Source of the DNA: Lampropedia puyangensis
GTDB taxonomy: Bacteria > Pseudomonadota > Gammaproteobacteria > Burkholderiales > Burkholderiaceae_C
DNA length: 64,000 bases
Direction: 5' to 3'
Assembly (NCBI RefSeq): GCF_004833285.1
Contig: NZ_STFG01000005.1
Location: 62,001 to 126,000 of the forward strand
Shown in pieces: positions 1-64,000 of the stretch. Within the stretch, counting starts at the first letter, position 1; each line of letters opens with the position of its first letter. The notes under the pieces were generated by a model. The model ran no database searches and had not been told where the DNA came from. It saw only the letters and a list, made by a program, of their open reading frames with translations. A program made the translations under genes and the position numbers.

Positions 1-371
1 TGGGCGTTGAGATCGGCCAGCGTCTTTTTTTCTTCTTTGCGCTGTTGCCGTTCTGCTGCCTGGGCAGGCGAGACGTTGTCTTGTGGCACTTGCATGCCTG
101 CCAATTGGGCCAAATCCTTGACGGCATCTACAAAGCCCGTGCCGGCGTAATCCATCAAAAAACCAATGGCATTGCCATGTTTTCCGCAGCCAAAGCAGTG
201 GTAGAACTGCTTGCTCGGACTGACGGTGAATGATGGCGATTTCTCTTCATGAAAGGGGCATAAACCCAGTAGGTTGACGCCCCCTTTTTTGAGCGTGACA
301 TAACGGCCGACCACGTCAACAATGTCTACGCGTTCGATCAATTCATCAATAAAGGTTTGTGGGATGGCCAC
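1..371 (-). CDS. dnaG: DNA primase, N-terminal part (cut by window edge)
   Basis: DNA primase makes the RNA primers used at the replication fork with DnaB helicase. About 123 codons are visible before the window edge. They hold the CHC2-type zinc-binding domain: Cys38-Pro-Phe-His41 and Cys59-Phe-Gly-Cys62, preceded by the FIDELIERVDIVDVV helix and followed by FLMDYAGTGFVDAVKDLAQ, which leads towards the polymerase domain. Reading starts at a GTG at 371, giving (M)AIPQTFIDEL, the usual primase start. I see no good Shine-Dalgarno before it. The identification is secure from the zinc domain; the catalytic Toprim part lies outside the window. Confidence 0.95.
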   Translation of the reverse strand, partial: MAIPQTFIDELIERVDIVDVVGRYVTLKKGGVNLLGLCPFHEEKSPSFTVSPSKQFYHCFGCGKHGNAIGFLMDYAGTGFVDAVKDLAQLAGMQVPQDNVSPAQAAERQQRKEEKKTLADLNA

Positions 372-661
372 GGTAGGAGGCGAGAAACGGTAGGAGGAAG
401 AGCCAAGTCAGCTAAACAGCAGGTAGGTGATTCGCTGTGTTGATGCCATAGGCCCAAGGGGCTGTGGCTGGTAGAAGGGGCCAATTATCCAACTTTCTCA
501 GCTGCGCGCTTTTTCTTGTTCATTGCTCACATTGGGATTTAAACGGGTAATCGGTAAAAGCAGCTGGCTTGAAGACAGGGCCCATTGTTGTTTGAGGGCG
601 CTTCAGACTCAATATGCCGAATGCTGAATCAGCATTCGGCAACTGCCTGTGCTGTTTCGCC
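372..661. other. Intergenic region dnaG to LOG gene
   Basis: About 290 bases without a convincing gene. Both flanking genes are on the minus strand, so this holds the dnaG upstream region and the 3' end of the LOG transcript. The one clear structure is a perfect palindrome at 616-640 (listed separately). Nothing else stands out. Confidence 0.6.
616..640 (-). terminator. Perfect palindrome after the LOG gene, possible terminator
   Basis: GCCGAATGCTG (616-626), AAT as a three-base loop, then CAGCATTCGGC (630-640): an 11-bp perfect stem 22 bases past the stop of the LOG gene on the minus strand. There is no clear run of T on either side, so it may end transcription with Rho, protect the 3' end, or bind a dimeric protein. 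Confidence 0.45.
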
Positions 662-1258
662 TTAAATGTGTTGCGTGAGTTCAGCGGCATTGTGCTGCGG
701 CATGCCGGCAGCTTGCACTAAACCTTGCAGCAAAGTCGGAACATCTTGACCAATTTCTACCAATTGCATTTGCCAATCATTCATAAAACCATTGCTGCTG
801 CAATTGCTCAGAAATGATTCCAGTCCATCGTAATAGCCAGCAGCATTGAGAATGCCGATGGGTTTGTCGTGGTAGCCTAACTGGCGCCAAGTCCAAATTT
901 CGAAAAGCTCTTCGAATGTGCCAATTCCACCGGGCAGAGTTAGAAAGGCATTGCTTCGCTCGGCCATCATGGCTTTGCGCTGGTGCATGGTCTCAACCAC
1001 GTGTAACTCATCGCATGCGTCATTGGCCAACTCTTTGTGAACCAATGCTGTAGGGATGATGCCAATGACACGGCCACCTGCTTGCTTGGTCGCTCTAGCC
1101 ACCGTACCCATTAAGCCAGTTTTTCCTCCTCCGTACACAAGTTGTCCGCCGTGCTCGCCAATCCAGTGGCCAACTTGTTCGGCAGCTTGATTCATCAGTG
1201 CGCTTGTGCCGTCACGAGATCCGCAGTACACGCAAATAGAAAAATGAGGGGATGTCAT
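662..1258 (-). CDS. TIGR00730/LOG family Rossmann-fold phosphoribohydrolase
   Basis: This family (LOG, cytokinin riboside 5'-monophosphate phosphoribohydrolase-like) cleaves the N-glycosidic bond of nucleoside monophosphates, freeing a base and ribose 5-phosphate in the cytoplasm. The 198 residues show the whole signature: CVYCGSRDG at the start, YGGGKTGLMG around residues 42-51, and PGGIGTFEELFEIWTWRQLG around 108-127, the PGGxGTxxE motif holding the catalytic Glu. Length is normal for the family. Its start codon overlaps the stop of the upstream dgkA by four bases, so the two are probably translationally coupled. The in vivo substrate cannot be read from sequence. Confidence 0.92.
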   Translation of the reverse strand: MTSPHFSICVYCGSRDGTSALMNQAAEQVGHWIGEHGGQLVYGGGKTGLMGTVARATKQAGGRVIGIIPTALVHKELANDACDELHVVETMHQRKAMMAERSNAFLTLPGGIGTFEELFEIWTWRQLGYHDKPIGILNAAGYYDGLESFLSNCSSNGFMNDWQMQLVEIGQDVPTLLQGLVQAAGMPQHNAAELTQHI

Positions 1259-1635
1259 GCAATAAACCTTTCATATAGTGCCCACGCCCATGTCATGAGA
1301 CAAAAGACAATCGCGAGCAAAACCGCTGCACTACCCAAATCTTTGGCATTTTTCGATAGGGCATGCCATTCGGGACCTACTCGGTCAACAACGGCTTCTA
1401 CCGCTGAGTTGAGAATCTCTGTGACCAGAACAAATACAACCGTACCTATTAGAAAGCAGATTTCCAGCCAGTTTTTTCCAACTCCGAAAGCAGCGGGAAT
1501 CAAGATGATGGCTAGCAGCAATTCTTGTTTGAAAGCGGCTTCTTGGCAGGCTGCGATTAACCCATGACAGGAGTTTCTAAAAGCAGAAATGATGCGCTGG
1601 AGGCCTTTTCGAGGGGCGTGCTGTTTGGTTGGCAT
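1255..1635 (-). CDS. dgkA: Diacylglycerol kinase (prokaryotic DgkA type)
   Basis: Small inner-membrane kinase that phosphorylates diacylglycerol to phosphatidate and so recycles lipid released by membrane-derived glucan synthesis. The 126 residues carry the family signature: an N-terminal amphipathic RIISAFRNSCHGL segment, EILNSAVEAVVDR around residues 73-85 with the catalytic and metal-binding Glu/Asn, and KNAKDLGSAAV around 95-105. Three membrane segments can be seen (LLLAIILIPAAFGV, ICFLIGTVVFVLVT, AAVLLAIVFCLMTWAWAL). The gene overlaps the LOG-family gene by four bases, forming a two-gene unit. Function is secure by family. Confidence 0.94.
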   Translation of the reverse strand: MPTKQHAPRKGLQRIISAFRNSCHGLIAACQEAAFKQELLLAIILIPAAFGVGKNWLEICFLIGTVVFVLVTEILNSAVEAVVDRVGPEWHALSKNAKDLGSAAVLLAIVFCLMTWAWALYERFIA

Positions 1636-1823
1636 GGATGATTTGTCGACCTTAGCTGGGCCATGCCATGATCAGTATGCGGGGGCCGCATGGAGTCTGA
1701 GCAGGCAAAAGTGTGAGTATGCCCTGAGAAATGTTGATGCAAACCCTGATGGCTAAATCTGAGAACATGACAGGCAGTGCTGCTAATACCCAATGCCTTG
1801 TATTTATTGAGAAAGAGTTTGGA

Positions 1824-2738
1824 CTAATCGGTATAAATTTCAGGGGGCTCTGGCGGAGTGATTGGAATGCCATGCCAGTAGATGACACGCGGTGCAGTTG
1901 GAGCAGGGGGCACGGGTAAAGTTTGCTCGGGCAGGTCGACCGTTGTGACTTCGGTTACTGGCCGAGCCTCCGTTGCTTCCTGTGCAGATGCATCAGGGAT
2001 GTTAGGCGTTGGCACACGTGTGCGTGCGGGAGAGGTGAATTGGACAGGTTGAAGTGGTATTTTGGGTAAATTGCTTAACCCAGGTGTGACTTGATTGGCT
2101 GCAGGGATGCGCACAAGGTTGTTGCGACGCGCAGGCTGTCGCGGTGGCGCACTGGCTTTTTGGGCTGCTTTGGCTAGCTGTTGGCGTACGTCGGGTGCCA
2201 GTGCTCTGAAGTTTTGCCAAGCTTGGTTGAGTTCACTGACGTCAGAGTCATCCCACTGGCGGTACTGCTGTCGCAGTGCCTGTCGTTGATTTTCGTTGAA
2301 GTTTGCCCAGTTGGTGATATTCAGGCTTAGCCGAGAGCGATCAAACTCGCTCATTTCGCTGGCACGTTTTGCAATGGAAAGCCAACGGCGCTTTTCTGCG
2401 TTACTGATGAATGGCCAGATGGCTTCAAGTCCCGCCAAAGTAAGTTTTTCATCATCAGATAGATCGCCCCATATTGGACGCGTGATGTGCATTCCTTTGG
2501 GAGGGGGTGACTCTTTCTGTGAGATTGTGTTTGAAGTTTGCCGCAATTCAGTGGCTACTTGAGGCTCTCCGGCTAGCATCAATGGTCCGTTGTAGCTGAT
2601 GCCTGCAGGTAAAGCGGGCTTCAGTAAGGGAAGCTGAAATGACTGCCAGGACAGTAACAAGGCCAATAGCAGCGCACAGGAAATAACCGAGATAAGACGG
2701 TTGGAGCGATGAGGGGCTGGAAGACTTCTGAGAGGCAC
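1824..2738 (-). CDS. DUF3106 domain protein with proline-rich tail
   Basis: Function unknown. An N-terminal segment (LISVISCALLLALLLSWQSF, about residues 16-35) is a signal anchor. A helical, charged region at about 88-195 (WGDLSDDEKLTLAGLEAIW, repeated WxxxxxxQR-like patterns) matches the DUF3106 family. The last 100 residues are proline- and threonine-rich, which suggests an unstructured periplasmic tail. It starts with GTG at 2738 without a clear Shine-Dalgarno, so the start is uncertain. It lies 71 bases downstream of the DUF3619 gene and the ECF sigma factor on the same strand and is probably in their transcript. The helical periplasmic region could be a sensing or partner-binding module; that is inference. 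Confidence 0.8.
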   Translation of the reverse strand: MPLRSLPAPHRSNRLISVISCALLLALLLSWQSFQLPLLKPALPAGISYNGPLMLAGEPQVATELRQTSNTISQKESPPPKGMHITRPIWGDLSDDEKLTLAGLEAIWPFISNAEKRRWLSIAKRASEMSEFDRSRLSLNITNWANFNENQRQALRQQYRQWDDSDVSELNQAWQNFRALAPDVRQQLAKAAQKASAPPRQPARRNNLVRIPAANQVTPGLSNLPKIPLQPVQFTSPARTRVPTPNIPDASAQEATEARPVTEVTTVDLPEQTLPVPPAPTAPRVIYWHGIPITPPEPPEIYTD

Positions 2739-2809
2739 AACGCAGGGTTTGGGGTGTCTAAATAGATAAAAGGCCGCTGCCGGGAGGTGCTGCGGCCAAA
2801 GCTATCATA

Positions 2810-3268
2810 TCAGTGGGCGGCAGTTGGTGCTTTGGCGCCTGGATGAGAAACGTCTATTTTTTGGCTTTTCAGGTATTGAAGGAAAGCCGGATCAGAGAGC
2901 GCAGATGGTGGCACGGGGCTGGAGAGAATTTGCAAGTCCGTTTGCGCCAGTTCGTTTTCACCATCGTCACTGACTGCGCCTTGCATGAAAGCAACACCAG
3001 CGCCAGCAGCAATAATTGGGGCTGCTGCAAGCAATTTTTTCCACCAGGCGCCTTGCTTTTTGCCAGCGGTATTGGTTTTTTCCGATTTAGCCGCATGCTG
3101 GTGAGCCAAAACCACACGGTGTGTTTCTATGGCTTGCATGCGCGCTATACGCAAACGCTCAGAAATGTCTCTGGGGACATCGTTTTCATGCTGTTTGAGT
3201 GGCTTGGCAAATACTTTCCCAAGTTGATCAATCTCGCTGTCACTCAATTCTGTTTTGATTTCATTCAT
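2810..3268 (-). CDS. DUF3619 family single-pass membrane protein, possible anti-sigma factor
   Basis: Function not established. The 152 residues form a charged cytoplasmic N-terminal part (about 1-78, with DISERLRIARMQAIE), one membrane segment (LLAAAPIIAAGAGVAFMQGAV, about 80-100), and an outer part with SALSDPAFLQYLKSQ. The start codon overlaps the stop of the ECF sigma gene by four bases, so the two proteins are translationally coupled. A short cytosolic helical domain plus one membrane segment, encoded directly behind an ECF sigma factor, is the usual layout of an anti-sigma factor. The role is inferred from layout; I see no named anti-sigma motif such as the ZAS zinc site. Confidence 0.82.
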   Translation of the reverse strand: MNEIKTELSDSEIDQLGKVFAKPLKQHENDVPRDISERLRIARMQAIETHRVVLAHQHAAKSEKTNTAGKKQGAWWKKLLAAAPIIAAGAGVAFMQGAVSDDGENELAQTDLQILSSPVPPSALSDPAFLQYLKSQKIDVSHPGAKAPTAAH

Positions 3269-3834
3269 AGTTTCACCCCTAGTGCGCTGAGCGTTGAGCT
3301 CAATGCTTGAACGGCACGAAAGCAGTGGGTTTTAACGCTCCCTTCCGAGCAACCCATTGCTGCAGCCGTCTCTGCCACATCCATGTCTTCCCAATAACGC
3401 ATGATGAATGCCTCGCGTTGACGAGCAGGAAGTTTTTTTAGCGCTTCTTCAATTTGCTGAAATACTTGCTTGCGTTCTGTGGTGGTTTCAGCGCTCTCCA
3501 CCAGCTCTGAGCCATCGGGCCCAGCATAGTTCTCAAGCAATGAAAACGTGTCGTCTTCGTCGGTGTGGCGTTCAAAATCACTGAAGTTGCTGAAAACGGC
3601 ATTGCGCGTTTTTTGGCGCCGAAACCAGTCGAGTGTGCTGTTGGTGAGGATGCGATTGAACAACATCCTCACTTCTTCAATAGGTTTATCGGCATAGTTT
3701 TCGGCAAGGCGCATCATGCTGTCTTGCACGATATCCAGTGCCGCGTCCTCATCCTTGACGTGAAAAAACGCTTTTTTAAATGCGCGTTTTTCAACTTCTT
3801 GGAGAAAGTCTGCGAATTCTTTTTCGGAGGCCAA
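3265..3834 (-). CDS. ECF-type RNA polymerase sigma factor
   Basis: Alternative sigma factor that directs RNA polymerase to a small regulon. Region 2 is visible as FFHVKDEDAALDIVQDSMMRL, followed by RILTNSTLDWFRRQK. Region 4 is LPARQREAFIMRYWEDMD followed by a helix-turn-helix, AETAAAMGCSEGSVKTHCFRA. I place the start at TTG 3834 (LASEKEFADFL) because relatives begin there. The frame stays open to another TTG at 3888, and no ATG is available upstream. A linker of about 50 acidic residues (SDFERHTDEDDTF) separates regions 2 and 4. It overlaps the DUF3619 gene by four bases, as sigma/anti-sigma pairs often do. Confidence 0.88.
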   Translation of the reverse strand: MASEKEFADFLQEVEKRAFKKAFFHVKDEDAALDIVQDSMMRLAENYADKPIEEVRMLFNRILTNSTLDWFRRQKTRNAVFSNFSDFERHTDEDDTFSLLENYAGPDGSELVESAETTTERKQVFQQIEEALKKLPARQREAFIMRYWEDMDVAETAAAMGCSEGSVKTHCFRAVQALSSTLSALGVKL

Positions 3835-4246
3835 AGCGAGCTCTGTAGTCGAGGGGTAGGCAAAAATGCATCGGTTGTATAGAAGCAACGCATGCAGTTG
3901 TGCTGAGTGAAGGAATGAAGGTCAGTCAGAATCAGGGCAAATTGTGCCTTGTCTTTGTAGTAGCGCCATTGGTTTCAAGTGGTTTCTTGCTCTCAATTTT
4001 GGAAGGCGCCAGTCTAGGGATTATTACGCATAAGCGCATAAAGTGCGTTCTTGGCTTGTTAGGCTGCAATATTTGATGCCATAATTGACAGCTATTCTCC
4101 CGCAATTAATGCAAACGGGGTGTAATGGGGTGGGCATAAAGCCCTGTATCAGGCCCGTTTTACACTCTTAAGTCTTGAGTCTGCTTCACAAGAGTTAGGC
4201 AAGGGGCACCGAAGGTTTTTCAGTTTAGAAAATCAGAAGGTTCATC
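3835..4246. other. Divergent intergenic region between the sigma gene and ilvB
   Basis: About 410 bases between the minus-strand sigma operon and the plus-strand ilv genes. It must hold promoters for both. On the ilv side there is a candidate promoter (listed separately) and a leader of about 150 bases with nested inverted repeats: AAACGGG (4113-4119) against CCCGTTT (4153-4159), and GGGC (4133-4136) against GCCC (4141-4144) inside it. I see no leader peptide rich in Ile, Val or Leu codons; the short reading frame in the leader encodes only MGWA. Confidence 0.5.
4056..4085 (+). promoter_or_regulatory. Candidate ilvB promoter
   Basis: TTGTTA (4056-4061), an 18-base spacer, then CATAAT (4080-4085): four and five of six bases match the sigma-70 consensus. 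It would start a leader of about 155 bases before ilvB. A good TTGACA at 4085-4090 lacks a well-spaced -10 box, so I prefer this pair. Found by eye, with no experimental support. Confidence 0.35.
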
Positions 4247-6040
4247 ATGGAAATCTCTAAAGCCGAGTACCAGTCAGCAGCCGACGCTGCGCAGCGCGCC
4301 AATACTCCCGCTCAAGCCCCCACCGAATTGATGGGCGCTGACATCCTCATCAAATCCCTCGCTGAAGAAAACGTCAAGCACCTCTGGGGCTATCCAGGTG
4401 GCGCCGTTCTCTATATATACGACGCGCTGTACCGCCAAGATGCCGTACAGCACGTTCTGGTTCGCCACGAGCAAGCTGCAGTGCACGCAGCCGATGGCTA
4501 TGCACGCGCTACTGGCGATGTTGGGGTGGCACTGGTCACCTCCGGTCCAGGCTTGACCAATGCCATTACTGGCTTGGCGACTGCTTATATGGACAGTATT
4601 CCGATGGTGGTGATCTCTGGCCAGGTGCCAACGCCCGCCATTGGCCAAGATGCATTCCAAGAATGCGATACCGTGGGTATCACGCGCCCGGTGGTCAAGC
4701 ACAACTTTCTGGTCAAGAACGCAGAAGACATTGCAATCACCGTCAAGAAAGCCTTCCACATCGCCCGCTCTGGCCGTCCAGGCCCAGTGGTGATCGATAT
4801 TCCTAAAGACGTCTCGTTCAAGAAGGTGCCCTACAACGGCTACCCCGAGACCGTCGAAATGCGCTCCTACAACCCGGTGCGCAAAGGCCATTCCGGTCAA
4901 ATCCGTAAAGCCTTGCAGTATTTGCTGGCTGCCAAACGTCCTTATATCTATGTCGGCGGCGGCGCTATTTTGTCCAATGCGACCGACGAAGTGCGCGCCT
5001 TGGCCAATAAGCTGGGTTACCCAGTGACCAACACCCTGATGGGCTTGGGCGCATTCCCTGCATCGGATCCCAAGTTCTTGGGCATGCTCGGCATGCATGG
5101 CACGGTGGAAGCCAACAACGCCATGCAGAACTGCGACGTGCTGATTGCCATTGGCGCACGCTTTGATGACCGCGTGATTGGCAACGTCAAGCACTTCATG
5201 CAAAACGAGCGCAAGATCATCCACATCGATGTCGATCCGTCGGTGATCTCCAAGCGCGTCAAAGTGCAGGTGCCGATTGTGGGCGACTGCAAGGACGTGC
5301 TGATTGAATTGCTCAGTATGCTCGATGAGAGTAATGAGAAGCCCGATGCCGAAGCCCTGCAGCAATGGTGGGCACAAATTGACGGCTGGCGCGAGCGCAA
5401 ATGCCTCGATTACGACCGTGGTAATCAGGATGTGATCAAGCCACAGTATGTTGTTGAGACACTGTGGAACATGACCAAGAACGACGACGTCTACATCACC
5501 TCCGATGTGGGTCAGCATCAAATGTGGGCCGCGCAGTACTACCGCTTTGATGAGCCGCGCCGCTGGATCAACTCCGGTGGTCTGGGCACGATGGGCGTGG
5601 GCATTCCTTATGCCATGGGCATCAAGCTGGCCAAGCCGCAAAGCGAAGTGTTCACCATCACCGGTGAAGGCTCGGTGCAAATGTGTATTCAGGAATTGTC
5701 GACTTGCAAGCAATACGACACGCCGATCATCATTTGCGCGCTGAACAACCGCTATCTGGGCATGGTGCGCCAGTGGCAAGAGATTGAATACTCGGGCCGC
5801 TACAGCAACAGCTACATGGATGCCTTGCCAGACTTCGTCAAACTGGCCGAAGCCTACGGCCATGTGGGCATGCTGATTGAGCGCCCGCAAGACGTTGAAG
5901 GCGCACTGCGCGAGGCGCGCAAGCTCAAAGACCGTACGGTGTTTTTGGACTTCCGCACCGACCCTACTGAAAACGTATTCCCGATGGTGCAAGCCGGTAA
6001 AGGGATTACCGAGATGCTGCTAGGCGCAGACGACTTGTAA
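4247..6040 (+). CDS. ilvB: Acetolactate synthase, large catalytic subunit (biosynthetic)
   Basis: Thiamine-diphosphate enzyme that condenses two pyruvates to 2-acetolactate, or pyruvate with 2-oxobutyrate, the first common step of valine, leucine and isoleucine synthesis. The 597 residues show the three-domain layout: the pyrimidine-binding domain with catalytic Glu75 in RHEQAAVHAADGYARA, a central FAD-type domain, and a C-terminal diphosphate domain with GEGSVQMCIQ...LNNRYLGMVRQWQ. That motif has GEG rather than GDG, a variant also seen in other proteobacterial enzymes. AGAAGG lies eight bases before the ATG. The regulatory subunit (ilvN) and the next enzyme (ilvC) follow. An antisense reading frame across the gene is a shadow. 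Confidence 0.96.
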   Translation: MEISKAEYQSAADAAQRANTPAQAPTELMGADILIKSLAEENVKHLWGYPGGAVLYIYDALYRQDAVQHVLVRHEQAAVHAADGYARATGDVGVALVTSGPGLTNAITGLATAYMDSIPMVVISGQVPTPAIGQDAFQECDTVGITRPVVKHNFLVKNAEDIAITVKKAFHIARSGRPGPVVIDIPKDVSFKKVPYNGYPETVEMRSYNPVRKGHSGQIRKALQYLLAAKRPYIYVGGGAILSNATDEVRALANKLGYPVTNTLMGLGAFPASDPKFLGMLGMHGTVEANNAMQNCDVLIAIGARFDDRVIGNVKHFMQNERKIIHIDVDPSVISKRVKVQVPIVGDCKDVLIELLSMLDESNEKPDAEALQQWWAQIDGWRERKCLDYDRGNQDVIKPQYVVETLWNMTKNDDVYITSDVGQHQMWAAQYYRFDEPRRWINSGGLGTMGVGIPYAMGIKLAKPQSEVFTITGEGSVQMCIQELSTCKQYDTPIIICALNNRYLGMVRQWQEIEYSGRYSNSYMDALPDFVKLAEAYGHVGMLIERPQDVEGALREARKLKDRTVFLDFRTDPTENVFPMVQAGKGITEMLLGADDL

Positions 6041-6071
6041 TCTCAGCCTTCTTTGAATTGTTGTTTGAGTG

Positions 6072-6115
6072 CCAAGCCGCTAGTCAGATTCACCATGATC
6101 TGACAAGCGGCTTGG
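6072..6115 (+). repeat. Long hairpin between ilvB and ilvN
   Basis: CCAAGCCGCT (6072-6081) pairs with AGCGGCTTGG (6106-6115). After one A/A mismatch, GTCAGAT (6083-6089) pairs with ATCTGAC (6098-6104), leaving an eight-base loop. There are 17 paired bases. It sits in a 182-base gap between two subunits that are usually encoded close together. There is no T run, so a classical terminator is unlikely; an RNA-stability or Rho-dependent role is possible. Confidence 0.8.
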
Positions 6116-6222
6116 AGGCAAGAGCACGATTCGCCTCCCGTTTATTGTTCGATGAATCAATTGCTTGCCAAATTCTGCTGTTACCGCTGCAGGGTGAGGG
6201 CAACGAAAAGAGGAGTCTTTAG

Positions 6223-6714
6223 ATGCGACATATCATCGCAGTCCTGCTCGAAAACGAGCCAGGCGCTTTATCCCGCGTTGTCGGTTTGTTTTCTGCACGC
6301 GGCTACAACATTGAATCACTGACCGTCGCTCCGACGGAGGATCCATCGCTCTCGCGCATGACGATCCAGACAGTGGGCTCAGATGACACCATCGAGCAAA
6401 TCACCAAACACCTCAACCGCTTGATTGAAGTGGTCAAGGTGGTCGATTTGACCGATGGCGCTTATACAGAGCGTGAATTGATGATCGTCAAAGTGCGTGC
6501 TTCAGGCAAAGAGCGTGAAGAAATCAAACGCACTACGGACATCTTCCGTGGCCGCATCATTGATGTAACCGATAAGAGTTACACCATTGAATTGACCGGC
6601 GATCAAGGCAAAATTGATGCCTTTCTCAATGCCATCGACCGCACGGCCATTTTGGAGACTGTTCGCACAGGACCCAATGGCATTGGTCGAGGTGAGCGCA
6701 TTTTGCGTCTCTGA
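6223..6714 (+). CDS. ilvN: Acetolactate synthase, small regulatory subunit
   Basis: Regulatory partner of the large subunit: it raises activity and binds valine for feedback inhibition. The ACT domain is at the N-terminus (HIIAVLLENEPGALSRVVGL, then GYNIESLTVAPTEDPSLSRMT), and the C-terminal half is the usual small-subunit extension (TDIFRGRIIDVTDKSYTIELTG). At 163 residues it has the standard length. A good Shine-Dalgarno, AGAGGAG, lies before the ATG. It follows ilvB by 182 bases containing a strong hairpin, so expression relative to ilvB may not be one to one, and precedes ilvC by 116 bases. Confidence 0.95.
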   Translation: MRHIIAVLLENEPGALSRVVGLFSARGYNIESLTVAPTEDPSLSRMTIQTVGSDDTIEQITKHLNRLIEVVKVVDLTDGAYTERELMIVKVRASGKEREEIKRTTDIFRGRIIDVTDKSYTIELTGDQGKIDAFLNAIDRTAILETVRTGPNGIGRGERILRL

Positions 6715-6803
6715 ACCCCCTGTTTCAATCGCACTGGCTAAGTAGCCTGATTGGCGCAAAGAGGGTGCTGAAAGAAATGGTTTTTTGTTTTTTTACCGGT
6801 TGA

Positions 6804-7847
<1,044 letters not shown>

Positions 7848-7885
7848 GCGACTCCCCGTACACGCTGGTCTTGACTGGCGTGCAC

Positions 7886-7924
7886 AAAAAAACCATCCAT
7901 GCGTAGGCGTAGGATGGTTTTTTT
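7886..7924 (+). terminator. Intrinsic terminator after ilvC
   Basis: A7-CCATCC (7886-7898) pairs with GGATGG-T7 (7912-7924) around a 13-base loop. It is 39 bases past the ilvC stop. The A run on the other side means it could also work on the minus strand, where the SDR gene ends further downstream in the window. Confidence 0.9.
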
Positions 7925-8156
7925 ACGTTTGCGACTAAGTTTTCTTTTATCAAGACGTAATGCAGTTTCGTTTTTGCGCGATGAGACTATTTGAAGTAGA
8001 GGGGCTGTTGATTGCGAGTGGCTCAAGCGCGCCATGCTGCAGCGTAAGAAATTCTGAAAATAGCCAGCGTTTCTTCAAGATGCTTTATTCACGTATGCTG
8101 GGGTGCTTTTTCCTGCATGGTTGATGGAATAATTGTGGTAACAAGCGTTTTGAAAC

Positions 8157-8876
8157 TCAGAAACGCTCGTCCGCGATAGCAGGCAAAACCAACTCTCGTA
8201 CAAATGAGGCATTAGAAAGCCGAGTCAATGCGCGCACCATGGACACCACATCGTGTACCGGAATTAGGCCGCCTTCTCCGCGCGCAGCTGCAGTGGCTAT
8301 AGGCGTCGCTAATGCATCTTCGGTATTGAGGTAGCCCAGTTGCAAGCTGGTGACGGCCAAACTTCTATTGCGGTAACTTTCCCGCAATGCGTCAGCCATG
8401 CCGGTCAAGGCGAATTTTGAGGTTCCAAATACCACTTCTGGTCGACCGCTTTGGCGCAGACCCGAGGTCGAGCCAGTCAAAATGATCTGTGGTTTTGTTG
8501 ATGACTCCAGTAACTTGGGCATCAGGTGCTTGATAAGTAACAAGGCTGCGGTGATATTGGTGTTGACCATGGCCATGATCTGCGCATCAGAATCACCCTC
8601 AAACCGGTAGGTGTCGGTAAAGGCTAACTCCTCCCAAACCCCCAAGTTGTAAATTAGTACATCTAATGTGTCGGGCGCTTGCTTAGCGATGGTTTGTGAC
8701 GCAGTAAGAGGCTGGCTCATGTCGGCTTCAATCCAGTCCAAGCTTACACCAGTGGGCAATGTCAAATCAGTTGGGCGCTGGCGGGAGATGCCTACGATAT
8801 GGTCGCCAGCTTGGCCAAGGCCTTCGACAAACGCTTTGCCCAGCCCTTTGCTGGCGCCGATGATGAGGTAGTTCAT
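8157..8876 (-). CDS. SDR family NAD(P)-dependent oxidoreductase
   Basis: Short-chain dehydrogenase/reductase of 239 residues, substrate unknown. The cofactor motif is IGASKGLGKAFVEGLG at residues 5-20, followed by DVLIYNLGVW (the NNAG-like motif, here YNLG), the serine of ILTGSTSGL, and a catalytic region with FGTSKFALTGM in which Lys is present. The usual catalytic Tyr of YxxxK is replaced by Phe (VFGTSK). I place the start at ATG 8876 because MNYLIIGASKGLG is the natural SDR start; the frame stays open upstream to 9179, which would overlap the cstA upstream region. The Phe in place of Tyr may lower or change catalysis. Confidence 0.88.
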   Translation of the reverse strand: MNYLIIGASKGLGKAFVEGLGQAGDHIVGISRQRPTDLTLPTGVSLDWIEADMSQPLTASQTIAKQAPDTLDVLIYNLGVWEELAFTDTYRFEGDSDAQIMAMVNTNITAALLLIKHLMPKLLESSTKPQIILTGSTSGLRQSGRPEVVFGTSKFALTGMADALRESYRNRSLAVTSLQLGYLNTEDALATPIATAAARGEGGLIPVHDVVSMVRALTRLSNASFVRELVLPAIADERF

Positions 8877-9178
8877 GATGAGTTTGAGCGTAGCAATGGG
8901 AGCTGCTGCATGACATAGGCTAAGCGCAGGAGCTGAATAAGAGACTGCACAGCTACTTGAGCCAGACGTAAGAGAGGGGGCATGAAACCCTGCACATTGC
9001 CATTTTCCAGGCGGCGATAGGCATCCTATTGAATTGACTTGAGGGTAAATACGGAGATCGTCTAGCTGGCACTTTATAGCCAAAAGCATACACTCGCGCC
9101 GAGCCCATAAGAGATTCGTGCAGTGTATGTATAGAGCAAGATAGTGCGGCTCAAACAACGTCTTTGGGAGATCATTCA
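8877..9178. other. Divergent intergenic region between the SDR gene and cstA
   Basis: About 300 bases between two genes that point away from each other, so promoters for both are expected here. I could not pick a convincing -35/-10 pair on either strand, and found no tRNA and no strong inverted repeat. The cstA Shine-Dalgarno, GGGAG at 9166-9170, is the only clear signal. Confidence 0.5.
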
Positions 9179-11257
9179 ATGGTTGAGGCGAATAATAAAC
9201 AGAGGTGGTTGAATCACCTCGGCTGGCTGGCGCTGGCTTTGTTGGGTGCGTGGTCTTTAGGTGTAGTGGCCCTGCGACGCGGCGAAAGTATCAATGCGTT
9301 ATGGCTGGTTATTGCGGCAGTATCTATTTATTTGGTGGCTTATCGATACTACAGCCTGTTCATCGCTACCAAGGTCATGCAGTTGGATCCTCTGCGGGCC
9401 ACTCCTGCAGTGCTTAAAAATGACGGTTTGGATTACATCCCGACCAATAAGCACATTTTGTTTGGTCACCATTTTGCTGCCATTGCAGGGGCAGGCCCTT
9501 TGGTCGGTCCTGTACTTGCAGCGCAAATGGGTTATTTGCCTGGAACGTTGTGGTTGATTGCAGGGGTGGTGTTTGCAGGCGCGGTGCAGGACTTTATGGT
9601 GTTGTTCATCTCAAGCCGCCGCAATGGTCGCTCATTGGGCGAGTTGGTCCGTGAAGAGATGGGGCAGGTGCCCGGCACCATTGCCTTGTTTGGCGCTTTC
9701 CTGATCATGATCATCATTTTGGCTGTGCTCGCTTTGATTGTGGTCAAAGCCTTGGCCGAAAGCCCATGGGGCATGTTCACTGTTCTAGCCACCATCCCAA
9801 TTGCCTTTTTCATGGGCGTATACATGCGCTTTATCCGCCCGGGGCGTATTGGTGAGATTTCGATCATTGGTGTGGCACTGCTGCTGCTGTCCATTTGGGC
9901 TGGTGGTTGGGTTGGGGCTCACCCATACTGGGCTAACATCTTCACATTCACTGGCGTGCAAATCACCTGGATGCTGATTGCCTACGGTGCAATTGCTTCG
10001 GTCCTGCCCGTCTGGTTGCTGCTCGCACCACGTGATTACCTGTCAACCTTCTTGAAAATTGGCACGATTGTGGGCTTGGCCATCGGCATTGTGATCGTCA
10101 ACCCCGAATTCAAAATGCCTGCAGTCACGCAATTTATTGATGGCACTGGCCCGGTCTGGAAAGGCAGCGTTTTCCCATTCATGTTCATCACCATCGCTTG
10201 TGGTGCGGTATCTGGCTTCCATGCTTTGATCTCTTCTGGCACCACACCGAAACTGCTTGATCGTGAACCGCACGCACGCTATATCGGTTATGGCGGCATG
10301 TTGATGGAGTCGTTTGTGGCCATCATGGCCATGGTGGCCGCGACCGTGATTGAGCCCGGCGTCTACTTTGCGATGAATAGCCCTGCCGCCTTGGTGGGCA
10401 GCGATGTGGTATCTGTGGCTGCGGCTGTCTCGCAATGGGGTTTCCATATCACACCTGAGCAGCTCACAGCTGTCGCATCGGACGTCGGCGAAAACACCAT
10501 TTTGGCCCGTGCCGGTGGCGCGCCCACTTTAGCTGTCGGTATTGCTTACATCTTGCATCAGGCGCTGCCGGGTGAGAACACGATGGCATTCTGGTACCAC
10601 TTTGCCATTTTGTTTGAAGCGCTGTTCATTCTGACGGCAGTAGATGCCGGTACACGTGCTGGCCGCTTCATGCTGCAAGATTTGCTGGGCAACTTTATCC
10701 CCGCTTTGAAGAAAACTAATTCCTGGTCGGCCAATATCATCGCCACTGGCGGTTGCGTGGCCATGTGGGGCTGGCTGCTTTATCAAGGTGTGGTTGATCC
10801 ATTGGGGGGTATTAATACCTTGTGGCCATTGTTTGGTATCTCTAACCAGATGCTGGCAGCGATTGCTCTGATGCTGGCGACGGTGGTTTTGGTGAAGATG
10901 AAGCGCGAGCGTTATGCTTGGGTGACCGCGTTACCAGCTGCTTGGCTGTTGCTGTGCACTACAGCGGCTGCGCTGATCAAACTGTTTGATCCCAATCCTG
11001 GCATGGGTTTTATTGCACTGGGCCGCAAATACAGCGAAGCGGTGACGAAAGGCGAAATCGTCGCACCAGCTAAGAGCTTGGAACAAATGAATGCGATCGC
11101 TTTCAATGCGTATACGAATGCGACCTTGACGGCCATTTTCTTGGTGGTGGTTTTCAGCATCTTTGTTTACAGCATCAAAGCCGTGATCAAAGCTAAGCGC
11201 AACCCAGAACGCACCGACAAAGAAACCCCGTTTGTCGCCATTTCAGCCAATGCGTAA
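9179..11257 (+). CDS. cstA: Carbon starvation protein A family transporter
   Basis: Large inner-membrane transporter. The CstA family imports peptides or pyruvate during carbon limitation. The 692 residues contain many hydrophobic segments along most of the length and the family blocks GHHFAAIAGAGPLVGPVLAAQ, VFAGAVQDFMVLFISSRRNGRSLGE, and FHALISSGTTPKLLDRE. I choose ATG 9179 because GGGAG lies eight bases before it; a TTG at 9164 is in frame but overlaps that ribosome site. It is followed by the small YbdD/YjiX gene, its standard partner, after a perfect 13-bp hairpin. Which substrate it carries here cannot be told from sequence. Confidence 0.94.
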   Translation: MVEANNKQRWLNHLGWLALALLGAWSLGVVALRRGESINALWLVIAAVSIYLVAYRYYSLFIATKVMQLDPLRATPAVLKNDGLDYIPTNKHILFGHHFAAIAGAGPLVGPVLAAQMGYLPGTLWLIAGVVFAGAVQDFMVLFISSRRNGRSLGELVREEMGQVPGTIALFGAFLIMIIILAVLALIVVKALAESPWGMFTVLATIPIAFFMGVYMRFIRPGRIGEISIIGVALLLLSIWAGGWVGAHPYWANIFTFTGVQITWMLIAYGAIASVLPVWLLLAPRDYLSTFLKIGTIVGLAIGIVIVNPEFKMPAVTQFIDGTGPVWKGSVFPFMFITIACGAVSGFHALISSGTTPKLLDREPHARYIGYGGMLMESFVAIMAMVAATVIEPGVYFAMNSPAALVGSDVVSVAAAVSQWGFHITPEQLTAVASDVGENTILARAGGAPTLAVGIAYILHQALPGENTMAFWYHFAILFEALFILTAVDAGTRAGRFMLQDLLGNFIPALKKTNSWSANIIATGGCVAMWGWLLYQGVVDPLGGINTLWPLFGISNQMLAAIALMLATVVLVKMKRERYAWVTALPAAWLLLCTTAAALIKLFDPNPGMGFIALGRKYSEAVTKGEIVAPAKSLEQMNAIAFNAYTNATLTAIFLVVVFSIFVYSIKAVIKAKRNPERTDKETPFVAISANA

Positions 11258-11264
11258 ATATTTT

Positions 11265-11300
11265 GCTGGTCGATTGGGTATATCCATCCAATCGACCAGC
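11265..11300 (+). repeat. Perfect 13-bp hairpin between cstA and the YbdD gene
   Basis: GCTGGTCGATTGG (11265-11277) and CCAATCGACCAGC (11288-11300) form a perfect stem with a 10-base loop. It begins 7 bases after the cstA stop and ends directly before the GAAGGAG ribosome site of the next gene. There is no T run. It may protect the 3' end of cstA mRNA or modulate read-through into the small gene. Confidence 0.85.
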
Positions 11301-11317
11301 GAAGGAGTGTTATTAGT

Positions 11318-11521
11318 ATGTTTAAAGACTTGGATATCAAGCAAGTGGGGGCTTATCTAGGGCGTGCGGCTCGGATGATGGTCGGTATGCCTGATTACGG
11401 GACCTACGTCGAGCACATGAAGAAAACGCATCCAGATAAGCCCTATATGTCTTATGAGGAGTTCTTTAAGGAGCGCATCAACGCCCGTTACGGATCAACT
11501 ACGACCAGTCGTTGTTGTTGA
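11318..11521 (+). CDS. YbdD/YjiX family small protein, CstA partner
   Basis: A 67-residue soluble protein of the family that nearly always follows cstA-type genes and is needed with them for pyruvate or peptide uptake in the studied cases. Family blocks are visible: [17 protein letters not shown] at about residues 19-35 and [22 protein letters not shown] at 39-60. A strong GAAGGAG lies before the ATG. The C-terminal end STTTSRCC has two cysteines, unusual for the family. It is separated from cstA by 60 bases that hold the hairpin. Confidence 0.92.
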
Positions 11522-11544
11522 GTGTGGCGGGCATCAGCATATGC

Positions 11545-12306
11545 TTAGCCTGCAGATTTCTCCCAGCCTTGCAGCGCATGCACCCACAAGCGCGCAGGCA
11601 ACTTCCACTTCGCTTCAATGATCTCGGCCCGCTGGCGCAACACCGCCATACTGACCTCAATCGGCGCTTTGCGCGCCAGAATCACAGTATTGCCTTCACG
11701 GGTGGGTTTGAAGTGCCACACATTGGCATCGCCAAACGCCGCCGCGATATTGCGCATATTGCGCTCAAAGCTGGAGGTGCGGCCAAACAGGTTGACGGTC
11801 ATGCAGCCGTTGGGGGCCAGCATGCCAAAACAGTCGGCATAAAATTCGGCGCTCTCCAAGACGGGGCCAGCGGCATCGTGGTCGTACAGGTCGATTTGCA
11901 GGGCGTCAATGCTGCTTTGCCAATCCGGGTCTTGCACCGCGTCGGCGGCGTTGGCGACCAGCACTTGCAGGCGCTCGTCATTTTCGGGCAGTCGAAACCA
12001 GCGCATGCAGGCAGCCACCACTTGCGGGTTCAGCTCAATGGTGGTGGTGCGCATGCCCAAGCGTTTGTAGCAAAACTTGGTCAGCGCAGCTGCACCCAAA
12101 CCCAGTTGCATGGCTTGCAAGTCAGCAACTTCTTCGGGCTCCACAAACAGCAGCCAGGCCATCATGCGCTGCACATATTCCAGCTCGATCTCAATGGGCT
12201 TGGCAATGCGCATCGAGCCTTGGATCCATGGGGAGTCCAGGTGCAAATGGCGCACGCCATCTTCCTCGGAGATGCTGACATCGGGTAATTCGTAGGAGTC
12301 TGACAA
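11545..12306 (-). CDS. Spermidine synthase-like methyltransferase-fold protein
   Basis: Class I methyltransferase-fold protein of the spermine/spermidine synthase superfamily. The 253 residues show the substrate-side strand region HLHLDSPWIQGSMRIAKP, the glycine-rich motif LQAMQLGLGAAALTKFCYK at about 80-100, the acidic TTIELNPQVV end of strand 2, and IDALQIDLYDHDAAGPV, where the aminopropyltransferase Asp pair would lie. I place the start at TTG 12306 because AAGGA lies upstream and relatives begin near LPDVSI; GTG 12363 is an in-frame alternative. Burkholderiales proteins of this type are often called spermidine synthase, but the actual substrate is unproven. Confidence 0.78.
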   Translation of the reverse strand: MSDSYELPDVSISEEDGVRHLHLDSPWIQGSMRIAKPIEIELEYVQRMMAWLLFVEPEEVADLQAMQLGLGAAALTKFCYKRLGMRTTTIELNPQVVAACMRWFRLPENDERLQVLVANAADAVQDPDWQSSIDALQIDLYDHDAAGPVLESAEFYADCFGMLAPNGCMTVNLFGRTSSFERNMRNIAAAFGDANVWHFKPTREGNTVILARKAPIEVSMAVLRQRAEIIEAKWKLPARLWVHALQGWEKSAG

Positions 12307-12442
12307 AGCGGTTTTCCTTATGGGTGCGTGTTTGCAGACCTTCCCTAGGTGAAAAGAGTGCACATACGCTGCAAGCTAGCAAAACGCTTATTGTCCACTG
12401 ACTTGGCGTCTTTGGTCGGCTTGGTCGACCTGAGTGATCGAT

Positions 12443-12988
12443 TCAAAGACCAAGAGTCGGCACAAAAGCCGCGCGCCAGGCGTCGATTTTTTGCTCCAGC
12501 CGCATGCTGGCGTTCGCTGGGCTGGTCGAGGGTAGGCGCACCGAGGGCAAACCCAAGTGCTGCAAGCGGGTGTGGTGGCGGTAGCTTTCCTGGCCGTTGT
12601 GGGCAATCAAGGCCAGTTCTGGGCTTTGAGCGTGCAGGTGTTCAAAATCGTTGCAGATGGCAGAGCGTATGGCGCTGTCCAGGCTGCCTTGGCGCTCGCA
12701 ACTGGCGTATACATCCCACAGCCCCACGCCATGCGCGAGCAACCACGCGCAGCGCTCTGCATAAGCGCTGGGTTGTGGATCGCTCGGCCACAGCGCGGCC
12801 ATGATGGGCCAGAAGTGGTTGCGTGGATGGGCGTAGTACTGCTGCTGCGCCAATGAGGCCGCGCCGGGAAAGCTGCCAAGCACCATGATCCGCGTGTGGG
12901 CGTTGGCGATGGGAGCAAGGCCTTGCAGCGTCGGCACTGGGTTGGATGGGGCGGGTGTGGCGTTCACCATGTGGCTTTGCTTATTCAT
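12443..12988 (-). CDS. DNA-deoxyinosine glycosylase (uracil-DNA glycosylase superfamily)
   Basis: Base-excision repair enzyme of the hypoxanthine-DNA glycosylase branch of the UDG superfamily, which removes deaminated adenine. The 181 residues show the first motif, VLGSFPGAASL with YYAHPRNHFWPIM at about 36-64, and the second, LPSTSPANA, near residue 158. Asn in the HPRNHFW block is the likely catalytic residue, as in relatives. It overlaps the TatD nuclease gene by four bases, so the two repair-type enzymes are co-translated. An N-terminal stretch of about 25 residues is low-complexity, and ATG 12970 is a possible alternative start. Confidence 0.88.
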   Translation of the reverse strand: MNKQSHMVNATPAPSNPVPTLQGLAPIANAHTRIMVLGSFPGAASLAQQQYYAHPRNHFWPIMAALWPSDPQPSAYAERCAWLLAHGVGLWDVYASCERQGSLDSAIRSAICNDFEHLHAQSPELALIAHNGQESYRHHTRLQHLGLPSVRLPSTSPANASMRLEQKIDAWRAAFVPTLGL

Positions 12989-13866
12989 AGGCGTTCATTC
13001 AATGCTTGAGCGCTTATGGGGTGAGCCTTTGCATCGGCATCTACATTCGGCAGCAGCTGCGCCAGTTTGGGCAGCGCTGCCAAAGCATTGCGGGTGGTTT
13101 GCGCGGCCCAGGCCTCAAGTTCTACGCCCCGAAGTTCGGCGATGTGTGTCGCAATGCGCGGCAATTCTGCAGGGCTATTGCGTCCTTGCGGCTGGCCTTG
13201 CGCACGGGCTTCGGCATCTACATACAGCCAGTGCGGTGGGATGTCGGGGGAATCGGTTTCCATCACGATGGCATCACAGGGCAGGGTGCTGGCCAATTGG
13301 CGCAATTGCCTGGCGCGTTCATAGGTCATTGCGCCGCCAAAGCCGAGTTTGAAGCCCATGTCTAAAAACGCATGGGCTTGCTGCACGCTACCATTGAAGG
13401 CGTGGGCAATGCCGCCATGCGTGAAATGCGTTTGGCGCAGGTATTTGAGCACGCGGTCCACCGATTTGCGCACGTGCAAAATCACCGGCAATCGCTGGGT
13501 TTTGGCCAGCAGCAATTGTTCATGGAATACGCGTTCTTGCCAGACCGGATCCAGATTAACGAAATAATCCAGGCCAATTTCACCGACGGCGACCAGGCGC
13601 ACATCGCTGTGGTTGGCGCTGAGCATGGCGTCCAGCAGTTGGAGATCATCGGCTTGGCTCTCGGGCGTGTAGAGCGGGTGAATGCCTAGCGCGTAAGCAT
13701 CGCCAAAACGGTGGGCATCTTGTCTGGCATCATCCCAGGTGCGCTGCGCGACTGCGGGAATCACGCAGCAGGCCACGCCCAGCGCACGGGCACGTTCGCG
13801 CTCTTGCGCGCGGTCGGCGGCAAATTCGGGGGCATCCAAATGGCAGTGGGTGTCAATCCAGATCAT
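12985..13866 (-). CDS. TatD family metal-dependent hydrolase / nuclease
   Basis: TIM-barrel metallohydrolase of the TatD family, DNases and 3'-5' exonucleases linked to DNA repair and turnover. The metal-binding residues are all present in order: DTHCHLD at residues 4-10, GEIGLDYF, HVRKS, HAFNGS, and METDSPDIPP. The 293 residues start at ATG 13866 (MIWIDTHCHLD), the usual family start; upstream in-frame codons give an unconserved MPPYHRR. The stop overlaps the start of the deoxyinosine glycosylase gene. The divergent gbsR-like gene begins 100 bases away, and the palindromic operator lies between them, so the regulator could also affect this promoter. Confidence 0.92.
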   Translation of the reverse strand: MIWIDTHCHLDAPEFAADRAQERERARALGVACCVIPAVAQRTWDDARQDAHRFGDAYALGIHPLYTPESQADDLQLLDAMLSANHSDVRLVAVGEIGLDYFVNLDPVWQERVFHEQLLLAKTQRLPVILHVRKSVDRVLKYLRQTHFTHGGIAHAFNGSVQQAHAFLDMGFKLGFGGAMTYERARQLRQLASTLPCDAIVMETDSPDIPPHWLYVDAEARAQGQPQGRNSPAELPRIATHIAELRGVELEAWAAQTTRNALAALPKLAQLLPNVDADAKAHPISAQALNERL

Positions 13867-13915
13867 GCGGCGATGATACGGCGGCATGCAGATGCCTGCA
13901 TTCAGTCGAGCTGAT

Positions 13916-13949
13916 TTCTTTTATTTCTGTCTTGACAGAAATAAAAGAA
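13916..13949. promoter_or_regulatory. 34-base perfect palindrome, probable operator of the GbsR-type regulator
   Basis: Sixteen-base arms at 13916-13931 and 13934-13949 mirror each other around two central bases. The core TTATTTCT-N8-AGAAATAA (13921-13944) recurs with the same spacing at 14559-14582, before the downstream operon. The site covers the -35 box of the regulator gene, so binding would block transcription. It probably serves autoregulation. Confidence 0.8.
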
Positions 13950-13959
13950 GGAATAAAAT
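13932..13959 (+). promoter_or_regulatory. Promoter of the GbsR-type regulator gene
   Basis: TTGACA (13932-13937, full match), a 16-base spacer, TAAAAT (13954-13959, five of six). The expected start of transcription is about base 13966-13967, that is at the ATG itself, which suggests a leaderless mRNA. The -35 box lies inside the palindromic operator. Confidence 0.65.
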
Positions 13960-13966
13960 TGCGGCC

Positions 13967-14503
13967 ATGGAACTGAGTCAAAGCGCACACAAATTTGTTC
14001 TCCATTGGGGTGAGATGGGAGTGGCATGGGGGGTTAACCGAACTGTGGCCCAAATCCATGCCTTGCTGTTTTTTCATGGCAAACCGCTCAATGGCGAAGA
14101 GATTGCCCAAACCCTGAATGTGGCGCGCTCCAACGTCAGCAATAGCCTGCGTGAATTGCAAAGCCTGCGTTTGGTGCGGCTGACTCAGGTGCTGGGCGAT
14201 CGGCGCGATTACTACGAAACCTCGCACGATGTGTGGGAGCTGTTTCGCACCGTGGTGCGCGAGCGCAAGGAGCGGGAGTTTCAGCCCACGGTGCAGATGC
14301 TGCGCGACTTGGTGGCCTCGCCCGATTTTGAGCACGAAGCGCCCGATACCCAGGACCGGGTGCGCGAAACCCTGGCCTTGATGGATTCTTTGGGCGTGTG
14401 GGCCGATGAGATGCTGCGCTTGTCGCCCAGCACCTTGGTCAAGGTGCTGAACTTGGGGGCAAAGGTGCAGAAGTTTGTGCGTGGAGACAGTGCAGACAAA
14501 TAG
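13967..14503 (+). CDS. GbsR/MarR family transcriptional regulator
   Basis: DNA-binding repressor-type protein of 178 residues. The winged helix is at about residues 29-75: TVAQIHALLFFHGKPLNGEEIAQTLNVARSNVSNSLRELQSLRLVRL, with the recognition helix in ARSNVSNSLREL. The C-terminal half is helical and likely dimerises. This arrangement matches the GbsR branch of MarR-like regulators, first known from control of choline/betaine genes, but nothing here is a betaine gene. The ATG at 13967 is chosen because an upstream start at 13886 would run through the operator. The same palindrome lies before this gene and before the next operon, so those are its likely targets. Confidence 0.9.
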   Translation: MELSQSAHKFVLHWGEMGVAWGVNRTVAQIHALLFFHGKPLNGEEIAQTLNVARSNVSNSLRELQSLRLVRLTQVLGDRRDYYETSHDVWELFRTVVRERKEREFQPTVQMLRDLVASPDFEHEAPDTQDRVRETLALMDSLGVWADEMLRLSPSTLVKVLNLGAKVQKFVRGDSADK

Positions 14504-14558
14504 TCAGTGGTAAACGCGCATTAGAAAATGGTGGATCACATCCTTTTTATTTGAATAG

Positions 14559-14582
14559 TTATTTCTTTTTAGACAGAAATAA
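14559..14582. promoter_or_regulatory. Second copy of the GbsR-type operator, before the redox operon
   Basis: TTATTTCT (14559-14566), eight bases, AGAAATAA (14575-14582). Half-sites and spacing are identical to the site at 13921-13944, and the right half GACAGAAATAA is the same in both. It lies 68 bases before the first gene of the operon and overlaps its likely -35 box. Confidence 0.75.
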
Positions 14583-14598
14583 ACGAATGAACTGAAAT
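14570..14598 (+). promoter_or_regulatory. Candidate promoter of the DCC/SDR/DoxX/DUF2269 operon
   Basis: TAGACA (14570-14575), 17-base spacer, TGAAAT (14593-14598); each box matches the consensus in four of six bases. The -35 box falls in the same part of the palindrome as in the regulator's own promoter, which supports common repression. Confidence 0.45.
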
Positions 14599-14649
14599 GC
14601 ACGGTAGGTGATGTGTTTGGTAGTCGATGAATTGTTCAAAGGGGGTTCT

Positions 14650-15237
14650 ATGCAAGCAGCTCACAAACCAGCTACTCAGTGGCCGCTAACGGTCTTTTAT
14701 GACCATAGTTGCACCCTGTGCCGCAGCGAAATGCACAATATCAAAGCGCGCGACCATGCAGATGTGCTGCGTTTGGTCGATGCCTCGGATGCGCAAGCGC
14801 TGCTGCCACACGCGCCCGTCAAACCCCAGCAGGACCTAATGGCTTTGCTGCACGCTCGTGATGCGGCGGGTGTTTGGTATGTGGGGGTTGATGCCTTTGT
14901 TGTTATATACAAGGCGACTGATATGGGCTGGGTGGGGCGCATATTGTCTTGGCCAGTGGTGCATTCCATCGCGTCGGCCTTGTACCCCAGCGTGGCGCGC
15001 AACCGCTACCGCATGCCCAGCCGTTGGTTGTCGAATGCGTTTGAGGCCTCGCGCCAACGCGCCAGCAACCGCCAGGCGCAAGCTGTGCAGGCAGAGGCAC
15101 ATTGGCAGGCCAATCGTTGTGAGGCGGGCGCTTGTGAGCTGCGCGACCATGCTCCGACTGCGAATGTGGCAGGCAACCAAGCGGCCGCGCCTGCAGGTCA
15201 TCACGAGGCCAGTGCAAGACCGCATCAGCCTGAATAA
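14650..15237 (+). CDS. DUF393 / thiol-disulfide oxidoreductase DCC family protein
   Basis: Thioredoxin-like protein of the DCC family, function poorly known. The defining motif is at the N-terminus: FYDHSCTLCRSEM, with a CxxC pair at about residues 20-23, followed by the fold's VDASD and YVGVDAFVVIY segments. The C-terminal 55 residues are Ala/Gln/His-rich and hold a second Cys pair (RCEAGACELRDH), an unusual tail. I choose ATG 14650 because AAAGGGGG lies just before it; an upstream ATG at 14608 has no ribosome site. It is the first gene of a four-gene operon with an SDR, a DoxX-like protein and DUF2269. A role in thiol redox exchange is inferred. Confidence 0.88.
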   Translation: MQAAHKPATQWPLTVFYDHSCTLCRSEMHNIKARDHADVLRLVDASDAQALLPHAPVKPQQDLMALLHARDAAGVWYVGVDAFVVIYKATDMGWVGRILSWPVVHSIASALYPSVARNRYRMPSRWLSNAFEASRQRASNRQAQAVQAEAHWQANRCEAGACELRDHAPTANVAGNQAAAPAGHHEASARPHQPE

Positions 15238-15262
15238 ACCCACTATCTAAGGAGATCCAAGC

Positions 15263-16150
15263 ATGAAAGTACTGGTTTTAGGTGGCAAAGGATTTATTGG
15301 CCGGCATATCACCGCTGCCTTGCAGCAGCAGGGCCATCAGGTCGTGCAAGGCGTGTCAGCCCGCCATGCGCAGTCTTTGCAACCGGGCGATGTGGTGGTG
15401 GACTACGCGCGTGATACGCAGGCCGATGTCTGGCTGCCACGTCTTGACGGCGTGGATGCGGTGGTCAATGCCGTGGGGGTCTTGCGCGACACGGCCCAGC
15501 GCCCGATGCGCGCCGTGCACACTGACACGCCCGCAGCCGTGTTTGAAGCCGCCAGACGCCTGCAGCTGGCGCACCTGGTGCAAGTGAGTTCGCTCGGCAT
15601 CTCGCTCAACACCACACCGTATGGCATCACCAAACGGGCGGCTGAGCAAGCCTTGCAAACGCAAATGCAGGCCGGTTTATCGGCCACCTTGGTGCGGCCC
15701 AGCGTGGTGTTTGGCAAGGGCGGTGATAGCTCCAACCTGTTTTTGAACCTGGCGCGTTTGCCTGTGTGTGTATTGCCCGCCGTGGCATGGCGCACGCAAA
15801 TCCAGCCGGTGCATGTGCTGGAGCTGGCCCAAAGCATTGCCCGCATATTGGCCCTGCCACAGGCCGAGCGGCCTACGAGTTTGGATGCGGTTGGCCCGCA
15901 GGCCGTGCCTTTGTCGGGTTTTATTGCCAGCCTGCGTGCGCAACACCAGCGCAAACCGGCGCTGATGCTGAAGTTGCCAGATGGCCTGACCAAGGCATCG
16001 GCCAAAGTGGGCGATTGGGTGCCCGTCACCCCTTGGGGCAGTGAAGCGCTGGGCTTGCTGAGCCATGACAACGTGGCCGATGCCGCAGGCATCACCGCCT
16101 TGCTCGGGCGTGTGCCAACGCATTACAGCCAGCTGATGCAACACGCTTAG
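15263..16150 (+). CDS. NAD(P)-binding SDR family protein (atypical, NDUFA9-like)
   Basis: Atypical short-chain dehydrogenase of 295 residues. The N-terminal cofactor motif is VLGGKGFIGRHITAALQQQG at 5-24. Later parts are typical of the YbjT/NDUFA9-like branch: VVNAVGVLRDT, LVQVSSLGIS, YGITKRAAEQAL and VRPSVVFGKGG. AAGGAG precedes the ATG. In other bacteria this enzyme type is found fused to, or next to, a DoxX-like membrane domain, and here the DoxX-like gene follows directly. It sits 25 bases after the DCC gene. It probably passes reducing equivalents from NAD(P)H to a membrane or thiol partner; that is inference. Confidence 0.87.
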   Translation: MKVLVLGGKGFIGRHITAALQQQGHQVVQGVSARHAQSLQPGDVVVDYARDTQADVWLPRLDGVDAVVNAVGVLRDTAQRPMRAVHTDTPAAVFEAARRLQLAHLVQVSSLGISLNTTPYGITKRAAEQALQTQMQAGLSATLVRPSVVFGKGGDSSNLFLNLARLPVCVLPAVAWRTQIQPVHVLELAQSIARILALPQAERPTSLDAVGPQAVPLSGFIASLRAQHQRKPALMLKLPDGLTKASAKVGDWVPVTPWGSEALGLLSHDNVADAAGITALLGRVPTHYSQLMQHA

Positions 16151-16286
16151 TTTGGTACTCTGATATCGCTCAGCATCTGAGGCGATCTTCACTTTTGAAT
16201 ACACCGGCGGGCGATCAATGCCGCAGGTACGGGGTCACCTCGCCCTAAAAATTGGTTTTTATCAGAACGTAATCGAAGGAGCCCGC

Positions 16287-16715
16287 ATGTATTCAGCAAC
16301 CCGTCAATGGTGCGCGCAGACCGGCATGCCTGCATCGCTGCATTACGCGGTCGTGGCTGTGTGGTTGATGACCGCCTGGGTCAGCTGGTTTGACCACTAC
16401 GGCTTTGGCGTGGCGCTGCTGGCGCAAAGCGGTATGGAGTCGGCTCTACTGCGCAGCAGTCTGATTTACGCAGGCGCTGCCTGGGATGCGCTAATTGGCC
16501 TGGGGCTGCTGTTCTGGCCCTCCAGGCCAATGTACCGCGTAGCCTTGCTGGGCATGCTGGTGATGACCTTGGCGGCCACCGTGCTGCAGCCCAGCTTGTG
16601 GTGGCATCCGCTAGGGCCGTTGTTTAAAAACATTCCGATTGCGGCCGTGCTGTGGTGGGGTAGTCAAGGGCCAGTGGCCAAACCTGAGGCGCGGGTTGAA
16701 AGCCCAGCGCAATGA
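16287..16715 (+). CDS. DoxX-like family membrane protein
   Basis: A 142-residue inner-membrane protein with four hydrophobic segments (YAVVAVWLMTAWVSWF, LIYAGAAWDALIGLGLLF, VALLGMLVMTLAATVL, NIPIAAVLWWG), the DoxX-like architecture. DoxX relatives are small subunits of quinone-linked oxidoreductases. I choose ATG 16287 because GAAGGAG lies before it; the frame is open upstream without a ribosome site. It comes 136 bases after the SDR gene and 16 bases before the DUF2269 gene. The pairing with the SDR suggests a split version of the SDR-DoxX fusion known in other species. Confidence 0.84.
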   Translation: MYSATRQWCAQTGMPASLHYAVVAVWLMTAWVSWFDHYGFGVALLAQSGMESALLRSSLIYAGAAWDALIGLGLLFWPSRPMYRVALLGMLVMTLAATVLQPSLWWHPLGPLFKNIPIAAVLWWGSQGPVAKPEARVESPAQ

Positions 16716-16731
16716 ACACAAGGAGTTCGCT

Positions 16732-17211
16732 ATGAATAGCTATTTGGTCCTCAAGTACGTGCATATTCTCTCCAGCGTGTTGCTGGTAGGAACCGGTTTT
16801 GGTAGTGCGTTTTACTTGTTTTTTGCTAATCGCACGCGCGATGTATCAGCGATTGCTGCGGTTAGTCGCTTGGTTGTGCGGGCCGACTGGTGGTTCACCA
16901 CGCCTACGGTTGTCCTTCAGCCACTGACGGGGATTGCGTTGGTGCATTGGGCTGGCTGGGGGTGGGATGCCGCTTGGCTGCAATTGACGCTGGGCTTGTA
17001 TGCCCTTTCTGGTGCGTGTTGGCTACCTGTAGTGTGGCTGCAAATTCGTATGGCACGTATAGCGCTGCAGGCCCACCAACAAGGCGAGAACACATTGCCA
17101 CGCCGCTATTGGCAATACGCCAGGGTATGGGAGTGGTTGGGCTACCCCGCATTTATTGCCATGCTGGTGATTTACTGGCTTATGGTGCAAAAGCCACCGT
17201 TGTGGAATTGA
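16732..17211 (+). CDS. DUF2269 family membrane protein
   Basis: A 159-residue membrane protein of unknown function in the DUF2269 family. It opens with LVLKYVHILSSVLLVGTGFGSAFYLF, containing a conserved His in the first membrane segment, then an Arg-rich loop, VLQPLTGIALVHWAGWG, LTLGLYALSGACWLPVVWLQIRM, and a last membrane segment near the C-terminus. The histidine-bearing first helix resembles that of haem-binding membrane proteins, but no ligand can be assigned. AAGGAG lies before the ATG. It is the last gene of the operon controlled by the second palindrome. Confidence 0.85.
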   Translation: MNSYLVLKYVHILSSVLLVGTGFGSAFYLFFANRTRDVSAIAAVSRLVVRADWWFTTPTVVLQPLTGIALVHWAGWGWDAAWLQLTLGLYALSGACWLPVVWLQIRMARIALQAHQQGENTLPRRYWQYARVWEWLGYPAFIAMLVIYWLMVQKPPLWN

Positions 17212-17434
17212 ATGAATGTTGTGGGCTCTGAGTGTGGTGAGAGAGGGGTGTTGTGCAGGGAGGGCTATGGCATTGGCTCTGCACTTGAGATTCACAAATG
17301 TGACGATGAAAAAATGTTTTGCAGTAGCGCAAAGAAAACGCTGAAAACTGGTATGACCTCTTGTGCCTTCAGTTATCACATGATTTTGCTGCTGTGCTGC
17401 TAGAGTCCTCAGGTTTTACAAGGGGAGATGTGTG

Positions 17435-18829
17435 ATGGGGGTTCTGGCCATTGTGGTGTCATTGGCACTGTTGATGTTTTTTGCATATCGTGGTGTCACG
17501 GTGCTGCTGTTGGCGCCATTGATGGCCGCAATGGCGGTAGTTTTGTCGGGCGAAATGGCACTGTTGCTGCCGTTTTACACTGGTACGTTCATGCCCGCGC
17601 TGGCCGGATATGCCATGAATTTCTTGCCAATTTTCTTGCTTGGCGCTTTGTTTGGGCGTTTGATGGCTGATTCTGGCGCTGCGCATACGTTGTCTACATG
17701 GATTGTGCGCGTAGTGGGGCAGCGCCATGCTGTTGTCGTTGTGGTATTGGCTTGCGCGCTGCTTACCTATGGGGGCGTTTCTTTGTTTGTGGTGGCTTTT
17801 GCCGTCTATCCGATTGCCAAAGATCTCTTCAAAACAGCGCAGGTGCCCAAGCGGCTGATTCCTGCATCTATTGCGTTGGGTTCTTTCACGTTCACGATGA
17901 CGGCTTTGCCAGGAACACCGGCGATTCTTAATGCGATTCCAATCAAGTATTTTGGAACCAATTCGTTTGCAGCGCCCGGTTTGGGCATCATTGCTGCCTT
18001 GATCATGATGTTGGGTGGTTTGTGGTGGTTGCAGTCACGTGTTTCGGTTGCACGCAACGCAGCCGAGGGGTACGGTGAGCATGATGACGATGACGAAGCG
18101 CTACAGGAAGAGGGCATCAGTACCACGGAAATGCCCGTGTGGCAGGCGCTGCTGCCTTTATTGCTTGTTGTCGGGGTGAATGCCTTGTTCACATATAGGG
18201 TGTTTCCGGGCATGAACTTGGCGTTTATGACGGAGGCTTTTCCAAAGCTCAATACGGCAACAAGTGTGGGGCTTTGGTCGCTTATTATTGCGTTGGCTGT
18301 AGCTTGCACGACTTTGGTGGTAATGCGCCTTGGCCACTGGAGCGATTTGAAATCAACCGTCAATAAGGGCGTGTTTGGTTTCATGCTGCCATTGTTCAAT
18401 ACGGCTTCTGAAGTGGGGTATGGCGCTGTGGTAGCCAGTTTGGCTGGGTTTGCATTGATCAAAAATGCGGTGCTTAATGTGTCGCCTCACAATCCGCTAA
18501 TCTCCGAAGCGATTGCCATGAATATTCTGGCTGGGATAACGGGCTCATCGTCAGGTGGTTTAAGTATTGCGCTGGAGGCTTTGGGCGCTGATTACCTGCA
18601 CATGGCCGAGCAAGCGGGCATCAGCCCTGAGTTGCTGCACCGTGTGGCCGTGCTGGCCGCTGGCGGTATGGACACATTGCCGCATTGCGGCGCCATCATC
18701 ACGTTGCTGGCCATTTGCAAACTAACGCACCGCCAGTCGTACGCCAACATTGCCGCAGTCACTATGCTTTTCCCTATGACTGCATTGGTTGTGGTGATTG
18801 CGCTAGGCTCTATGTTTGGAAGTTTTTGA
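17435..18829 (+). CDS. GntP family permease
   Basis: Inner-membrane transporter of 464 residues in the gluconate/organic acid permease family. Multiple hydrophobic segments run through the length. Family blocks are LLTYGGVSLFVVAFAVYPIAKDLF, SFTFTMTALPGTPAILNAIPIKYFGT, AGITGSSSGGLSIALEALG and GGMDTLPHCGAIITLLAICKLTH. A cytoplasmic acidic loop (EHDDDDEALQEEG) splits the halves. I take ATG 17435, with AGGGGAG eight bases before it; GTG 17432 is an alternative. The PhzF-like gene starts 28 bases after its stop, so they are probably co-transcribed. The substrate, probably a small hydroxy acid, is not known. Confidence 0.9.
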   Translation: MGVLAIVVSLALLMFFAYRGVTVLLLAPLMAAMAVVLSGEMALLLPFYTGTFMPALAGYAMNFLPIFLLGALFGRLMADSGAAHTLSTWIVRVVGQRHAVVVVVLACALLTYGGVSLFVVAFAVYPIAKDLFKTAQVPKRLIPASIALGSFTFTMTALPGTPAILNAIPIKYFGTNSFAAPGLGIIAALIMMLGGLWWLQSRVSVARNAAEGYGEHDDDDEALQEEGISTTEMPVWQALLPLLLVVGVNALFTYRVFPGMNLAFMTEAFPKLNTATSVGLWSLIIALAVACTTLVVMRLGHWSDLKSTVNKGVFGFMLPLFNTASEVGYGAVVASLAGFALIKNAVLNVSPHNPLISEAIAMNILAGITGSSSGGLSIALEALGADYLHMAEQAGISPELLHRVAVLAAGGMDTLPHCGAIITLLAICKLTHRQSYANIAAVTMLFPMTALVVVIALGSMFGSF

Positions 18830-18857
18830 TACAGATGAACGCCATAAAGGTTTCCTG

Positions 18858-19727
18858 ATGCAGCAGCGCCGTTTCGCTCAAGTTGATGTTTTTACCAATA
18901 CGCCTTACCGTGGAAATCCTTTGGCAGTAGTGCTGGATGCGCAGGGGCTGAGTACGGCGCAAATGCAGGACTTTGCGCGCTGGACCAATTTGTCTGAAAC
19001 CACGTTTGTGCTGCCAGCAGAACACAGCGCAGCTGATTATCGGGTGCGAATTTTCACGCCTGATGAAGAGTTGCCTTTTGCTGGCCATCCGACCTTGGGC
19101 ACGTGTTTTGCCTGGTTGGCGGCGGGTGGGGTGCCAAAAGCGACTGATGGGCGCGTGACGCAACAATGCATCAAAGGGCTGGTCCGCTTACGACCTCAAC
19201 CTCATGCGTCAGGGCTGTGGTCTTTTGAGGCTCCGGCACTTCAGCGCAGTCAGGTAGACCATGCGCGCTTAAGCGCGGTTGCCAATGCATTGGGTTTATC
19301 GAATGAGCGCATTGTGGCGCATCAACTGTTGGACAATGGGCCGCAGTGGTTGGTTCTGGTTGTGCCTTCTGCGCAAGAGGTAATGGCGTTGCGGCCTGAT
19401 TTTGCTGCACTGCGTGCGCTCAAAGCGGATGTGGGTGTTGTCGCCTTGGGGGATCGCCATGCTTCTAATACTCCCCAGATGCCGTTCTTGACCGTGCGTG
19501 GATTTGCGACTGCCATGGGCATTCCTGAAGATCCTGTGACGGGAAGTCTCAATGCCAGTTTGGCCCAATGGTTGATTCATGAAGGTTGGGCGCCTGCGCG
19601 CTACTGGGCCAGCCAAGGGGAGACATTAGGTCGGGCGGGGCGTATTTTTTGTGAGCAAGATGAAAATGACCGCGTATGGGTTGGAGGGCACACGGTGTTG
19701 TGCATCCAGGGACTGGTTACTTTGTGA
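18858..19727 (+). CDS. PhzF family isomerase / phenazine biosynthesis-like protein
   Basis: Member of the PhzF/diaminopimelate epimerase fold, whose true PhzF isomerises an early phenazine precursor; most genomic members act on unknown substrates. The 289 residues show VDVFTNTPYRGNPLAVVLDA at residues 7-26, the catalytic-region ETTFVLPA block, FAGHPTLGTCFAWL around 75-88, and the C-terminal EDPVTGSLNASLAQWL. I take ATG 18858 because AAAGG precedes it; an earlier in-frame start would overlap the permease gene. No phenazine genes are in the window, so a phenazine role is not supported. Proximity to the GntP permease suggests a shared small-molecule pathway. Confidence 0.9.
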   Translation: MQQRRFAQVDVFTNTPYRGNPLAVVLDAQGLSTAQMQDFARWTNLSETTFVLPAEHSAADYRVRIFTPDEELPFAGHPTLGTCFAWLAAGGVPKATDGRVTQQCIKGLVRLRPQPHASGLWSFEAPALQRSQVDHARLSAVANALGLSNERIVAHQLLDNGPQWLVLVVPSAQEVMALRPDFAALRALKADVGVVALGDRHASNTPQMPFLTVRGFATAMGIPEDPVTGSLNASLAQWLIHEGWAPARYWASQGETLGRAGRIFCEQDENDRVWVGGHTVLCIQGLVTL

Positions 19728-20042
19728 GATACGAGCGATGCATCCTATCCATAGTGGCAATCAGCCGTGCTGTTGAGGCGAGTTCTGCAAGATTTTTAAT
19801 GCCGAAACAGGTTGTTTGGTTCAGTTAAACATAGACGTTTGCGCAAGCTTTGCTATAATCTTTGGCTTTGCAGCGTAGTCGCTGGCCGGGTGGTCATGTC
19901 GCGTGTCTCAAACGCTGTGGATTTTTCGCCTTGAATCGGTTGAGTAGGTGAAGAGGTATTGATAGTGCACGTTGGATCTAGGCGTGTATTGTTATCTTGA
20001 CCTGGTTGAACTGCTAAAGGCAACCCCAAGGAAAATTTCGCA
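19728..20042. other. Intergenic region with the rpsP promoter and leader
   Basis: About 315 bases before the ribosomal protein operon. It contains a strong -10 box (listed separately) and a leader of about 175 bases before rpsP. No credible gene, tRNA or strong hairpin was seen; a reading frame on the opposite strand is a shadow. Confidence 0.6.
19832..19859 (+). promoter_or_regulatory. Candidate promoter of the rpsP-rimM-trmD-rplS operon
   Basis: TAGACG (19832-19837), 16-base spacer, TATAAT (19854-19859). The -10 box is a perfect match and the -35 matches in four of six. It gives a leader of about 175 bases before rpsP. Confidence 0.6.
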
Positions 20043-20300
20043 ATGGTCGTAATCAGACTCTCCCGTGGCGGCTCTAAAGCACGTCCTTTCTTCAATATCG
20101 TTGTGGCTGATAAGCGTGTTCGCCGTGACGGTCGTTTCATTGAGCGTATCGGTTATTACAACCCTAACGCCCGTGGCGCAGAACAAGGCCTGAACTTGGC
20201 CCACGACCGTCTGGCTTACTGGCAAGGCGTTGGTGCACAAGCTTCTGACACTGTTGAGCGCTTGATCAAGCAATCTGCTAAGCAACAAGTGGCTGCATAA
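20043..20300 (+). CDS. rpsP: 30S ribosomal protein S16
   Basis: Structural protein of the small ribosomal subunit needed for 30S assembly. The 85 residues match the family from start to end: [47 protein letters not shown] precedes the ATG. It leads the conserved order rpsP-rimM-trmD-rplS, with the 16S processing factor and a tRNA methyltransferase behind it. A terminator-like hairpin 60 bases after its stop probably makes rpsP more abundant in mRNA than rimM and trmD. Confidence 0.97.
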
Positions 20301-20359
20301 TTTTTGCGCACTCTCGCACATCAATGGCCGTGCTCAAGCATGGCTGTTGGTTGCAAACG

Positions 20360-20405
20360 AACAGGTATTGGTTGCTACGACCGTAGCACAATGCCTGTTT
20401 TTTTA
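20360..20405 (+). terminator. Terminator-like hairpin between rpsP and rimM
   Basis: AACAGGTATTG (20360-20370) pairs with CAATGCCTGTT (20388-20398), with one mismatch, around an inner TGCTAC/GTAGCA stem with a GACC loop; a run of T follows to 20404. It looks like an intrinsic terminator inside the operon, so it may work as a partial terminator. Confidence 0.75.
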
Positions 20406-20474
20406 TGGTTTTTTTGGGACTTGACTATGTATTGCTTGTGCATGGGTTGAGTCTGTGTTGTTTGGGTATTGTTT

Positions 20475-21149
20475 ATGGCAACCTCTTCAAATCAATCTTC
20501 AAATGGGGCGCGAGTGGTCGCAACGACGAGTGCTGCAGAGCGTGTGGCTGAAGGCGTGCGCCAAGGGCTGGCGCAATTGGTTGCCAAGCAGGCGCCTGCC
20601 GAGGAGTTGATTGAGCTGGCGCGTATTACCGGTGCTTTTGGCGTCAAAGGTTGGGTCAAGCTGGCGCCATTCAGTGCGGATGCGGATGCCCTGCAAGATG
20701 CCGACGAGTGGTTCATTCAACCAGGTACTGGCAAGCAGCAAGCAGGCCCAAAAATGTTCAGTCAGTTGCTGCACGTCAAGGTTCTGCAACTCAAGCCCCA
20801 GGGTGATGCGTTGGTGGCTCAACTGGAAGGCGTCAACGATCGCGATTGGGCACAAGCTTTGCGCGGGGCGAGTATCGCTTTGCCGCGAAGCGCTTTTCCT
20901 GCTTTGGCAGAAGGAGAGTTTTACTGGGTTGATTTGATTGGGTTGGTGGTTCGCAACCGCGAAGGCTTGTTGCTGGGGGAGGTTTCTGAACTGCTTTCAA
21001 ACGGGCCGCAGTCTGTATTGGTGGTGCAGCAATCTGCTGAGGGGGAGGCCAAGCCGCAAGAGCGTTTGATTCCTTTTGTGGATGCGTATGTGGATGAGGT
21101 GCGCATTCAGGAAAAATTGATTGTGGTGGATTGGCAGCCTGATTACTGA
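20475..21149 (+). CDS. rimM: Ribosome maturation factor RimM
   Basis: Assembly factor that binds S19 and 16S rRNA and helps mature the head of the 30S subunit. The RimM N domain starts at about residue 47 (LIELARITGAFGVKGWVKLAPF) and runs on to LEGVNDRDWAQALRGA. The PRC-barrel domain follows with EFYWVDLIGLVVRNREG and LIPFVDAYVDEV. The 45 residues before the domain (MATSSNQSSNGARVVATTSA onwards) are an Ala-rich extension longer than in E. coli. ATG 20475 is the only ATG; a TTG six bases upstream is less likely. The gene is separated from rpsP by a terminator-like hairpin. Confidence 0.93.
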   Translation: MATSSNQSSNGARVVATTSAAERVAEGVRQGLAQLVAKQAPAEELIELARITGAFGVKGWVKLAPFSADADALQDADEWFIQPGTGKQQAGPKMFSQLLHVKVLQLKPQGDALVAQLEGVNDRDWAQALRGASIALPRSAFPALAEGEFYWVDLIGLVVRNREGLLLGEVSELLSNGPQSVLVVQQSAEGEAKPQERLIPFVDAYVDEVRIQEKLIVVDWQPDY

Positions 21150-21185
21150 TTTGGCCGTGGCCTTATTTTTCTGAGAGTCATGGGT

Positions 21186-21992
21186 ATGCGTATTGACATC
21201 ATTACTTTGTTTCCTGAATTGATCGCTCCATTTTTGGAGCATGGCGTCAACCGGCGTGCGGGGCAGGCAGGGGTGCAGGTGCAGTTTTGGAATCCACGCG
21301 ACTTTGCTCAAGGAGGGTATCGCCGCATTGATGACCGGCCATTTGGTGGTGGGCCGGGCATGGTTATGCAGGCAGAGCCGTTGGCGCTATGCATGGATGC
21401 GATTCGTGCAGCACGCTCAGAAGTGTTGGGCCCTTCTTGTGTGGAGGGGCGCCCCATTTGCGCCACCAGTGATCGTGCACCGTTAGTGTTTTTTACGCCG
21501 GTTGGGCGTGCGATTACACACAGCGTGGTTGCGCAGTTCGCGCAAAGTGCGGGAATGGTGTTGCTGTGTGGGCGTTACGAAGGGGTGGATCAACGGTTCA
21601 TTGATGCATATGTGGACTGCCAGCTCAGTTTGGGGGATTTCGTACTCTCGGGCGGCGAGGTCGCTGCTGCAGCTTTGCTGGATGCGGTGCTGCGTTTGCA
21701 GCCGCAGGTCTTGCATGATGCGCAAAGCCATATGCAAGACAGTTTCAATCCTGACCTTTCTGGCCTGTTAGATTGTCCTCATTACACGCGGCCTGAAGTG
21801 TGGCGCGGTCAAGCGGTGCCCCCCGTTTTGATGAGTGGTGACCATGCGCGTATTGATGCCTGGAGGCGGCAGCAAAGCCTGCAGTGGAGTGCGCATTTAC
21901 GCCCAGATTTGCTTGAGCAAGCCAGAGGCAACGGGCAAATTACACAAGCCGATGAGAAACTACTAGCCAAAAAATCGGATTCATTCTTATAA
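21186..21992 (+). CDS. trmD: tRNA (guanine37-N1)-methyltransferase
   Basis: SPOUT-class enzyme that methylates G37 next to the anticodon of tRNAs reading CNN codons, preventing frameshifts. The 268 residues show RIDIITLFPELIAPFLEHG at the start, DDRPFGGGPGMVMQAEP at about 52-68, the knotted AdoMet-binding LLCGRYEGVDQRFIDAYVD and SLGDFVLSGGEVAA near 130-160, and a C-terminal domain. ATG 21186 is chosen because GAGAG (21173-21177) is spaced correctly for it and the family begins MRID; ATG 21180 is possible. The gene lies 36 bases after rimM. Confidence 0.96.
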   Translation: MRIDIITLFPELIAPFLEHGVNRRAGQAGVQVQFWNPRDFAQGGYRRIDDRPFGGGPGMVMQAEPLALCMDAIRAARSEVLGPSCVEGRPICATSDRAPLVFFTPVGRAITHSVVAQFAQSAGMVLLCGRYEGVDQRFIDAYVDCQLSLGDFVLSGGEVAAAALLDAVLRLQPQVLHDAQSHMQDSFNPDLSGLLDCPHYTRPEVWRGQAVPPVLMSGDHARIDAWRRQQSLQWSAHLRPDLLEQARGNGQITQADEKLLAKKSDSFL

Positions 21993-22031
21993 TGCTCTGT
22001 TTTGATCCTCTACTTGAGCGCATAAAACACC

Positions 22032-22095
22032 AAATGCTTGAGTCGGCTTCGTGATTGGGGCTTGATGAAGCATTTGGGCCAATGCATGGCATTGG
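22032..22095 (+). repeat. Inverted repeats in the rplS leader
   Basis: CAAATGCTT (22032-22040) mirrors AAGCATTTG (22068-22076). Directly after it, CCAATGC-ATG-GCATTGG (22079-22095) forms a tight 7-bp hairpin. Both lie in the 154-base gap between trmD and rplS, 50-115 bases before the L19 start. They may be a regulatory leader. Confidence 0.6.
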
Positions 22096-22146
22096 GCCAA
22101 TCAGGGCGTGATACTTTTTTGCCAAGCATGATCGAGAAGGATAGAG

Positions 22147-22527
22147 ATGAATCTGATTCAAACCCTTGAGGCCGAAGAAATTGCGCGCCTGAATAAAGAC
22201 ATTCCTGATTTCGGTCCTGGTGATACTGTGATCGTCAGCGTGAATGTGGTTGAAGGTACACGTAAACGTGTGCAGGCTTATGAAGGCGTGGTGATTGCTA
22301 AGCGCAACCGTGGCTTGAACAGCAGCTTCACTGTGCGTAAAATTTCTAGCGGCGAAGGCGTTGAGCGTACATTCCAAAGCTACAGCCCATTGATCGCTAA
22401 GATCGAAGTCAAGCGCCGTGGTGATGTGCGTCGTGCCAAGTTGTACTACCTGCGTGAGCGCAGCGGTAAGTCTGCTCGCATCAAAGAGAAGCTGCCTTCT
22501 CGCGTTAAAACAACAAGCCAAGCGTAA
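22147..22527 (+). CDS. rplS: 50S ribosomal protein L19
   Basis: Large-subunit protein at the interface with the 30S subunit. The 126 residues match throughout: [60 protein letters not shown] and [22 protein letters not shown]-like C-terminal blocks. GAGAAGGA precedes the ATG. It ends the rpsP operon and is followed by an intrinsic terminator. The 154-base gap before it is structured, so it may be controlled apart from trmD. Confidence 0.97.
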
Positions 22528-22581
22528 GCATCGGTTCTGCTGTTCAGTGTCGCGTTGTAAGCAACGCTCCCTGTGCGCGAT

Positions 22582-22624
22582 AAAACCGCTAACAGTTGCG
22601 AAAGCAATTGCTAGCGGTTTTTTA
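22582..22624 (+). terminator. Intrinsic terminator after rplS
   Basis: AAAACCGCTA (22582-22591) pairs with TAGCGGTTTT (22612-22621), with an inner TTGC-GAAA-GCAA hairpin, followed by more T. It lies 55 bases past the rplS stop and closes the operon. Confidence 0.9.
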
Positions 22625-22741
22625 TTGGGTCATGCTGAGGCTATTGCGCCGAGCTTGATCGTTCTATTTGGTTTTTTGTTAGGCTGTCGGCTATTTTTGT
22701 GACCTTTTGAACAGCTCGCTTCTGAGGTGGCCACATTCCCC

Positions 22742-23512
22742 ATGCAAGACAACTCTTTTCTTTCGTCTTCACGTTCGCCAACCAGTGCAGATGGGCTCTT
22801 GGCGTCCTCTGCACCAAGCCGTTTGCCTAGAACACGTTTGCCACTTGGGGTGCGACCAGAGGATGTGCCAGTGGTGGCTGTCGATGATGGTTTGCCCGCT
22901 ATTCCTTCTGCACAGCAAAGCATTGCTGCACTGCGTCAGCATTTTCAAGCGCAGCCGGTCTGGACTCCAGAGTGGGTGCGCGAAAGCGATGGGATAGATG
23001 TCACGCCGGTGCAGGCTGCCGTTTTGGTGCCCATTGTGGTCAGGCCACAACCCACCGTGCTGCTGACAAGACGGTCTGCGCATTTGAAAACGCATTCTGG
23101 GCAAGTTGCTTTTCCGGGGGGGAAGGTAGACCCATTGGATGCCAGCGCTGTCGCAACCGCGCTGCGGGAGGCGCAAGAAGAAGTGGCGATTGCTCCACGC
23201 TCTGTAGAAATATTGGGGCAGTTGCCAGGCTATATCACAGGAACAGGGTTTGAGGTCGTGCCTGTAGTCGGCTTGATTCCTGCTGATTTGGTGTTGCAAC
23301 CCAACCCAGGTGAGGTTGATGAAATATTTGAAGTGCCATTGAGTTTCTTGCTCAATCCGGCCAACCATCGCCACCATGTTTTTCGTTTGGGCGAGCATGA
23401 GCGCCAATGGCTTTCTATGCCGTACGCAGCGCATGGAAAAGAACATTTCATTTGGGGCGTTACGGCCAGCATCATTCGCAACCTCTACCGTTTTCTTCAG
23501 GCGCCCGTTTAG
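22742..23512 (+). CDS. Nudix hydrolase, CoA pyrophosphatase type (NudL-like)
   Basis: Nudix enzyme of the UPF0035 type that cleaves coenzyme A derivatives to phosphopantetheine and 3',5'-ADP. The family signature LLTRRSAHLKTHSGQVAFPGGKVD is at about residues 105-128 and runs into the Nudix box, which ends LREAQEEVAI with the metal-binding Glu pair. The N-terminal 60 residues are a serine/proline-rich extension not needed for the fold. ATG 22742 is chosen; an upstream GTG at 22727 is in frame. The CobD/CbiB-like gene starts three bases after the stop, so the two are in one operon. Confidence 0.9.
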   Translation: MQDNSFLSSSRSPTSADGLLASSAPSRLPRTRLPLGVRPEDVPVVAVDDGLPAIPSAQQSIAALRQHFQAQPVWTPEWVRESDGIDVTPVQAAVLVPIVVRPQPTVLLTRRSAHLKTHSGQVAFPGGKVDPLDASAVATALREAQEEVAIAPRSVEILGQLPGYITGTGFEVVPVVGLIPADLVLQPNPGEVDEIFEVPLSFLLNPANHRHHVFRLGEHERQWLSMPYAAHGKEHFIWGVTASIIRNLYRFLQAPV

Positions 23513-23514
23513 TC

Positions 23515-24516
23515 ATGAGTGTTTTTTCGCTATTTTGTGCTTTGCTGTTGGATCAGTTCAGACCTTTGCAATCGCACCATCGTGTGTATGCGGTCATGCG
23601 TGCAATGGCCCGGCGGTTGCGCCAGCATTTGGATGCGGATACGGCCCAGCAAGCTTGGCTGATCTGGGCCTTGGTAGTGGTCATTCCTGCTATTTTGGTT
23701 TGGCTGGTTTATTGGCTTGCGGGTCATTTCTTGGGGGGCTTCTTTGCCTTTCTGTGCTCCCTGATGGTGTTGTATGCCTGTCTCGATTTTCGTGCTTTTG
23801 GCTTGCACTTCACCGATGTGCGTAATGCGGTAAATACAGGCGATCTCGATGCGGCAGGAGATGCATTAGAGCGCTGGTGTACCGCGCGAGGACAAGAAGG
23901 AGAATGCGTAGCATCGCATGCCATCGATGCAGAAGATATGGGCAGTGGTGCGATGAAGATATCTTTGGAACATATGCATCGCTACGTTTTTGGCGTTTTT
24001 ACGGCATTTTTGCTCTCATCCTTTGTCGGCTTAGGCCCATTGGGCGCAGTGCTGTTTCGCAGTGCCGCCCATGCGTATCGTTTTTGGGTGGAGCAAGACG
24101 AGGAGCCTTGGACGGATAACGCCAGCCCGGCCTTGGTGATCGCGACGCGTATGGGCTGGCAGGCCATCAACTGGTTGCCCGCACGGGTTACTGCATTGAT
24201 GTTTGCCGCCGTTGGGCGCTACGACGATGCTCTGAGCGCCTGGCGCACCTATTCACTGCGATGCCCGGGTGATGGCGATGCGCTGGTGTTGGCTACAGGT
24301 GTTGCGGCAATGGGAATGGCGCCAAACGTGGTGGACCGTGTTGTAACTTGGTCCCCATGCAGTCGCAGTGAGGGGGAATCGTTCGAGCGCGATACAACTG
24401 ATGAGGCAGAAGCGCTGTCGCGATTGCTGCATGCACTGGCCACGATGATTTGGCGCGTCTTGGTTGTGTGGTTGTTGATTTGTCTAGTTATCGGCCTGAT
24501 TGACGCCGTTCTTTGA
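23515..24516 (+). CDS. CobD/CbiB family membrane protein
   Basis: Membrane protein of 333 residues related to CobD/CbiB, the enzyme that attaches aminopropanol to adenosylcobyric acid. Opening FALLLDQFRPL-like residues are followed by hydrophobic segments at about 62-82 (LIWALVVVIPAILVWLVYWL), 85-105, 165-190 (VFGVFTAFLLSSFVGLGPLGAVLFRSAAHAY) and at the C-terminus. No other cobalamin gene is in the window, and this beta-proteobacterial branch is often annotated from weak similarity only, so a cobalamin role is uncertain. It may be closer to the AmpE-like relatives. It begins three bases after the Nudix gene. Confidence 0.8.
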   Translation: MSVFSLFCALLLDQFRPLQSHHRVYAVMRAMARRLRQHLDADTAQQAWLIWALVVVIPAILVWLVYWLAGHFLGGFFAFLCSLMVLYACLDFRAFGLHFTDVRNAVNTGDLDAAGDALERWCTARGQEGECVASHAIDAEDMGSGAMKISLEHMHRYVFGVFTAFLLSSFVGLGPLGAVLFRSAAHAYRFWVEQDEEPWTDNASPALVIATRMGWQAINWLPARVTALMFAAVGRYDDALSAWRTYSLRCPGDGDALVLATGVAAMGMAPNVVDRVVTWSPCSRSEGESFERDTTDEAEALSRLLHALATMIWRVLVVWLLICLVIGLIDAVL

Positions 24517-24710
24517 CCACAGTTGCCCAGTTTTCTGAGCTGCTTGATGGAAATTCTGATTCCGTGGACTACGACTGCTGGTCGTTGGCTGATAATGGCC
24601 TACGCAAGTTTGCGGTCAAACGCGCATTGCCGGAGCCGAGAAACTTTTGGCTGCTCTCAAGCAGGCTTGCCCTTTATTGATACCGCACAATCTAACCACA
24701 TCCCAACACC

Positions 24711-25799
24711 ATGAATTACTGGAGTGATGGCCTTGACCTGCTCGATCCTTATGTTCCTGGCGAGCAGCCCCGCGTCAACAATTTGATCAAGCTCAATACC
24801 AACGAAAATCCTTATGGCCCATCACCACGGGTGATTGAGGCGGCTGCGCAGGCTGCCCAGCAAGGACTTGAGCGCTACCCTGATCCGCTTTCCATGGCGC
24901 TACGTGAGACAGTGGCAACCCACCATAGCGCAGCGGGTTTGAATAGCGGCCATATTTTCGTTGGCAATGGTTCTGACGAGGTTTTGGCCCACGCCTTTCG
25001 GGCGTTTTTTGTGCGTGGTGCACTTCCTTTGGTGATGCCTGACATCAGCTACAGCTTTTATAAGGTGTATTGCAGTTTGTTTGGTATTGAGACCAAACAA
25101 GTGCCGTTGCGCAAAGACTGGTCCATCGCGATCGAGGACTATTTAGCCATTGATCCAGCGCAGTGCGCCGGCGTGGTGATCGCCAACCCGAATGCCCCAA
25201 CTGGCATGGCCTTGCCGTTGGCCGATATCGAGCGCTTGCTGCAGCACTTCAGTCAGCAAGTCGTGCTGGTCGATGAGGCGTATGTGGATTTTGGGGCTGA
25301 ATCGGCGGTGTCCTTGGTGCAGCGTTATTCGAATTTGCTGGTCGTGCACACCTTGTCCAAAGCCTGGGCTTTGGCGGGATTGCGTGTTGGCGTCGCATTT
25401 GCGCAGGCAGGCTTGGTCGATGGCCTGACTCGCGTCAAAGACAGCTTCAACTCCTACCCGCTGGGCCGCATGGCGCAAGCCGGTGCGAAGGCCGCGTTTG
25501 AAGATTTTGCCTACTACCAAGGCACCTTGGCCCAAGTGGTGCAAACCCGTGAGCACTTGGTGGCGCAGCTGGCCCTGCGCGGTTTTGAGGTATTGCCCTC
25601 CAAAGCCAACTTTATTTTTGCGCGCCACCCGGCGCACAGCGGAGCGGCCTTGATGGCCGGTTTGCGTGAGCGCAATGTCTTGGTGCGCCATTTTGCCAAG
25701 CCGCGCCTGGAAAACCATTTGCGCATCACGATTGGCACCGATGCCCAGGCCCAGGCCTTGCTCGATGCCTTGGATGCGGTGCTGGCCAAAGCGGCCTGA
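24711..25799 (+). CDS. hisC: Histidinol-phosphate aminotransferase
   Basis: PLP-dependent class I/II aminotransferase converting imidazole-acetol phosphate and glutamate to histidinol phosphate. The 362 residues show KLNTNENPYGPSPRV at about 27-41, ERYPDP with the FVGNGSDEVLAHAFRAF cofactor-phosphate region, VIANPNAPTGMALPL, DEAYVDFG, and the Schiff-base lysine in HTLSKAWALAGLRVG near residue 220. No other his genes are near, so it stands apart from the main histidine operon, as is common in Burkholderiales. There is no clear Shine-Dalgarno before the ATG. A role with aromatic substrates cannot be excluded. Confidence 0.93.
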   Translation: MNYWSDGLDLLDPYVPGEQPRVNNLIKLNTNENPYGPSPRVIEAAAQAAQQGLERYPDPLSMALRETVATHHSAAGLNSGHIFVGNGSDEVLAHAFRAFFVRGALPLVMPDISYSFYKVYCSLFGIETKQVPLRKDWSIAIEDYLAIDPAQCAGVVIANPNAPTGMALPLADIERLLQHFSQQVVLVDEAYVDFGAESAVSLVQRYSNLLVVHTLSKAWALAGLRVGVAFAQAGLVDGLTRVKDSFNSYPLGRMAQAGAKAAFEDFAYYQGTLAQVVQTREHLVAQLALRGFEVLPSKANFIFARHPAHSGAALMAGLRERNVLVRHFAKPRLENHLRITIGTDAQAQALLDALDAVLAKAA

Positions 25800-25818
25800 T
25801 CCATTGCACATTGAAAAC

Positions 25819-26082
25819 ATGCCACGCTTCACAGTCGCCCTTGGTTGGTTTCTGCAAATTGCAGGCGTCTTGCTGATGCCCTTGTTTGTTGCGGGCAGCT
25901 TTTATTTGTTTGCACTGGGCTGCGGCATGAGCACCACGGGCTGTAGGCTCACTGCCGGGCAGCGGTTCATGCAGTTGGCCTTTTCGAGTGAGTCCTGGTG
26001 GTTTTGGGGCGTGTTGCTGTTGCTGGCTGCAATGGTCTGGCTGGGCTATTACTTGCGCGCCAAGGCGCGACTGGCGCACTGA
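25819..26082 (+). CDS. Small two-segment membrane protein, unrecognised
   Basis: I do not recognise this 87-residue protein. Two membrane segments are plain: VALGWFLQIAGVLLMPLFVAGSFYLFAL (about 5-32) and WWFWGVLLLLAAMVWLGYYL (about 60-79). Between them is a loop with three Cys (one of them in CGMSTTGC). The gene starts 19 bases after hisC with weak GAAAA before the ATG, so it probably sits on the hisC transcript. The C-terminal RAKARLAH is positively charged and so likely cytoplasmic. Coding is supported by the membrane pattern and tight spacing, not by similarity. Confidence 0.6.
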   Translation: MPRFTVALGWFLQIAGVLLMPLFVAGSFYLFALGCGMSTTGCRLTAGQRFMQLAFSSESWWFWGVLLLLAAMVWLGYYLRAKARLAH

Positions 26083-26211
26083 AGGAGCGTCGCGGTGCTT
26101 GCGTCCGTGATCACGCCAAGCGCGTGCGCTTAGATCTTCAACACGCTCTTGGCCAATCCATCCGATCGGTCGTTGGTATTAAAGCATCCCCGGCAGGCCT
26201 GCATTGGACCA

Positions 26212-26238
26212 TGCCAGGGTGGTGCTAGTATCCTGGCA
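26212..26238. repeat. Inverted repeat near the end of the PhoD gene
   Basis: TGCCAGG (26212-26218) mirrors CCTGGCA (26232-26238) with a 13-base loop, between the convergent ends of the hisC unit and the phoD-like gene. There is no T run on the minus strand and only CTTTAA on the plus strand, so it is a weak terminator candidate for either. Confidence 0.4.
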
Positions 26239-26256
26239 CTTTAACGCGTGAACGCT

Positions 26257-27993
26257 TTATCCCAGCATGCTGGCCGTGTGCAGCTGCTGCGCTTGGTAAT
26301 TGCGCGATTTCACGGTGTCCACCGCATGCCAGGAGCCAGTCGCCGCTTCTGGGGTGAACTCCATCAGCAAAAAACCGCGTTTTTGCGTCTCCAGGAATTT
26401 CAAGCTGTCAATCACTCCCAAAAAGGCTTGCTGAATCAAGGCCGGGTCAATGCCGCTCAAATACGCCTCAAAGCCAGGCGAGCTGACGCTGCTGGTGGCA
26501 AATTCTTCGCCGACTTTGGTCGTGCCATCCAGCAGTATCAAATCACTGTGCCAGGCGTTGTGCGTGTCACCGGCCAGCACCACCAGCGGTTTGCCCAATT
26601 GGTAGGCGGTTTGGAAAATGGCTTCACGCGCGGCCGGGTAGCCATCCCAAGCATCGAGGTTGTAGCCGATTTTCGGGTTGAGGCTAGGGTCCAACAGAGC
26701 TGCTTGTTCGGGAGTTAGCAACTGCGGCGCTTGGGCGGCAGTGGCTTTGGCGGTCAGATACGCTTGAATTGCGGCAATGGCTGCCTGCTGGGCGGTCGCA
26801 TCCATGTTCTCGGCATTGAGATGTTGCAAGATCGAGGCCGGAAACTCCATGCGTGCCATCAAAACTTGCTGGCCCAGGACCTGCCAGGTGGCGTTGGAGT
26901 TTTGCAACTGCTGTGCCAGCCAGGCCTGCTGTTCCTGGCCAATCATTTGGCGCGTTGGTGAGACCAGCTCCGCTTGCGCTTGTGCGGCGGTAGCCGGGTT
27001 GGCCAAGTCGGAGATCGACACCGGCTCGTTACGGGCCGTCAGGCGGGTCTCCAGCATGTGTAGCGAGAGCAAATTGCCAAAATCAAAGCTGCGCCAGATC
27101 TTGCTTTGCACGCCACTCGCATCCAGTCGAATCGGCATCCATTCGTGGTAGGCCTTGAGCGCGGCCGCCACGCGCTGAGCATAGGAGCCCTCGGTGGCTT
27201 TGTTGTGGTTTTCTGCGCCGTCGGTCCAGGCATCGTTGGCGATTTCGTGGTCGTCCCAGATGGCAATCATCGGCATGCTGGCATGCAGTTGCTTCAAATC
27301 TGGATCAGTGCGGTACTGTGCATAGCGTCGGCGGTAGTCATCCAAGCTGATAATTTCGTGTGGCGGCTCCACCATGCGGTTCAATGCCTGAGCATCTTGC
27401 GAAGCGTAACCGCCAGCTTCATATTCGTACAGATAATCGCCTAAGTGCAGCGCGTACTCAGCGCCGCTGCGGCGTGCTTCGGCATACACGTGAAAGTACC
27501 CTGCGGGGTAATTGGAGCAACTGAGTACGGCCAGCTTCACATTCTGCACGCCTGCTGCTGGCAGGGTTCGGGTTTGCCCGACGGGAGATAGGTTGCTGCC
27601 ATGGCGAAAACGGAAAAAATATGAAGTGCCTGGGCGTAGCCCTGTGGCATCGACTTTCGTGGTGTGGCTTTGACTTGCCGCAGCAGTTGTCTTGCCTTGG
27701 CTGACAATCGTTGTGAATCCCGCGTCGGTTGCGATCTCCCAAGTGAGCTCTACATCGTCTGAGATAGCATCAAAATCACCGTACTTGGCATGGGTCCAAA
27801 GTACCACTCGATCAGAAAGTGGGTCTCCGCTGGCAACTCCATAACGGAAAGAAATAGGGACTGCTGAGGAGGAGGCGTCATCGTCCTCAGAGCCAGCGCC
27901 GCATGCAGACAGGACACTGCCTGCAGCCAGCGCTGTGGAAATAGAGCTCAGGCGAATAATGAATGTGCGGCGGTTCGTGGAGGACTTGGCCAT
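26257..27993 (-). CDS. phoD: Alkaline phosphatase D family protein, Tat-exported lipoprotein
   Basis: Periplasmic phosphodiesterase/phosphomonoesterase of the PhoD family with a calcium-iron type active site. The signal is a twin-arginine one (NRRTFIIRLSS at 7-17), followed by a hydrophobic stretch and a lipobox LSAC at about 28-31, so it is probably a Tat-exported lipoprotein; the residue after the Cys is Gly, which fits the outer membrane. The N-terminal domain contains FRYGVASGDPLSDRVVLWTH. The catalytic domain follows with LKLAVLSCSNYPAGYFHVY-type strands, HLGDYLYEY, WDDHEIANDAW and LAGDTHNAWH. At 578 residues it is normal. Nothing nearby suggests a phosphate-starvation operon. Confidence 0.92.
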   Translation of the reverse strand: MAKSSTNRRTFIIRLSSISTALAAGSVLSACGAGSEDDDASSSAVPISFRYGVASGDPLSDRVVLWTHAKYGDFDAISDDVELTWEIATDAGFTTIVSQGKTTAAASQSHTTKVDATGLRPGTSYFFRFRHGSNLSPVGQTRTLPAAGVQNVKLAVLSCSNYPAGYFHVYAEARRSGAEYALHLGDYLYEYEAGGYASQDAQALNRMVEPPHEIISLDDYRRRYAQYRTDPDLKQLHASMPMIAIWDDHEIANDAWTDGAENHNKATEGSYAQRVAAALKAYHEWMPIRLDASGVQSKIWRSFDFGNLLSLHMLETRLTARNEPVSISDLANPATAAQAQAELVSPTRQMIGQEQQAWLAQQLQNSNATWQVLGQQVLMARMEFPASILQHLNAENMDATAQQAAIAAIQAYLTAKATAAQAPQLLTPEQAALLDPSLNPKIGYNLDAWDGYPAAREAIFQTAYQLGKPLVVLAGDTHNAWHSDLILLDGTTKVGEEFATSSVSSPGFEAYLSGIDPALIQQAFLGVIDSLKFLETQKRGFLLMEFTPEAATGSWHAVDTVKSRNYQAQQLHTASMLG

Positions 27994-28156
27994 CGTGGAT
28001 TTCCTTGGGATGTATTGGATTTGGCGTCAACCGCATCAATTTAAGGAGCCTGTATGTCACCGGTTTGACAGTCGATTGAATAAGCGCAGAAACCCCGCTG
28101 GGTGTTTGTTTCAATAGCCGTTCACAACTCTTGAGTGAACAGTGAGGAGACAAACC

Positions 28157-29068
28157 ATGCAGTGCGGTCCAAAACATGTTGATGTCCTGAGGTGTTTTCT
28201 TTTTTGCGGTTGGATGATTTGGGCTGTATCGCAAAGCATTGACGCCTATGCCAAAGAGGTTGCTCCGGTGGCAGAGGAGATCTCGCCCACGCTAGCCAAT
28301 GCATTCCACCCAGGTGTGGCGCTTGATCAATATTGGGTGAGTGAGAAGTACGATGGCATTCGCGCTATCTGGAACGGCCGACAGCTGATCAGCCGCCAAG
28401 GTTTGGTGATTGCAGCGCCTGCATGGTTTACCGCGCAATGGCCTTCGCAACCTATGGATGGCGAGTTGTGGGCCGGGCGAGGGCGCTTTGAGTGGGTTCA
28501 ATCCACTGTGGCAAGTGCATCTCCGCAAGAGATGCAATGGAAAAAAATGCGTTATATGGTTTTTGACATGCCACTTCACCCCGGTTTGTTCACTGCACGC
28601 CAGCAAGCATTGCAGGAGTTGGTAAATACCATCAACCAACCATGGGTGCAATGGGCGCCGCAGTGGCAGGTAGATAGCCATCAGCAGTTGCATGCTCAGC
28701 TGCGGAGGATGACCGCGCAGGGGGCTGAAGGTCTGATGTTGCGCCGCGCCAATGCGCCTTATCGCGGAGGGCGCAGTGATGATCTGATTAAATTAAAAAC
28801 GACAGAAGATGCAGAGGCTGTTGTCGTTGGTTATGTGCCTGGAAAAGGCAAATATGAGGGAATGACTGGCGCTTTGGTCGTGGCGATGCCCAGTGGCCAG
28901 ACCTTTCGCATAGGCAGTGGGTTAAGCGATGTTTTGCGGGCGCAGCCGCCAGCCATTGGAAGTGTGATCAGCTACAAGCACAATGGTTGGCATGCCAGTG
29001 GTCTACCGCGTTTTGCACGCTTTTGGCGAGTGCGTGAAGGGGCTTCTGACGTAGCAAAAGCGCCTTGA
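28157..29068 (+). CDS. ligE: Exported ATP-dependent DNA ligase (LigE type)
   Basis: Minimal ATP-dependent DNA ligase of 303 residues with an N-terminal signal segment (LRCFLFCGWMIWAVSQSIDA), so it acts in the periplasm. The ligase motifs are in order: motif I SEKYDGIRA with the nucleotide-accepting Lys near residue 62, MDGELWAGRGRF (motif III region), MVFDMPLH, EGLMLRRANAPYRGGRSDDLIKLK (motifs IV and V), then an OB domain. Such ligases occur in naturally competent or DNA-processing Gram-negatives and are thought to seal DNA outside the cytoplasm. ATG 28157 is chosen, with GAGGAG upstream. No competence genes are in the window. Confidence 0.9.
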   Translation: MQCGPKHVDVLRCFLFCGWMIWAVSQSIDAYAKEVAPVAEEISPTLANAFHPGVALDQYWVSEKYDGIRAIWNGRQLISRQGLVIAAPAWFTAQWPSQPMDGELWAGRGRFEWVQSTVASASPQEMQWKKMRYMVFDMPLHPGLFTARQQALQELVNTINQPWVQWAPQWQVDSHQQLHAQLRRMTAQGAEGLMLRRANAPYRGGRSDDLIKLKTTEDAEAVVVGYVPGKGKYEGMTGALVVAMPSGQTFRIGSGLSDVLRAQPPAIGSVISYKHNGWHASGLPRFARFWRVREGASDVAKAP

Positions 29069-29150
29069 TTAGCTTCGAATGAAACGCTCCTAGTCAACGC
29101 GCATTGACTAGGAGCAGGCGGTCACTTCGCTGCCTTGCGTGAGACGGGAT

Positions 29151-30281
29151 TTACCCCTCAAACGCCATGGTGCGGCGATACCATTCGTGGAAGTGCTGCA
29201 TTCCATCTTCCATGGGGCTTTGGTAAGGACCTACTTCGTTGTCGCCGCGCTCAAACAATGCTCGCCGACCTGCATCCATGCGTTCGCCAATTTCATCGTC
29301 TTCAATGGCTGTTTCCATGTAGGCCGCACGTTGGGCTTCAACGAATTCACGCTCGAAGGCCACAATTTCTTCGGGGTAATAGAACTCCACCACATTCATG
29401 GTTTTGTCTACGCCCATCGGGTGCAGGGTAGAGACCGTTAGCACATGGGGATACCACTCGATCATGATGTGCGGATAGTAGGTCAGCCAGATGGCCCCGT
29501 GCGAAGGCACCTTGCCGTCGTTGTATTGGAGCAGCACTTCATGCCAACGACGATACACATCGCTGCCAGATTGTTGCAGGGCATTGGCAACGCCTACTGT
29601 TTGTACCGAATAATCTTTGCCAAATTCCCATTTCAGGTCATCACAGGTCACAAAGTTGCCAAGACCTGGGTGGAAGGGGCCGACGTGGTAGTCCTCTAAG
29701 TACACCTCAATGAAGGTTTTCCAGTTGTAGTTGCAGACGTGCATTTCCACGTGGTCTAGCGCAAAACCTTCAAAATTCAGGGCGTGCTTTGGGCCCAGTT
29801 GGGCCAAATCAGCAGCAATGTCGCGGCCATTGTCTTCAAACAGCAACCCATTCCATGTTTGCAACGGATACTGATTCAGGTTCAGGCATGGATCCTGCGG
29901 AAAGTGTGGTGCACCCAGTAGGTCTCCACCTTCGCTGTATGTCCAGCGGTGCAGAGGGCAGACGATATTACCCGCAGCGCTGCCTTTTTGGTTGCGTTGC
30001 AAGCTGCCTCGTCCATTGAGCATGATGGCTTGGCGATGGCGGCAAACGTTGGAGATGAGTTTGATGGAGCCATCGCGCTGGCGCAACAAAGCGCGACCTT
30101 GATTTTCATGCGCGAGCGTGAAGTAGTCGCCCGCTTCAGGGACGGCAAGTTGGTGCCCCACGTAGCGGGGCCCGTGCTGGAAGATGGTCTCCAACTCGCG
30201 CTGTAAAAGCGCCTCATCGAAATAGCTGGAAACTGGTAGTTGGCTTTTGGCCTGCTGCAGTTGAAGACTTAAATCAGACAT
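29151..30281 (-). CDS. Rieske non-haem iron oxygenase, alpha subunit
   Basis: Aromatic ring-hydroxylating oxygenase-type alpha subunit of 376 residues, substrate unknown. The Rieske cluster ligands are Cys-Arg-His (NVCRHRQA at about residue 80) and Cys-Pro-Leu-His (IVCPLHRWTY at about 108). The spacer of about 25 residues between them is longer than the usual 15-17. The mononuclear iron site is EVYLEDYHVGPFHPGL, with two His and an Asp further on. AGGA lies before the ATG. No reductase, ferredoxin or beta subunit gene is adjacent, so it must use partners elsewhere. The transcript would begin with a terminator-like hairpin. Confidence 0.9.
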   Translation of the reverse strand: MSDLSLQLQQAKSQLPVSSYFDEALLQRELETIFQHGPRYVGHQLAVPEAGDYFTLAHENQGRALLRQRDGSIKLISNVCRHRQAIMLNGRGSLQRNQKGSAAGNIVCPLHRWTYSEGGDLLGAPHFPQDPCLNLNQYPLQTWNGLLFEDNGRDIAADLAQLGPKHALNFEGFALDHVEMHVCNYNWKTFIEVYLEDYHVGPFHPGLGNFVTCDDLKWEFGKDYSVQTVGVANALQQSGSDVYRRWHEVLLQYNDGKVPSHGAIWLTYYPHIMIEWYPHVLTVSTLHPMGVDKTMNVVEFYYPEEIVAFEREFVEAQRAAYMETAIEDDEIGERMDAGRRALFERGDNEVGPYQSPMEDGMQHFHEWYRRTMAFEG

Positions 30282-30667
30282 TTCATCCTGACCTAAAGAC
30301 CCCCCACAGGGGCGCGCGCTGTTGTTATCGAGTGCGCAATGGAAAAAAACAAGCCGGCATGGTCCAAGAAAAACCGCCGGCTGCGAAAGGAGTGTGATTC
30401 TAGCAGTAGTGCTGGCAATAGGGAGATTGTTGAGTTTGCTGACTGTGAATTGTCATATTGACGGGTATTTGTGAAGAGGTGTGCATGCATATAGCCCCTT
30501 GTGCCGCTTTGGCGTTGATTGTTTGCGCATTGCATGGGTGTATTGGGGCCGCTGATGGTCCAGTAGGGTTGTCTGTTCCTGTATGAGCAATGAATCCCGT
30601 AAAATGGCCCGTTTTATCCAAATGCATGGCGAGTGGGCATTGAGGGCTTATTTCCCCATGTTTTTTT
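30282..30667. other. Divergent intergenic region between the Rieske gene and xseB
   Basis: About 390 bases. The minus-strand side carries a candidate -10 box TAGAAT (30397-30402 read on the minus strand) and a terminator-like hairpin (listed). The plus side has a candidate -10 box TAAAAT near 30600 for xseB. xseB has no Shine-Dalgarno. I see no gene here. Confidence 0.5.
30343..30382 (-). terminator. Terminator-like hairpin in the leader of the Rieske oxygenase gene
   Basis: On the minus strand AGCCGGC (30382-30376) pairs with GCCGGCT (30358-30352), with a 17-base loop, and is followed by TGTTTTTTT. It looks like an intrinsic terminator but lies about 70 bases upstream of the start of the gene it would precede, and just after a -10-like TAGAAT. 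Attenuation or the end of a short RNA are both possible. Confidence 0.6.
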
Positions 30668-30895
30668 ATGGTTACAAAATCCAAAAAAATTGAGCCTGCT
30701 ACCTACGAGGCGGCTTTGCAAGAGTTGGAGCAGTTGTTGGTGCAAATTGAAAGTGGTGCCTTGCCCCTAGATCAATTGCTCACAGGCTATCAGCGGGGTG
30801 CAGAATTATTGGCGTTTTGCCGTTCTAGGCTTGAGGCGGTGCAAACACAGATTCAAGTGTTAGATGCGAATCTCAGCCAGCCTTTGGGTGAGTAG
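30668..30895 (+). CDS. xseB: Exodeoxyribonuclease VII small subunit
   Basis: Small subunit of the two-subunit nuclease that degrades single-stranded DNA during mismatch repair. The 75 residues match the family: [37 protein letters not shown]. There is no Shine-Dalgarno before the ATG (preceded by a T run). Placed upstream of ispA and dxs, as in many beta- and gammaproteobacteria, although the large subunit XseA is not in the window. The sequence is short but diagnostic. Confidence 0.93.
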
Positions 30896-31060
30896 GCATA
30901 CTGAGTTTCCAGGGAGGGGGAACGCTCCTTTTTTACACCTTATGGCGACCGCATCTTTTTTTGCTGGTGTATAGGCTTGAATGCCTGGGCCGTCTCGGGC
31001 GCGTATGTCCTTTAGTTGGATTGCTGACTCATGCCAGCTACCAAGAGTACGTAGAAGTAC

Positions 31061-32110
31061 ATGCTACCGCCATTCCTTTGCTGTTTTAGAAAGACTGTTT
31101 TGAACCTCTCTGTCGCTTCCATTTCTACAGCACCAGATCTTGCTGCTAGCAATACTGCTGCAGCCACCAATTTTGCTGTCTGGCTGGACACGCATTTACG
31201 CCATATTGAGCAATCCCTTGAACGATTTGTGTTGCCACAGCCGCCTGCTGATTTGCAGGGATTGGCCCAAGCCATGCAATATGCCGTTCTGGGCGGCGGC
31301 AAACGTTTGCGGGGGCTTCTGGCGTTGGCTGCGCAGCAGGCGGTGGCACAGCAAGTGGCAGATCAAAACGCACTCCCTTCTATTACCAATGCGGCCACGC
31401 GGGCGGCATGTGCGGTTGAGTTGATCCACGCCTATTCCCTCGTTCATGACGACATGCCTTGTATGGACAACGATGTCCTGCGCAGAGGCAAGCCCACCGT
31501 GCACGTCCAGTTTGGAGAGGCCACTGCGTTACTGGCAGGGGATGCTATGCAAGCATTGGCCTTTGAACTGTTGACCGAGGAAGAACTGCCCGAGAGCCCT
31601 GCTGCTATTTCTCCTTGCGTTCAGGCGAGACTGTGCCGTCTGTTGGCTCAAGCCTCGGGGCCTGCCGGAATGGCAGGCGGGCAAGCGATTGATTTGGACC
31701 ATGTGGGCAAAAGCATGTCGCAAGTGCAACTGCAGCGCATGCATGAATTAAAAACCGGTGCTTTGCTGAAAGGCAGTGTGTTGATGGGCGTACACAGTGT
31801 TCCGAACGTGCCAGCGTCCATCGCGGAGGCGCTGCATGCCTACGGACACGCGCTGGGTCTGGCTTTTCAAGTGGTCGATGACATTTTGGATGCGACGGCT
31901 GACTCGGTCACACTAGGAAAAACAGCGGGTAAAGACGCTGCCGACAACAAGCCTACCTATGTGTCCATCATGGGGGTTGATGCTGCCAAGGCGTATGCCA
32001 AGCAATTGCACCAGCAGGCCTATGCGGCCTTAGCGCACAGCGGTTTAAGCGCAGACAGCTGTATGGCTTTGCGCGGATTGGCGGACCTCGTCATAGAACG
32101 TTCTTACTGA
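31061..32110 (+). CDS. ispA: Farnesyl diphosphate synthase (polyprenyl synthetase)
   Basis: Head-to-tail prenyl transferase that adds two C5 units to give farnesyl diphosphate, the base for undecaprenyl and ubiquinone chains. The 349 residues contain the first Asp-rich motif DDMPCMDND at about 130 with preceding LIHAYSLVHDD, GGKRLRG, GEATALLAGDAMQ, and the second motif FQVVDDILD near 272. The start is uncertain: ATG 31061 gives a Cys/Phe-rich MLPPFLCCFRK stretch and TTG 31100 (LNLSVASIS) may be the real start. Downstream is dxs and upstream xseB, the standard isoprenoid order. Confidence 0.92.
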   Translation: MLPPFLCCFRKTVLNLSVASISTAPDLAASNTAAATNFAVWLDTHLRHIEQSLERFVLPQPPADLQGLAQAMQYAVLGGGKRLRGLLALAAQQAVAQQVADQNALPSITNAATRAACAVELIHAYSLVHDDMPCMDNDVLRRGKPTVHVQFGEATALLAGDAMQALAFELLTEEELPESPAAISPCVQARLCRLLAQASGPAGMAGGQAIDLDHVGKSMSQVQLQRMHELKTGALLKGSVLMGVHSVPNVPASIAEALHAYGHALGLAFQVVDDILDATADSVTLGKTAGKDAADNKPTYVSIMGVDAAKAYAKQLHQQAYAALAHSGLSADSCMALRGLADLVIERSY

Positions 32111-32206
32111 GGTGTAATGGCCGTGCGAGGCCATTGTGCAGTTGCTGCGCGCCAATCATTTCCTGACATGGCTTGATAAAGCCCGATAAAGACAACAAGC
32201 TCCATC

Positions 32207-34129
32207 ATGACAAGCTCAGACTCTTCAAACGATTCGTACGGATTACTCAAAACGATCAACAGCCCGAGCGACTTGCGCAAACTGCCACGAGAAAAGCTCA
32301 AGCCACTGGCTGATCAGTTGCGTGCGTTTGTGCTCGACAGTGTCTCTAAAACCGGTGGGCACTTGAGTTCTAACCTGGGCACGGTGGAGTTGACAGTGGC
32401 TTTGCACTATGTCTTCCAAACGCCTGAAGATCGATTGGTCTGGGATGTGGGGCATCAAACCTATCCACACAAAATTCTGACCGGGCGGCGCGATCAAATG
32501 GCGACGCTGCGTCAGTGGGAGGGGCTGTCAGGTTTCCCATTGCGCACAGAAAGCGAATACGACACTTTTGGCACCGCCCATTCGAGTACCAGTATCTCGG
32601 CTGCCTTTGGCATGGCACAAGCGGCTGCCTTAAAAGGTGAAAACCGCTGGGCCGTTGCCATTATTGGTGATGGGGCGATGACTGCAGGCATGGCGTTTGA
32701 AGCACTGAACAATGCTGGCGTTGCAGACAAAGGGCGCTTGCTCGTCATCTTGAATGACAACGACATGAGCATTAGCCCGCCAGTGGGGGCGCTGAACCGT
32801 TATCTGGCGCAACTGATGAGCGGGCAGTTTTACGCGGCGGCCAAAAATGTGGGCAAAACCGTGCTCAAGCCAGTTCCCCCGTTGTTTGAATTGGCCAAAC
32901 GTTTTGAGCAGCAGGCCAAAGGGATGGTGGTGCCTGCAACCTTGTTTGAGAAGTTTGGCTTCAATTATGTTGGGCCTATTGATGGGCATGATCTGGAGTC
33001 ACTGATTCCGACATTGGAGAATTTGCGTCAGCTCGATGGCCCCCAGTTTTTGCATGTGGTGACGAAAAAAGGTCGAGGCTACAAACGGGCCGAAGCGGAC
33101 CCTATCGCCTACCATGGACCTTCCAAGTTTGATCCTGCTGTGGGCATTGTCAAACCCAGTACAGCACCTAAGCAAACCTTTACGCAGGTCTTTGGCCGCT
33201 GGCTATGCGACATGGCTGGGCACGACCAGCGATTGATTGGAATTACCCCCGCGATGCGTGAAGGCTCAGGCATGGTGGAGTTTCATCAACGCTTTCCCGC
33301 TCGCTATTACGACGTGGGTATTGCGGAGCAGCATGCGGTGACCTTTGCCGCTGGTATGGCTACCGAAGGGCTTAAGCCAGTGGTGGCTATTTACTCAACG
33401 TTTTTGCAACGCGCTTACGACCAGCTCATTCACGATGTGGCACTGCAAAATCTGCCCGTCGTATTTGCGCTGGATCGTGCTGGTCTGGTTGGGGCCGATG
33501 GTGCAACCCACGCCGGAGCCTACGACATTCCATTTGTGCGCTGCATTCCTAATATGGCTATGGCATGCCCTGCCGATGAGCGTGAATGCAGACAGTTGCT
33601 TTCCACCGCGTATGCCCAAAACCATCCTGTTTGTGTGCGTTACCCTAGGGGGGCAGGCGTAGGGGTTGAGCCGTTAGACGATTTGCAGTCTTTGCCATAT
33701 GGCAAGGCAGAAGTGCGTCGTACTTTGGATGTGAGCCTGCTGCAAGAAAGGCAGCCACGCACCGCCATTTTGGCGTTTGGAACATTGCTTTACCCTGCGT
33801 TGACGGCAGCCGAGGCATTGAACGCCACTGTGGTGAATATGCGATGGGCTAAACCCTTGGATGAGCAGCTGCTGCAGTTGATCGCCCAGCAGCACGATAT
33901 TTTAGTGACACTGGAAGAAGGCGCCATCATGGGGGGCGCAGGTAGCGCTGTGCTGGAGGCTTTGCAGCGGGCCGGAATCTCTAAACCAGTGTTGCAACTG
34001 GGTTTGCAAGATGCCTTCATCGCACATGGTGATCCTGCCAAGCTTTTGGCGATGCAGGGTTTGGATGCCGCTGGTATTGAAGCGAGTGTGCGTCAGTTCT
34101 GGTTGGCAAAAAACAGCCAGTCAAATTAA
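32207..34129 (+). CDS. dxs: 1-deoxy-D-xylulose-5-phosphate synthase
   Basis: Thiamine-diphosphate enzyme that joins pyruvate and glyceraldehyde 3-phosphate, the entry and control step of the MEP isoprenoid pathway, also feeding thiamine and PLP synthesis. The 640 residues show [21 protein letters not shown] near 47 with the essential His, [19 protein letters not shown] near 152 with the GDG motif, GRGYKRAE, and the transketolase-like C-terminal half with [18 protein letters not shown]. It follows ispA by 96 bases in the same direction. A strong intrinsic terminator closes the unit. Confidence 0.96.
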
Positions 34130-34148
34130 ACGCTGTACAGGAAAATGT

Positions 34149-34185
34149 GAAAGCCCCATGCAGTCTCTGCTGCATGGGGCTTTTA
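34149..34185 (+). terminator. Intrinsic terminator after dxs
   Basis: AAAGCCCCATGCAG (34150-34163) pairs with CTGCATGGGGCTTT (34170-34183) around a six-base loop, with TTTT at the end. It is 20 bases past the dxs stop and lies between convergent genes, so it may serve both strands. Confidence 0.9.
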
Positions 34186-34232
34186 CGCTTTTTGAAGCGT
34201 GCGTAGCATTCCTTCAGTGCCTGAAGGTCACT

Positions 34233-35765
34233 TTAGTCTGATTGCAGACTCGGTTGTTTCAGAGCAGGATACAGCTGATGCAAGGTTTCCAACATGATGT
34301 GCGACAGCAGTGCCTGTAGCTTGGTTGTCGCTGTTTCTGAGGCTTGCATGGTGTTGGCTCCCTCCATTGCCGCTTGACTGCGCAGTTGTTCCCATATCGT
34401 GTGCAGAGAGTCTAAGTGCGGGGCGGTTTGCTGCGTCAGCGTTTGGGCCCAGTGCGCCGGGGCTTCTGATTCTGCGTAATGGCCGCGTCCCCGACCGAAG
34501 TGCGCAACAGCCAAATACTTCAGCAAGCTGGTGTGCAATACCGTGTCTAAAAAATCATTGTTCAGGTGAACTTGGTGTTTGGCTTGCCCGCGCAATTTAT
34601 TAATGCCTAGCGCAGCCCCAGCAAACGTGATGGCACCTGCCAATGCCCCAAGCACAGCGCCAGCCCCCATGGTTAAACCGCCTGCGGCCAAATCGGCGCC
34701 AAGACCGCCAGCGGCGCCCGTCGTCAAGGCGCCCCACAGGCCCATTTGGCGCGAGTCCAAGGGCTGGTGCACGGTGAAGTATTCGCGCAATTGCTGGTGG
34801 ATGTGACCTGCGACTTTGCCGTCAAGGTGGTGCAGTTCCAATAAGGTTTGGGTATTGCGTGCGTCTTGTTGCTGCAAGTGCCGTAGTAAGCGTTGCATGG
34901 CTTGGCCTTCGGGAGTGTTCTCGGCACCCGTTGGCGCTGTACTGATTGCATTTTTCAGGGTCGACCAACTTAGTGCAGCGCCGGGCTCTGCCACTGCTTC
35001 ATTCCACTGGGCGGCTTCTACCAGCATGTTGGCCACGGCGCGCATGCTGTTTTGAAAGCGCTCATGATTCTGTGCCTGCCAGGTTTCTATGATGCGTTGG
35101 TAGGCTGCTTGTTTGTCACTCGGAATGGCGTTTTGCACCACCTGAAAAAGCCGTTGCTCATGAATCCAGCTGCGGGTAAATGCATCCAGAGCCACGACGT
35201 GGCGCACCATGGGCGTATAGGGTGTCAATGCGGTTTGCCATGCCAGCATGTCACGCTCTTGCTGCTCTGGGGTTTGTGCAGCCCCCAATTGGTTGAGCAA
35301 TACGACGACTGGCTTACCCAGCCATTGGAGCAAGTGCATTTCTGCATCCAGGTAGCCTGCATCGCCCGGGTCTTCTGCAGCGTTGACCAAATACAACACG
35401 ACATCTGCACTGTCGCGTGCCGCTTGCATGGCGCGTTGGCTCATCCAGAAGGGCTTGTCGCGCCAGCGGTCCCACAGGTTGGTTAGAAACCACCCCATAG
35501 GATTGCTGTGCTGGCGCAGCCGTTGGTATAGGCGTACTGAATCTCCAAAACCAGGGGTATCCCACAACGTCAGCACATCGCCTTGTGGGGTTTGCACAAG
35601 CGGATGGCCTTCAGCTGATTCGGTGACATGCGGCGCATCCCGGATGTCTCCCACATCTTGCCCAAGCAGGGTGCGTGTGAGTGTGGTTTTGCCAATATTG
35701 GTGTGCGAGATCAAACACCATTGAACCAGTGTTCCTTGGGGGATTGGGCTGAGGTCTTGGGTCAT
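34233..35765 (-). CDS. GTPase-type protein with DUF3482 domain
   Basis: P-loop GTPase-like protein of 510 residues. The N-terminal G domain shows the P-loop SHTNIGKTTLTRTLLG at residues 20-35, the switch LWDTPGFGDS, and a G4-like LLNQLG, where the usual NKxD is altered to NQLG. The DUF3482 part follows with a hydrophobic stretch GLTMGAGAVLGALAGAITFAGAALGI at about 360-385, which looks like a hairpin or channel-like membrane insert. It lies 52 bases after the DUF2868 gene on the same strand, as is usual for this pair. The function is unknown; a membrane-remodelling or gating role is an inference from the G domain plus insert. Confidence 0.85.
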   Translation of the reverse strand: MTQDLSPIPQGTLVQWCLISHTNIGKTTLTRTLLGQDVGDIRDAPHVTESAEGHPLVQTPQGDVLTLWDTPGFGDSVRLYQRLRQHSNPMGWFLTNLWDRWRDKPFWMSQRAMQAARDSADVVLYLVNAAEDPGDAGYLDAEMHLLQWLGKPVVVLLNQLGAAQTPEQQERDMLAWQTALTPYTPMVRHVVALDAFTRSWIHEQRLFQVVQNAIPSDKQAAYQRIIETWQAQNHERFQNSMRAVANMLVEAAQWNEAVAEPGAALSWSTLKNAISTAPTGAENTPEGQAMQRLLRHLQQQDARNTQTLLELHHLDGKVAGHIHQQLREYFTVHQPLDSRQMGLWGALTTGAAGGLGADLAAGGLTMGAGAVLGALAGAITFAGAALGINKLRGQAKHQVHLNNDFLDTVLHTSLLKYLAVAHFGRGRGHYAESEAPAHWAQTLTQQTAPHLDSLHTIWEQLRSQAAMEGANTMQASETATTKLQALLSHIMLETLHQLYPALKQPSLQSD

Positions 35766-35817
35766 GGCCGAGCCGAGGTAAGTTCAGTGAGGAGAAGAGG
35801 GGCGTCGCAGAACATTG

Positions 35818-37260
35818 TCAGGGTGCATCTATGAATGCAATGTGCAAGTCATGTATCTGCGCATAGTGTTGCCATAAATGTTTGCGCTCGTCCAGGCGCT
35901 GCAGCGCCGCTGCTCCATTGCCCATTCGTTCGGCCATCTCAGCGCTATACAACCAGATGCCTTTGGCGCCAGAGGTCGCTGCTTCAAACTGCGCCATGAC
36001 AGCGCCATGGGTTTCCTCTTCTGGTGTGGCAGAGAGGTTGAATAGCAGTATCTGCAGGTTGGGCTCAGTGTCTTGCAGCGTGTCTCGGAAGTAGCCGCTG
36101 TTGCCTGCAGCCTCGCCATACTCAATTTTTGGCGCAAACTGCAAATGCGCTGCCGCACCGAGGTGGGCATGCACGTAGTGCTGCAAGACCTGTTGGCGCT
36201 GGGCATTCATGGTCATGCTGAACGGGTGGATGAGTACCAGGGTCGTGTCACTTGAAAAGTCACGCGCAAGCTTTTGGAAATATGGGCTGGCCAAAGGCAG
36301 GTGCAACGATTGTCCCATTTTGAGCATGGCAACGGCGTTCCACAATGCCAGTAATAGCCGAGGCAGTACCACAACCAAAACCAGCAACAGGCTATAGGCC
36401 ACAATCCATTGCTGCCCGCCTTGTTGATTGCCTGTGGGCCAGGTTTGCAGTAGCTGCATTTGCTCCAAAGTCCAAGCAGGCATGCCGAGTATTTTTTGCG
36501 CAGGCCAGGTCAAGAGATTGGTCAGGTATTGCATATGTTGAGCATTGAGCCAAGTACTTTCCCAGCCAATACGGTATTCAGCAAACATCCCTGTGACCCA
36601 CAAGCCAGCAACAACACCCACTGCCAGCATGGCCGCGCACAAGTGCAGCATGCATTGCACCAGGCGCGCTTGTTTGCGTTGCAGGTAGGGACTCCAGTCT
36701 TGCAGAAAACGCTGGTAGATGCTTCGAATGGCTGGTTCTTTCATGGCGGCGGTCGATCGCGACCACCAACGCTGTACGGGGGCAGGTACCGCAAGCAATG
36801 TTTCAGTTGCTGTGGCGTGCTTTTTATTCCTGCGTAGCAGTTTGATCAGCAAGCGGGCCAGCATGGCCAGGTACATCACGAGATTCCAGACCACGATGGC
36901 CAGCAGAGGCAGGGCTATTAAGCTGAGGCGATGGGGTTCAGTGATTTTTTCGCTGCAAAAGCCCAAAATCAACGCCAGTGCAGGCAACCACCATAGCCAT
37001 GCTGACCAGCGCCGAGCTGGCGTGCGCAGAGCAGCAATGTGTTTTTCTCGTGACGCTGCTGTGTGCAGCAGCAATTGTGCGCGGCGTGCAGCGAGTCGTT
37101 CTAGCTTGCGTGTATTGCTGCTTTTGTTGCTGCGCAGCTCATGGAGTGCTTTTTCTGTGGCCACACGTGTATCGTGTTGGCTCAATAGGGCCGCATCAGG
37201 GGATGTGGGCGTTTCGATGGCCTTAGCCAACAATACGTCACGGTACTGCTGTTCGTTCAT
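35818..37260 (-). CDS. DUF2868 family membrane protein, partner of the DUF3482 GTPase
   Basis: Membrane protein of 480 residues, unknown function. At least four membrane segments are visible: WSAWLWWLPALALILGFC (about 85-103), SLIALPLLAIVVWNLVMYLAML (112-135), CMLHLCAAMLAVGVVAGLWVTGM (205-230), and WIVAYSLLLVLVVVLPRLLLALW (285-310). The C-terminal 150 residues are soluble and end with KHLWQHYAQIHDLHIAFIDAP; they include TTLVLIHPFSMTMNAQRQQVL, which resembles a Rossmann-like domain. It precedes the DUF3482 GTPase gene, a pairing repeated in Burkholderiales, so a shared complex is probable. Confidence 0.84.
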   Translation of the reverse strand: MNEQQYRDVLLAKAIETPTSPDAALLSQHDTRVATEKALHELRSNKSSNTRKLERLAARRAQLLLHTAASREKHIAALRTPARRWSAWLWWLPALALILGFCSEKITEPHRLSLIALPLLAIVVWNLVMYLAMLARLLIKLLRRNKKHATATETLLAVPAPVQRWWSRSTAAMKEPAIRSIYQRFLQDWSPYLQRKQARLVQCMLHLCAAMLAVGVVAGLWVTGMFAEYRIGWESTWLNAQHMQYLTNLLTWPAQKILGMPAWTLEQMQLLQTWPTGNQQGGQQWIVAYSLLLVLVVVLPRLLLALWNAVAMLKMGQSLHLPLASPYFQKLARDFSSDTTLVLIHPFSMTMNAQRQQVLQHYVHAHLGAAAHLQFAPKIEYGEAAGNSGYFRDTLQDTEPNLQILLFNLSATPEEETHGAVMAQFEAATSGAKGIWLYSAEMAERMGNGAAALQRLDERKHLWQHYAQIHDLHIAFIDAP

Positions 37261-37345
37261 GTGTCGTTGCGACTTGGCACCACCGTGCCAGCCAAGGATA
37301 AGGTTGTTGCCTTATGATAATCGGTCTTTGGTTAATGAGACGACT

Positions 37346-38077
37346 ATGCCTAAAGCCTCCCCCAGCGCTCTAGTGTCAGCCGATGCGGCCGATGAAGGAG
37401 TGCCGGTTTCCGTCAAAATTCGTGAACGCCTGCGTGCACAAAATCGCCGCTTTAACGCCAACGACAATATTGCCGACTGCATTGAACCCGGTGAGTTGGC
37501 CGCCTTGCTTGATGAGGTTGAGGTCAAAATGCAGGGTGTACTCGATAGCATGGTGATCGATACTGCAGGTGACCACAACACCGTCAACACAGCACGCCGG
37601 GTTGCGAAGATGTACCTCAACGAGGTGTTTCGTGGCCGTTACGTGCCTCAGCCTGAAATCACCGAGTTTCCGAATGCAGAACACCTCAATGAATTGATGA
37701 TTGTGGGGCCCATTACTGTGCGCAGTGCGTGTAGCCACCACCTGTGCCCTGTGATTGGGAAGATTTGGGTGGGAGTGCTGCCCAATCAAAACACCAATGT
37801 GATCGGCTTGTCGAAATATGCACGCTTGGTTGACTGGGTAATGGGCCGTCCGCAAATTCAAGAAGAAGCCGTGGTGCAACTGGCCGATCTGATCATGGAG
37901 CGTACCCAGCCCGATGGATTGGCTATCGTGATGGAGGCCAGCCATTTCTGCATGTCCTGGCGCGGCGTTAAAGAGATGGACAGCAAAATGCTCAACTCCG
38001 TCATGCGTGGCGTCTTTTTGAAAGATGCCAATTTACGCCGAGAGTTTTTGTCATTGATTCCAGGTCGTCGCGCCTGA
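37346..38077 (+). CDS. folE: GTP cyclohydrolase I
   Basis: Zinc enzyme that converts GTP to dihydroneopterin triphosphate, the first step of folate and pterin synthesis. The 243 residues show VRSACSHHLCPVIGKIWVGVLP near 128 with the zinc Cys and catalytic His, KYARLVDWVMGRPQIQEEAVVQLADLI, and EASHFCMSWRGVKEMDSKML with the second zinc Cys. ATG 37346 gives a short variable N-terminus; the frame is open much further upstream, but through the antisense of DUF2868. The BLUF photoreceptor gene begins 20 bases after it. Confidence 0.95.
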   Translation: MPKASPSALVSADAADEGVPVSVKIRERLRAQNRRFNANDNIADCIEPGELAALLDEVEVKMQGVLDSMVIDTAGDHNTVNTARRVAKMYLNEVFRGRYVPQPEITEFPNAEHLNELMIVGPITVRSACSHHLCPVIGKIWVGVLPNQNTNVIGLSKYARLVDWVMGRPQIQEEAVVQLADLIMERTQPDGLAIVMEASHFCMSWRGVKEMDSKMLNSVMRGVFLKDANLRREFLSLIPGRRA

Positions 38078-38096
38078 CGCAACAGGGAGTGTGGGC

Positions 38097-38516
38097 ATGC
38101 TTGTTCAACTGATTTATGCCAGCGTGGGCAAGTCCATGTCTGCCGCCACTATCAACGCCATCGTCACGCAAGGGCGCAAGCACAATCAGGAGCGGGGCAT
38201 CACTGGCGTGCTTTGCCATGGATATGGCATTTTTTTGCAGGCCATTGAGGGTGAGCGCGCGGTGGTCAATCAAACCTATGCCGAAGTGTTGCAAGACGAG
38301 CGCCATTGCGATGCGCAGTTGTTGTACTTTGCCGAGGTAAGCGAACGCAGTTTTTCCAATTGGGCTTTGGGGCAGGTCAAGCTGGAAAAGCTCAATGCCC
38401 CATTTGTTCTTAAGTACGCAGAGCGCTTGCCGTTAACGCCTTCGCAGCTCTCCGGTGCATCCGCCAAAGCCATGGTGCTGGATTTGGTGGCCACAGCGGC
38501 TGTCGGCCACCGTTAA
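38097..38516 (+). CDS. Stand-alone BLUF-domain blue-light sensor
   Basis: Short flavin-based photoreceptor of 139 residues with only the BLUF domain and a small C-terminal helix. The photocycle residues are in place: Tyr in LIYASVGKS near residue 6, Asn in KHNQERGITGVLCHGYGIFLQAIEG near 30, Gln in FLQAIEG near 49, and a Trp in SFSNWALG near 91. GGGAG lies seven bases before the ATG. It is only 20 bases behind folE, so light sensing and pterin synthesis genes are likely co-transcribed; whether that has meaning is unknown. No output domain is attached, so it must act through a partner protein. Confidence 0.9.
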   Translation: MLVQLIYASVGKSMSAATINAIVTQGRKHNQERGITGVLCHGYGIFLQAIEGERAVVNQTYAEVLQDERHCDAQLLYFAEVSERSFSNWALGQVKLEKLNAPFVLKYAERLPLTPSQLSGASAKAMVLDLVATAAVGHR

Positions 38517-38517
38517 A

Positions 38518-38573
38518 ACGCAGGTGTATGGATGGGGCGATTTGCCCCTTTCGCGCCTTTTGGGCACCTGCGT
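38518..38573. terminator. Nested inverted repeat between the convergent BLUF and MFS genes
   Basis: ACGCAGGTG (38518-38526) mirrors CACCTGCGT (38565-38573), and inside it GGGGC-GATTT-GCCCC (38534-38548) forms a further hairpin. No T run follows, but the location at the meeting point of two converging genes fits a bidirectional transcription end. Confidence 0.5.
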
Positions 38574-38639
38574 ATAGGGCTGCGTCGCCATGCTTTCGTT
38601 TGAGTCTTGCGCGACTGTGTGGGGATCGTAAGCACGTTC

Positions 38640-39821
38640 TTACGACTGCACCGCAGGGCGACCAAACAGACTGACAGCCAAGCCCAGCAGCACCAAAAGC
38701 ATGACAGCATTGACGGCGTTCCAGCCTAGCGTCTGAATCAGCATGCCACAGCTCAGCGACATCGCTGCAGCGCTGCCGTTGTTGACCCATTCCATCAGTG
38801 GTTGGGCCTGTTGTGCCTCTTGTGGCGTACTGGATTGAGACAGTAGGGTGGTGCCAGCAAGAATCATCAAGTTCCAGCCAGCACCCAGTAATAACGAACT
38901 GACAAGAAAAGGCATGACCTGCAGCCCAGTCAGTGCAATCAGTGCGCTGGCAACCAGCAGCAATGCGCCAAGCCATGCAATGCGGCGAGCGCCAAAGCGG
39001 TCAACGGCAAAACCAGCCAGAAGGGATGGCAAGAACATGCCCAATACATGCCATTGAATCACATGGGTTGATGTGGCCAAACTATGGCCCGCGTCGTGCA
39101 TGGCCAAAGGCGTAGCATTCATAACCAAAATCATCAAACCATGGCCACATGCACTCAACACAATGGCCTGGCGAATGGCAGGGCGCTGCCATAAAGCGCT
39201 GCGCGATATCTTGGATGCTGCAGATGTTTTAGAGGATGTTGGTGCCGGCGCTTTGAGTTGAGCGGGCAGGCATTGCAGTAGTGCGCATGCCAGTAAGGCC
39301 AGTGCAGCAATGGCCAGATAGGCTCCAACCATCGGTGTTGGCAATGCTGAAGAGGTGTAAATGGCCAGCGATGGTGCAAGCAATGCTGCAGCGATACCGC
39401 CAGCCAATACGATGGCTGCGGCGCGGCCTTTGTGCAGCACGTCCATGCCATCAAGCGCAGCAAAACGGTAAAAGCCTGCAGATGCCTGGTAGGCACCCAG
39501 TAACACCATAGCGGCGCAAAACCATGCAAATTGCGCATGGGCGACTGCCCAGGCAGCCAGAAGGCCTGCTGCCATGCCCAACAATGCGCCGTATTGCAGA
39601 CCACGTGCGCGACCAAAGTGTTGCATCCATCGGGCCAGCAGACCAATGGAGAGCAAGTTGCCTGCGACCAATAAAGTTAAGGGCAGGGTAGCCAGCAGTG
39701 GCCATGGCGTAAGCCGCTGACCAGCCAGACCCGTTAGGGCAATACCAATGATGGAGCACGACCAGTACAGGGCTTGGGCCAGACTCAGCGTTAGCAATTG
39801 GGGGTAGCGCTGTAACAGCAT
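38640..39821 (-). CDS. MFS transporter
   Basis: Major facilitator superfamily transporter of 393 residues with about 12 membrane segments in two halves. The cytoplasmic loop between the halves (LKAPAPTSSKTSAASKISRSALWQ) is Ser/Ala-rich. The second half has GFAVDRFGARRIAWLGALL, a motif A-like D-R-x-G-R-R block after segment 8. The first half opens with a Pro/Thr-rich segment instead of the usual motif A. The substrate is unknown, and no neighbouring gene suggests one. Relatives of this type in Burkholderiales are mostly uncharacterised drug or metabolite exporters. Confidence 0.85.
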   Translation of the reverse strand: MLLQRYPQLLTLSLAQALYWSCSIIGIALTGLAGQRLTPWPLLATLPLTLLVAGNLLSIGLLARWMQHFGRARGLQYGALLGMAAGLLAAWAVAHAQFAWFCAAMVLLGAYQASAGFYRFAALDGMDVLHKGRAAAIVLAGGIAAALLAPSLAIYTSSALPTPMVGAYLAIAALALLACALLQCLPAQLKAPAPTSSKTSAASKISRSALWQRPAIRQAIVLSACGHGLMILVMNATPLAMHDAGHSLATSTHVIQWHVLGMFLPSLLAGFAVDRFGARRIAWLGALLLVASALIALTGLQVMPFLVSSLLLGAGWNLMILAGTTLLSQSSTPQEAQQAQPLMEWVNNGSAAAMSLSCGMLIQTLGWNAVNAVMLLVLLGLAVSLFGRPAVQS

Positions 39822-40041
39822 ATAAGACTTTCAAAAGGGGTGAAAAATAAGCGTCATGGCCACTCGCTCTGTGCCTATCTCTGCTAACACGGTCCTTGAT
39901 ACGTTGTTGCAAAACCTTGCCGTACTAACGTGCTGCCTTGGGCTTTGCGCTTGACCTCAAACGCAAACCTTTCGTTTGCTGGGGTGTGTGAGCAACGCCA
40001 AGAGGCCCATGCGCTCGTGTTGCGACTTTCAGAAATTGCGT

Positions 40042-41106
40042 TCAACTGGGCGGGTGCATGCCAAACCGCTCAGCAAAGGCTTGCGGGCTGATAGCCATGG
40101 TTTTATGAAAGCTGCGCCGCAGGTTTTCAGGGTGACCAAAGCCACAGAGTCGCGCAACTGTGGCAATGGAGGCATGCGGTTGACTTAGTAATGCGGAGGC
40201 GGCTTCCAATCTGACGCGTTCCACATACTTCGCAGGGCTTGTGCCCAGTTCTTGCTGAAAGACCCTGGCCAGCGTACGCGGTGGAAGGCAAGCTTGAATG
40301 GAGAGTTGCTCAACACCAAGGTCATCACCCAAGCGGCTTGGAATCCATTCCAGCAACTTGGCCAAGCGTGGGGCATGCCGTGTTTCTGCAGCCAATAAGG
40401 GACTGAATTGCGCTTGGCCTCCAGGGCGGCGCACGAACATAACCAATTGGCGCGCCACGGCCAAAGCCATGGCGCGTCCCAGATCTGCTTCTACCAAGCT
40501 GATGGCTAGATCAATGCCTGAGGTGACGCCTGCTGAAGTGAAAATGTGTGCGTGTTTTGGGTGTGAGGCATCGTAAGTATGCAGACGATCCCCTTCAATG
40601 TGGATGTCGCGTGCTAAAGCGCTGAGTTCGGGAAGGCGACACCAATGGGTCGTGGCACTGAGCCCGTCCAGCAGCCCAGCACGGGCCAGCACCAAGGCCC
40701 CGGAGCAGATTGAGCCCAAACGCTGTACGCGTGGCGCCACGCGTTGCACCCATGCGCGCAAGCTGGCATCGTGCTGAGCCACTTCAATACCGTCACCACC
40801 AGGAATCAGGATGGTGCTGTTGTTTTTGATGCTCAATTGCGCAATTCCATGGGTAGCCACGATTTGCAGGCCACACGAGAGCGTGACTGGGCTAGCGGTC
40901 AGGCCTGCAAAGGTTAAATCGTAAAAAGGCGCAAGGCCTTGTTTTTTGCGCATGTCATTGGCCGTGGCAAACACCTGCATCGGGCCCGTAATGTCCAGGC
41001 TCATGGCGCCTTGGTAGGCAATGCAGACTACCCGGTGCAAGGCTGTGGCTGGGCTTGACGGTGAGGCAGTTGGGCTGTTGTGGCGTTTCATGCGAGCAGT
41101 GTGCAT
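40042..41106 (-). CDS. GlxA family transcriptional regulator (DJ-1/PfpI domain plus AraC HTH)
   Basis: Two-domain regulator of 354 residues. The N-terminal DJ-1/PfpI-like domain contains LDITGPMQVFATAND, ILIPGGDGIEVAQ, and the nucleophile-elbow-like GSICSGALVLARAGLLDG, though in this family it normally senses rather than catalyses. The C-terminal AraC helix-turn-helix is ACLPPRTLARVFQQELG and SIATVARLCGFGHPENLRRSF, with the paired helices at about 290-345. It lies divergent from the thiC riboswitch region, with no clear regulated target beside it; the MFS gene downstream on the same strand, 220 bases away, is one candidate. Confidence 0.9.
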   Translation of the reverse strand: MHTARMKRHNSPTASPSSPATALHRVVCIAYQGAMSLDITGPMQVFATANDMRKKQGLAPFYDLTFAGLTASPVTLSCGLQIVATHGIAQLSIKNNSTILIPGGDGIEVAQHDASLRAWVQRVAPRVQRLGSICSGALVLARAGLLDGLSATTHWCRLPELSALARDIHIEGDRLHTYDASHPKHAHIFTSAGVTSGIDLAISLVEADLGRAMALAVARQLVMFVRRPGGQAQFSPLLAAETRHAPRLAKLLEWIPSRLGDDLGVEQLSIQACLPPRTLARVFQQELGTSPAKYVERVRLEAASALLSQPHASIATVARLCGFGHPENLRRSFHKTMAISPQAFAERFGMHPPS

Positions 41107-41313
41107 GCAAGTGCATTTGGCTGCAATGACATTGTTCCCACATATTCGGCCAAAAATGTGCAGACATGTTCATGCTGCATATCAAACGTGCGGATGCCTG
41201 TATGTGTGGATATTGGAGGCTCTGCATCGCATCCGTATTTATACGGGGGTAAGCAGAAAGGCCCCAAAGATGGCACGCGCCGACGTCGGACTGGTACATA
41301 ATGCGGCCTCTAC

Positions 41314-43443
<2,130 letters not shown>

Positions 43444-43728
43444 GTTTGTCGCGTCATTGACTACGCAGCGATGATTTGAAATCGGTGGTCTGGATTGACG
43501 CGCGATGGGTAGGTGCTTGAGCCAAGAGGCTGCGAAGAGATTTTCGGCTTGGTAGCTGTAGGCCTTTGCGCCAGTTTCGCTTACGATAGGCGCCCTATGA
43601 TTGCCGCCTTGCCTGTTGTATCGCTTTTTTCTACTTGCTATTGGGCCATGCGTCCGGGCCATGCGTCCTGTGCCACGGCGCTGGTTATGGCGCGCCAACG
43701 AACTGGCTCTGTTCTGGGGAGTTGTGGC

Positions 43729-45687
43729 GTGAAATATGCGTTATGGCTTGTGGCTTTCATACTCGTTTGGCCTCTGCATGCTCGGGCAGCAGAGGATGTG
43801 GTTAACGCCTGTACGCCGCAAATTGTGGCGATACAGGCCGCGCGTGCAGATCCTGAAACGCCTGAAATCCGCCCTGTACAAGGGTGGGTGGATGTCAAGG
43901 TGCCTGAGGTATGGTTCAGACGTTGGCTAGGCTGGGGCGGCTCGGTGTGGTATCGCATTGACTGGAAACGTGCTGCCGAGAGCGTCTGTGAAGATAGTAC
44001 GTCTCCTGTTGCTTTGGGTATTGATGGCATCATGGTTGCCGGCGAAGTTTTCAGCAATAACGACCTTTTGTGGCGTGATGCTTCATTAGTGGAGCCGCTC
44101 TCGCGCAGTTGGAATGTGCCTCGTTGGGGTATTCTGCCCGCGTCGAGTTTGCACACAGGCATCAATTCTGTCTGGGTGCGGGCGGTTGGCGCCATTGGTG
44201 TGTCTTCTGGTTTGGGGCCAGTTCGTCTGGGCGAGGTGCATGACGTTGCTGAAAAATACAACAGCGCACTTTGGCGGCAGCGCTTGGTGTATTTCATCAA
44301 TGCCGTGCTATGTACGATGGCCGCTGCATTGTTTCTGTTGGTGTGGGCTGTTGGGCGAAGAGGCCGCTCACAAGCACAAGGCACAGATATCAATGCTTAT
44401 GGCTGGTTCGGCTTGATGGCCCTGTGCTGGCTGGCCTATCTCACCACTTATTTGGCACCTTCGCCATGGCCGTGGCCTGACTCTTTGGCGCGTGCGCGCT
44501 TTAGCCAGGTGGCGCTGATTGGTTATGCACTGTGCGTTTGCATTTTCACCTTTCGCTTTGGCGGCCAACATTTCCCGCGAATAGAAAAAATACTTTATGG
44601 GCTCGCGGCATTGGGAACGGCGGTGCTGGCACTGCTGCCGCATGAGGCGGTTATGCATTGGCTTAACCCTCTGTGGCAGGCCACGATGTGGGTAATTCTG
44701 CTCAACGGATTGCAGTTTCAGTGGCACGCATGGCGTCCTAGGCAAGGGCGCATTCATGTTTCGCACCGTTTGCTTGCCGTGTGTTGGCTGGTTTTTGTTG
44801 TGGTCGGGGTGGCTACGCAACTGTCCTTTGTGGACATGTGGCAAGTAGCGCGCTATTGGGCCGCTCTGTCTGGCTTGTCTGTGATTGGGCTGGTCATGCT
44901 GTTGTTAGGGGCTCAGTTGGTGCGGCAAATGCGCAGCATGGCGCTATTCAATCGTTCCTTGGAAGAGCGTGTGGCCCAAGCCCGCAATGAGTTGGAACAG
45001 GCACAAGGCCGTGCGCATGCCCAGGCCTTGGAGAACGCCAAGTTACAAGAACGCATGCGCATTGCCCATGATTTGCACGACGGTTTGGGGGCCAGTTTGG
45101 TGCGGGGGATGGCTCTGGTTGAACAAGCCGGGCAGACGCTGCCCAACGACAGGGTGCTTTCACTTTTCAAAACCTTGCGCGACGATTTGCGCCAAGTTAT
45201 TGACTATGGCTCCAGCGCAGGGGCTACAGTGCCCGACACACCTGTGCAGTGGGTCGCTCCGCTGCGCCATCGCTTTACGCATATTCTGGACGAGTTGGAC
45301 GTAGCGTCTGAGTGGAATATCTCACCCCAATGGCCCGCACCCTATCTGCCCAGCGCGTTGCAGTGCTTGGGGTTGACGCGCCTGATGGAAGAGGCTCTCT
45401 CCAATGTGATTAAACACAGCCACGCCCGGCATTTGCGGGTAGCGATTGAGACGGGCATTGCCACGCCGCGGCAGGAAGGTGTGTTGGTCGTGCGCATTGA
45501 GGATGACGGAACAGGCTTTGATGTAGCGGCAGTGCGACAAGCCGGCTTGTCGGTGGGAATGCGCAGCATGGCCGCCCGTTCTGAGCGCATTGGCGCGCAA
45601 TTGCAGGTGACATCAAGCCCATGTGGCACGATGGTCAGCGTGCTGATGGTGCTAGCTGTGGCGCCTGCTTCTGCTGCGAAGACCTGA
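43729..45687 (+). CDS. 7TMR-DISM type sensor histidine kinase (HisKA_3)
   Basis: Membrane-bound sensor kinase of 652 residues. A cleaved signal peptide opens it (KYALWLVAFILVWPLHARAAED), followed by a periplasmic domain of about 190 residues (GWVDVKVPEVWFRRW, WYRIDW), seven membrane segments between about 195 and 400, a short coiled coil (SLEERVAQARNELEQAQGRA), the phosphoacceptor box RIAHDLHDGLGASLVRGMAL near 445, and an ATPase domain with EALSNVIKHSHARHLRVAI and DDGTGFD. This is the 7TMR-DISM plus NarX-like kinase layout. The start is GTG 43729, because GGGGAG lies seven bases before it. No response regulator is adjacent; the next gene is convergent. Confidence 0.9.
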   Translation: MKYALWLVAFILVWPLHARAAEDVVNACTPQIVAIQAARADPETPEIRPVQGWVDVKVPEVWFRRWLGWGGSVWYRIDWKRAAESVCEDSTSPVALGIDGIMVAGEVFSNNDLLWRDASLVEPLSRSWNVPRWGILPASSLHTGINSVWVRAVGAIGVSSGLGPVRLGEVHDVAEKYNSALWRQRLVYFINAVLCTMAAALFLLVWAVGRRGRSQAQGTDINAYGWFGLMALCWLAYLTTYLAPSPWPWPDSLARARFSQVALIGYALCVCIFTFRFGGQHFPRIEKILYGLAALGTAVLALLPHEAVMHWLNPLWQATMWVILLNGLQFQWHAWRPRQGRIHVSHRLLAVCWLVFVVVGVATQLSFVDMWQVARYWAALSGLSVIGLVMLLLGAQLVRQMRSMALFNRSLEERVAQARNELEQAQGRAHAQALENAKLQERMRIAHDLHDGLGASLVRGMALVEQAGQTLPNDRVLSLFKTLRDDLRQVIDYGSSAGATVPDTPVQWVAPLRHRFTHILDELDVASEWNISPQWPAPYLPSALQCLGLTRLMEEALSNVIKHSHARHLRVAIETGIATPRQEGVLVVRIEDDGTGFDVAAVRQAGLSVGMRSMAARSERIGAQLQVTSSPCGTMVSVLMVLAVAPASAAKT

Positions 45688-45759
45688 GCCGTGCGTGAGC
45701 GGGCTGCTGCAAACATCCATTTTCAGAGGGCGCAATATCTGCTTGCTGTTGCAATGCTC

Positions 45760-46737
45760 TTAGGTATTGACCAATACCAGCTTGCCCCGCACTGCACGCT
45801 GGCCCATGCGTTCGTAAGCTTTGTGCAAGTCGCTCATGGGCATGGTGCCATCCATCACGGGTTTGATCTTGCCTTGCACATACCACTGCGCCAACTCTTG
45901 CAGCATGGCGCCATTGGCCGCAGGCTCTTTTTGGCTAAAAGCGCCCCAGAAAACGCCGACGATTGACGCACCTTTGAGCAACGGCAGATTCAACGGTAGT
46001 GAGGGGATTGGGCCAGCGGCAAAGCCAATGACGAGGTAACGCCCGCGCCAGGCGATGGAACGAAAAGCCGCTTCAGCGTAGTCGCCACCAACTGGGTCAT
46101 ACACCACATCAGGCCCTTTGCCATTGGTCAGCGTTTTCAGCGTTTCACGCAAATCTTGCGTTTGGTAGTTGATGGTTTCGTCTGCCCCAATGCTTTTGCA
46201 CAGTGTGCATTTGTCGTCGCTGGAGGCTGCGGCAATGACTTTGGCGCCTTGTGCCTTGGCAATCTGAATGGCTGCTGTGCCTACACCACCAGCTGCGCCA
46301 AGCACCAACACGGTCTCTCCTGCTTGCAGGCCGCCTCGGTCAATCAGTGCGTGGTGTGATGTGGCGTAAGTCATGATGAAGGCCGCAGCATCTTCATAGC
46401 TGAACGCATCAGGCAGGGGAATGCACAGGTGCGCGGCAACCGTTGCGTGCGTACCAAACCCACCGGTGCCGCTCAGGGCTGCCACGCGTTGCCCCACTTG
46501 CAGATGCTGGACGCCTTCGCCAACGGCTTCAATTTCACCTGCGTACTCAGAGCCCGGCACGAATGGCAAAGCAGGCTTCATTTGGTATTTGTTCTGCACG
46601 ATCAGCAGGTCAGGAAAATTCAAACTGGCGGCATGAATACGCACCAGCACTTCGCCTTTGCCGGGTGTTGGTGTGGGTAATTCTTGCCACTGCAGGTTGT
46701 CTACGCCGGTGGGGTCTGTGCAAAGCCATGCGTGCAT
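45760..46737 (-). CDS. Quinone oxidoreductase family protein (MDR superfamily)
   Basis: NADPH:quinone oxidoreductase-type member of the medium-chain dehydrogenases, 325 residues. It has no structural-zinc Cys cluster and shows the family's LNFPDLLIVQNKYQMKPALPFVPGSEYAGEI at about 41-71, the nucleotide site VLVLGAAGGVGTAAIQIAKAQGAKVIA near 142-168, and VYDPVGGDYAEAAFRSIAWRGRYLVIGFAAG. The start is ATG 46737 with AAGGAG before it; the frame stays open further upstream, but those residues are not protein-like. The substrate is probably a quinone or unsaturated ketone. Convergent with the sensor kinase. Confidence 0.92.
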   Translation of the reverse strand: MHAWLCTDPTGVDNLQWQELPTPTPGKGEVLVRIHAASLNFPDLLIVQNKYQMKPALPFVPGSEYAGEIEAVGEGVQHLQVGQRVAALSGTGGFGTHATVAAHLCIPLPDAFSYEDAAAFIMTYATSHHALIDRGGLQAGETVLVLGAAGGVGTAAIQIAKAQGAKVIAAASSDDKCTLCKSIGADETINYQTQDLRETLKTLTNGKGPDVVYDPVGGDYAEAAFRSIAWRGRYLVIGFAAGPIPSLPLNLPLLKGASIVGVFWGAFSQKEPAANGAMLQELAQWYVQGKIKPVMDGTMPMSDLHKAYERMGQRAVRGKLVLVNT

Positions 46738-47028
46738 TGTGTGTTGCTCCTTCGTTGCTGTTGTGTTGGGCTGAGATCGGCCAAAGATCGTGATCGCGGT
46801 TAAGCACTTGTTTACGGCCGCTGCGCTATCTGTGAATATGCAGAACATGCATTCAAGCGCAGTTTGGGAGTTTGCGCAGTAACCTAGGTGTCGCATTGGG
46901 GGCTGTTCGCGTTTGAAAGATCTGCAAAAGCAGCGCTTCCTGGAACGGCAGAAAACACCCACTGGATTCAATAAGCGTTGTGCAGCGTTGGGGCACCGAA
47001 CGTATGCAAACCGCCTAGAATCGTGGCC

Positions 47029-47463
47029 ATGATTCGATATACCTTGGTTGTCATGGCCCTTGCTGCATGTTTGCTGCTGGGCAATGTGGTCATTCAATGG
47101 ACGGGGCTGCCAGTGCCGGCAGCTTTGATTGGGATGCTGTTGCTGCTCGGCGCATTGCTGTGTCTGCCCCGCGTTCCTGAGGTTTTGGCACGTATCTCCG
47201 ATTGGATGCTGCGCTACCTTGTGCTGTGGATACTGCCTTCTGCATTGGGGGTGGTGGCTTATGGCGCTGCTTTGAAGCAGCACTGGCTGCCCATTGTGTT
47301 GGCTGGTGTGATTGGTACCGCGTTGACTGCTGTTGTGACGGCCTGGGTGTTTGTGGTCACACTGCGTTGGACTGAAAAGAATAAACAGGCGCCAGCCTCC
47401 TCGGCTCTCGCTACAAATACAGACAATGGCGCAACCACGCCCGCTCATCAGGAGTTGCCATGA
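47029..47463 (+). CDS. CidA/LrgA family membrane protein
   Basis: Holin-like small membrane protein of 144 residues. Four membrane segments are visible: YTLVVMALAACLLLGNVVIQW, PAALIGMLLLLGALLCL, ILPSALGVVAYG, and IVLAGVIGTALTAVVTAWVFVVTL. Family features are GLPVPAALIGMLLLL and ISDWMLRYLVLWILPSALGV. LrgA/CidA proteins affect murein hydrolase activity and, in some species, pyruvate uptake. Its stop overlaps the ATG of the LrgB gene by four bases, so the pair is translationally coupled. There is no strong Shine-Dalgarno; GTG 47023 is an alternative start. Confidence 0.88.
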   Translation: MIRYTLVVMALAACLLLGNVVIQWTGLPVPAALIGMLLLLGALLCLPRVPEVLARISDWMLRYLVLWILPSALGVVAYGAALKQHWLPIVLAGVIGTALTAVVTAWVFVVTLRWTEKNKQAPASSALATNTDNGATTPAHQELP

Positions 47464-48224
47464 TGGATGTCGATGCCATGCTCTCTTGGGGGCAAACTTG
47501 GCTGGCCGGACTCACTTGGCAAGCGGTGGCCAGCACATGGTTTTGGAGTGGCTTGACCATCATGGTGTACTTGTTGGCTGTTGCGGTATACCGGCGTTCA
47601 GGCGGCCATGCTTTGGCTATCCCTGTGCTCACCGGTGGTGCGGTGATGGTGGCCGTATTGGTGCTTTCAGGCACGGCATACCAGGACTACGCGCAATCGG
47701 TGGCGTTGCTCAAATGGATGCTAGTGCCCGCTTTGTTGCTGTTGGCTGTGCCGATGCGCCAGCAACTGCAGCGTTTGCGTGCCGTATGGTTGCCTTTGAC
47801 GGTTGCCGTGCTAGCAGGCAGCGCCACGGCCATTGCCAGCACGATGGGCATTGCACTGTTGTTGGGCGTGGACGAAACGACCCTGATTTCCATGTTGCCC
47901 AAGTCGGCCACAATGCCCATTGCCATTCAAGGTGCACAGGCGCTTGGCGGCGCAGGCGGCATTGTGGCGTTGAATGTCGTGGCTACAGGCGTTCTCGGGG
48001 CCATGATGGTGCCTTTGTTGCTACGCATGCTGCGTGTGGAAGATGAAGTGGTGCGCGCCGCAACCTCTGGCTTGGTCGCTCATGCCATTGGTACAGCACG
48101 CGAAATGCAAGACGGTCCGACGGCAGGGGCTTTTGCCGCATTGGCCATGAGCATGACAGGCTTGTGCACCGCGATCATGTTGCCCATTGCCGTGTGGCTG
48201 ATGCGGTGTTTCATGGCTGGTTAA
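47460..48224 (+). CDS. LrgB family membrane protein
   Basis: Partner of the LrgA/CidA protein, 254 residues with about eight membrane segments. The family block is clear: LLLGVDETTLISMLPKSATMPIAIQ and LGGAGGIVALNVVATGVLGAMM, then GLVAHAIGTAREMQDGPTAGAFAALAMSMTGLCTAIMLPI. LrgB family members form transport or holin-like complexes with LrgA. The start ATG overlaps the previous stop by four bases. The pair lies alone between the quinone oxidoreductase and hrpA, with no LytSR-type regulator beside it; the 7TMR kinase upstream is not its known type. Confidence 0.9.
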   Translation: MMDVDAMLSWGQTWLAGLTWQAVASTWFWSGLTIMVYLLAVAVYRRSGGHALAIPVLTGGAVMVAVLVLSGTAYQDYAQSVALLKWMLVPALLLLAVPMRQQLQRLRAVWLPLTVAVLAGSATAIASTMGIALLLGVDETTLISMLPKSATMPIAIQGAQALGGAGGIVALNVVATGVLGAMMVPLLLRMLRVEDEVVRAATSGLVAHAIGTAREMQDGPTAGAFAALAMSMTGLCTAIMLPIAVWLMRCFMAG

Positions 48225-48317
48225 CCCTGCGGTTTTTTTGTTCAGTCGTGTTTGGCTGGCCGCCTGGTTTAACGGCCGGTTGTTCAGATCAAGGTCTAAA
48301 GCGCAAGGCTGACTGTG

Positions 48318-51300
48318 ATGGTTCTAGGGCAGTCTGTTGCAGGCCACCATGGCAGCACGGATAATGCGCCCCTTATGCCTTCAAATGGACAGAAAACCAA
48401 TTCCCAAGCAAGCTTCAATAGCTTGCAAGATTTGCGCAATGTGCGTGCTAGCCAGAACAAACCAGGTGAGCCCTTGGCCGAGAGTGACTTGGTGATGAAA
48501 CCGGCTGCGCCGGTTGTTCCTACTGCGCTGCACATCGACTTTCCCGATAACCTACCGGTCTCAGCCCGTAGAGCAGAGATTGAGCGAGCCCTGCGTGAGC
48601 ATCAGGTCATCATCATCAGTGGGGAAACCGGCTCCGGTAAAACGACCCAACTGCCCAAAATTGCGTTGGCGCTTGGGCGTGGCTTAGGGCGAGGTCATCA
48701 AGACGCGAAAACCGGTAAGCGTGGCCAATGGATTGGACACACACAGCCAAGACGCATCGCAGCCTCCAGCGTGGCCAAACGCATCGCAGAAGAACTGCAG
48801 ACGCCTATGGGTGAGGTGGTTGGCTACAAGGTGCGCTTCAATGACCGTTTGGGCCCCCATGCCCGCGTGAAACTGATGACCGATGGGATTTTGCTGGCCG
48901 AGACGCAAACCGACCCGCTGCTCAAGGCGTATGACACGCTGATCATTGATGAAGCGCACGAGCGCAGCCTGAATATTGATTTTCTGTTGGGATACCTCAA
49001 GCAGATTTTGCCGCGTCGTCCTGATCTGAAGGTCATCATCACATCGGCCACGATTGATGCAGACCGCTTTTCTCAGCATTTCGCCACACGGCGTGGTGGT
49101 AACTTGGTGCAGGCCCCCGTATTGCATGTGTCGGGCAGAACGTATCCTGTCGAAATTCGGTATCGCCCCTTTGAAGAAAGCCGCGAAACCGATTTGAATA
49201 CCGCTATTGCCGATGCGGTCGACGAGTTATGGAGCGGCCATGTGGGCGGCGACATTCTCGTTTTCCTGCCCGGTGAACGTGAAATTCGTGAAGCGGCAGA
49301 CCATTTGCACAAGCATTTGTCACATGATCCCATGCGCCGCCACAGTATCGTGCTGCCCTTGTTTGCGCGTTTGTCGCAGGCTGAGCAAGATCGTGTATTT
49401 GAAACAGGTGGGCCGCCCCGCGTAGTACTGGCTACCAACGTGGCTGAAACGTCTCTGACGGTGCCGGGCGTGCGTTATGTGGTCGACGCCGGTACCGCAC
49501 GCGTGAAACGCTACAGCTACCGCAGTAAGGTCGAGCAGTTGTTGGTTGAACCCATCAGCCAAGCCGCAGCCAACCAACGCAGCGGGCGTTCAGGCCGCGT
49601 AGCCGATGGCATTGCCATTCGCTTGTATGAGCAAGAGGGTTTTGACAGCCGTCCACGGTTTACTGATCCTGAAATCCTGCGCTCATCACTCGCTGGTGTT
49701 ATCTTGCGCATGAAGTCGCTTGGTTTGGGGGCGGTAGAGGACTTCCCATTTCTGGAAGCCCCTACGCAACGCGCCATTACCGATGGCTACCAGCTCCTGC
49801 AAGAGCTTGGGGCTATGGACGAGTGGAACCACCTCACCGATGTGGGGCAGCAAATGGCACGTCTGCCGTTAGATCCGCGTGTCGGCCGGATGTTGCTGGA
49901 AGCTAAGAAACGCGGCGCGTTACAGGAAGTGCTGGTCGTGGCCGCAGCCCTTTCAGTACAAGACGTGCGTGATCGCCCGCTGGATAAGCAAGCGCAGGCT
50001 GACCAGCAGCATGCCCGCTTTGATGATGAAAAAAGCGAATTCGTCAGTTACCTCAAGCTGTGGCAATGGATTCACGATGCGCGCGGCGGTAAAACGGGTG
50101 GTTTGCCATCGGCTAAGCAGCAAGCCGTGGCAGCTGCCCAAGCTAAAAAAAGTGTACGCAACCATGCTGCTTTACCTGTGGCGCAGCGCAGCAGCTCAAG
50201 TGTTGCGGTGGAACAGGCCTCCCCCATTTCCCCTGCACCTGTCAGTTCAACGCAGGGCAGGGCCGCGCATGTCAACGCGCAGCCCTCACACCGCCTAACA
50301 AACCGGCAATATGAACAACTGCTCAAGAGCAGCTTCATCAATATCCGCCGCGTGCGCGAATGGCGAGATATCCATCAACAACTCACCGCAGCAGTTACCG
50401 AACAGGGCTGGAAGCTGGCTGAACAAAAAAATGCAGCCAGCTATGAAGCTTTGCACCTGTCACTGCTGGCTGGCTTGCTTGGCAACGTGGGTTACAAGCA
50501 AGATGAGAACGACTGGTATCTGGGGGCACGTGGCATCAAGTTCTACCGCCACCCCGGCGCGCATTTGCGCAAAAAACCAGGGTGCTGGGTAGTGGCAGCG
50601 GAACTGGTAGAAACCACGCGCCTATTTGGGCGAGAGATAGCCACGATTGAGCCCCAATGGCTGGAAGAAGTGGGCCACCATTTGCTGAAAAAACAGTTGC
50701 TGGATCCACATTGGGAGCAAAAAGCGGGCGAAGCCGTTGCGCTGGAGCGTGCGACTTTGTATGGCTTGGTTGTGTATAGCGGGCGCAAGATTCCCTACGA
50801 GCGATTGGACCCGGCAGCAGCGCGTGAAATCATGATTCGCCAAGCCTTGGTGCAGGGCGATTACGTGGATGACTGGGAACGTAAATTTCCTTTTTTAGTG
50901 ACCAATCGCAAGCGCATTGCCAAGGTCGAGGAGCTTGAACACAAGTCGCGCCGCCAAGACGTGCTGGTGGATGAAGAGTTGATCTATGCGTTTTATGACC
51001 GTCTTATCCCTGAGGCAGTGGCCAATGGCCGCCAATTGGAAAATTGGTACCGGCAAGAGCGCAAGTTGCAGCCGCAGTTGCTGGAATTGCAAAAGGACGA
51101 GCTCATGCGGCACGAAGCCGCAGGCATTACAACGCAAGCCTTCCCGCCCACCATCAAGCTGGCGGGTATGGACTTGAATGCCACGTACTTGCATGAACCG
51201 GGCAACCCGCGTGATGGTGTTACGGTCACGATTCCACTATATGCACTCAACCAAGTGCAGGAAGAGCGGGCCGATTGGCTGGTGCCCGGCATGCTGAAAG

Positions 51301-52727
51301 TCAAAGTGCAGGCCTTGATTAAAAGCTTGCCGCAGCGGCCGCGCTCACGCTTGCTGCCGTTGGCTGAAACAGCCGAGGTGATTGCGAACACATGGATGCA
51401 AGAAGGTGGCTTTGCACAAGGCGATTTGAGCGAACGCCTGCGCCAGTGGGTACGCACTAAAACAGGCTTGGAGATCAAACCTACCGATTTCAAGGCCGAT
51501 ATGCTCAGCCCGCACTTGTTCATGAACTTTCGCGTGGTGGATGAGCATGGTCGCCAACTTGGGCAAGGCCGTAATTTGGCGGCCCTGAAGGCGCAGTGGG
51601 GCCAGCAAGCGCGAGGGGCCTTTCAGGCTTTGGCTGGTTTGAAGTTGGCGCAAACGGTCGAGGGGGATGTAACGGCTGATGCAAGTGCCGCAGGCAATTT
51701 AACATCAGTCCACGCTCAGCCCTTTGGAGGGGCAAAAGCCGCAGATAAAAACCGTGTTCAAGATTCAAAACAGGCTCGTTTTGAGTCTTCCGGTTCAGCA
51801 CACGTTAAGGCGGCTCAAGAGCAAGGCCAAAATGCCACAACGACCATAACGAATACGCAATCTGCGTTGGGTGAGCCTGATCAACGCCACACCAGTTGGG
51901 ATTTCGGTGAGTTGCCCGAGATCATGGAGTGGGGCAAGGGCTGCCGTAAATTGGTCGGCTTTCCTGCACTGGTAGACCAAGGTGACGTCGTCACCATTGA
52001 AGTGTTTGATGAGCCAGAAGCGGCAGCCAAAGTGCACCGAAAAGGCTTGCAGCGCCTGTTCGCCCTGCAGATCAAGGATGCCCTTAAATACCTAGAAAAA
52101 AATATCCCTGACTTGCAGAAGATGTCGATCGCCTTCATGCCGCTTGGTACTTTGGAAGAACTTCGGGAGCAAATTATCCAAACGGCATTGCAGTTGGCTT
52201 TTTTGCAAGAGCCTTTGCCTATCAATACGGAGCAATTTGCACAACGCCTGCAGGACGGCCGTCCGCGGCTGACATTGTTGGCGCAAGAAGTGGCACGTTT
52301 GGTAGGGCAAGTGCTGGCTGAATACAGTCTGGTGGTGCGCAAACTCAAAGACACCAAAGGTGCAGACGGGGCAGTGGCAGACATTCGCCAACAACTTGAG
52401 CGTTTGGTGGGCAAGCGCTTTGTGCAAGACGTTCCGCAAGCGGCGCTAAAGCACTTCCCCCGCTACCTCAAAGGGATGCTGATGCGGCTGGACAAATACC
52501 GTGAAGACCCCATGCGCGATCAAGTACGCCAAAGCGAAATGGCTCCATTGGAGGCGCGCTATTGGAAAAAGCTGGCTGAACGCCGTGGTCAGGCCGATGA
52601 CACTTTGCAGGATTACCGGTGGTTGCTGGAAGAGTTGCGCATTAGTTTCTTTGCTCAGCAACTGCGCACCCCTCAGCCTGTGAGCGTGAAACGGTTAGAT
52701 AAAGTCTGGGCGCAAGTGGTGGCGTGA
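48318..52727 (+). CDS. hrpA: ATP-dependent RNA helicase HrpA
   Basis: DEAH-box RNA helicase that helps rescue stalled ribosomes and processes mRNA. The 1469 residues exceed the roughly 1300 of E. coli HrpA. Motifs are in order: GETGSGKTTQLPK near 100, TQPRRIAA, DEAHERS near 212, SATIDADRFS, and QRSGRSGRV in motif VI near 420, followed by the ratchet-like domain and C-terminal DUF3418 region. Two low-complexity insertions explain the extra length (about residues 595-660 and 1110-1190, rich in Ala, Gln, Ser and Thr). ATG 48318 is chosen with AAGG nine bases before it. The N-terminal 70 residues are an extension. Confidence 0.94.
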   Translation: MVLGQSVAGHHGSTDNAPLMPSNGQKTNSQASFNSLQDLRNVRASQNKPGEPLAESDLVMKPAAPVVPTALHIDFPDNLPVSARRAEIERALREHQVIIISGETGSGKTTQLPKIALALGRGLGRGHQDAKTGKRGQWIGHTQPRRIAASSVAKRIAEELQTPMGEVVGYKVRFNDRLGPHARVKLMTDGILLAETQTDPLLKAYDTLIIDEAHERSLNIDFLLGYLKQILPRRPDLKVIITSATIDADRFSQHFATRRGGNLVQAPVLHVSGRTYPVEIRYRPFEESRETDLNTAIADAVDELWSGHVGGDILVFLPGEREIREAADHLHKHLSHDPMRRHSIVLPLFARLSQAEQDRVFETGGPPRVVLATNVAETSLTVPGVRYVVDAGTARVKRYSYRSKVEQLLVEPISQAAANQRSGRSGRVADGIAIRLYEQEGFDSRPRFTDPEILRSSLAGVILRMKSLGLGAVEDFPFLEAPTQRAITDGYQLLQELGAMDEWNHLTDVGQQMARLPLDPRVGRMLLEAKKRGALQEVLVVAAALSVQDVRDRPLDKQAQADQQHARFDDEKSEFVSYLKLWQWIHDARGGKTGGLPSAKQQAVAAAQAKKSVRNHAALPVAQRSSSSVAVEQASPISPAPVSSTQGRAAHVNAQPSHRLTNRQYEQLLKSSFINIRRVREWRDIHQQLTAAVTEQGWKLAEQKNAASYEALHLSLLAGLLGNVGYKQDENDWYLGARGIKFYRHPGAHLRKKPGCWVVAAELVETTRLFGREIATIEPQWLEEVGHHLLKKQLLDPHWEQKAGEAVALERATLYGLVVYSGRKIPYERLDPAAAREIMIRQALVQGDYVDDWERKFPFLVTNRKRIAKVEELEHKSRRQDVLVDEELIYAFYDRLIPEAVANGRQLENWYRQERKLQPQLLELQKDELMRHEAAGITTQAFPPTIKLAGMDLNATYLHEPGNPRDGVTVTIPLYALNQVQEERADWLVPGMLKVKVQALIKSLPQRPRSRLLPLAETAEVIANTWMQEGGFAQGDLSERLRQWVRTKTGLEIKPTDFKADMLSPHLFMNFRVVDEHGRQLGQGRNLAALKAQWGQQARGAFQALAGLKLAQTVEGDVTADASAAGNLTSVHAQPFGGAKAADKNRVQDSKQARFESSGSAHVKAAQEQGQNATTTITNTQSALGEPDQRHTSWDFGELPEIMEWGKGCRKLVGFPALVDQGDVVTIEVFDEPEAAAKVHRKGLQRLFALQIKDALKYLEKNIPDLQKMSIAFMPLGTLEELREQIIQTALQLAFLQEPLPINTEQFAQRLQDGRPRLTLLAQEVARLVGQVLAEYSLVVRKLKDTKGADGAVADIRQQLERLVGKRFVQDVPQAALKHFPRYLKGMLMRLDKYREDPMRDQVRQSEMAPLEARYWKKLAERRGQADDTLQDYRWLLEELRISFFAQQLRTPQPVSVKRLDKVWAQVVA

Positions 52728-52816
52728 TGGTGCTCGGCATGCGAGGGAGTATGTTGGTGTCGCCCCTGGAATGGGCTGCATCAACCTTGCCTCAGTGTTC
52801 TCAGTAAGCAGACTTT

Positions 52817-53344
52817 TCAAGCGATTGCCGCTATTTTCAGTGGGCGCATCAGGTAACTTGCTCCGGGGCCGTAGGCGGCCAGTTTTTCTTGCAAATCGCG
52901 CGAGTGCACCATGGGGGGATTGAAGCCGCGTGCTTGCCAATAGGTGGTCGCAGAAGCTAACGCCACCAGTGCAGCAGAGTCAAAGCCATCTTGGCGCGCT
53001 GCCTCTATGGCTGCTGCATACAAAGCCTGACCTACACCAAGCCCTTGTGCATCAGTTGCAACTGCGCAATCGTGCAAGAACCAATGTGTGGCCGGTTGCG
53101 GAATTTGTACCAGCTTTTCGTTCAAAGCAGGAGGTAACCCTGCGTGCCAAGGGTAAGCAATCAAATAACCCAGCATGCGTTGCGTTTGCTTTTCCTTCGC
53201 AGCCCAACAGGTGCCAGGAGACAGCGCCAGGCGGTTAAGGAAAAAGTCGGCATCTTCCAGTAGCTGTGCGGGATAGGCGCTTGCCTGCACACTCAAAAGC
53301 GCATCAATGTCAGCAGGCAAGAGGGGCGTAATGGAATAGGGCAT
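52817..53344 (-). CDS. GNAT family N-acetyltransferase
   Basis: Acetyl-CoA dependent transferase of 175 residues, substrate unknown. The acetyl-CoA binding block is CAVATDAQGLGVGQALYAAAIEAARQDG at about 91-118, with Q-x-x-G-x-G, preceded by the strand GYLIAYPWH and followed by AATTYWQARGFNPPMV-like residues. The family start MPYSITPLLPADIDALLSVQ fits. It converges with hrpA. Its promoter lies in the AT-rich gap before the polysaccharide locus. No neighbour suggests a target. Confidence 0.88.
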   Translation of the reverse strand: MPYSITPLLPADIDALLSVQASAYPAQLLEDADFFLNRLALSPGTCWAAKEKQTQRMLGYLIAYPWHAGLPPALNEKLVQIPQPATHWFLHDCAVATDAQGLGVGQALYAAAIEAARQDGFDSAALVALASATTYWQARGFNPPMVHSRDLQEKLAAYGPGASYLMRPLKIAAIA

Positions 53345-53800
53345 GTTGAATGGAGCGCAACCAGAGACCAGCCGCGTAGGCTTTGCCTCTCAACGAGAAT
53401 GTGTTGTGCAGAGAGAGCTGGGGCAATACATGCTTAATGCATGGAATCTAGCTGTGGTAACTACTCACTTACTGTGTATTTCTGCTTGAATGTCAATTTT
53501 TAATGGTATGTTCAATATTGTGCAGCCAGTTCGGTTACCTATTTAGATTCCCGTAAAGGCTGTTGCGAGTCGTTTGTGCTTTGTTGTGCAGCAATTTGGT
53601 GCATTAGAATCGGTCGCTTTTTGGTGTGCAAAGTGTGGTGCGAGGCGTTCGTTGGGGCGCATGGAAGTACGTATTTTTTAACTGCTGCGAATAAACGCTC
53701 TGTAAAAGATTCTATTTGCAGCGTTCTATTGCATCAATCATATGGGTGAACGTGCGTCAGAAGATGGCGGCGAAACCTGCCAGTGTTTTATTCATCACTT
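53345..53800. other. AT-rich intergenic region before the polysaccharide locus
   Basis: About 455 bases, visibly richer in A and T than the chromosome to the left. It should hold the promoter of the manC-led operon: TTGTTG (53581-53586) and TAGAAT (53605-53610) with an 18-base spacer is a fair candidate, leaving a leader of about 185 bases. I looked for the JUMPstart/ops element typical of polysaccharide operons and did not find it. No gene or tRNA is seen. Confidence 0.5.
53581..53610 (+). promoter_or_regulatory. Candidate promoter of the polysaccharide operon
   Basis: TTGTTG (53581-53586), 18-base spacer, TAGAAT (53605-53610). The match is four and five of six. It would give manC a leader of about 185 bases. 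Found by eye only. Confidence 0.4.
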
Positions 53801-55279
53801 ATGCCTTCATTAACGCCAGTTATTCTGTGTGGTGGAAGCGGTACACGCTTGTGGCCCCTCTCGCGTGAACATTACCCAAAACAATTTTTAAGCTTGGGTG
53901 GTAACGGCCAATCCATGCTGCAAAACACAGCAGTACGGCTCAGTGGCCTGTGCTCAAGCATTGAAACAGCACCTCCTGTTTTGGTGTGCAATGCTGAGCA
54001 CCGTTTTTTGGCAGCGCAACAACTGCAGGAACAAGGCGTGCAAGGCGCTAAGCTAGTGCTCGAACCCATGGGGCGCAACACTGCCCCAGCACTGACTTTA
54101 GCCGCGCTAGCCGCCCAGCCTGATACCGTGCTGCTTGCCATGCCTGCGGATCACGTAATGACACGACCACAAGCACTTCACCGCGCGGTGGAGGCCGCCT
54201 GGCCTTTGGCTGTAACAGGTGGTATGGTGACTTTTGGTATCGTGGCCGACCGCCCAGAAACTGGCTACGGTTATATACAAAAAGCGCAGTTTCACACCAG
54301 CGGAGCATTTGGAATTGCCAGTTTTGCCGAGAAACCAAGCCTTGAGCTGGCGCAGCAATACCTCTCTAGTGGGCAATATTTGTGGAACAGTGGCTTATTC
54401 ATGGTGCGCGCTGACCAGTGGCTCAAAGCAATGGCCCACTTGCAACCGACCATGCTGCAGGCCTGCCAACAAGCGATGGCGCAAAGCACTGAGGATCTGG
54501 ATTTCATTCGCCCTAATGAGTCAATCTTTGCTGCATGTCCTAGCGACTCTATCGACTATGCCGTGATGGAGAAGTTGCCCAACGATTCTGAATTGGGAAT
54601 TTCAGCCTACGTCATGCCACTAGACTGTGGCTGGTCAGATCTAGGGGCTTGGGACGCTTTATGGGACGTCTTGCCTAGGGACGCGCAAGGCAATGCTGGC
54701 AGCGGCGAAACCTTGGCTGTTGATACCCGCAATAGCTTGCTGTTTTCGGAAAACCGACTAGTAGCGGCTGTGGGAGTGGAAAACATCGTAGTGGTTGAAA
54801 CAGCAGATGCGGTTTTGGTTGCAGACAAACGCCGAACCCAGGACGTGAAGAAAATTGTGGCCGAACTTAAAGCTCAAAACCGCAGTGCAGCCTCAACACA
54901 CCGCAAAGTGCATCGTCCGTGGGGCTGGTACGACAGCATTGATAGCGGCAGCCGTTTTCAGGTCAAGCGTATTGTCGTCAACCCTGGCGCACAGCTGAGC
55001 TTGCAAATGCACCACCATCGCGCTGAACATTGGATTGTGGTTAAAGGGACCGCTCAAGTGACCAAGGGGGAGGAGACCTTCTTGTTAGGCGAGAACGAAT
55101 CTACCTTTATTCCTTTAGGTCACATGCATCGCCTAGCCAATCCAGGTATGTTGCCTCTAGAAATCATTGAGGTGCAGTCGGGAAGCTACTTGGGTGAGGA
55201 CGACATAGTCCGTTTCGAAGATCCTTATGGACGGGCATCTCCCACATCTTCAGGTGTCCTCGGGAAGAAAACAATCTAA
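53801..55279 (+). CDS. manC: Mannose-1-phosphate guanylyltransferase / mannose-6-phosphate isomerase (ManC/AlgA type)
   Basis: Bifunctional enzyme making GDP-mannose, the donor for mannose, rhamnose and fucose residues in surface polysaccharides. The 492 residues have the nucleotidyltransferase domain first: CGGSGTRLWPLSREHYPKQF at 9-28, GRNTAPALTLAALAAQPD, and EKPSLELAQQYL with FMVRADQWLKAM. The C-terminal type II phosphomannose isomerase cupin follows: HRPWGWYDSIDSG at about 375, then QMHHHRAEHWIVVKGTA with the metal His cluster. ATG 53801 lacks a clear Shine-Dalgarno; GTG 53783 is in frame. It leads the locus. Confidence 0.95.
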   Translation: MPSLTPVILCGGSGTRLWPLSREHYPKQFLSLGGNGQSMLQNTAVRLSGLCSSIETAPPVLVCNAEHRFLAAQQLQEQGVQGAKLVLEPMGRNTAPALTLAALAAQPDTVLLAMPADHVMTRPQALHRAVEAAWPLAVTGGMVTFGIVADRPETGYGYIQKAQFHTSGAFGIASFAEKPSLELAQQYLSSGQYLWNSGLFMVRADQWLKAMAHLQPTMLQACQQAMAQSTEDLDFIRPNESIFAACPSDSIDYAVMEKLPNDSELGISAYVMPLDCGWSDLGAWDALWDVLPRDAQGNAGSGETLAVDTRNSLLFSENRLVAAVGVENIVVVETADAVLVADKRRTQDVKKIVAELKAQNRSAASTHRKVHRPWGWYDSIDSGSRFQVKRIVVNPGAQLSLQMHHHRAEHWIVVKGTAQVTKGEETFLLGENESTFIPLGHMHRLANPGMLPLEIIEVQSGSYLGEDDIVRFEDPYGRASPTSSGVLGKKTI

Positions 55280-55359
55280 GTTCCAACCCGATCCTACTCA
55301 TGGGGCGCTGTCTTTTTTTATTGCGTCGTAGAGTCTGCGCATACGATGATGAATTTCTT

Positions 55360-56190
55360 ATGACCATTACCTCTGACCGAAACTCCATGTCTCCGTTGGC
55401 CATTGCGCGCGCTATTAGAAATAATGGAAGTCTTATCAATGAACTGATTCAGCGAGATATTGTTGGACGTTATCGCGGCTCATTCATGGGGTTGCTTTGG
55501 TCATTTTTTAATCCCATCCTGATGCTTTTGGTATATACCTTTGTATTTGGTATTGTATTTAACTCGCGTTGGCCGGGTGGGACTGGATCTAAATCCGAGT
55601 TTGCATTGGTGCTATTTTCTGGATTGATGATATTTAATTTTTTTTCAGAATGTATAAATAGAGCGCCAGGGCTTATCGTCGGGAACGTGGGTTACGTTAA
55701 GAAGATAATTTTTCCATTGGAGATTTTACCTGTTGTGGCGATGGGTGCGGCATTTTTCCATTTTTGTATTAGTTTTATAGTTTGGCTATTGTTCTACATT
55801 ACATTCTTTGGTTTTCCCCAGTCTACGTTACTGCTTCTGCCTGTAGTGCTTTTGCCTTTGCCTTTTGTAATTCTCGGATTGAGCTGGTTCTTGGCATCGC
55901 TAGGTGTCTATCTGCGTGATACTGGACATATTATTGGCGTCATCTTGATGGTCATGATGTTTATGACCCCTATTTTTTATCCCATATCAGCTTTGCCTGA
56001 GAAATATCGGCCTCTTCTCAGGCTCAATCCTTTAGCAACTTTGATCGAGCAAGCACAGAGTGTCATGATTTGGGGGCGCACCGTTGATTGGTCAGTCTGG
56101 GGTCTAACGTTGATGGCATCGTTGATGATTGCATTTTTAGGCTTTGCCTGGTTCCAAAAAACAAGAAGTGGATTTAGTGATGTCCTCTGA
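55360..56190 (+). CDS. ABC-2 type polysaccharide export permease (Wzm-like)
   Basis: Membrane half of an ABC exporter for O-antigen or capsule, 276 residues. It opens with NELIQRDIVGRYRGSFMGLLWSFFNPILMLLVYTFVFGIVF, the ABC-2/TagG-like signature, and holds six membrane segments with the PIFYPISALPEKYRPLLRLNPL block near 205-226. ATG 55360 (MTITSDRNSM) is chosen; an upstream open frame gives Arg/Cys-rich unlikely residues, and ATG 55387 is a shorter option. The ATP-binding partner overlaps its stop by eleven bases. The AT-rich codon use differs from the housekeeping genes. Confidence 0.92.
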   Translation: MTITSDRNSMSPLAIARAIRNNGSLINELIQRDIVGRYRGSFMGLLWSFFNPILMLLVYTFVFGIVFNSRWPGGTGSKSEFALVLFSGLMIFNFFSECINRAPGLIVGNVGYVKKIIFPLEILPVVAMGAAFFHFCISFIVWLLFYITFFGFPQSTLLLLPVVLLPLPFVILGLSWFLASLGVYLRDTGHIIGVILMVMMFMTPIFYPISALPEKYRPLLRLNPLATLIEQAQSVMIWGRTVDWSVWGLTLMASLMIAFLGFAWFQKTRSGFSDVL

Positions 56191-57475
56191 AATTGCAATA
56201 TCTGTCGAAAGCGTTTCCAAGCGCTACGAGATGTATTCGAAGCCACGGGACCGTCTGTTGCAGTTCTTTTCCTCTGGTAATAAGCAGTACTTCAAGGAGT
56301 TTTGGGCATTGCAAAAGATCTCCTTTGATGTCAAAAAAGGAGAAACTCTAGGGATTTTAGGGCGCAATGGTAGTGGTAAGAGCACCTTATTGCAAATTAT
56401 TGCCGGGACACTCACCCCAACAACTGGTAGCGTGCGTACCAGTGGTGTCATGGCTGCTCTGCTTGAACTGGGTTCTGGCTTTAATCCTGAGTTTACGGGG
56501 CGCGAGAATATATATCTGAATGGCGTGATTCTTGGGTTTTCCAGGCACGAAATGGATAAGCGTTTTGATGAAATAGTTAGCTTTGCAGATATCGGAGATC
56601 ACTTGGATCAACCGATCAAGACATATTCCAGTGGTATGACCGTTCGGTTGGCATTTTCCGTTCAAGCTTGTGTATCGCCGCAAGTATTGATCGTTGATGA
56701 GGCTCTTTCGGTTGGCGATGAAAAATTTCAACGCAAATGTTTTGAATATATTGAAAAGCTGCGAAAAGATGGCTGCTCTATTCTCCTTGTTACTCACTCG
56801 ACAGCTACAGTCGAAAAATTTTGCCAGCGCGGAGTTTTGTTGCATAAAGGTGAGATGCGAGGTATAGGTCCAGCGAAAGAGATCGTTGATCAATATCATG
56901 CGCTCTTATACTCAGATGAAAAAGCCTATTTGCGCTATCAAGCAAGTAGGGATGCGAACCAGCATTCCTCTGCGATGCAGAACCAGCATGCCAAGGAAGA
57001 TACACCTTCAAGTGGCTTGAGCACTGAAGATACTTCGGGTCTTCGAGCAGTTATTTCTGGTTGGGATATCTTCGATACCCAGGGGAATCCATGTGAGCAA
57101 TATCAGACTGGTGACACTTTCAGGGTTAAGTTGCTTATTGATGTACTCAGTTCCGTAGAGGAAATTCAGGCAGGCATGCTAATGCGTACGGTCGAGGGGG
57201 TCAGTGCATTTGGCACAAGTACGCTTTACCACAAGAAAAATATTACAGCCCCTCAAAAAGGCAGCCGCTATGAAGTGGAATTTGAAGTTGAAGTGAGTCT
57301 GTGTGCCGGCAGCTATTTCATCACCTTGGCCATTGCAGAGGCAATATCACATAGTGATATGAGATACCTTGATAGAAAGACGGATGTCATTGTTGTTACC
57401 GTACACCAGCCGCGCACGCTTGCCAGTGGCATCGCCATGCTTGATGCGAAAATCACCGTAAGCGAGGTTCTGTGA
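56180..57475 (+). CDS. ABC transporter ATP-binding protein with carbohydrate-binding tail (Wzt-like)
   Basis: ATPase of the polysaccharide exporter, 431 residues. The nucleotide domain shows Walker A GRNGSGKST at about 61-69, the Q-loop after it, the signature SSGMTVRLAF near 151, Walker B VLIVDEALS near 171, and the switch His in LVTHST. The extra C-terminal domain (about 285-431; GWDIFDTQGNPCEQYQTGDT onward) is the Wzt-type module that recognises the capped end of the glycan, so this is the ABC-dependent O-antigen or capsule type. It overlaps the permease gene by 11 bases and the next glycosyltransferase gene by 1. Confidence 0.93.
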   Translation: MSSEIAISVESVSKRYEMYSKPRDRLLQFFSSGNKQYFKEFWALQKISFDVKKGETLGILGRNGSGKSTLLQIIAGTLTPTTGSVRTSGVMAALLELGSGFNPEFTGRENIYLNGVILGFSRHEMDKRFDEIVSFADIGDHLDQPIKTYSSGMTVRLAFSVQACVSPQVLIVDEALSVGDEKFQRKCFEYIEKLRKDGCSILLVTHSTATVEKFCQRGVLLHKGEMRGIGPAKEIVDQYHALLYSDEKAYLRYQASRDANQHSSAMQNQHAKEDTPSSGLSTEDTSGLRAVISGWDIFDTQGNPCEQYQTGDTFRVKLLIDVLSSVEEIQAGMLMRTVEGVSAFGTSTLYHKKNITAPQKGSRYEVEFEVEVSLCAGSYFITLAIAEAISHSDMRYLDRKTDVIVVTVHQPRTLASGIAMLDAKITVSEVL

Positions 57476-60240
57476 TGAATATGAAATCTATTCTTATAAT
57501 CACACAGCAGTTCTCTATCGGGGGACTTGAAACACATATTCGCGGAGAGATTGAGCAGCTGTCCGCCATGGGCATAGATGTACATCTGGCAACTGGCTCA
57601 ATACTCGAGAAAGCACTTTTGCCATCTGGTCTGGCGTCAATTTCTGCTGGCTTAGCTTTGGAACCCTCAGCTACTGCGCAGCAAACATTGACTGCAATTG
57701 AAAAGTTAAGAGAACTGATCCGAGAGCATTGTATTGATCGTGTCCATATCCATCCTTTTACATCAATTGTGCCCGCTGCCATTGCTGCGGAGCTGGAAGG
57801 CGTTCCCTATGGCGTAACCCTGCATGGGCCGGATTCGCTTGGAAGTTTCTATGGTCCGACATTCGATGTAGTTCTCAAAGATGCAGTTCTACCCAATTGC
57901 AGTTCCGTGATCGGAGTGTCGCCGGAGGTAAAAGAGATGGCTGCAGCCTACGCTGCTGACAGCCAAATACATTACATCCCCAACGCTGTGTCAATGGAGC
58001 GTGTTACTCAGTCGACGAATGTTGCTGGAGTGGATCATTGGCTTGTGGTCTCGCGTCTGGATGATGCAAAAGTGCCAGGCATTTTAGATTTCTGTGTCAA
58101 AGCCAGAAAAACGGATATACCACATATCTTCATTGCGGGAGATGGCGCAGCGCGACCGATGCTCAAATACTGGTTGCAGGAAAAAGGCCTGAGCGATTTT
58201 GTGCAATTTTTGGGTAGCAGTGCAGAGATTGGTGCTCTCATGGCACGTGCCTCAGGTATTGCGGGTATGGGACGGGTTTTGCTTGAAGGTATCGCTGCAC
58301 GCAAGCCAGTGGTAATGGTGGGCTACGATGGCGTCAAAGGCGTGCTTGATCGTAATCTTTTTGAAAGCGCCGCGCATGCTAATTTTTCTGGGAGAGGGCT
58401 TCCTACAGTAGGGGGCGAAGCTTTAAATCAACAGTTGTTAAGGCTCTCTAATTCAACCGAAAACAGCCATTTATATACCCTCCTGCAGAAAGACTTTGAC
58501 GAAAAAACCGTATGGGCGCGCTTTGCAAAATTTATGGAGATGGCCCAGCCTCCACGAAATTCCTACTTACAGCATATCTATGCTTGCCTGCAAGCGATGC
58601 CTGTGAACGACGAAACTCCATACCTTAACAGCCTAGAGTTCCTGAGCAAGTTGGCTGAATGTCGAGCAAAGTCTCCCGTTGAAAGACGGTTCGAGACGTC
58701 AATTGCATTGGCTAACTGTCGTCTGAAAATGGCAGCGCAGATTGCGCAGAAAGATGAGCAGATTGGAAATCACAGTATGCATAAAGATACGAGGATTGCA
58801 GATCAAGACGTTCAAATTGCGGATCTGAAAGGGCAGCTGGCTGAATTGAGCCAGCACATCGCCGCTTTAAATCAAGACATTATTGATCGTGATAGGCAAA
58901 TTGATCAAATCAGCCAATCCGTTGTCGTTCATCAAAATGATTTGAAAAATATTCGTTACTCTGCGTCTTGGCGGATTACTCATCCGTTGCGCGTAGGTTA
59001 TTCCTTTATTAGTAAGTGGGGTTCACCTATATTTTCAAGGCTTCCGCAAGGCTTGCGTAAGGTGGCTCTTGGTCAAATAAATCCTGTTGCTCATTCTTCG
59101 AGTCCTAAAGCATCGCAGCAAGTTAATAAAGATCTATCTTGGAGTGATTTTTCCAGGAAGGTACTTGCGCGACGTGATAGTTATAAAGGAATATTTGTCC
59201 AAGAAATCGTAATTGATTGGAACGTGCCATTATATCAACGGCCTCAGCATATGGCCGTAGCAATGGCTCGTCAAGGTTACTTGGTTATTTATAGAACTAC
59301 CAATTGGACAAACGATGATGTAAATGGTTGTCGAGAGGTCGAGGAGAATGTATGGGTTACGAATTGCGATGAAGTGGATTCATTAGAGGATGTGGTTCGT
59401 TCTTTGTACTCCACGGCATATTCAAACTCTGTAAATAATATTTTAAAAAATGGCGCGAGAGGGAGAATTGTATACGAATATATTGATCATATAGACCCAG
59501 AAATTTCTGGAGACGATGAAAATATAAAACGCCTAATTTCGTTGAAGGATTTTGCGTTTTCGGGAGGTGCTGATTATGTCGTCGCGTCTGCACAAAATTT
59601 ATATAACGAAGCTGTAGATGCGGTTGGCGTCAATAAAACTATTTTGGTTCAAAATGGTGTGGATACCCGTCATTATCGTAATTCTTGTCATAAATCACAA
59701 GTACTCCCTGCATCACTTGCAGAGTTTAGGAAGAAATATAAATATATAGTTGGCTACTTTGGGGCGCTGGCGCCTTGGTTGTGGTATGAGATAATTGAGC
59801 GGCTGGTTAATCAGAAAAATGATGTGGGCTTTGTATTTATTGGTCCCGATTATTATGGTGGCGTAGCAAAACTACCAAATGCAGATAATGTAATATATCT
59901 TGGTTCGGTTGATTATAAAATATTGCCGGCTTATGCTATGAGTTTCGACGTATGTTTTATACCGTTTAAGCCTGGAGATATTGCAAAATCAACGTCGCCT
60001 TTGAAGCTGTTTGAATACTTTGCCCTTGAGAAGCCAGTGGTAGTAACCTCGGATATGGCTGAGTGCACTAGGTATCCGGAAGTTTTCCATGGTGCTTCGG
60101 TGCAAGAGTTATCTTCAGCAATTGACAAGGCAATTGCAATTAAAGATGATGCTCATTTTAAAAAGCGTCTTTCGCAACTTGCGGATGAAAATAATTGGGA
60201 TATGCGCGCCACAGCATTAATTGCCGGTCTGAAGATTTAA
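57475..60240 (+). CDS. Double-headed glycosyltransferase with central coiled coil
   Basis: Large 921-residue protein with two GT-B type glycosyltransferase units. Unit one (about 1-370) has FSIGGLETHIRGEIEQLS, GVTLHGPDSLGSFYG, LVVSRLDDAKVPGILDF and GMGRVLLEGIAARKPVVMVGYDG. A coiled coil with repeated IADxxxQIADLKxQ patterns spans about 421-492, followed by SASWRITHPLR, a linker motif common in such enzymes. Unit two (about 570-921) has NVPLYQRPQHMAVAMARQG, QNGVDTRHY, IGPDYYGG and KLFEYFALEKPVVVT. It probably adds two successive sugars. The second unit, from about 58930 on, is clearly AT-richer than the flanking genes, pointing to a separate origin. Confidence 0.88.
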   Translation: MNMKSILIITQQFSIGGLETHIRGEIEQLSAMGIDVHLATGSILEKALLPSGLASISAGLALEPSATAQQTLTAIEKLRELIREHCIDRVHIHPFTSIVPAAIAAELEGVPYGVTLHGPDSLGSFYGPTFDVVLKDAVLPNCSSVIGVSPEVKEMAAAYAADSQIHYIPNAVSMERVTQSTNVAGVDHWLVVSRLDDAKVPGILDFCVKARKTDIPHIFIAGDGAARPMLKYWLQEKGLSDFVQFLGSSAEIGALMARASGIAGMGRVLLEGIAARKPVVMVGYDGVKGVLDRNLFESAAHANFSGRGLPTVGGEALNQQLLRLSNSTENSHLYTLLQKDFDEKTVWARFAKFMEMAQPPRNSYLQHIYACLQAMPVNDETPYLNSLEFLSKLAECRAKSPVERRFETSIALANCRLKMAAQIAQKDEQIGNHSMHKDTRIADQDVQIADLKGQLAELSQHIAALNQDIIDRDRQIDQISQSVVVHQNDLKNIRYSASWRITHPLRVGYSFISKWGSPIFSRLPQGLRKVALGQINPVAHSSSPKASQQVNKDLSWSDFSRKVLARRDSYKGIFVQEIVIDWNVPLYQRPQHMAVAMARQGYLVIYRTTNWTNDDVNGCREVEENVWVTNCDEVDSLEDVVRSLYSTAYSNSVNNILKNGARGRIVYEYIDHIDPEISGDDENIKRLISLKDFAFSGGADYVVASAQNLYNEAVDAVGVNKTILVQNGVDTRHYRNSCHKSQVLPASLAEFRKKYKYIVGYFGALAPWLWYEIIERLVNQKNDVGFVFIGPDYYGGVAKLPNADNVIYLGSVDYKILPAYAMSFDVCFIPFKPGDIAKSTSPLKLFEYFALEKPVVVTSDMAECTRYPEVFHGASVQELSSAIDKAIAIKDDAHFKKRLSQLADENNWDMRATALIAGLKI

Positions 60241-60250
60241 GGTTTTAAGA

Positions 60251-61348
60251 ATGAAAAATATTCTCTGCGTCGTCGGCACGCGTCCTGAAGCAATCAAGAT
60301 GGCCCCTGTGATCCTCGAGTTGCGCAAGCAGCCCTGGGCCAACGTGCGCGTGTTGGCAACAGCCCAGCATCGCCAGATGCTGGACCAAGTGCTGTCTTTT
60401 TTCGATATTCAGCCTGACATTGATCTGAACATCATGCGCCCCAACCAGGCGCTGACTGAACTCACTGCGCGCCTCTTGCTGGAGCTGGACGCGGTACTCA
60501 AGGCAGAGAAGCCGGATGTGGTCTTGGTTCAAGGCGATACAACGACGGTCATGACCGTCGCGTTGGCTTGCTTCTATCACCGTATTCCAATCGGTCATGT
60601 GGAGGCCGGCCTGCGCACCTGGGATATGCAGAATCCATTCCCCGAAGAGGCCAATCGCGTTATCGCGGGCAAGTTGGCCCGCTGGCACTTTGCTCCTACA
60701 GAGGGCTCGCGCCAGAATTTGCTGAAAGATGGTATCGCTGATTCAGACATCATCGTCACGGGCAATACCGTGGTGGACGCCTTGCTGGCCACCGCGCAGC
60801 GAGATCTGGATCTGGGCATCACATTGCCGGCAGACAAGCGCATGGTGCTGGTGACCTCCCACCGACGAGAGAACTTTGGCGCGCCGTTCCGCAACATCTG
60901 CCGCGCATTGCAGACGTTGGCGCAAAACAATCCGGATGTACAGTTTCTCTATCCGGTTCACCCCAATCCAAATGTGAAGGATGTGGCGTATGAGTATCTG
61001 GCGCATATCCCGAACGTCACCTTGTGCGAGCCGCTGGACTATGCGCCTTTTGTTGCGGCGATGAAGCGCGCCTATCTGATCCTCACTGATTCCGGTGGGG
61101 TTCAGGAAGAAGCACCCGCTCTGGGTAAGCCGGTGTTGGTGTTGCGTGAGGAAACTGAGCGACCAGAAGCCGTTGAGGAAGGTGTCGTCAAACTGGTGGG
61201 TTCCGACTACGACAGGATCGTCGCCGAGGCTCAACGCTTGCTTGACGATGAAGCAGCCTATAAAGCAATGGCTCGAGGTGTATCGCCCTACGGTGATGGA
61301 CACGCTTCTGAGCGCATCGGTCGTCTACTTCAAGAGCAGCTTCTGTGA
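60251..61348 (+). CDS. wecB: UDP-N-acetylglucosamine 2-epimerase (non-hydrolysing)
   Basis: Converts UDP-GlcNAc to UDP-ManNAc for surface glycan synthesis. The 365 residues match the family: VVGTRPEAIKMAPVILEL at 6-23, QHRQMLDQVLSFF, VQGDTTTVMTVALACFY, GHVEAGLRTWDMQNPFPEEANRV at 113-135, and LILTDSGGVQEEAPALGKPVLVLREETERPEAVEEG near 273-308. Its GC content is again like the housekeeping chromosome, in contrast to the gene before it. The next glycosyltransferase overlaps its stop by four bases. Confidence 0.95.
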   Translation: MKNILCVVGTRPEAIKMAPVILELRKQPWANVRVLATAQHRQMLDQVLSFFDIQPDIDLNIMRPNQALTELTARLLLELDAVLKAEKPDVVLVQGDTTTVMTVALACFYHRIPIGHVEAGLRTWDMQNPFPEEANRVIAGKLARWHFAPTEGSRQNLLKDGIADSDIIVTGNTVVDALLATAQRDLDLGITLPADKRMVLVTSHRRENFGAPFRNICRALQTLAQNNPDVQFLYPVHPNPNVKDVAYEYLAHIPNVTLCEPLDYAPFVAAMKRAYLILTDSGGVQEEAPALGKPVLVLREETERPEAVEEGVVKLVGSDYDRIVAEAQRLLDDEAAYKAMARGVSPYGDGHASERIGRLLQEQLL

Positions 61349-62637
61349 AGGTTCTGCTGATTGCCTATGAGTTTCCCCCAATCTTGGCGGCGCAGTCTTT
61401 GCGCTGGCTCCATTTAGCGAACGAACTGGTTGCACAGGGGGTTCAGATAGAGGTGATCTGCCCGGACATCGCTCCCAACCAGGCGTTCCCGTTGCTGCTG
61501 GACCATCGCGTTATCACCCACCGGGTTTGGCCAGGCCCATTCATCGGCCTTGGTGAATATGCAGCCAAGCGTGCTGCAGCGCAAAGTTCAGTGTCTAGCG
61601 GCGCAGCATCGGCTGCGCCCTCGGCTAAGCCTTCGCTGCTTTCAAGAGCTTATGGGATCGCTCGAGATCTGCTCAATCGCCTTGTCTATCCCGACATCCG
61701 AAGCGAGTGGTACTTTTTTGCGCGCAAGAAACTCAAGGAGCTTTTGGCTGCGAATCGGTACGATATCGTGCTGAGCTCGCACGAGCCTGCGGTGGACATC
61801 TTCGTAGGGTTCTATGCGAAAAAGGCGAAGCTGCCATGGGTCGTGGACTTGGGTGATCCTCTGCTCACACCATACTCTCCGCGTTGGCGCAGGGGAATCG
61901 ATCTGCGCGTGGAGCGCCGCATCATGCGCCATGCAGACCACGTCGTGGTCACAGATGACAAGGTCATTGAATTGCTGGTGGAGCGGCATGGCGAGCATCT
62001 GCGAGAGAAGCTGTCGACGATCTCTCAAGGGTTTCCTGCATCCGCACCTGCTGAACGAAAAAGTGCCAACGCCAGCTTCAGCATTTGCTTCACTGGCAAC
62101 TTCTACAGTGACTTCAGAAATCCCACGCAGCTCGCTGAAGCCCTACGCACGCTGCAAGGGGTCGATTTCACTTTTCAGATCATTGGCAACAATGGCCGGT
62201 TCAAGCCCCTCTTCGAGGGAATCCAGGGCGTTGAGTTTTTGGGCCAGAAGAACCATAGTGAGTGTCTGGAGTGGCAGCGTCGCGCTGATCTATTGATCAA
62301 CATTGGTAACGTGCAGAATTACCAGATCCCCGGCAAGATCTATGAGTACCTGGGGTCTGGCACCGCAATTCTGCACATTCAGACCAGCGAATCGACGGAT
62401 CCCGGTGCGACCTTGATCAATGAGACTCGAGCTGGCGTCGTTGTGAAGAACGACTCCCAAGAGATTGCTGTTGCACTCAAACAGTTGTTTTCAGAATGGC
62501 AACACCAGCAGCATTGGCCCCTGTCTTCTAGAAACGAGGAACTGATCCAAAGCCATACTTGGGCCAATAAAGCGAATCTTTACAGGCGACGGCTTTCCCT
62601 TCTCGCTAGGCTTTGTTGCACAAACGCTCACAGCTAA
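61345..62637 (+). CDS. Glycosyltransferase family 4 protein, C-terminus replaced by an IS element
   Basis: GT-B fold transferase of 430 residues, starting with GTG 61345 inside the wecB stop. The N-terminal half has IAYEFPPILAAQSLRWLHLANEL and a Ser/Ala-rich insert (AAQSSVSSGAASAAPSAKPS, about 75-95). The C-terminal nucleotide-sugar domain has FSICFTGNFYSDFRNPTQLAEAL, IIGNNGRFKPLFEG, and NYQIPGKIYEYLGSGTAIL. The IS5-family element begins at 62609, so the last nine residues (RLCCTNAHS) are encoded by its end. The lost native tail is probably short, and the enzyme may still work. Confidence 0.88.
   Translation: MKVLLIAYEFPPILAAQSLRWLHLANELVAQGVQIEVICPDIAPNQAFPLLLDHRVITHRVWPGPFIGLGEYAAKRAAAQSSVSSGAASAAPSAKPSLLSRAYGIARDLLNRLVYPDIRSEWYFFARKKLKELLAANRYDIVLSSHEPAVDIFVGFYAKKAKLPWVVDLGDPLLTPYSPRWRRGIDLRVERRIMRHADHVVVTDDKVIELLVERHGEHLREKLSTISQGFPASAPAERKSANASFSICFTGNFYSDFRNPTQLAEALRTLQGVDFTFQIIGNNGRFKPLFEGIQGVEFLGQKNHSECLEWQRRADLLINIGNVQNYQIPGKIYEYLGSGTAILHIQTSESTDPGATLINETRAGVVVKNDSQEIAVALKQLFSEWQHQQHWPLSSRNEELIQSHTWANKANLYRRRLSLLARLCCTNAHS
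62609..62624 (+). repeat. Left inverted repeat of the IS element
   Basis: GGCTTTGTTGCACAAA. It lies inside the end of the glycosyltransferase frame and supplies the codons for CCTN and the residues around it. It pairs with 63625-63640. Confidence 0.9.
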
Positions 62638-62653
62638 GCGGTAGGATTGCAGC

Positions 62654-63586
62654 ATGAGTGAATCGACTTGGGGCAATAAGGCCTACGGCACCACGAACTG
62701 GAAAAAATACAACGCCTCATTGAAAACCAGAGGCAGCTTGACGGTCTGGCTGGATAAGAACATGCAGTGGCTCGCTCGTGCCAGCGGCAAACGAGGCAGC
62801 CATCAAAAATATTCAGAAGCTGCCATTCAATTCTGCTTGACTATCAAACGCTTGTTTGGACTGGCTCTGCGCCAAACTTTGGGATTGGTCGAATCGCTAT
62901 TACAGCTAGCTGGCTTAAATTGGCCATTGCCTGATTTCAGTACCGTCTGTCGACGTCAGAAAGACCTGCAGGTCAACGAGCGCTACCAAGCCAGCCAAGG
63001 TGCTCTGAACCTGCTCGTTGACTTTACTGGTATCAAGTTCCTTGGTGAAGGTGAATGGAAGGCCAAGAAGCATGGAGCTGAACGAAGACGCCAATGGCGC
63101 ACAGTGCATCTGGGCATAGATGCCAATACTTTGCAGATACGAGCCATAGTAGTGACCACAAACGATGTGGGCGACTCCTTCATGATCGAGCCCTTGCTGG
63201 ATCAAATTCCAATCAATGAACCGATTGCAACACTGATCGGTGATGGTGCTTATGACACCGAAGCTGTATATGCCGCATGTCAACACAGGCAGATCACCCC
63301 CATCATCCCACCACGCAAGAGAGCTCGCTTGCGTAAAGGAGCTGCCTTTGCCCATCGCAACCAAGCAGTCATAGCATGTAGACGACTAGGCAGAGCGATA
63401 TGGAAAGACTGGAGCGGTTACCACCGACGCTCCCTGGTGGAGACAAAGATGCATTGCTTCAAGAGGCTTGGAGAGAAGGTGATGACGCGTACGTTTGAGA
63501 GACAGGTCACGGAGTTGAATGTGCGTGCATTCATTCTCAATCGGTTCACCGAGCTTGGCTGCCCCAACACGGTGGCTGTGGGATAG
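62654..63586 (+). CDS. IS5 family transposase
   Basis: DDE transposase of 310 residues. The catalytic triad is visible: Asp in LLVDFTGIKFLGEGEW near 122, Asp in TLIGDGAYDTEAVYAACQ near 193, and Glu in GYHRRSLVETKMHCFKRLGEKV near 268, with the Y-x2-R-x3-E-x6-K signature (YHRRSLVE...K). The N-terminal part holds the helix-turn-helix and the NWKKYNASLKTRGSLTVWLD start seen in the IS903-like group. The gene is intact, so the element may still move. It reads in the same direction as the polysaccharide operon and so does not block it. Confidence 0.94.
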   Translation: MSESTWGNKAYGTTNWKKYNASLKTRGSLTVWLDKNMQWLARASGKRGSHQKYSEAAIQFCLTIKRLFGLALRQTLGLVESLLQLAGLNWPLPDFSTVCRRQKDLQVNERYQASQGALNLLVDFTGIKFLGEGEWKAKKHGAERRRQWRTVHLGIDANTLQIRAIVVTTNDVGDSFMIEPLLDQIPINEPIATLIGDGAYDTEAVYAACQHRQITPIIPPRKRARLRKGAAFAHRNQAVIACRRLGRAIWKDWSGYHRRSLVETKMHCFKRLGEKVMTRTFERQVTELNVRAFILNRFTELGCPNTVAVG

Positions 63587-63624
63587 CTGCGTCTGGGGTC
63601 AGGGGTGGTTTACGCTAAATTTGA

Positions 63625-63640
63625 TTTGTGCAACAAAACC
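63625..63640 (-). repeat. Right inverted repeat of the IS element
   Basis: Read inward (minus strand) GGTTTTGTTGCACAAA. It ends one base before the ATG of the next glycosyltransferase gene, so its sequence makes up the immediate upstream region of that gene. Confidence 0.9.
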
Positions 63641-64000
63641 ATGCAAATGAAAATAGATTTGATTATGGGGGCCGATGCTTTACGGCCTCCATTGACCGGC
63701 ATCGGCCGTTACACCTACGAACTGGCTAGGCGTTTGGCAGACAGTGAAGATATCGCTCGCTTGCGCTATTTCTCGATGGGCCAATGGGTTGAGGACCCGA
63801 TTGCGGCTTTGAGCCAACCCGTTGCCGACGACGCGCCGGTGGCCGCGCCAGAGCGCAAAACCTTGCGCGACCACTTGTCCTCCAGCCGGGTTGCGGTGCG
63901 CGTGTTTGCTGCGCTCACTCCCGCACTCTTTGGCTGGCGGTTGCGCGGCAACAAAGCTGCTATTTACCATTCGCCCAATTACATCGTTCCACCGTTTTCG
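63641..64000 (+). CDS. Glycosyltransferase, N-terminal part (cut by window edge)
   Basis: The first 120 residues of a GT-B type transferase. The start block LIMGADALRPPLTGIGRYTYELARRLAD (about 7-34) is typical of family 4 mannosyl- or rhamnosyltransferases, and YHSPNYIVPPFS near the window edge is the usual acceptor-side motif. The frame opens at ATG 63641, the first base after the IS element; ATG 63647 is an alternative. Its native upstream sequence, including any ribosome site and promoter, is replaced by the IS end. It continues beyond the window. Confidence 0.88.
   Translation, partial: MQMKIDLIMGADALRPPLTGIGRYTYELARRLADSEDIARLRYFSMGQWVEDPIAALSQPVADDAPVAAPERKTLRDHLSSSRVAVRVFAALTPALFGWRLRGNKAAIYHSPNYIVPPFS

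Follow-up and report, generated by a model that had tools for sequence, protein, structure and literature searches.

CydE, a GbsR-type protein from Alishewanella sp. WH16-1, has been footprinted on TATTTCAGAAATTTCTGAAAGTTCA and represses, and it is reported to be derepressed by sulfate (PMC6096048). CioR from Chromobacterium violaceum is induced by cyanide in vivo, though its authors did not judge it to be a direct cyanide sensor (PMC11837568). GbsR and OpuAR from Bacillus have the same MarR-type fold as the regulator discussed here, and have been modelled on Mj223; they differ from it in responding to choline and betaine, via a proposed aromatic cage, and in having osmoprotectant targets, and the same source describes the cage as missing in CydE (PMC6207618).

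The locus described here lies in a stretch of 64,000 nucleotides from Lampropedia puyangensis, which we call the window. An initial annotation noted the same palindrome before a GbsR-type regulator gene and before a four-gene operon, and suggested an autoregulated repressor with a local operon. The features are listed below.

13916 to 13949 (core 13921 to 13944), no strand: predicted operator 1, with perfect 16-nt arms flanking TT, overlapping the −35 box of the regulator
13932 to 13959, plus strand: predicted regulator promoter, TTGACA (13932-13937), 16-nt spacer, TAAAAT (13954-13959), 11 of 12 matches
13967 to 14503, plus strand: GbsR-type MarR-family regulator, 178 aa, no cysteine; Pfam MarR_2, 35.3 bits against a cut-off of 27
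14533 to 14552, plus strand: T-tract with a weak 4-bp hairpin (GGAT-CAC-ATCC-TTTTTATTT), identified by eye, directly before operator 2
14559 to 14582, no strand: predicted operator 2, between regulator and operon
14650 to 15237, plus strand: DCC1-like thiol-disulfide oxidoreductase (PF04134) with CxxC, E 3.5e-24; start codon chosen by eye
15263 to 16150, plus strand: extended SDR / NAD-dependent epimerase-like protein (PF01370), E 3.1e-19
16287 to 16715, plus strand: DoxX-like membrane protein (DoxX_3, PF13781), E 7.8e-19
16732 to 17211, plus strand: DUF2269 membrane protein (PF10027) with four predicted helices, E 9.2e-60; AlphaFold2 pLDDT 90

The locus is flanked by a gene for a TatD-type nuclease upstream, on the other strand, and by a GntP-like permease gene after the operon.

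The regulator protein

The MarR_2 match is above its cut-off, and the AlphaFold2 model (pLDDT 90) matches Mj223, Bcav_2135 and MepR, which places the protein in the MarR superfamily. Within this it belongs to the broad GbsR-type subfamily: 1KU9 (Mj223) comes first both by sequence (E 4.3e-12) and by Foldseek E-value among PDB entries, although 5jbr is higher by TM-score. The GbsR-type assignment made initially is thus correct, but the nearest characterised relatives are the cytochrome bd repressors CydE and CioR and not the betaine regulators. The regulator also scores only 44.2 bits against the NCBIfam equivalog for the choline regulator CudC, where the cut-off is 218. The most similar protein among named records is from Lampropedia aestuarii (99% identical).

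OhrR-type MarR proteins are cysteine-based redox sensors with a reactive cysteine. The window regulator has no such residue; it contains no cysteine at all, which excludes cysteine-thiol sensing within this protein. Of the 75 members of its clade (see below), 49 likewise have none and 26 have at least one.

The twin palindromes

As first noted, TTATTTCT-N8-AGAAATAA occurs twice, at 13921-13944 and 14559-14582, with no mismatch at either place. These are the only matches in the 64-kb window even when up to three mismatches are allowed, a tolerance at which dinucleotide shuffles of the window gave a mean of 0.08 matches, and two or more matches in 1 of 100 shuffles. Site 1 had been called a 34-base perfect palindrome (13916-13949); it does consist of two perfect 16-nt arms, but is not a palindrome in the strict sense because the central TT is not self-complementary. 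The two sites are 79% identical along a 42-nt stretch.

Across the genome (3.97 Mb in 76 contigs), the perfect pattern is again found only at these two sites, and the many stray copies that would have told against the initial suggestion are absent. Two mismatches add one further place, compared with three places for the reversed control pattern at up to two mismatches. At three mismatches there are 9 places against 10 for the control, which is background, and a wider regulon can therefore not be claimed from the motif search.

Conservation in relatives

A relative of the regulator was found in 145 of the 299 family genomes searched. The 59 loci of highest identity besides that of the window (51–99%) were taken as the orthologue set, and were examined together with 80 named loci. 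Site 1, scored as at least 15 of the 18 positions of the refined consensus aATTTCTGT-N4-ACAGAAATt and within 200 nt upstream of the start, is present in all 80 named loci and in all but two of the 59 family loci, two sets which overlap, include many near relatives (e.g., Variovorax) and are not independent samples. The conservation that had been anticipated for close relatives is therefore present. The two exceptions (L085 and L086) lack a site in the 200 nt upstream of their aligned start. Both have an SDR gene upstream on the opposite strand, and their N-terminus seems extended.

Site 2 is less symmetric than site 1. It is found in 51 of 59 family loci (at least 13/18 positions) and in 77 of 80 named loci (at least 14/18), where two of the 77 (L189 and L190) are doubtful because they coincide with the stop codon and the ribosome-binding stretch. 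When the score is relaxed to 11 of 14 positions within 350 nt, site 1 occurs in all 75 clade members and site 2 in 60, being absent or weak in the other 15; of 1980 Markov shuffles made from the upstream sequences of the 99 loci in the tree described below, 23 reached this score. The more distant class-level loci of the clade (about 48–53% identity) behave similarly by the looser score, with site 1 in 14 of 14 and site 2 in 10 of 14, and several of the class-level loci outside the family carry SDR, DUF2269 or DCC genes.

The position of site 1 is strongly constrained. In 59 of the 80 named loci it begins exactly 45 nt before the ATG; in these the operator bases TTTC and TTGACAGAAA never vary, whereas the flanks drift, TAnACT follows 16 nt further on, and the base directly before the ATG is always C.

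Promoters and transcript ends

A scan of 13850-14700 found TTGACA-16-TAAAAT as its sole promoter-like match. The initial suggestion that each palindrome covers a −35 box is thus borne out for site 1, which contains the TTGACA, and is not supported by the scan for site 2, where it called no promoter. Inspection of site 2 by eye yields no candidates other than TAGACA-17-TGAAAT and TTGAAT-18-AGAAAT. The TTGACT inside site 2 was considered as a conserved −35 box and rejected, because its position varies among loci. The TTG lying 9 to 7 nt before site 2 is conserved (71, 67, and 69 of 77 loci at the three positions).

At site 1, all 80 named loci have the TTGACA and 69 of them an acceptable −10, and in 64 of these 69 the ATG follows the −10 by 6 or 7 nt. 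In the window the start codon is 7 nt after the −10 (13954-13969). This spacing would put the start of transcription at or next to the ATG, and the regulator mRNA is therefore probably leaderless.

The T-tract just after the regulator gene is a recurrent feature: in 70 of 77 named loci the 30 nt before site 2 contain a run of at least five T, which in 64 of the 70 is 7 nt before the site, compared with 25 of 80 loci having such a run before site 1. A strict search for terminators in front of site 2 detected hairpins at 22 of 78 loci. The window is not among them, its 4-bp hairpin being called by neither the terminator scan nor the strict search, and for that reason only the T-tract is put forward as an end signal. 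The pattern suggests that transcription of the regulator gene stops short of operator 2.

Two sister clades

A tree of 99 rows was built by adding 20 lower-identity family loci and 19 loci from the wider class to the family set. Sixty-nine rows carried the label redox, comprising the window, its 59 orthologues and 9 class-level loci assigned by their neighbour genes; 18 were labelled by a neighbouring cydA gene, and 12 were unlabelled. The redox and cydA rows fall on opposite sides of a single branch with 100/99 support, though because the 59 orthologues were labelled by identity the fairer comparison is of the 9 class-level rows with the 18 cydA rows. The unlabelled rows divide six to each side. 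The regulator is thus outside the cydA-linked clade, across the 100/99 branch from it; the published CydE and CioR sequences are themselves absent from the tree.

The clades share the 7-6-7 operator geometry and differ in operator sequence at site 1. In the regulator's clade, 68 of the 75 loci have T/A at base 6 and its partner (A/A in 6, T/T in 1). The cydA-linked clade has a recognisable operator in 18 of 24 loci, A/T in 16 of the 18, and a downstream operator in none of the 24. The main half-site is therefore ATTTCTG in the regulator's clade and ATTTCAG among the relatives of CydE. This rule holds for site 1 only, because at site 2 base 6 is mixed (n = 60: T/A 23, T/T 25, A/A 6, T/C 3, C/A 2, A/G 1), and many second sites thus carry one CydE-type half. 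The proteins diverge in parallel: residue 53 is Ala in 75/75 and Ser in 24/24, residue 14 is Trp (75) or Phe (24), and residue 31 is His (74/75) or Tyr (24). In the structural model, residue 53 immediately precedes helix 54-66, the presumed recognition helix. Given that CydE was footprinted on a site with the same spacing and the half-site of its own clade, this type of palindrome is tied to GbsR-type proteins by experiment.

Motif specificity across genomes

The 38 regulator-bearing genomes of highest identity contain 45 exact matches to ATTTCNGTNNNNACNGAAAT, spread over 32 genomes (six have none), and 42 of the 45 coincide with the two sites of the locus, against a single match to the reversed pattern in the same 38 genomes. 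Of the three matches elsewhere, two precede cydD and one is about 400 nt upstream of cyoA. The last of these, ATTTCAGTCATTACTGAAAT (L113 1501-1520, on contig C3 of genome G188), lies before the gene for ubiquinol oxidase subunit II, hinting that a GbsR-type regulator may touch the cytochrome bo genes too.

There are 76 family genomes that have no orthologue, 58 of them having only a more distant relative (41–50% identity) and 18 none. An exact search of all 76 found no copy of ATTTCTGT-N4-ACAGAAAT. They hold three matches to ATTTCNGTNNNNACNGAAAT, none with the ATTTCTG/CAGAAAT form and all with ATTTC(A/G)GTAATTACTGAAAT; two of these are before cydD-like genes, and one is just upstream of a regulator relative that is followed by a gene for cytochrome bd subunit I.

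The downstream operon

Downstream genes were assigned over 4.5 kb by codon-based gene calling and tblastn, with sequence incomplete in 3 of the 59 family loci. Every one of the 59 has at least one of DCC, SDR, DoxX, DUF2269, C4 (a small unnamed membrane protein), and DUF4166. The individual counts are DCC 48, SDR 44, DoxX 23, DUF2269 28, C4 12, and DUF4166 5, so that the content varies, with DCC missing in 11 and SDR in 15 loci by tblastn over this distance, the three incomplete loci included. Variants include genes for a methyltransferase, SRPBCC and DUF4166 proteins, and a desaturase-like or FAD monooxygenase-like protein. At least one of the operon families is found downstream in 79 of 80 named loci and 10 of 15 further clade loci, compared with 0 of 24 loci in the CydE clade. 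Conversely, a CydA or CydD match is found downstream in 18 of the 24, while none of the 80 named loci has one above 45 bits.

Lampropedia aestuarii (L101, L134) keeps the regulator, both operators, DCC and SDR. DUF2269 was not found anywhere in its genome nor DoxX at the locus, and the operon is therefore shortened there.

That the same families recur behind one operator suggests a single pathway. The "thiol/quinone redox module" of the initial annotation is a reading of the protein families; a membrane redox role is our best guess from the NAD(P)-binding, CxxC and DoxX-type membrane parts, and it is a tentative one, somewhat short of an even chance.

DUF2269 was also looked at individually. 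One paper reports that it remotely resembles DUF989, a domain of membrane urate oxidase (E 0.15, PMC4562309). A relationship to HemJ was tried and is not claimed: hhalign against one HemJ-family protein gave a probability of 3% (E 0.013), and 8 of 41 family members match UPF0093 weakly (best E 0.017). Foldseek with the DUF2269 model (16732-17211) found no match at E ≤ 0.001; among the 50 weak, non-significant matches listed several are to subunit III of haem-copper oxidases, a likeness that may be that of a mere helix bundle.

Proposed mechanism and alternatives

A conserved palindrome is found at the regulator's own promoter and another before the presumed target operon, and we regard the palindromes as very probable operators of a GbsR-type repressor that regulates itself. 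We propose that the 178-residue protein binds as a dimer to ATTTCTG-N6-CAGAAAT (7-6-7) at both sites. At site 1 the bound repressor would cover the −35 box and so prevent synthesis of its own, probably leaderless, mRNA. Binding at site 2 would block a separate DCC-SDR-DoxX-DUF2269 unit that starts after the T-rich end of the regulator gene. Release would come from a ligand bound by the repressor rather than from oxidation of a cysteine of its own, inducing regulator and operon together, and the operon would probably serve a redox function linked to the membrane and involving NAD(P)H, thiols and/or quinones. The core of the original idea is strongly supported by conservation, position, co-occurrence and the published footprint of a relative. 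What we observe directly is the sequence, its conservation, the link between operator type and clade, and the co-occurrence with the operon genes; binding, dimerization, repression and promoter use we infer from these, and the chemistry of the operon and its inducer are guesses. Autorepression together with repression of the operon is very likely, and the complete scheme, with both sites bound, a separate operon unit and release by ligand, is with high confidence the best explanation. That the inducer is new, as was suggested at the outset, is plausible.

A quite different possibility, that the palindromes are RNA hairpins acting as terminator or attenuator, is suggested by the ability of site 1 to fold into a hairpin of 16 perfect base pairs separated by a 2-nt gap and by the location of site 2 soon after the regulator stop codon, but we regard it as highly improbable: the terminator scan calls neither palindrome, the T-tract precedes site 2 instead of following it, and the TTGACA in site 1 with TAnACT 16 nt further on puts site 1 upstream of the predicted transcript start. 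The regulator might instead bind both sites and activate, or act both ways, at site 2. Some MarR-family proteins do activate, and the scan gave no convincing core promoter at site 2 in the window. However, the characterised relatives CydE and CioR are repressors, and if the conserved TTG before site 2 belongs to a −35 box, the operator would be placed across the core of a promoter. Activation at site 2 is therefore unlikely.

The remaining candidate is a relative with 46% identity encoded in the same genome (genome G000, contig C67), which could cross-bind the operators; were it the main protein at both sites, the operon would be part of the cytochrome bd regulon. By eye, it has the CydE-clade residues at positions 14, 28, 31, 53, 60 and 81. 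The operators of that clade have the same geometry, and the CydE-type half of many second sites would suit such a protein. The genome moreover contains ATTTCAGTAATTTCTGAAAT (TAATTTCAGTAATTTCTGAAATTA; L040 1499-1522, equivalent to 9945-9968 of contig C7) about 12 nt before a gene for which CydD is the top NCBIfam match, the pattern expected for a CydE-like relative. Against this, the relative has no adjoining cydA and is itself absent from the tree, base 6 of site 1 and residue 53 divide by clade, and the 58 genomes that have only such a distant relative are among the 76 without ATTTCTGT-N4-ACAGAAAT. We consider it very unlikely that this relative is the main protein at the two sites. Upstream of its own gene (L102) is ATTTCAGAAATTTCTGGAAA, which is nearly the Alishewanella CydE footprint; a site of this type is absent from the 300 nt upstream of the relative in the related genome G188. 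Repression of both transcription units by the 178-residue regulator itself is the reading that we retain.

Comparison with known systems

In the open-licence literature searched, DUF2269 appears in two papers and DUF4166 in none, and the same literature (open-licence papers only) yielded no description of the operon or of the clade. A regulator–operator–operon unit of this kind gives a clear and testable handle on families that have no assigned role (DUF2269, DUF4166), and the identity of the inducer would point towards the function of the operon. The specificity code of GbsR-type proteins also becomes directly testable, since the own-promoter operators of related regulators differ mainly in a single base of each half-site. 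A wider picture can be drawn, although as a whole it is speculative and on balance unlikely, the more so because base 6 is mixed at site 2: that this is a second GbsR branch linked to respiration, sister to that of CydE, which controls an undescribed membrane redox module (DCC, SDR, DoxX, DUF2269, at times DUF4166 and the small membrane protein) in Beta- and Gammaproteobacteria, with an own-promoter operator that a single base in each half-site sets apart from the operator of the cytochrome bd genes in the same cell, and with an inducer new to the family, such as a quinone, a sulfur compound or a metal.

On the published evidence, the present locus resembles that of CydE in having a GbsR-type repressor ahead of its target operon, and the footprinted CydE operator, ATTTCAG-N6-CTGAAAg, equals the operator described here in length and spacing; the two differ in that CydE controls cydAB, has CAG rather than CTG in the half-site, and has a second footprinted site unlike the first (PMC6096048). 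CioR is likewise GbsR-type and autorepressed, and binds its own promoter in EMSA, but it controls the cytochrome bd genes cioAB, and its binding is lost with 100 uM Fe or Zn (PMC11837568). The mechanism proposed is of a known kind, while the clade, the variant of the operator at site 1, the twin-site plan and the target operon are, as far as our searches show, new.
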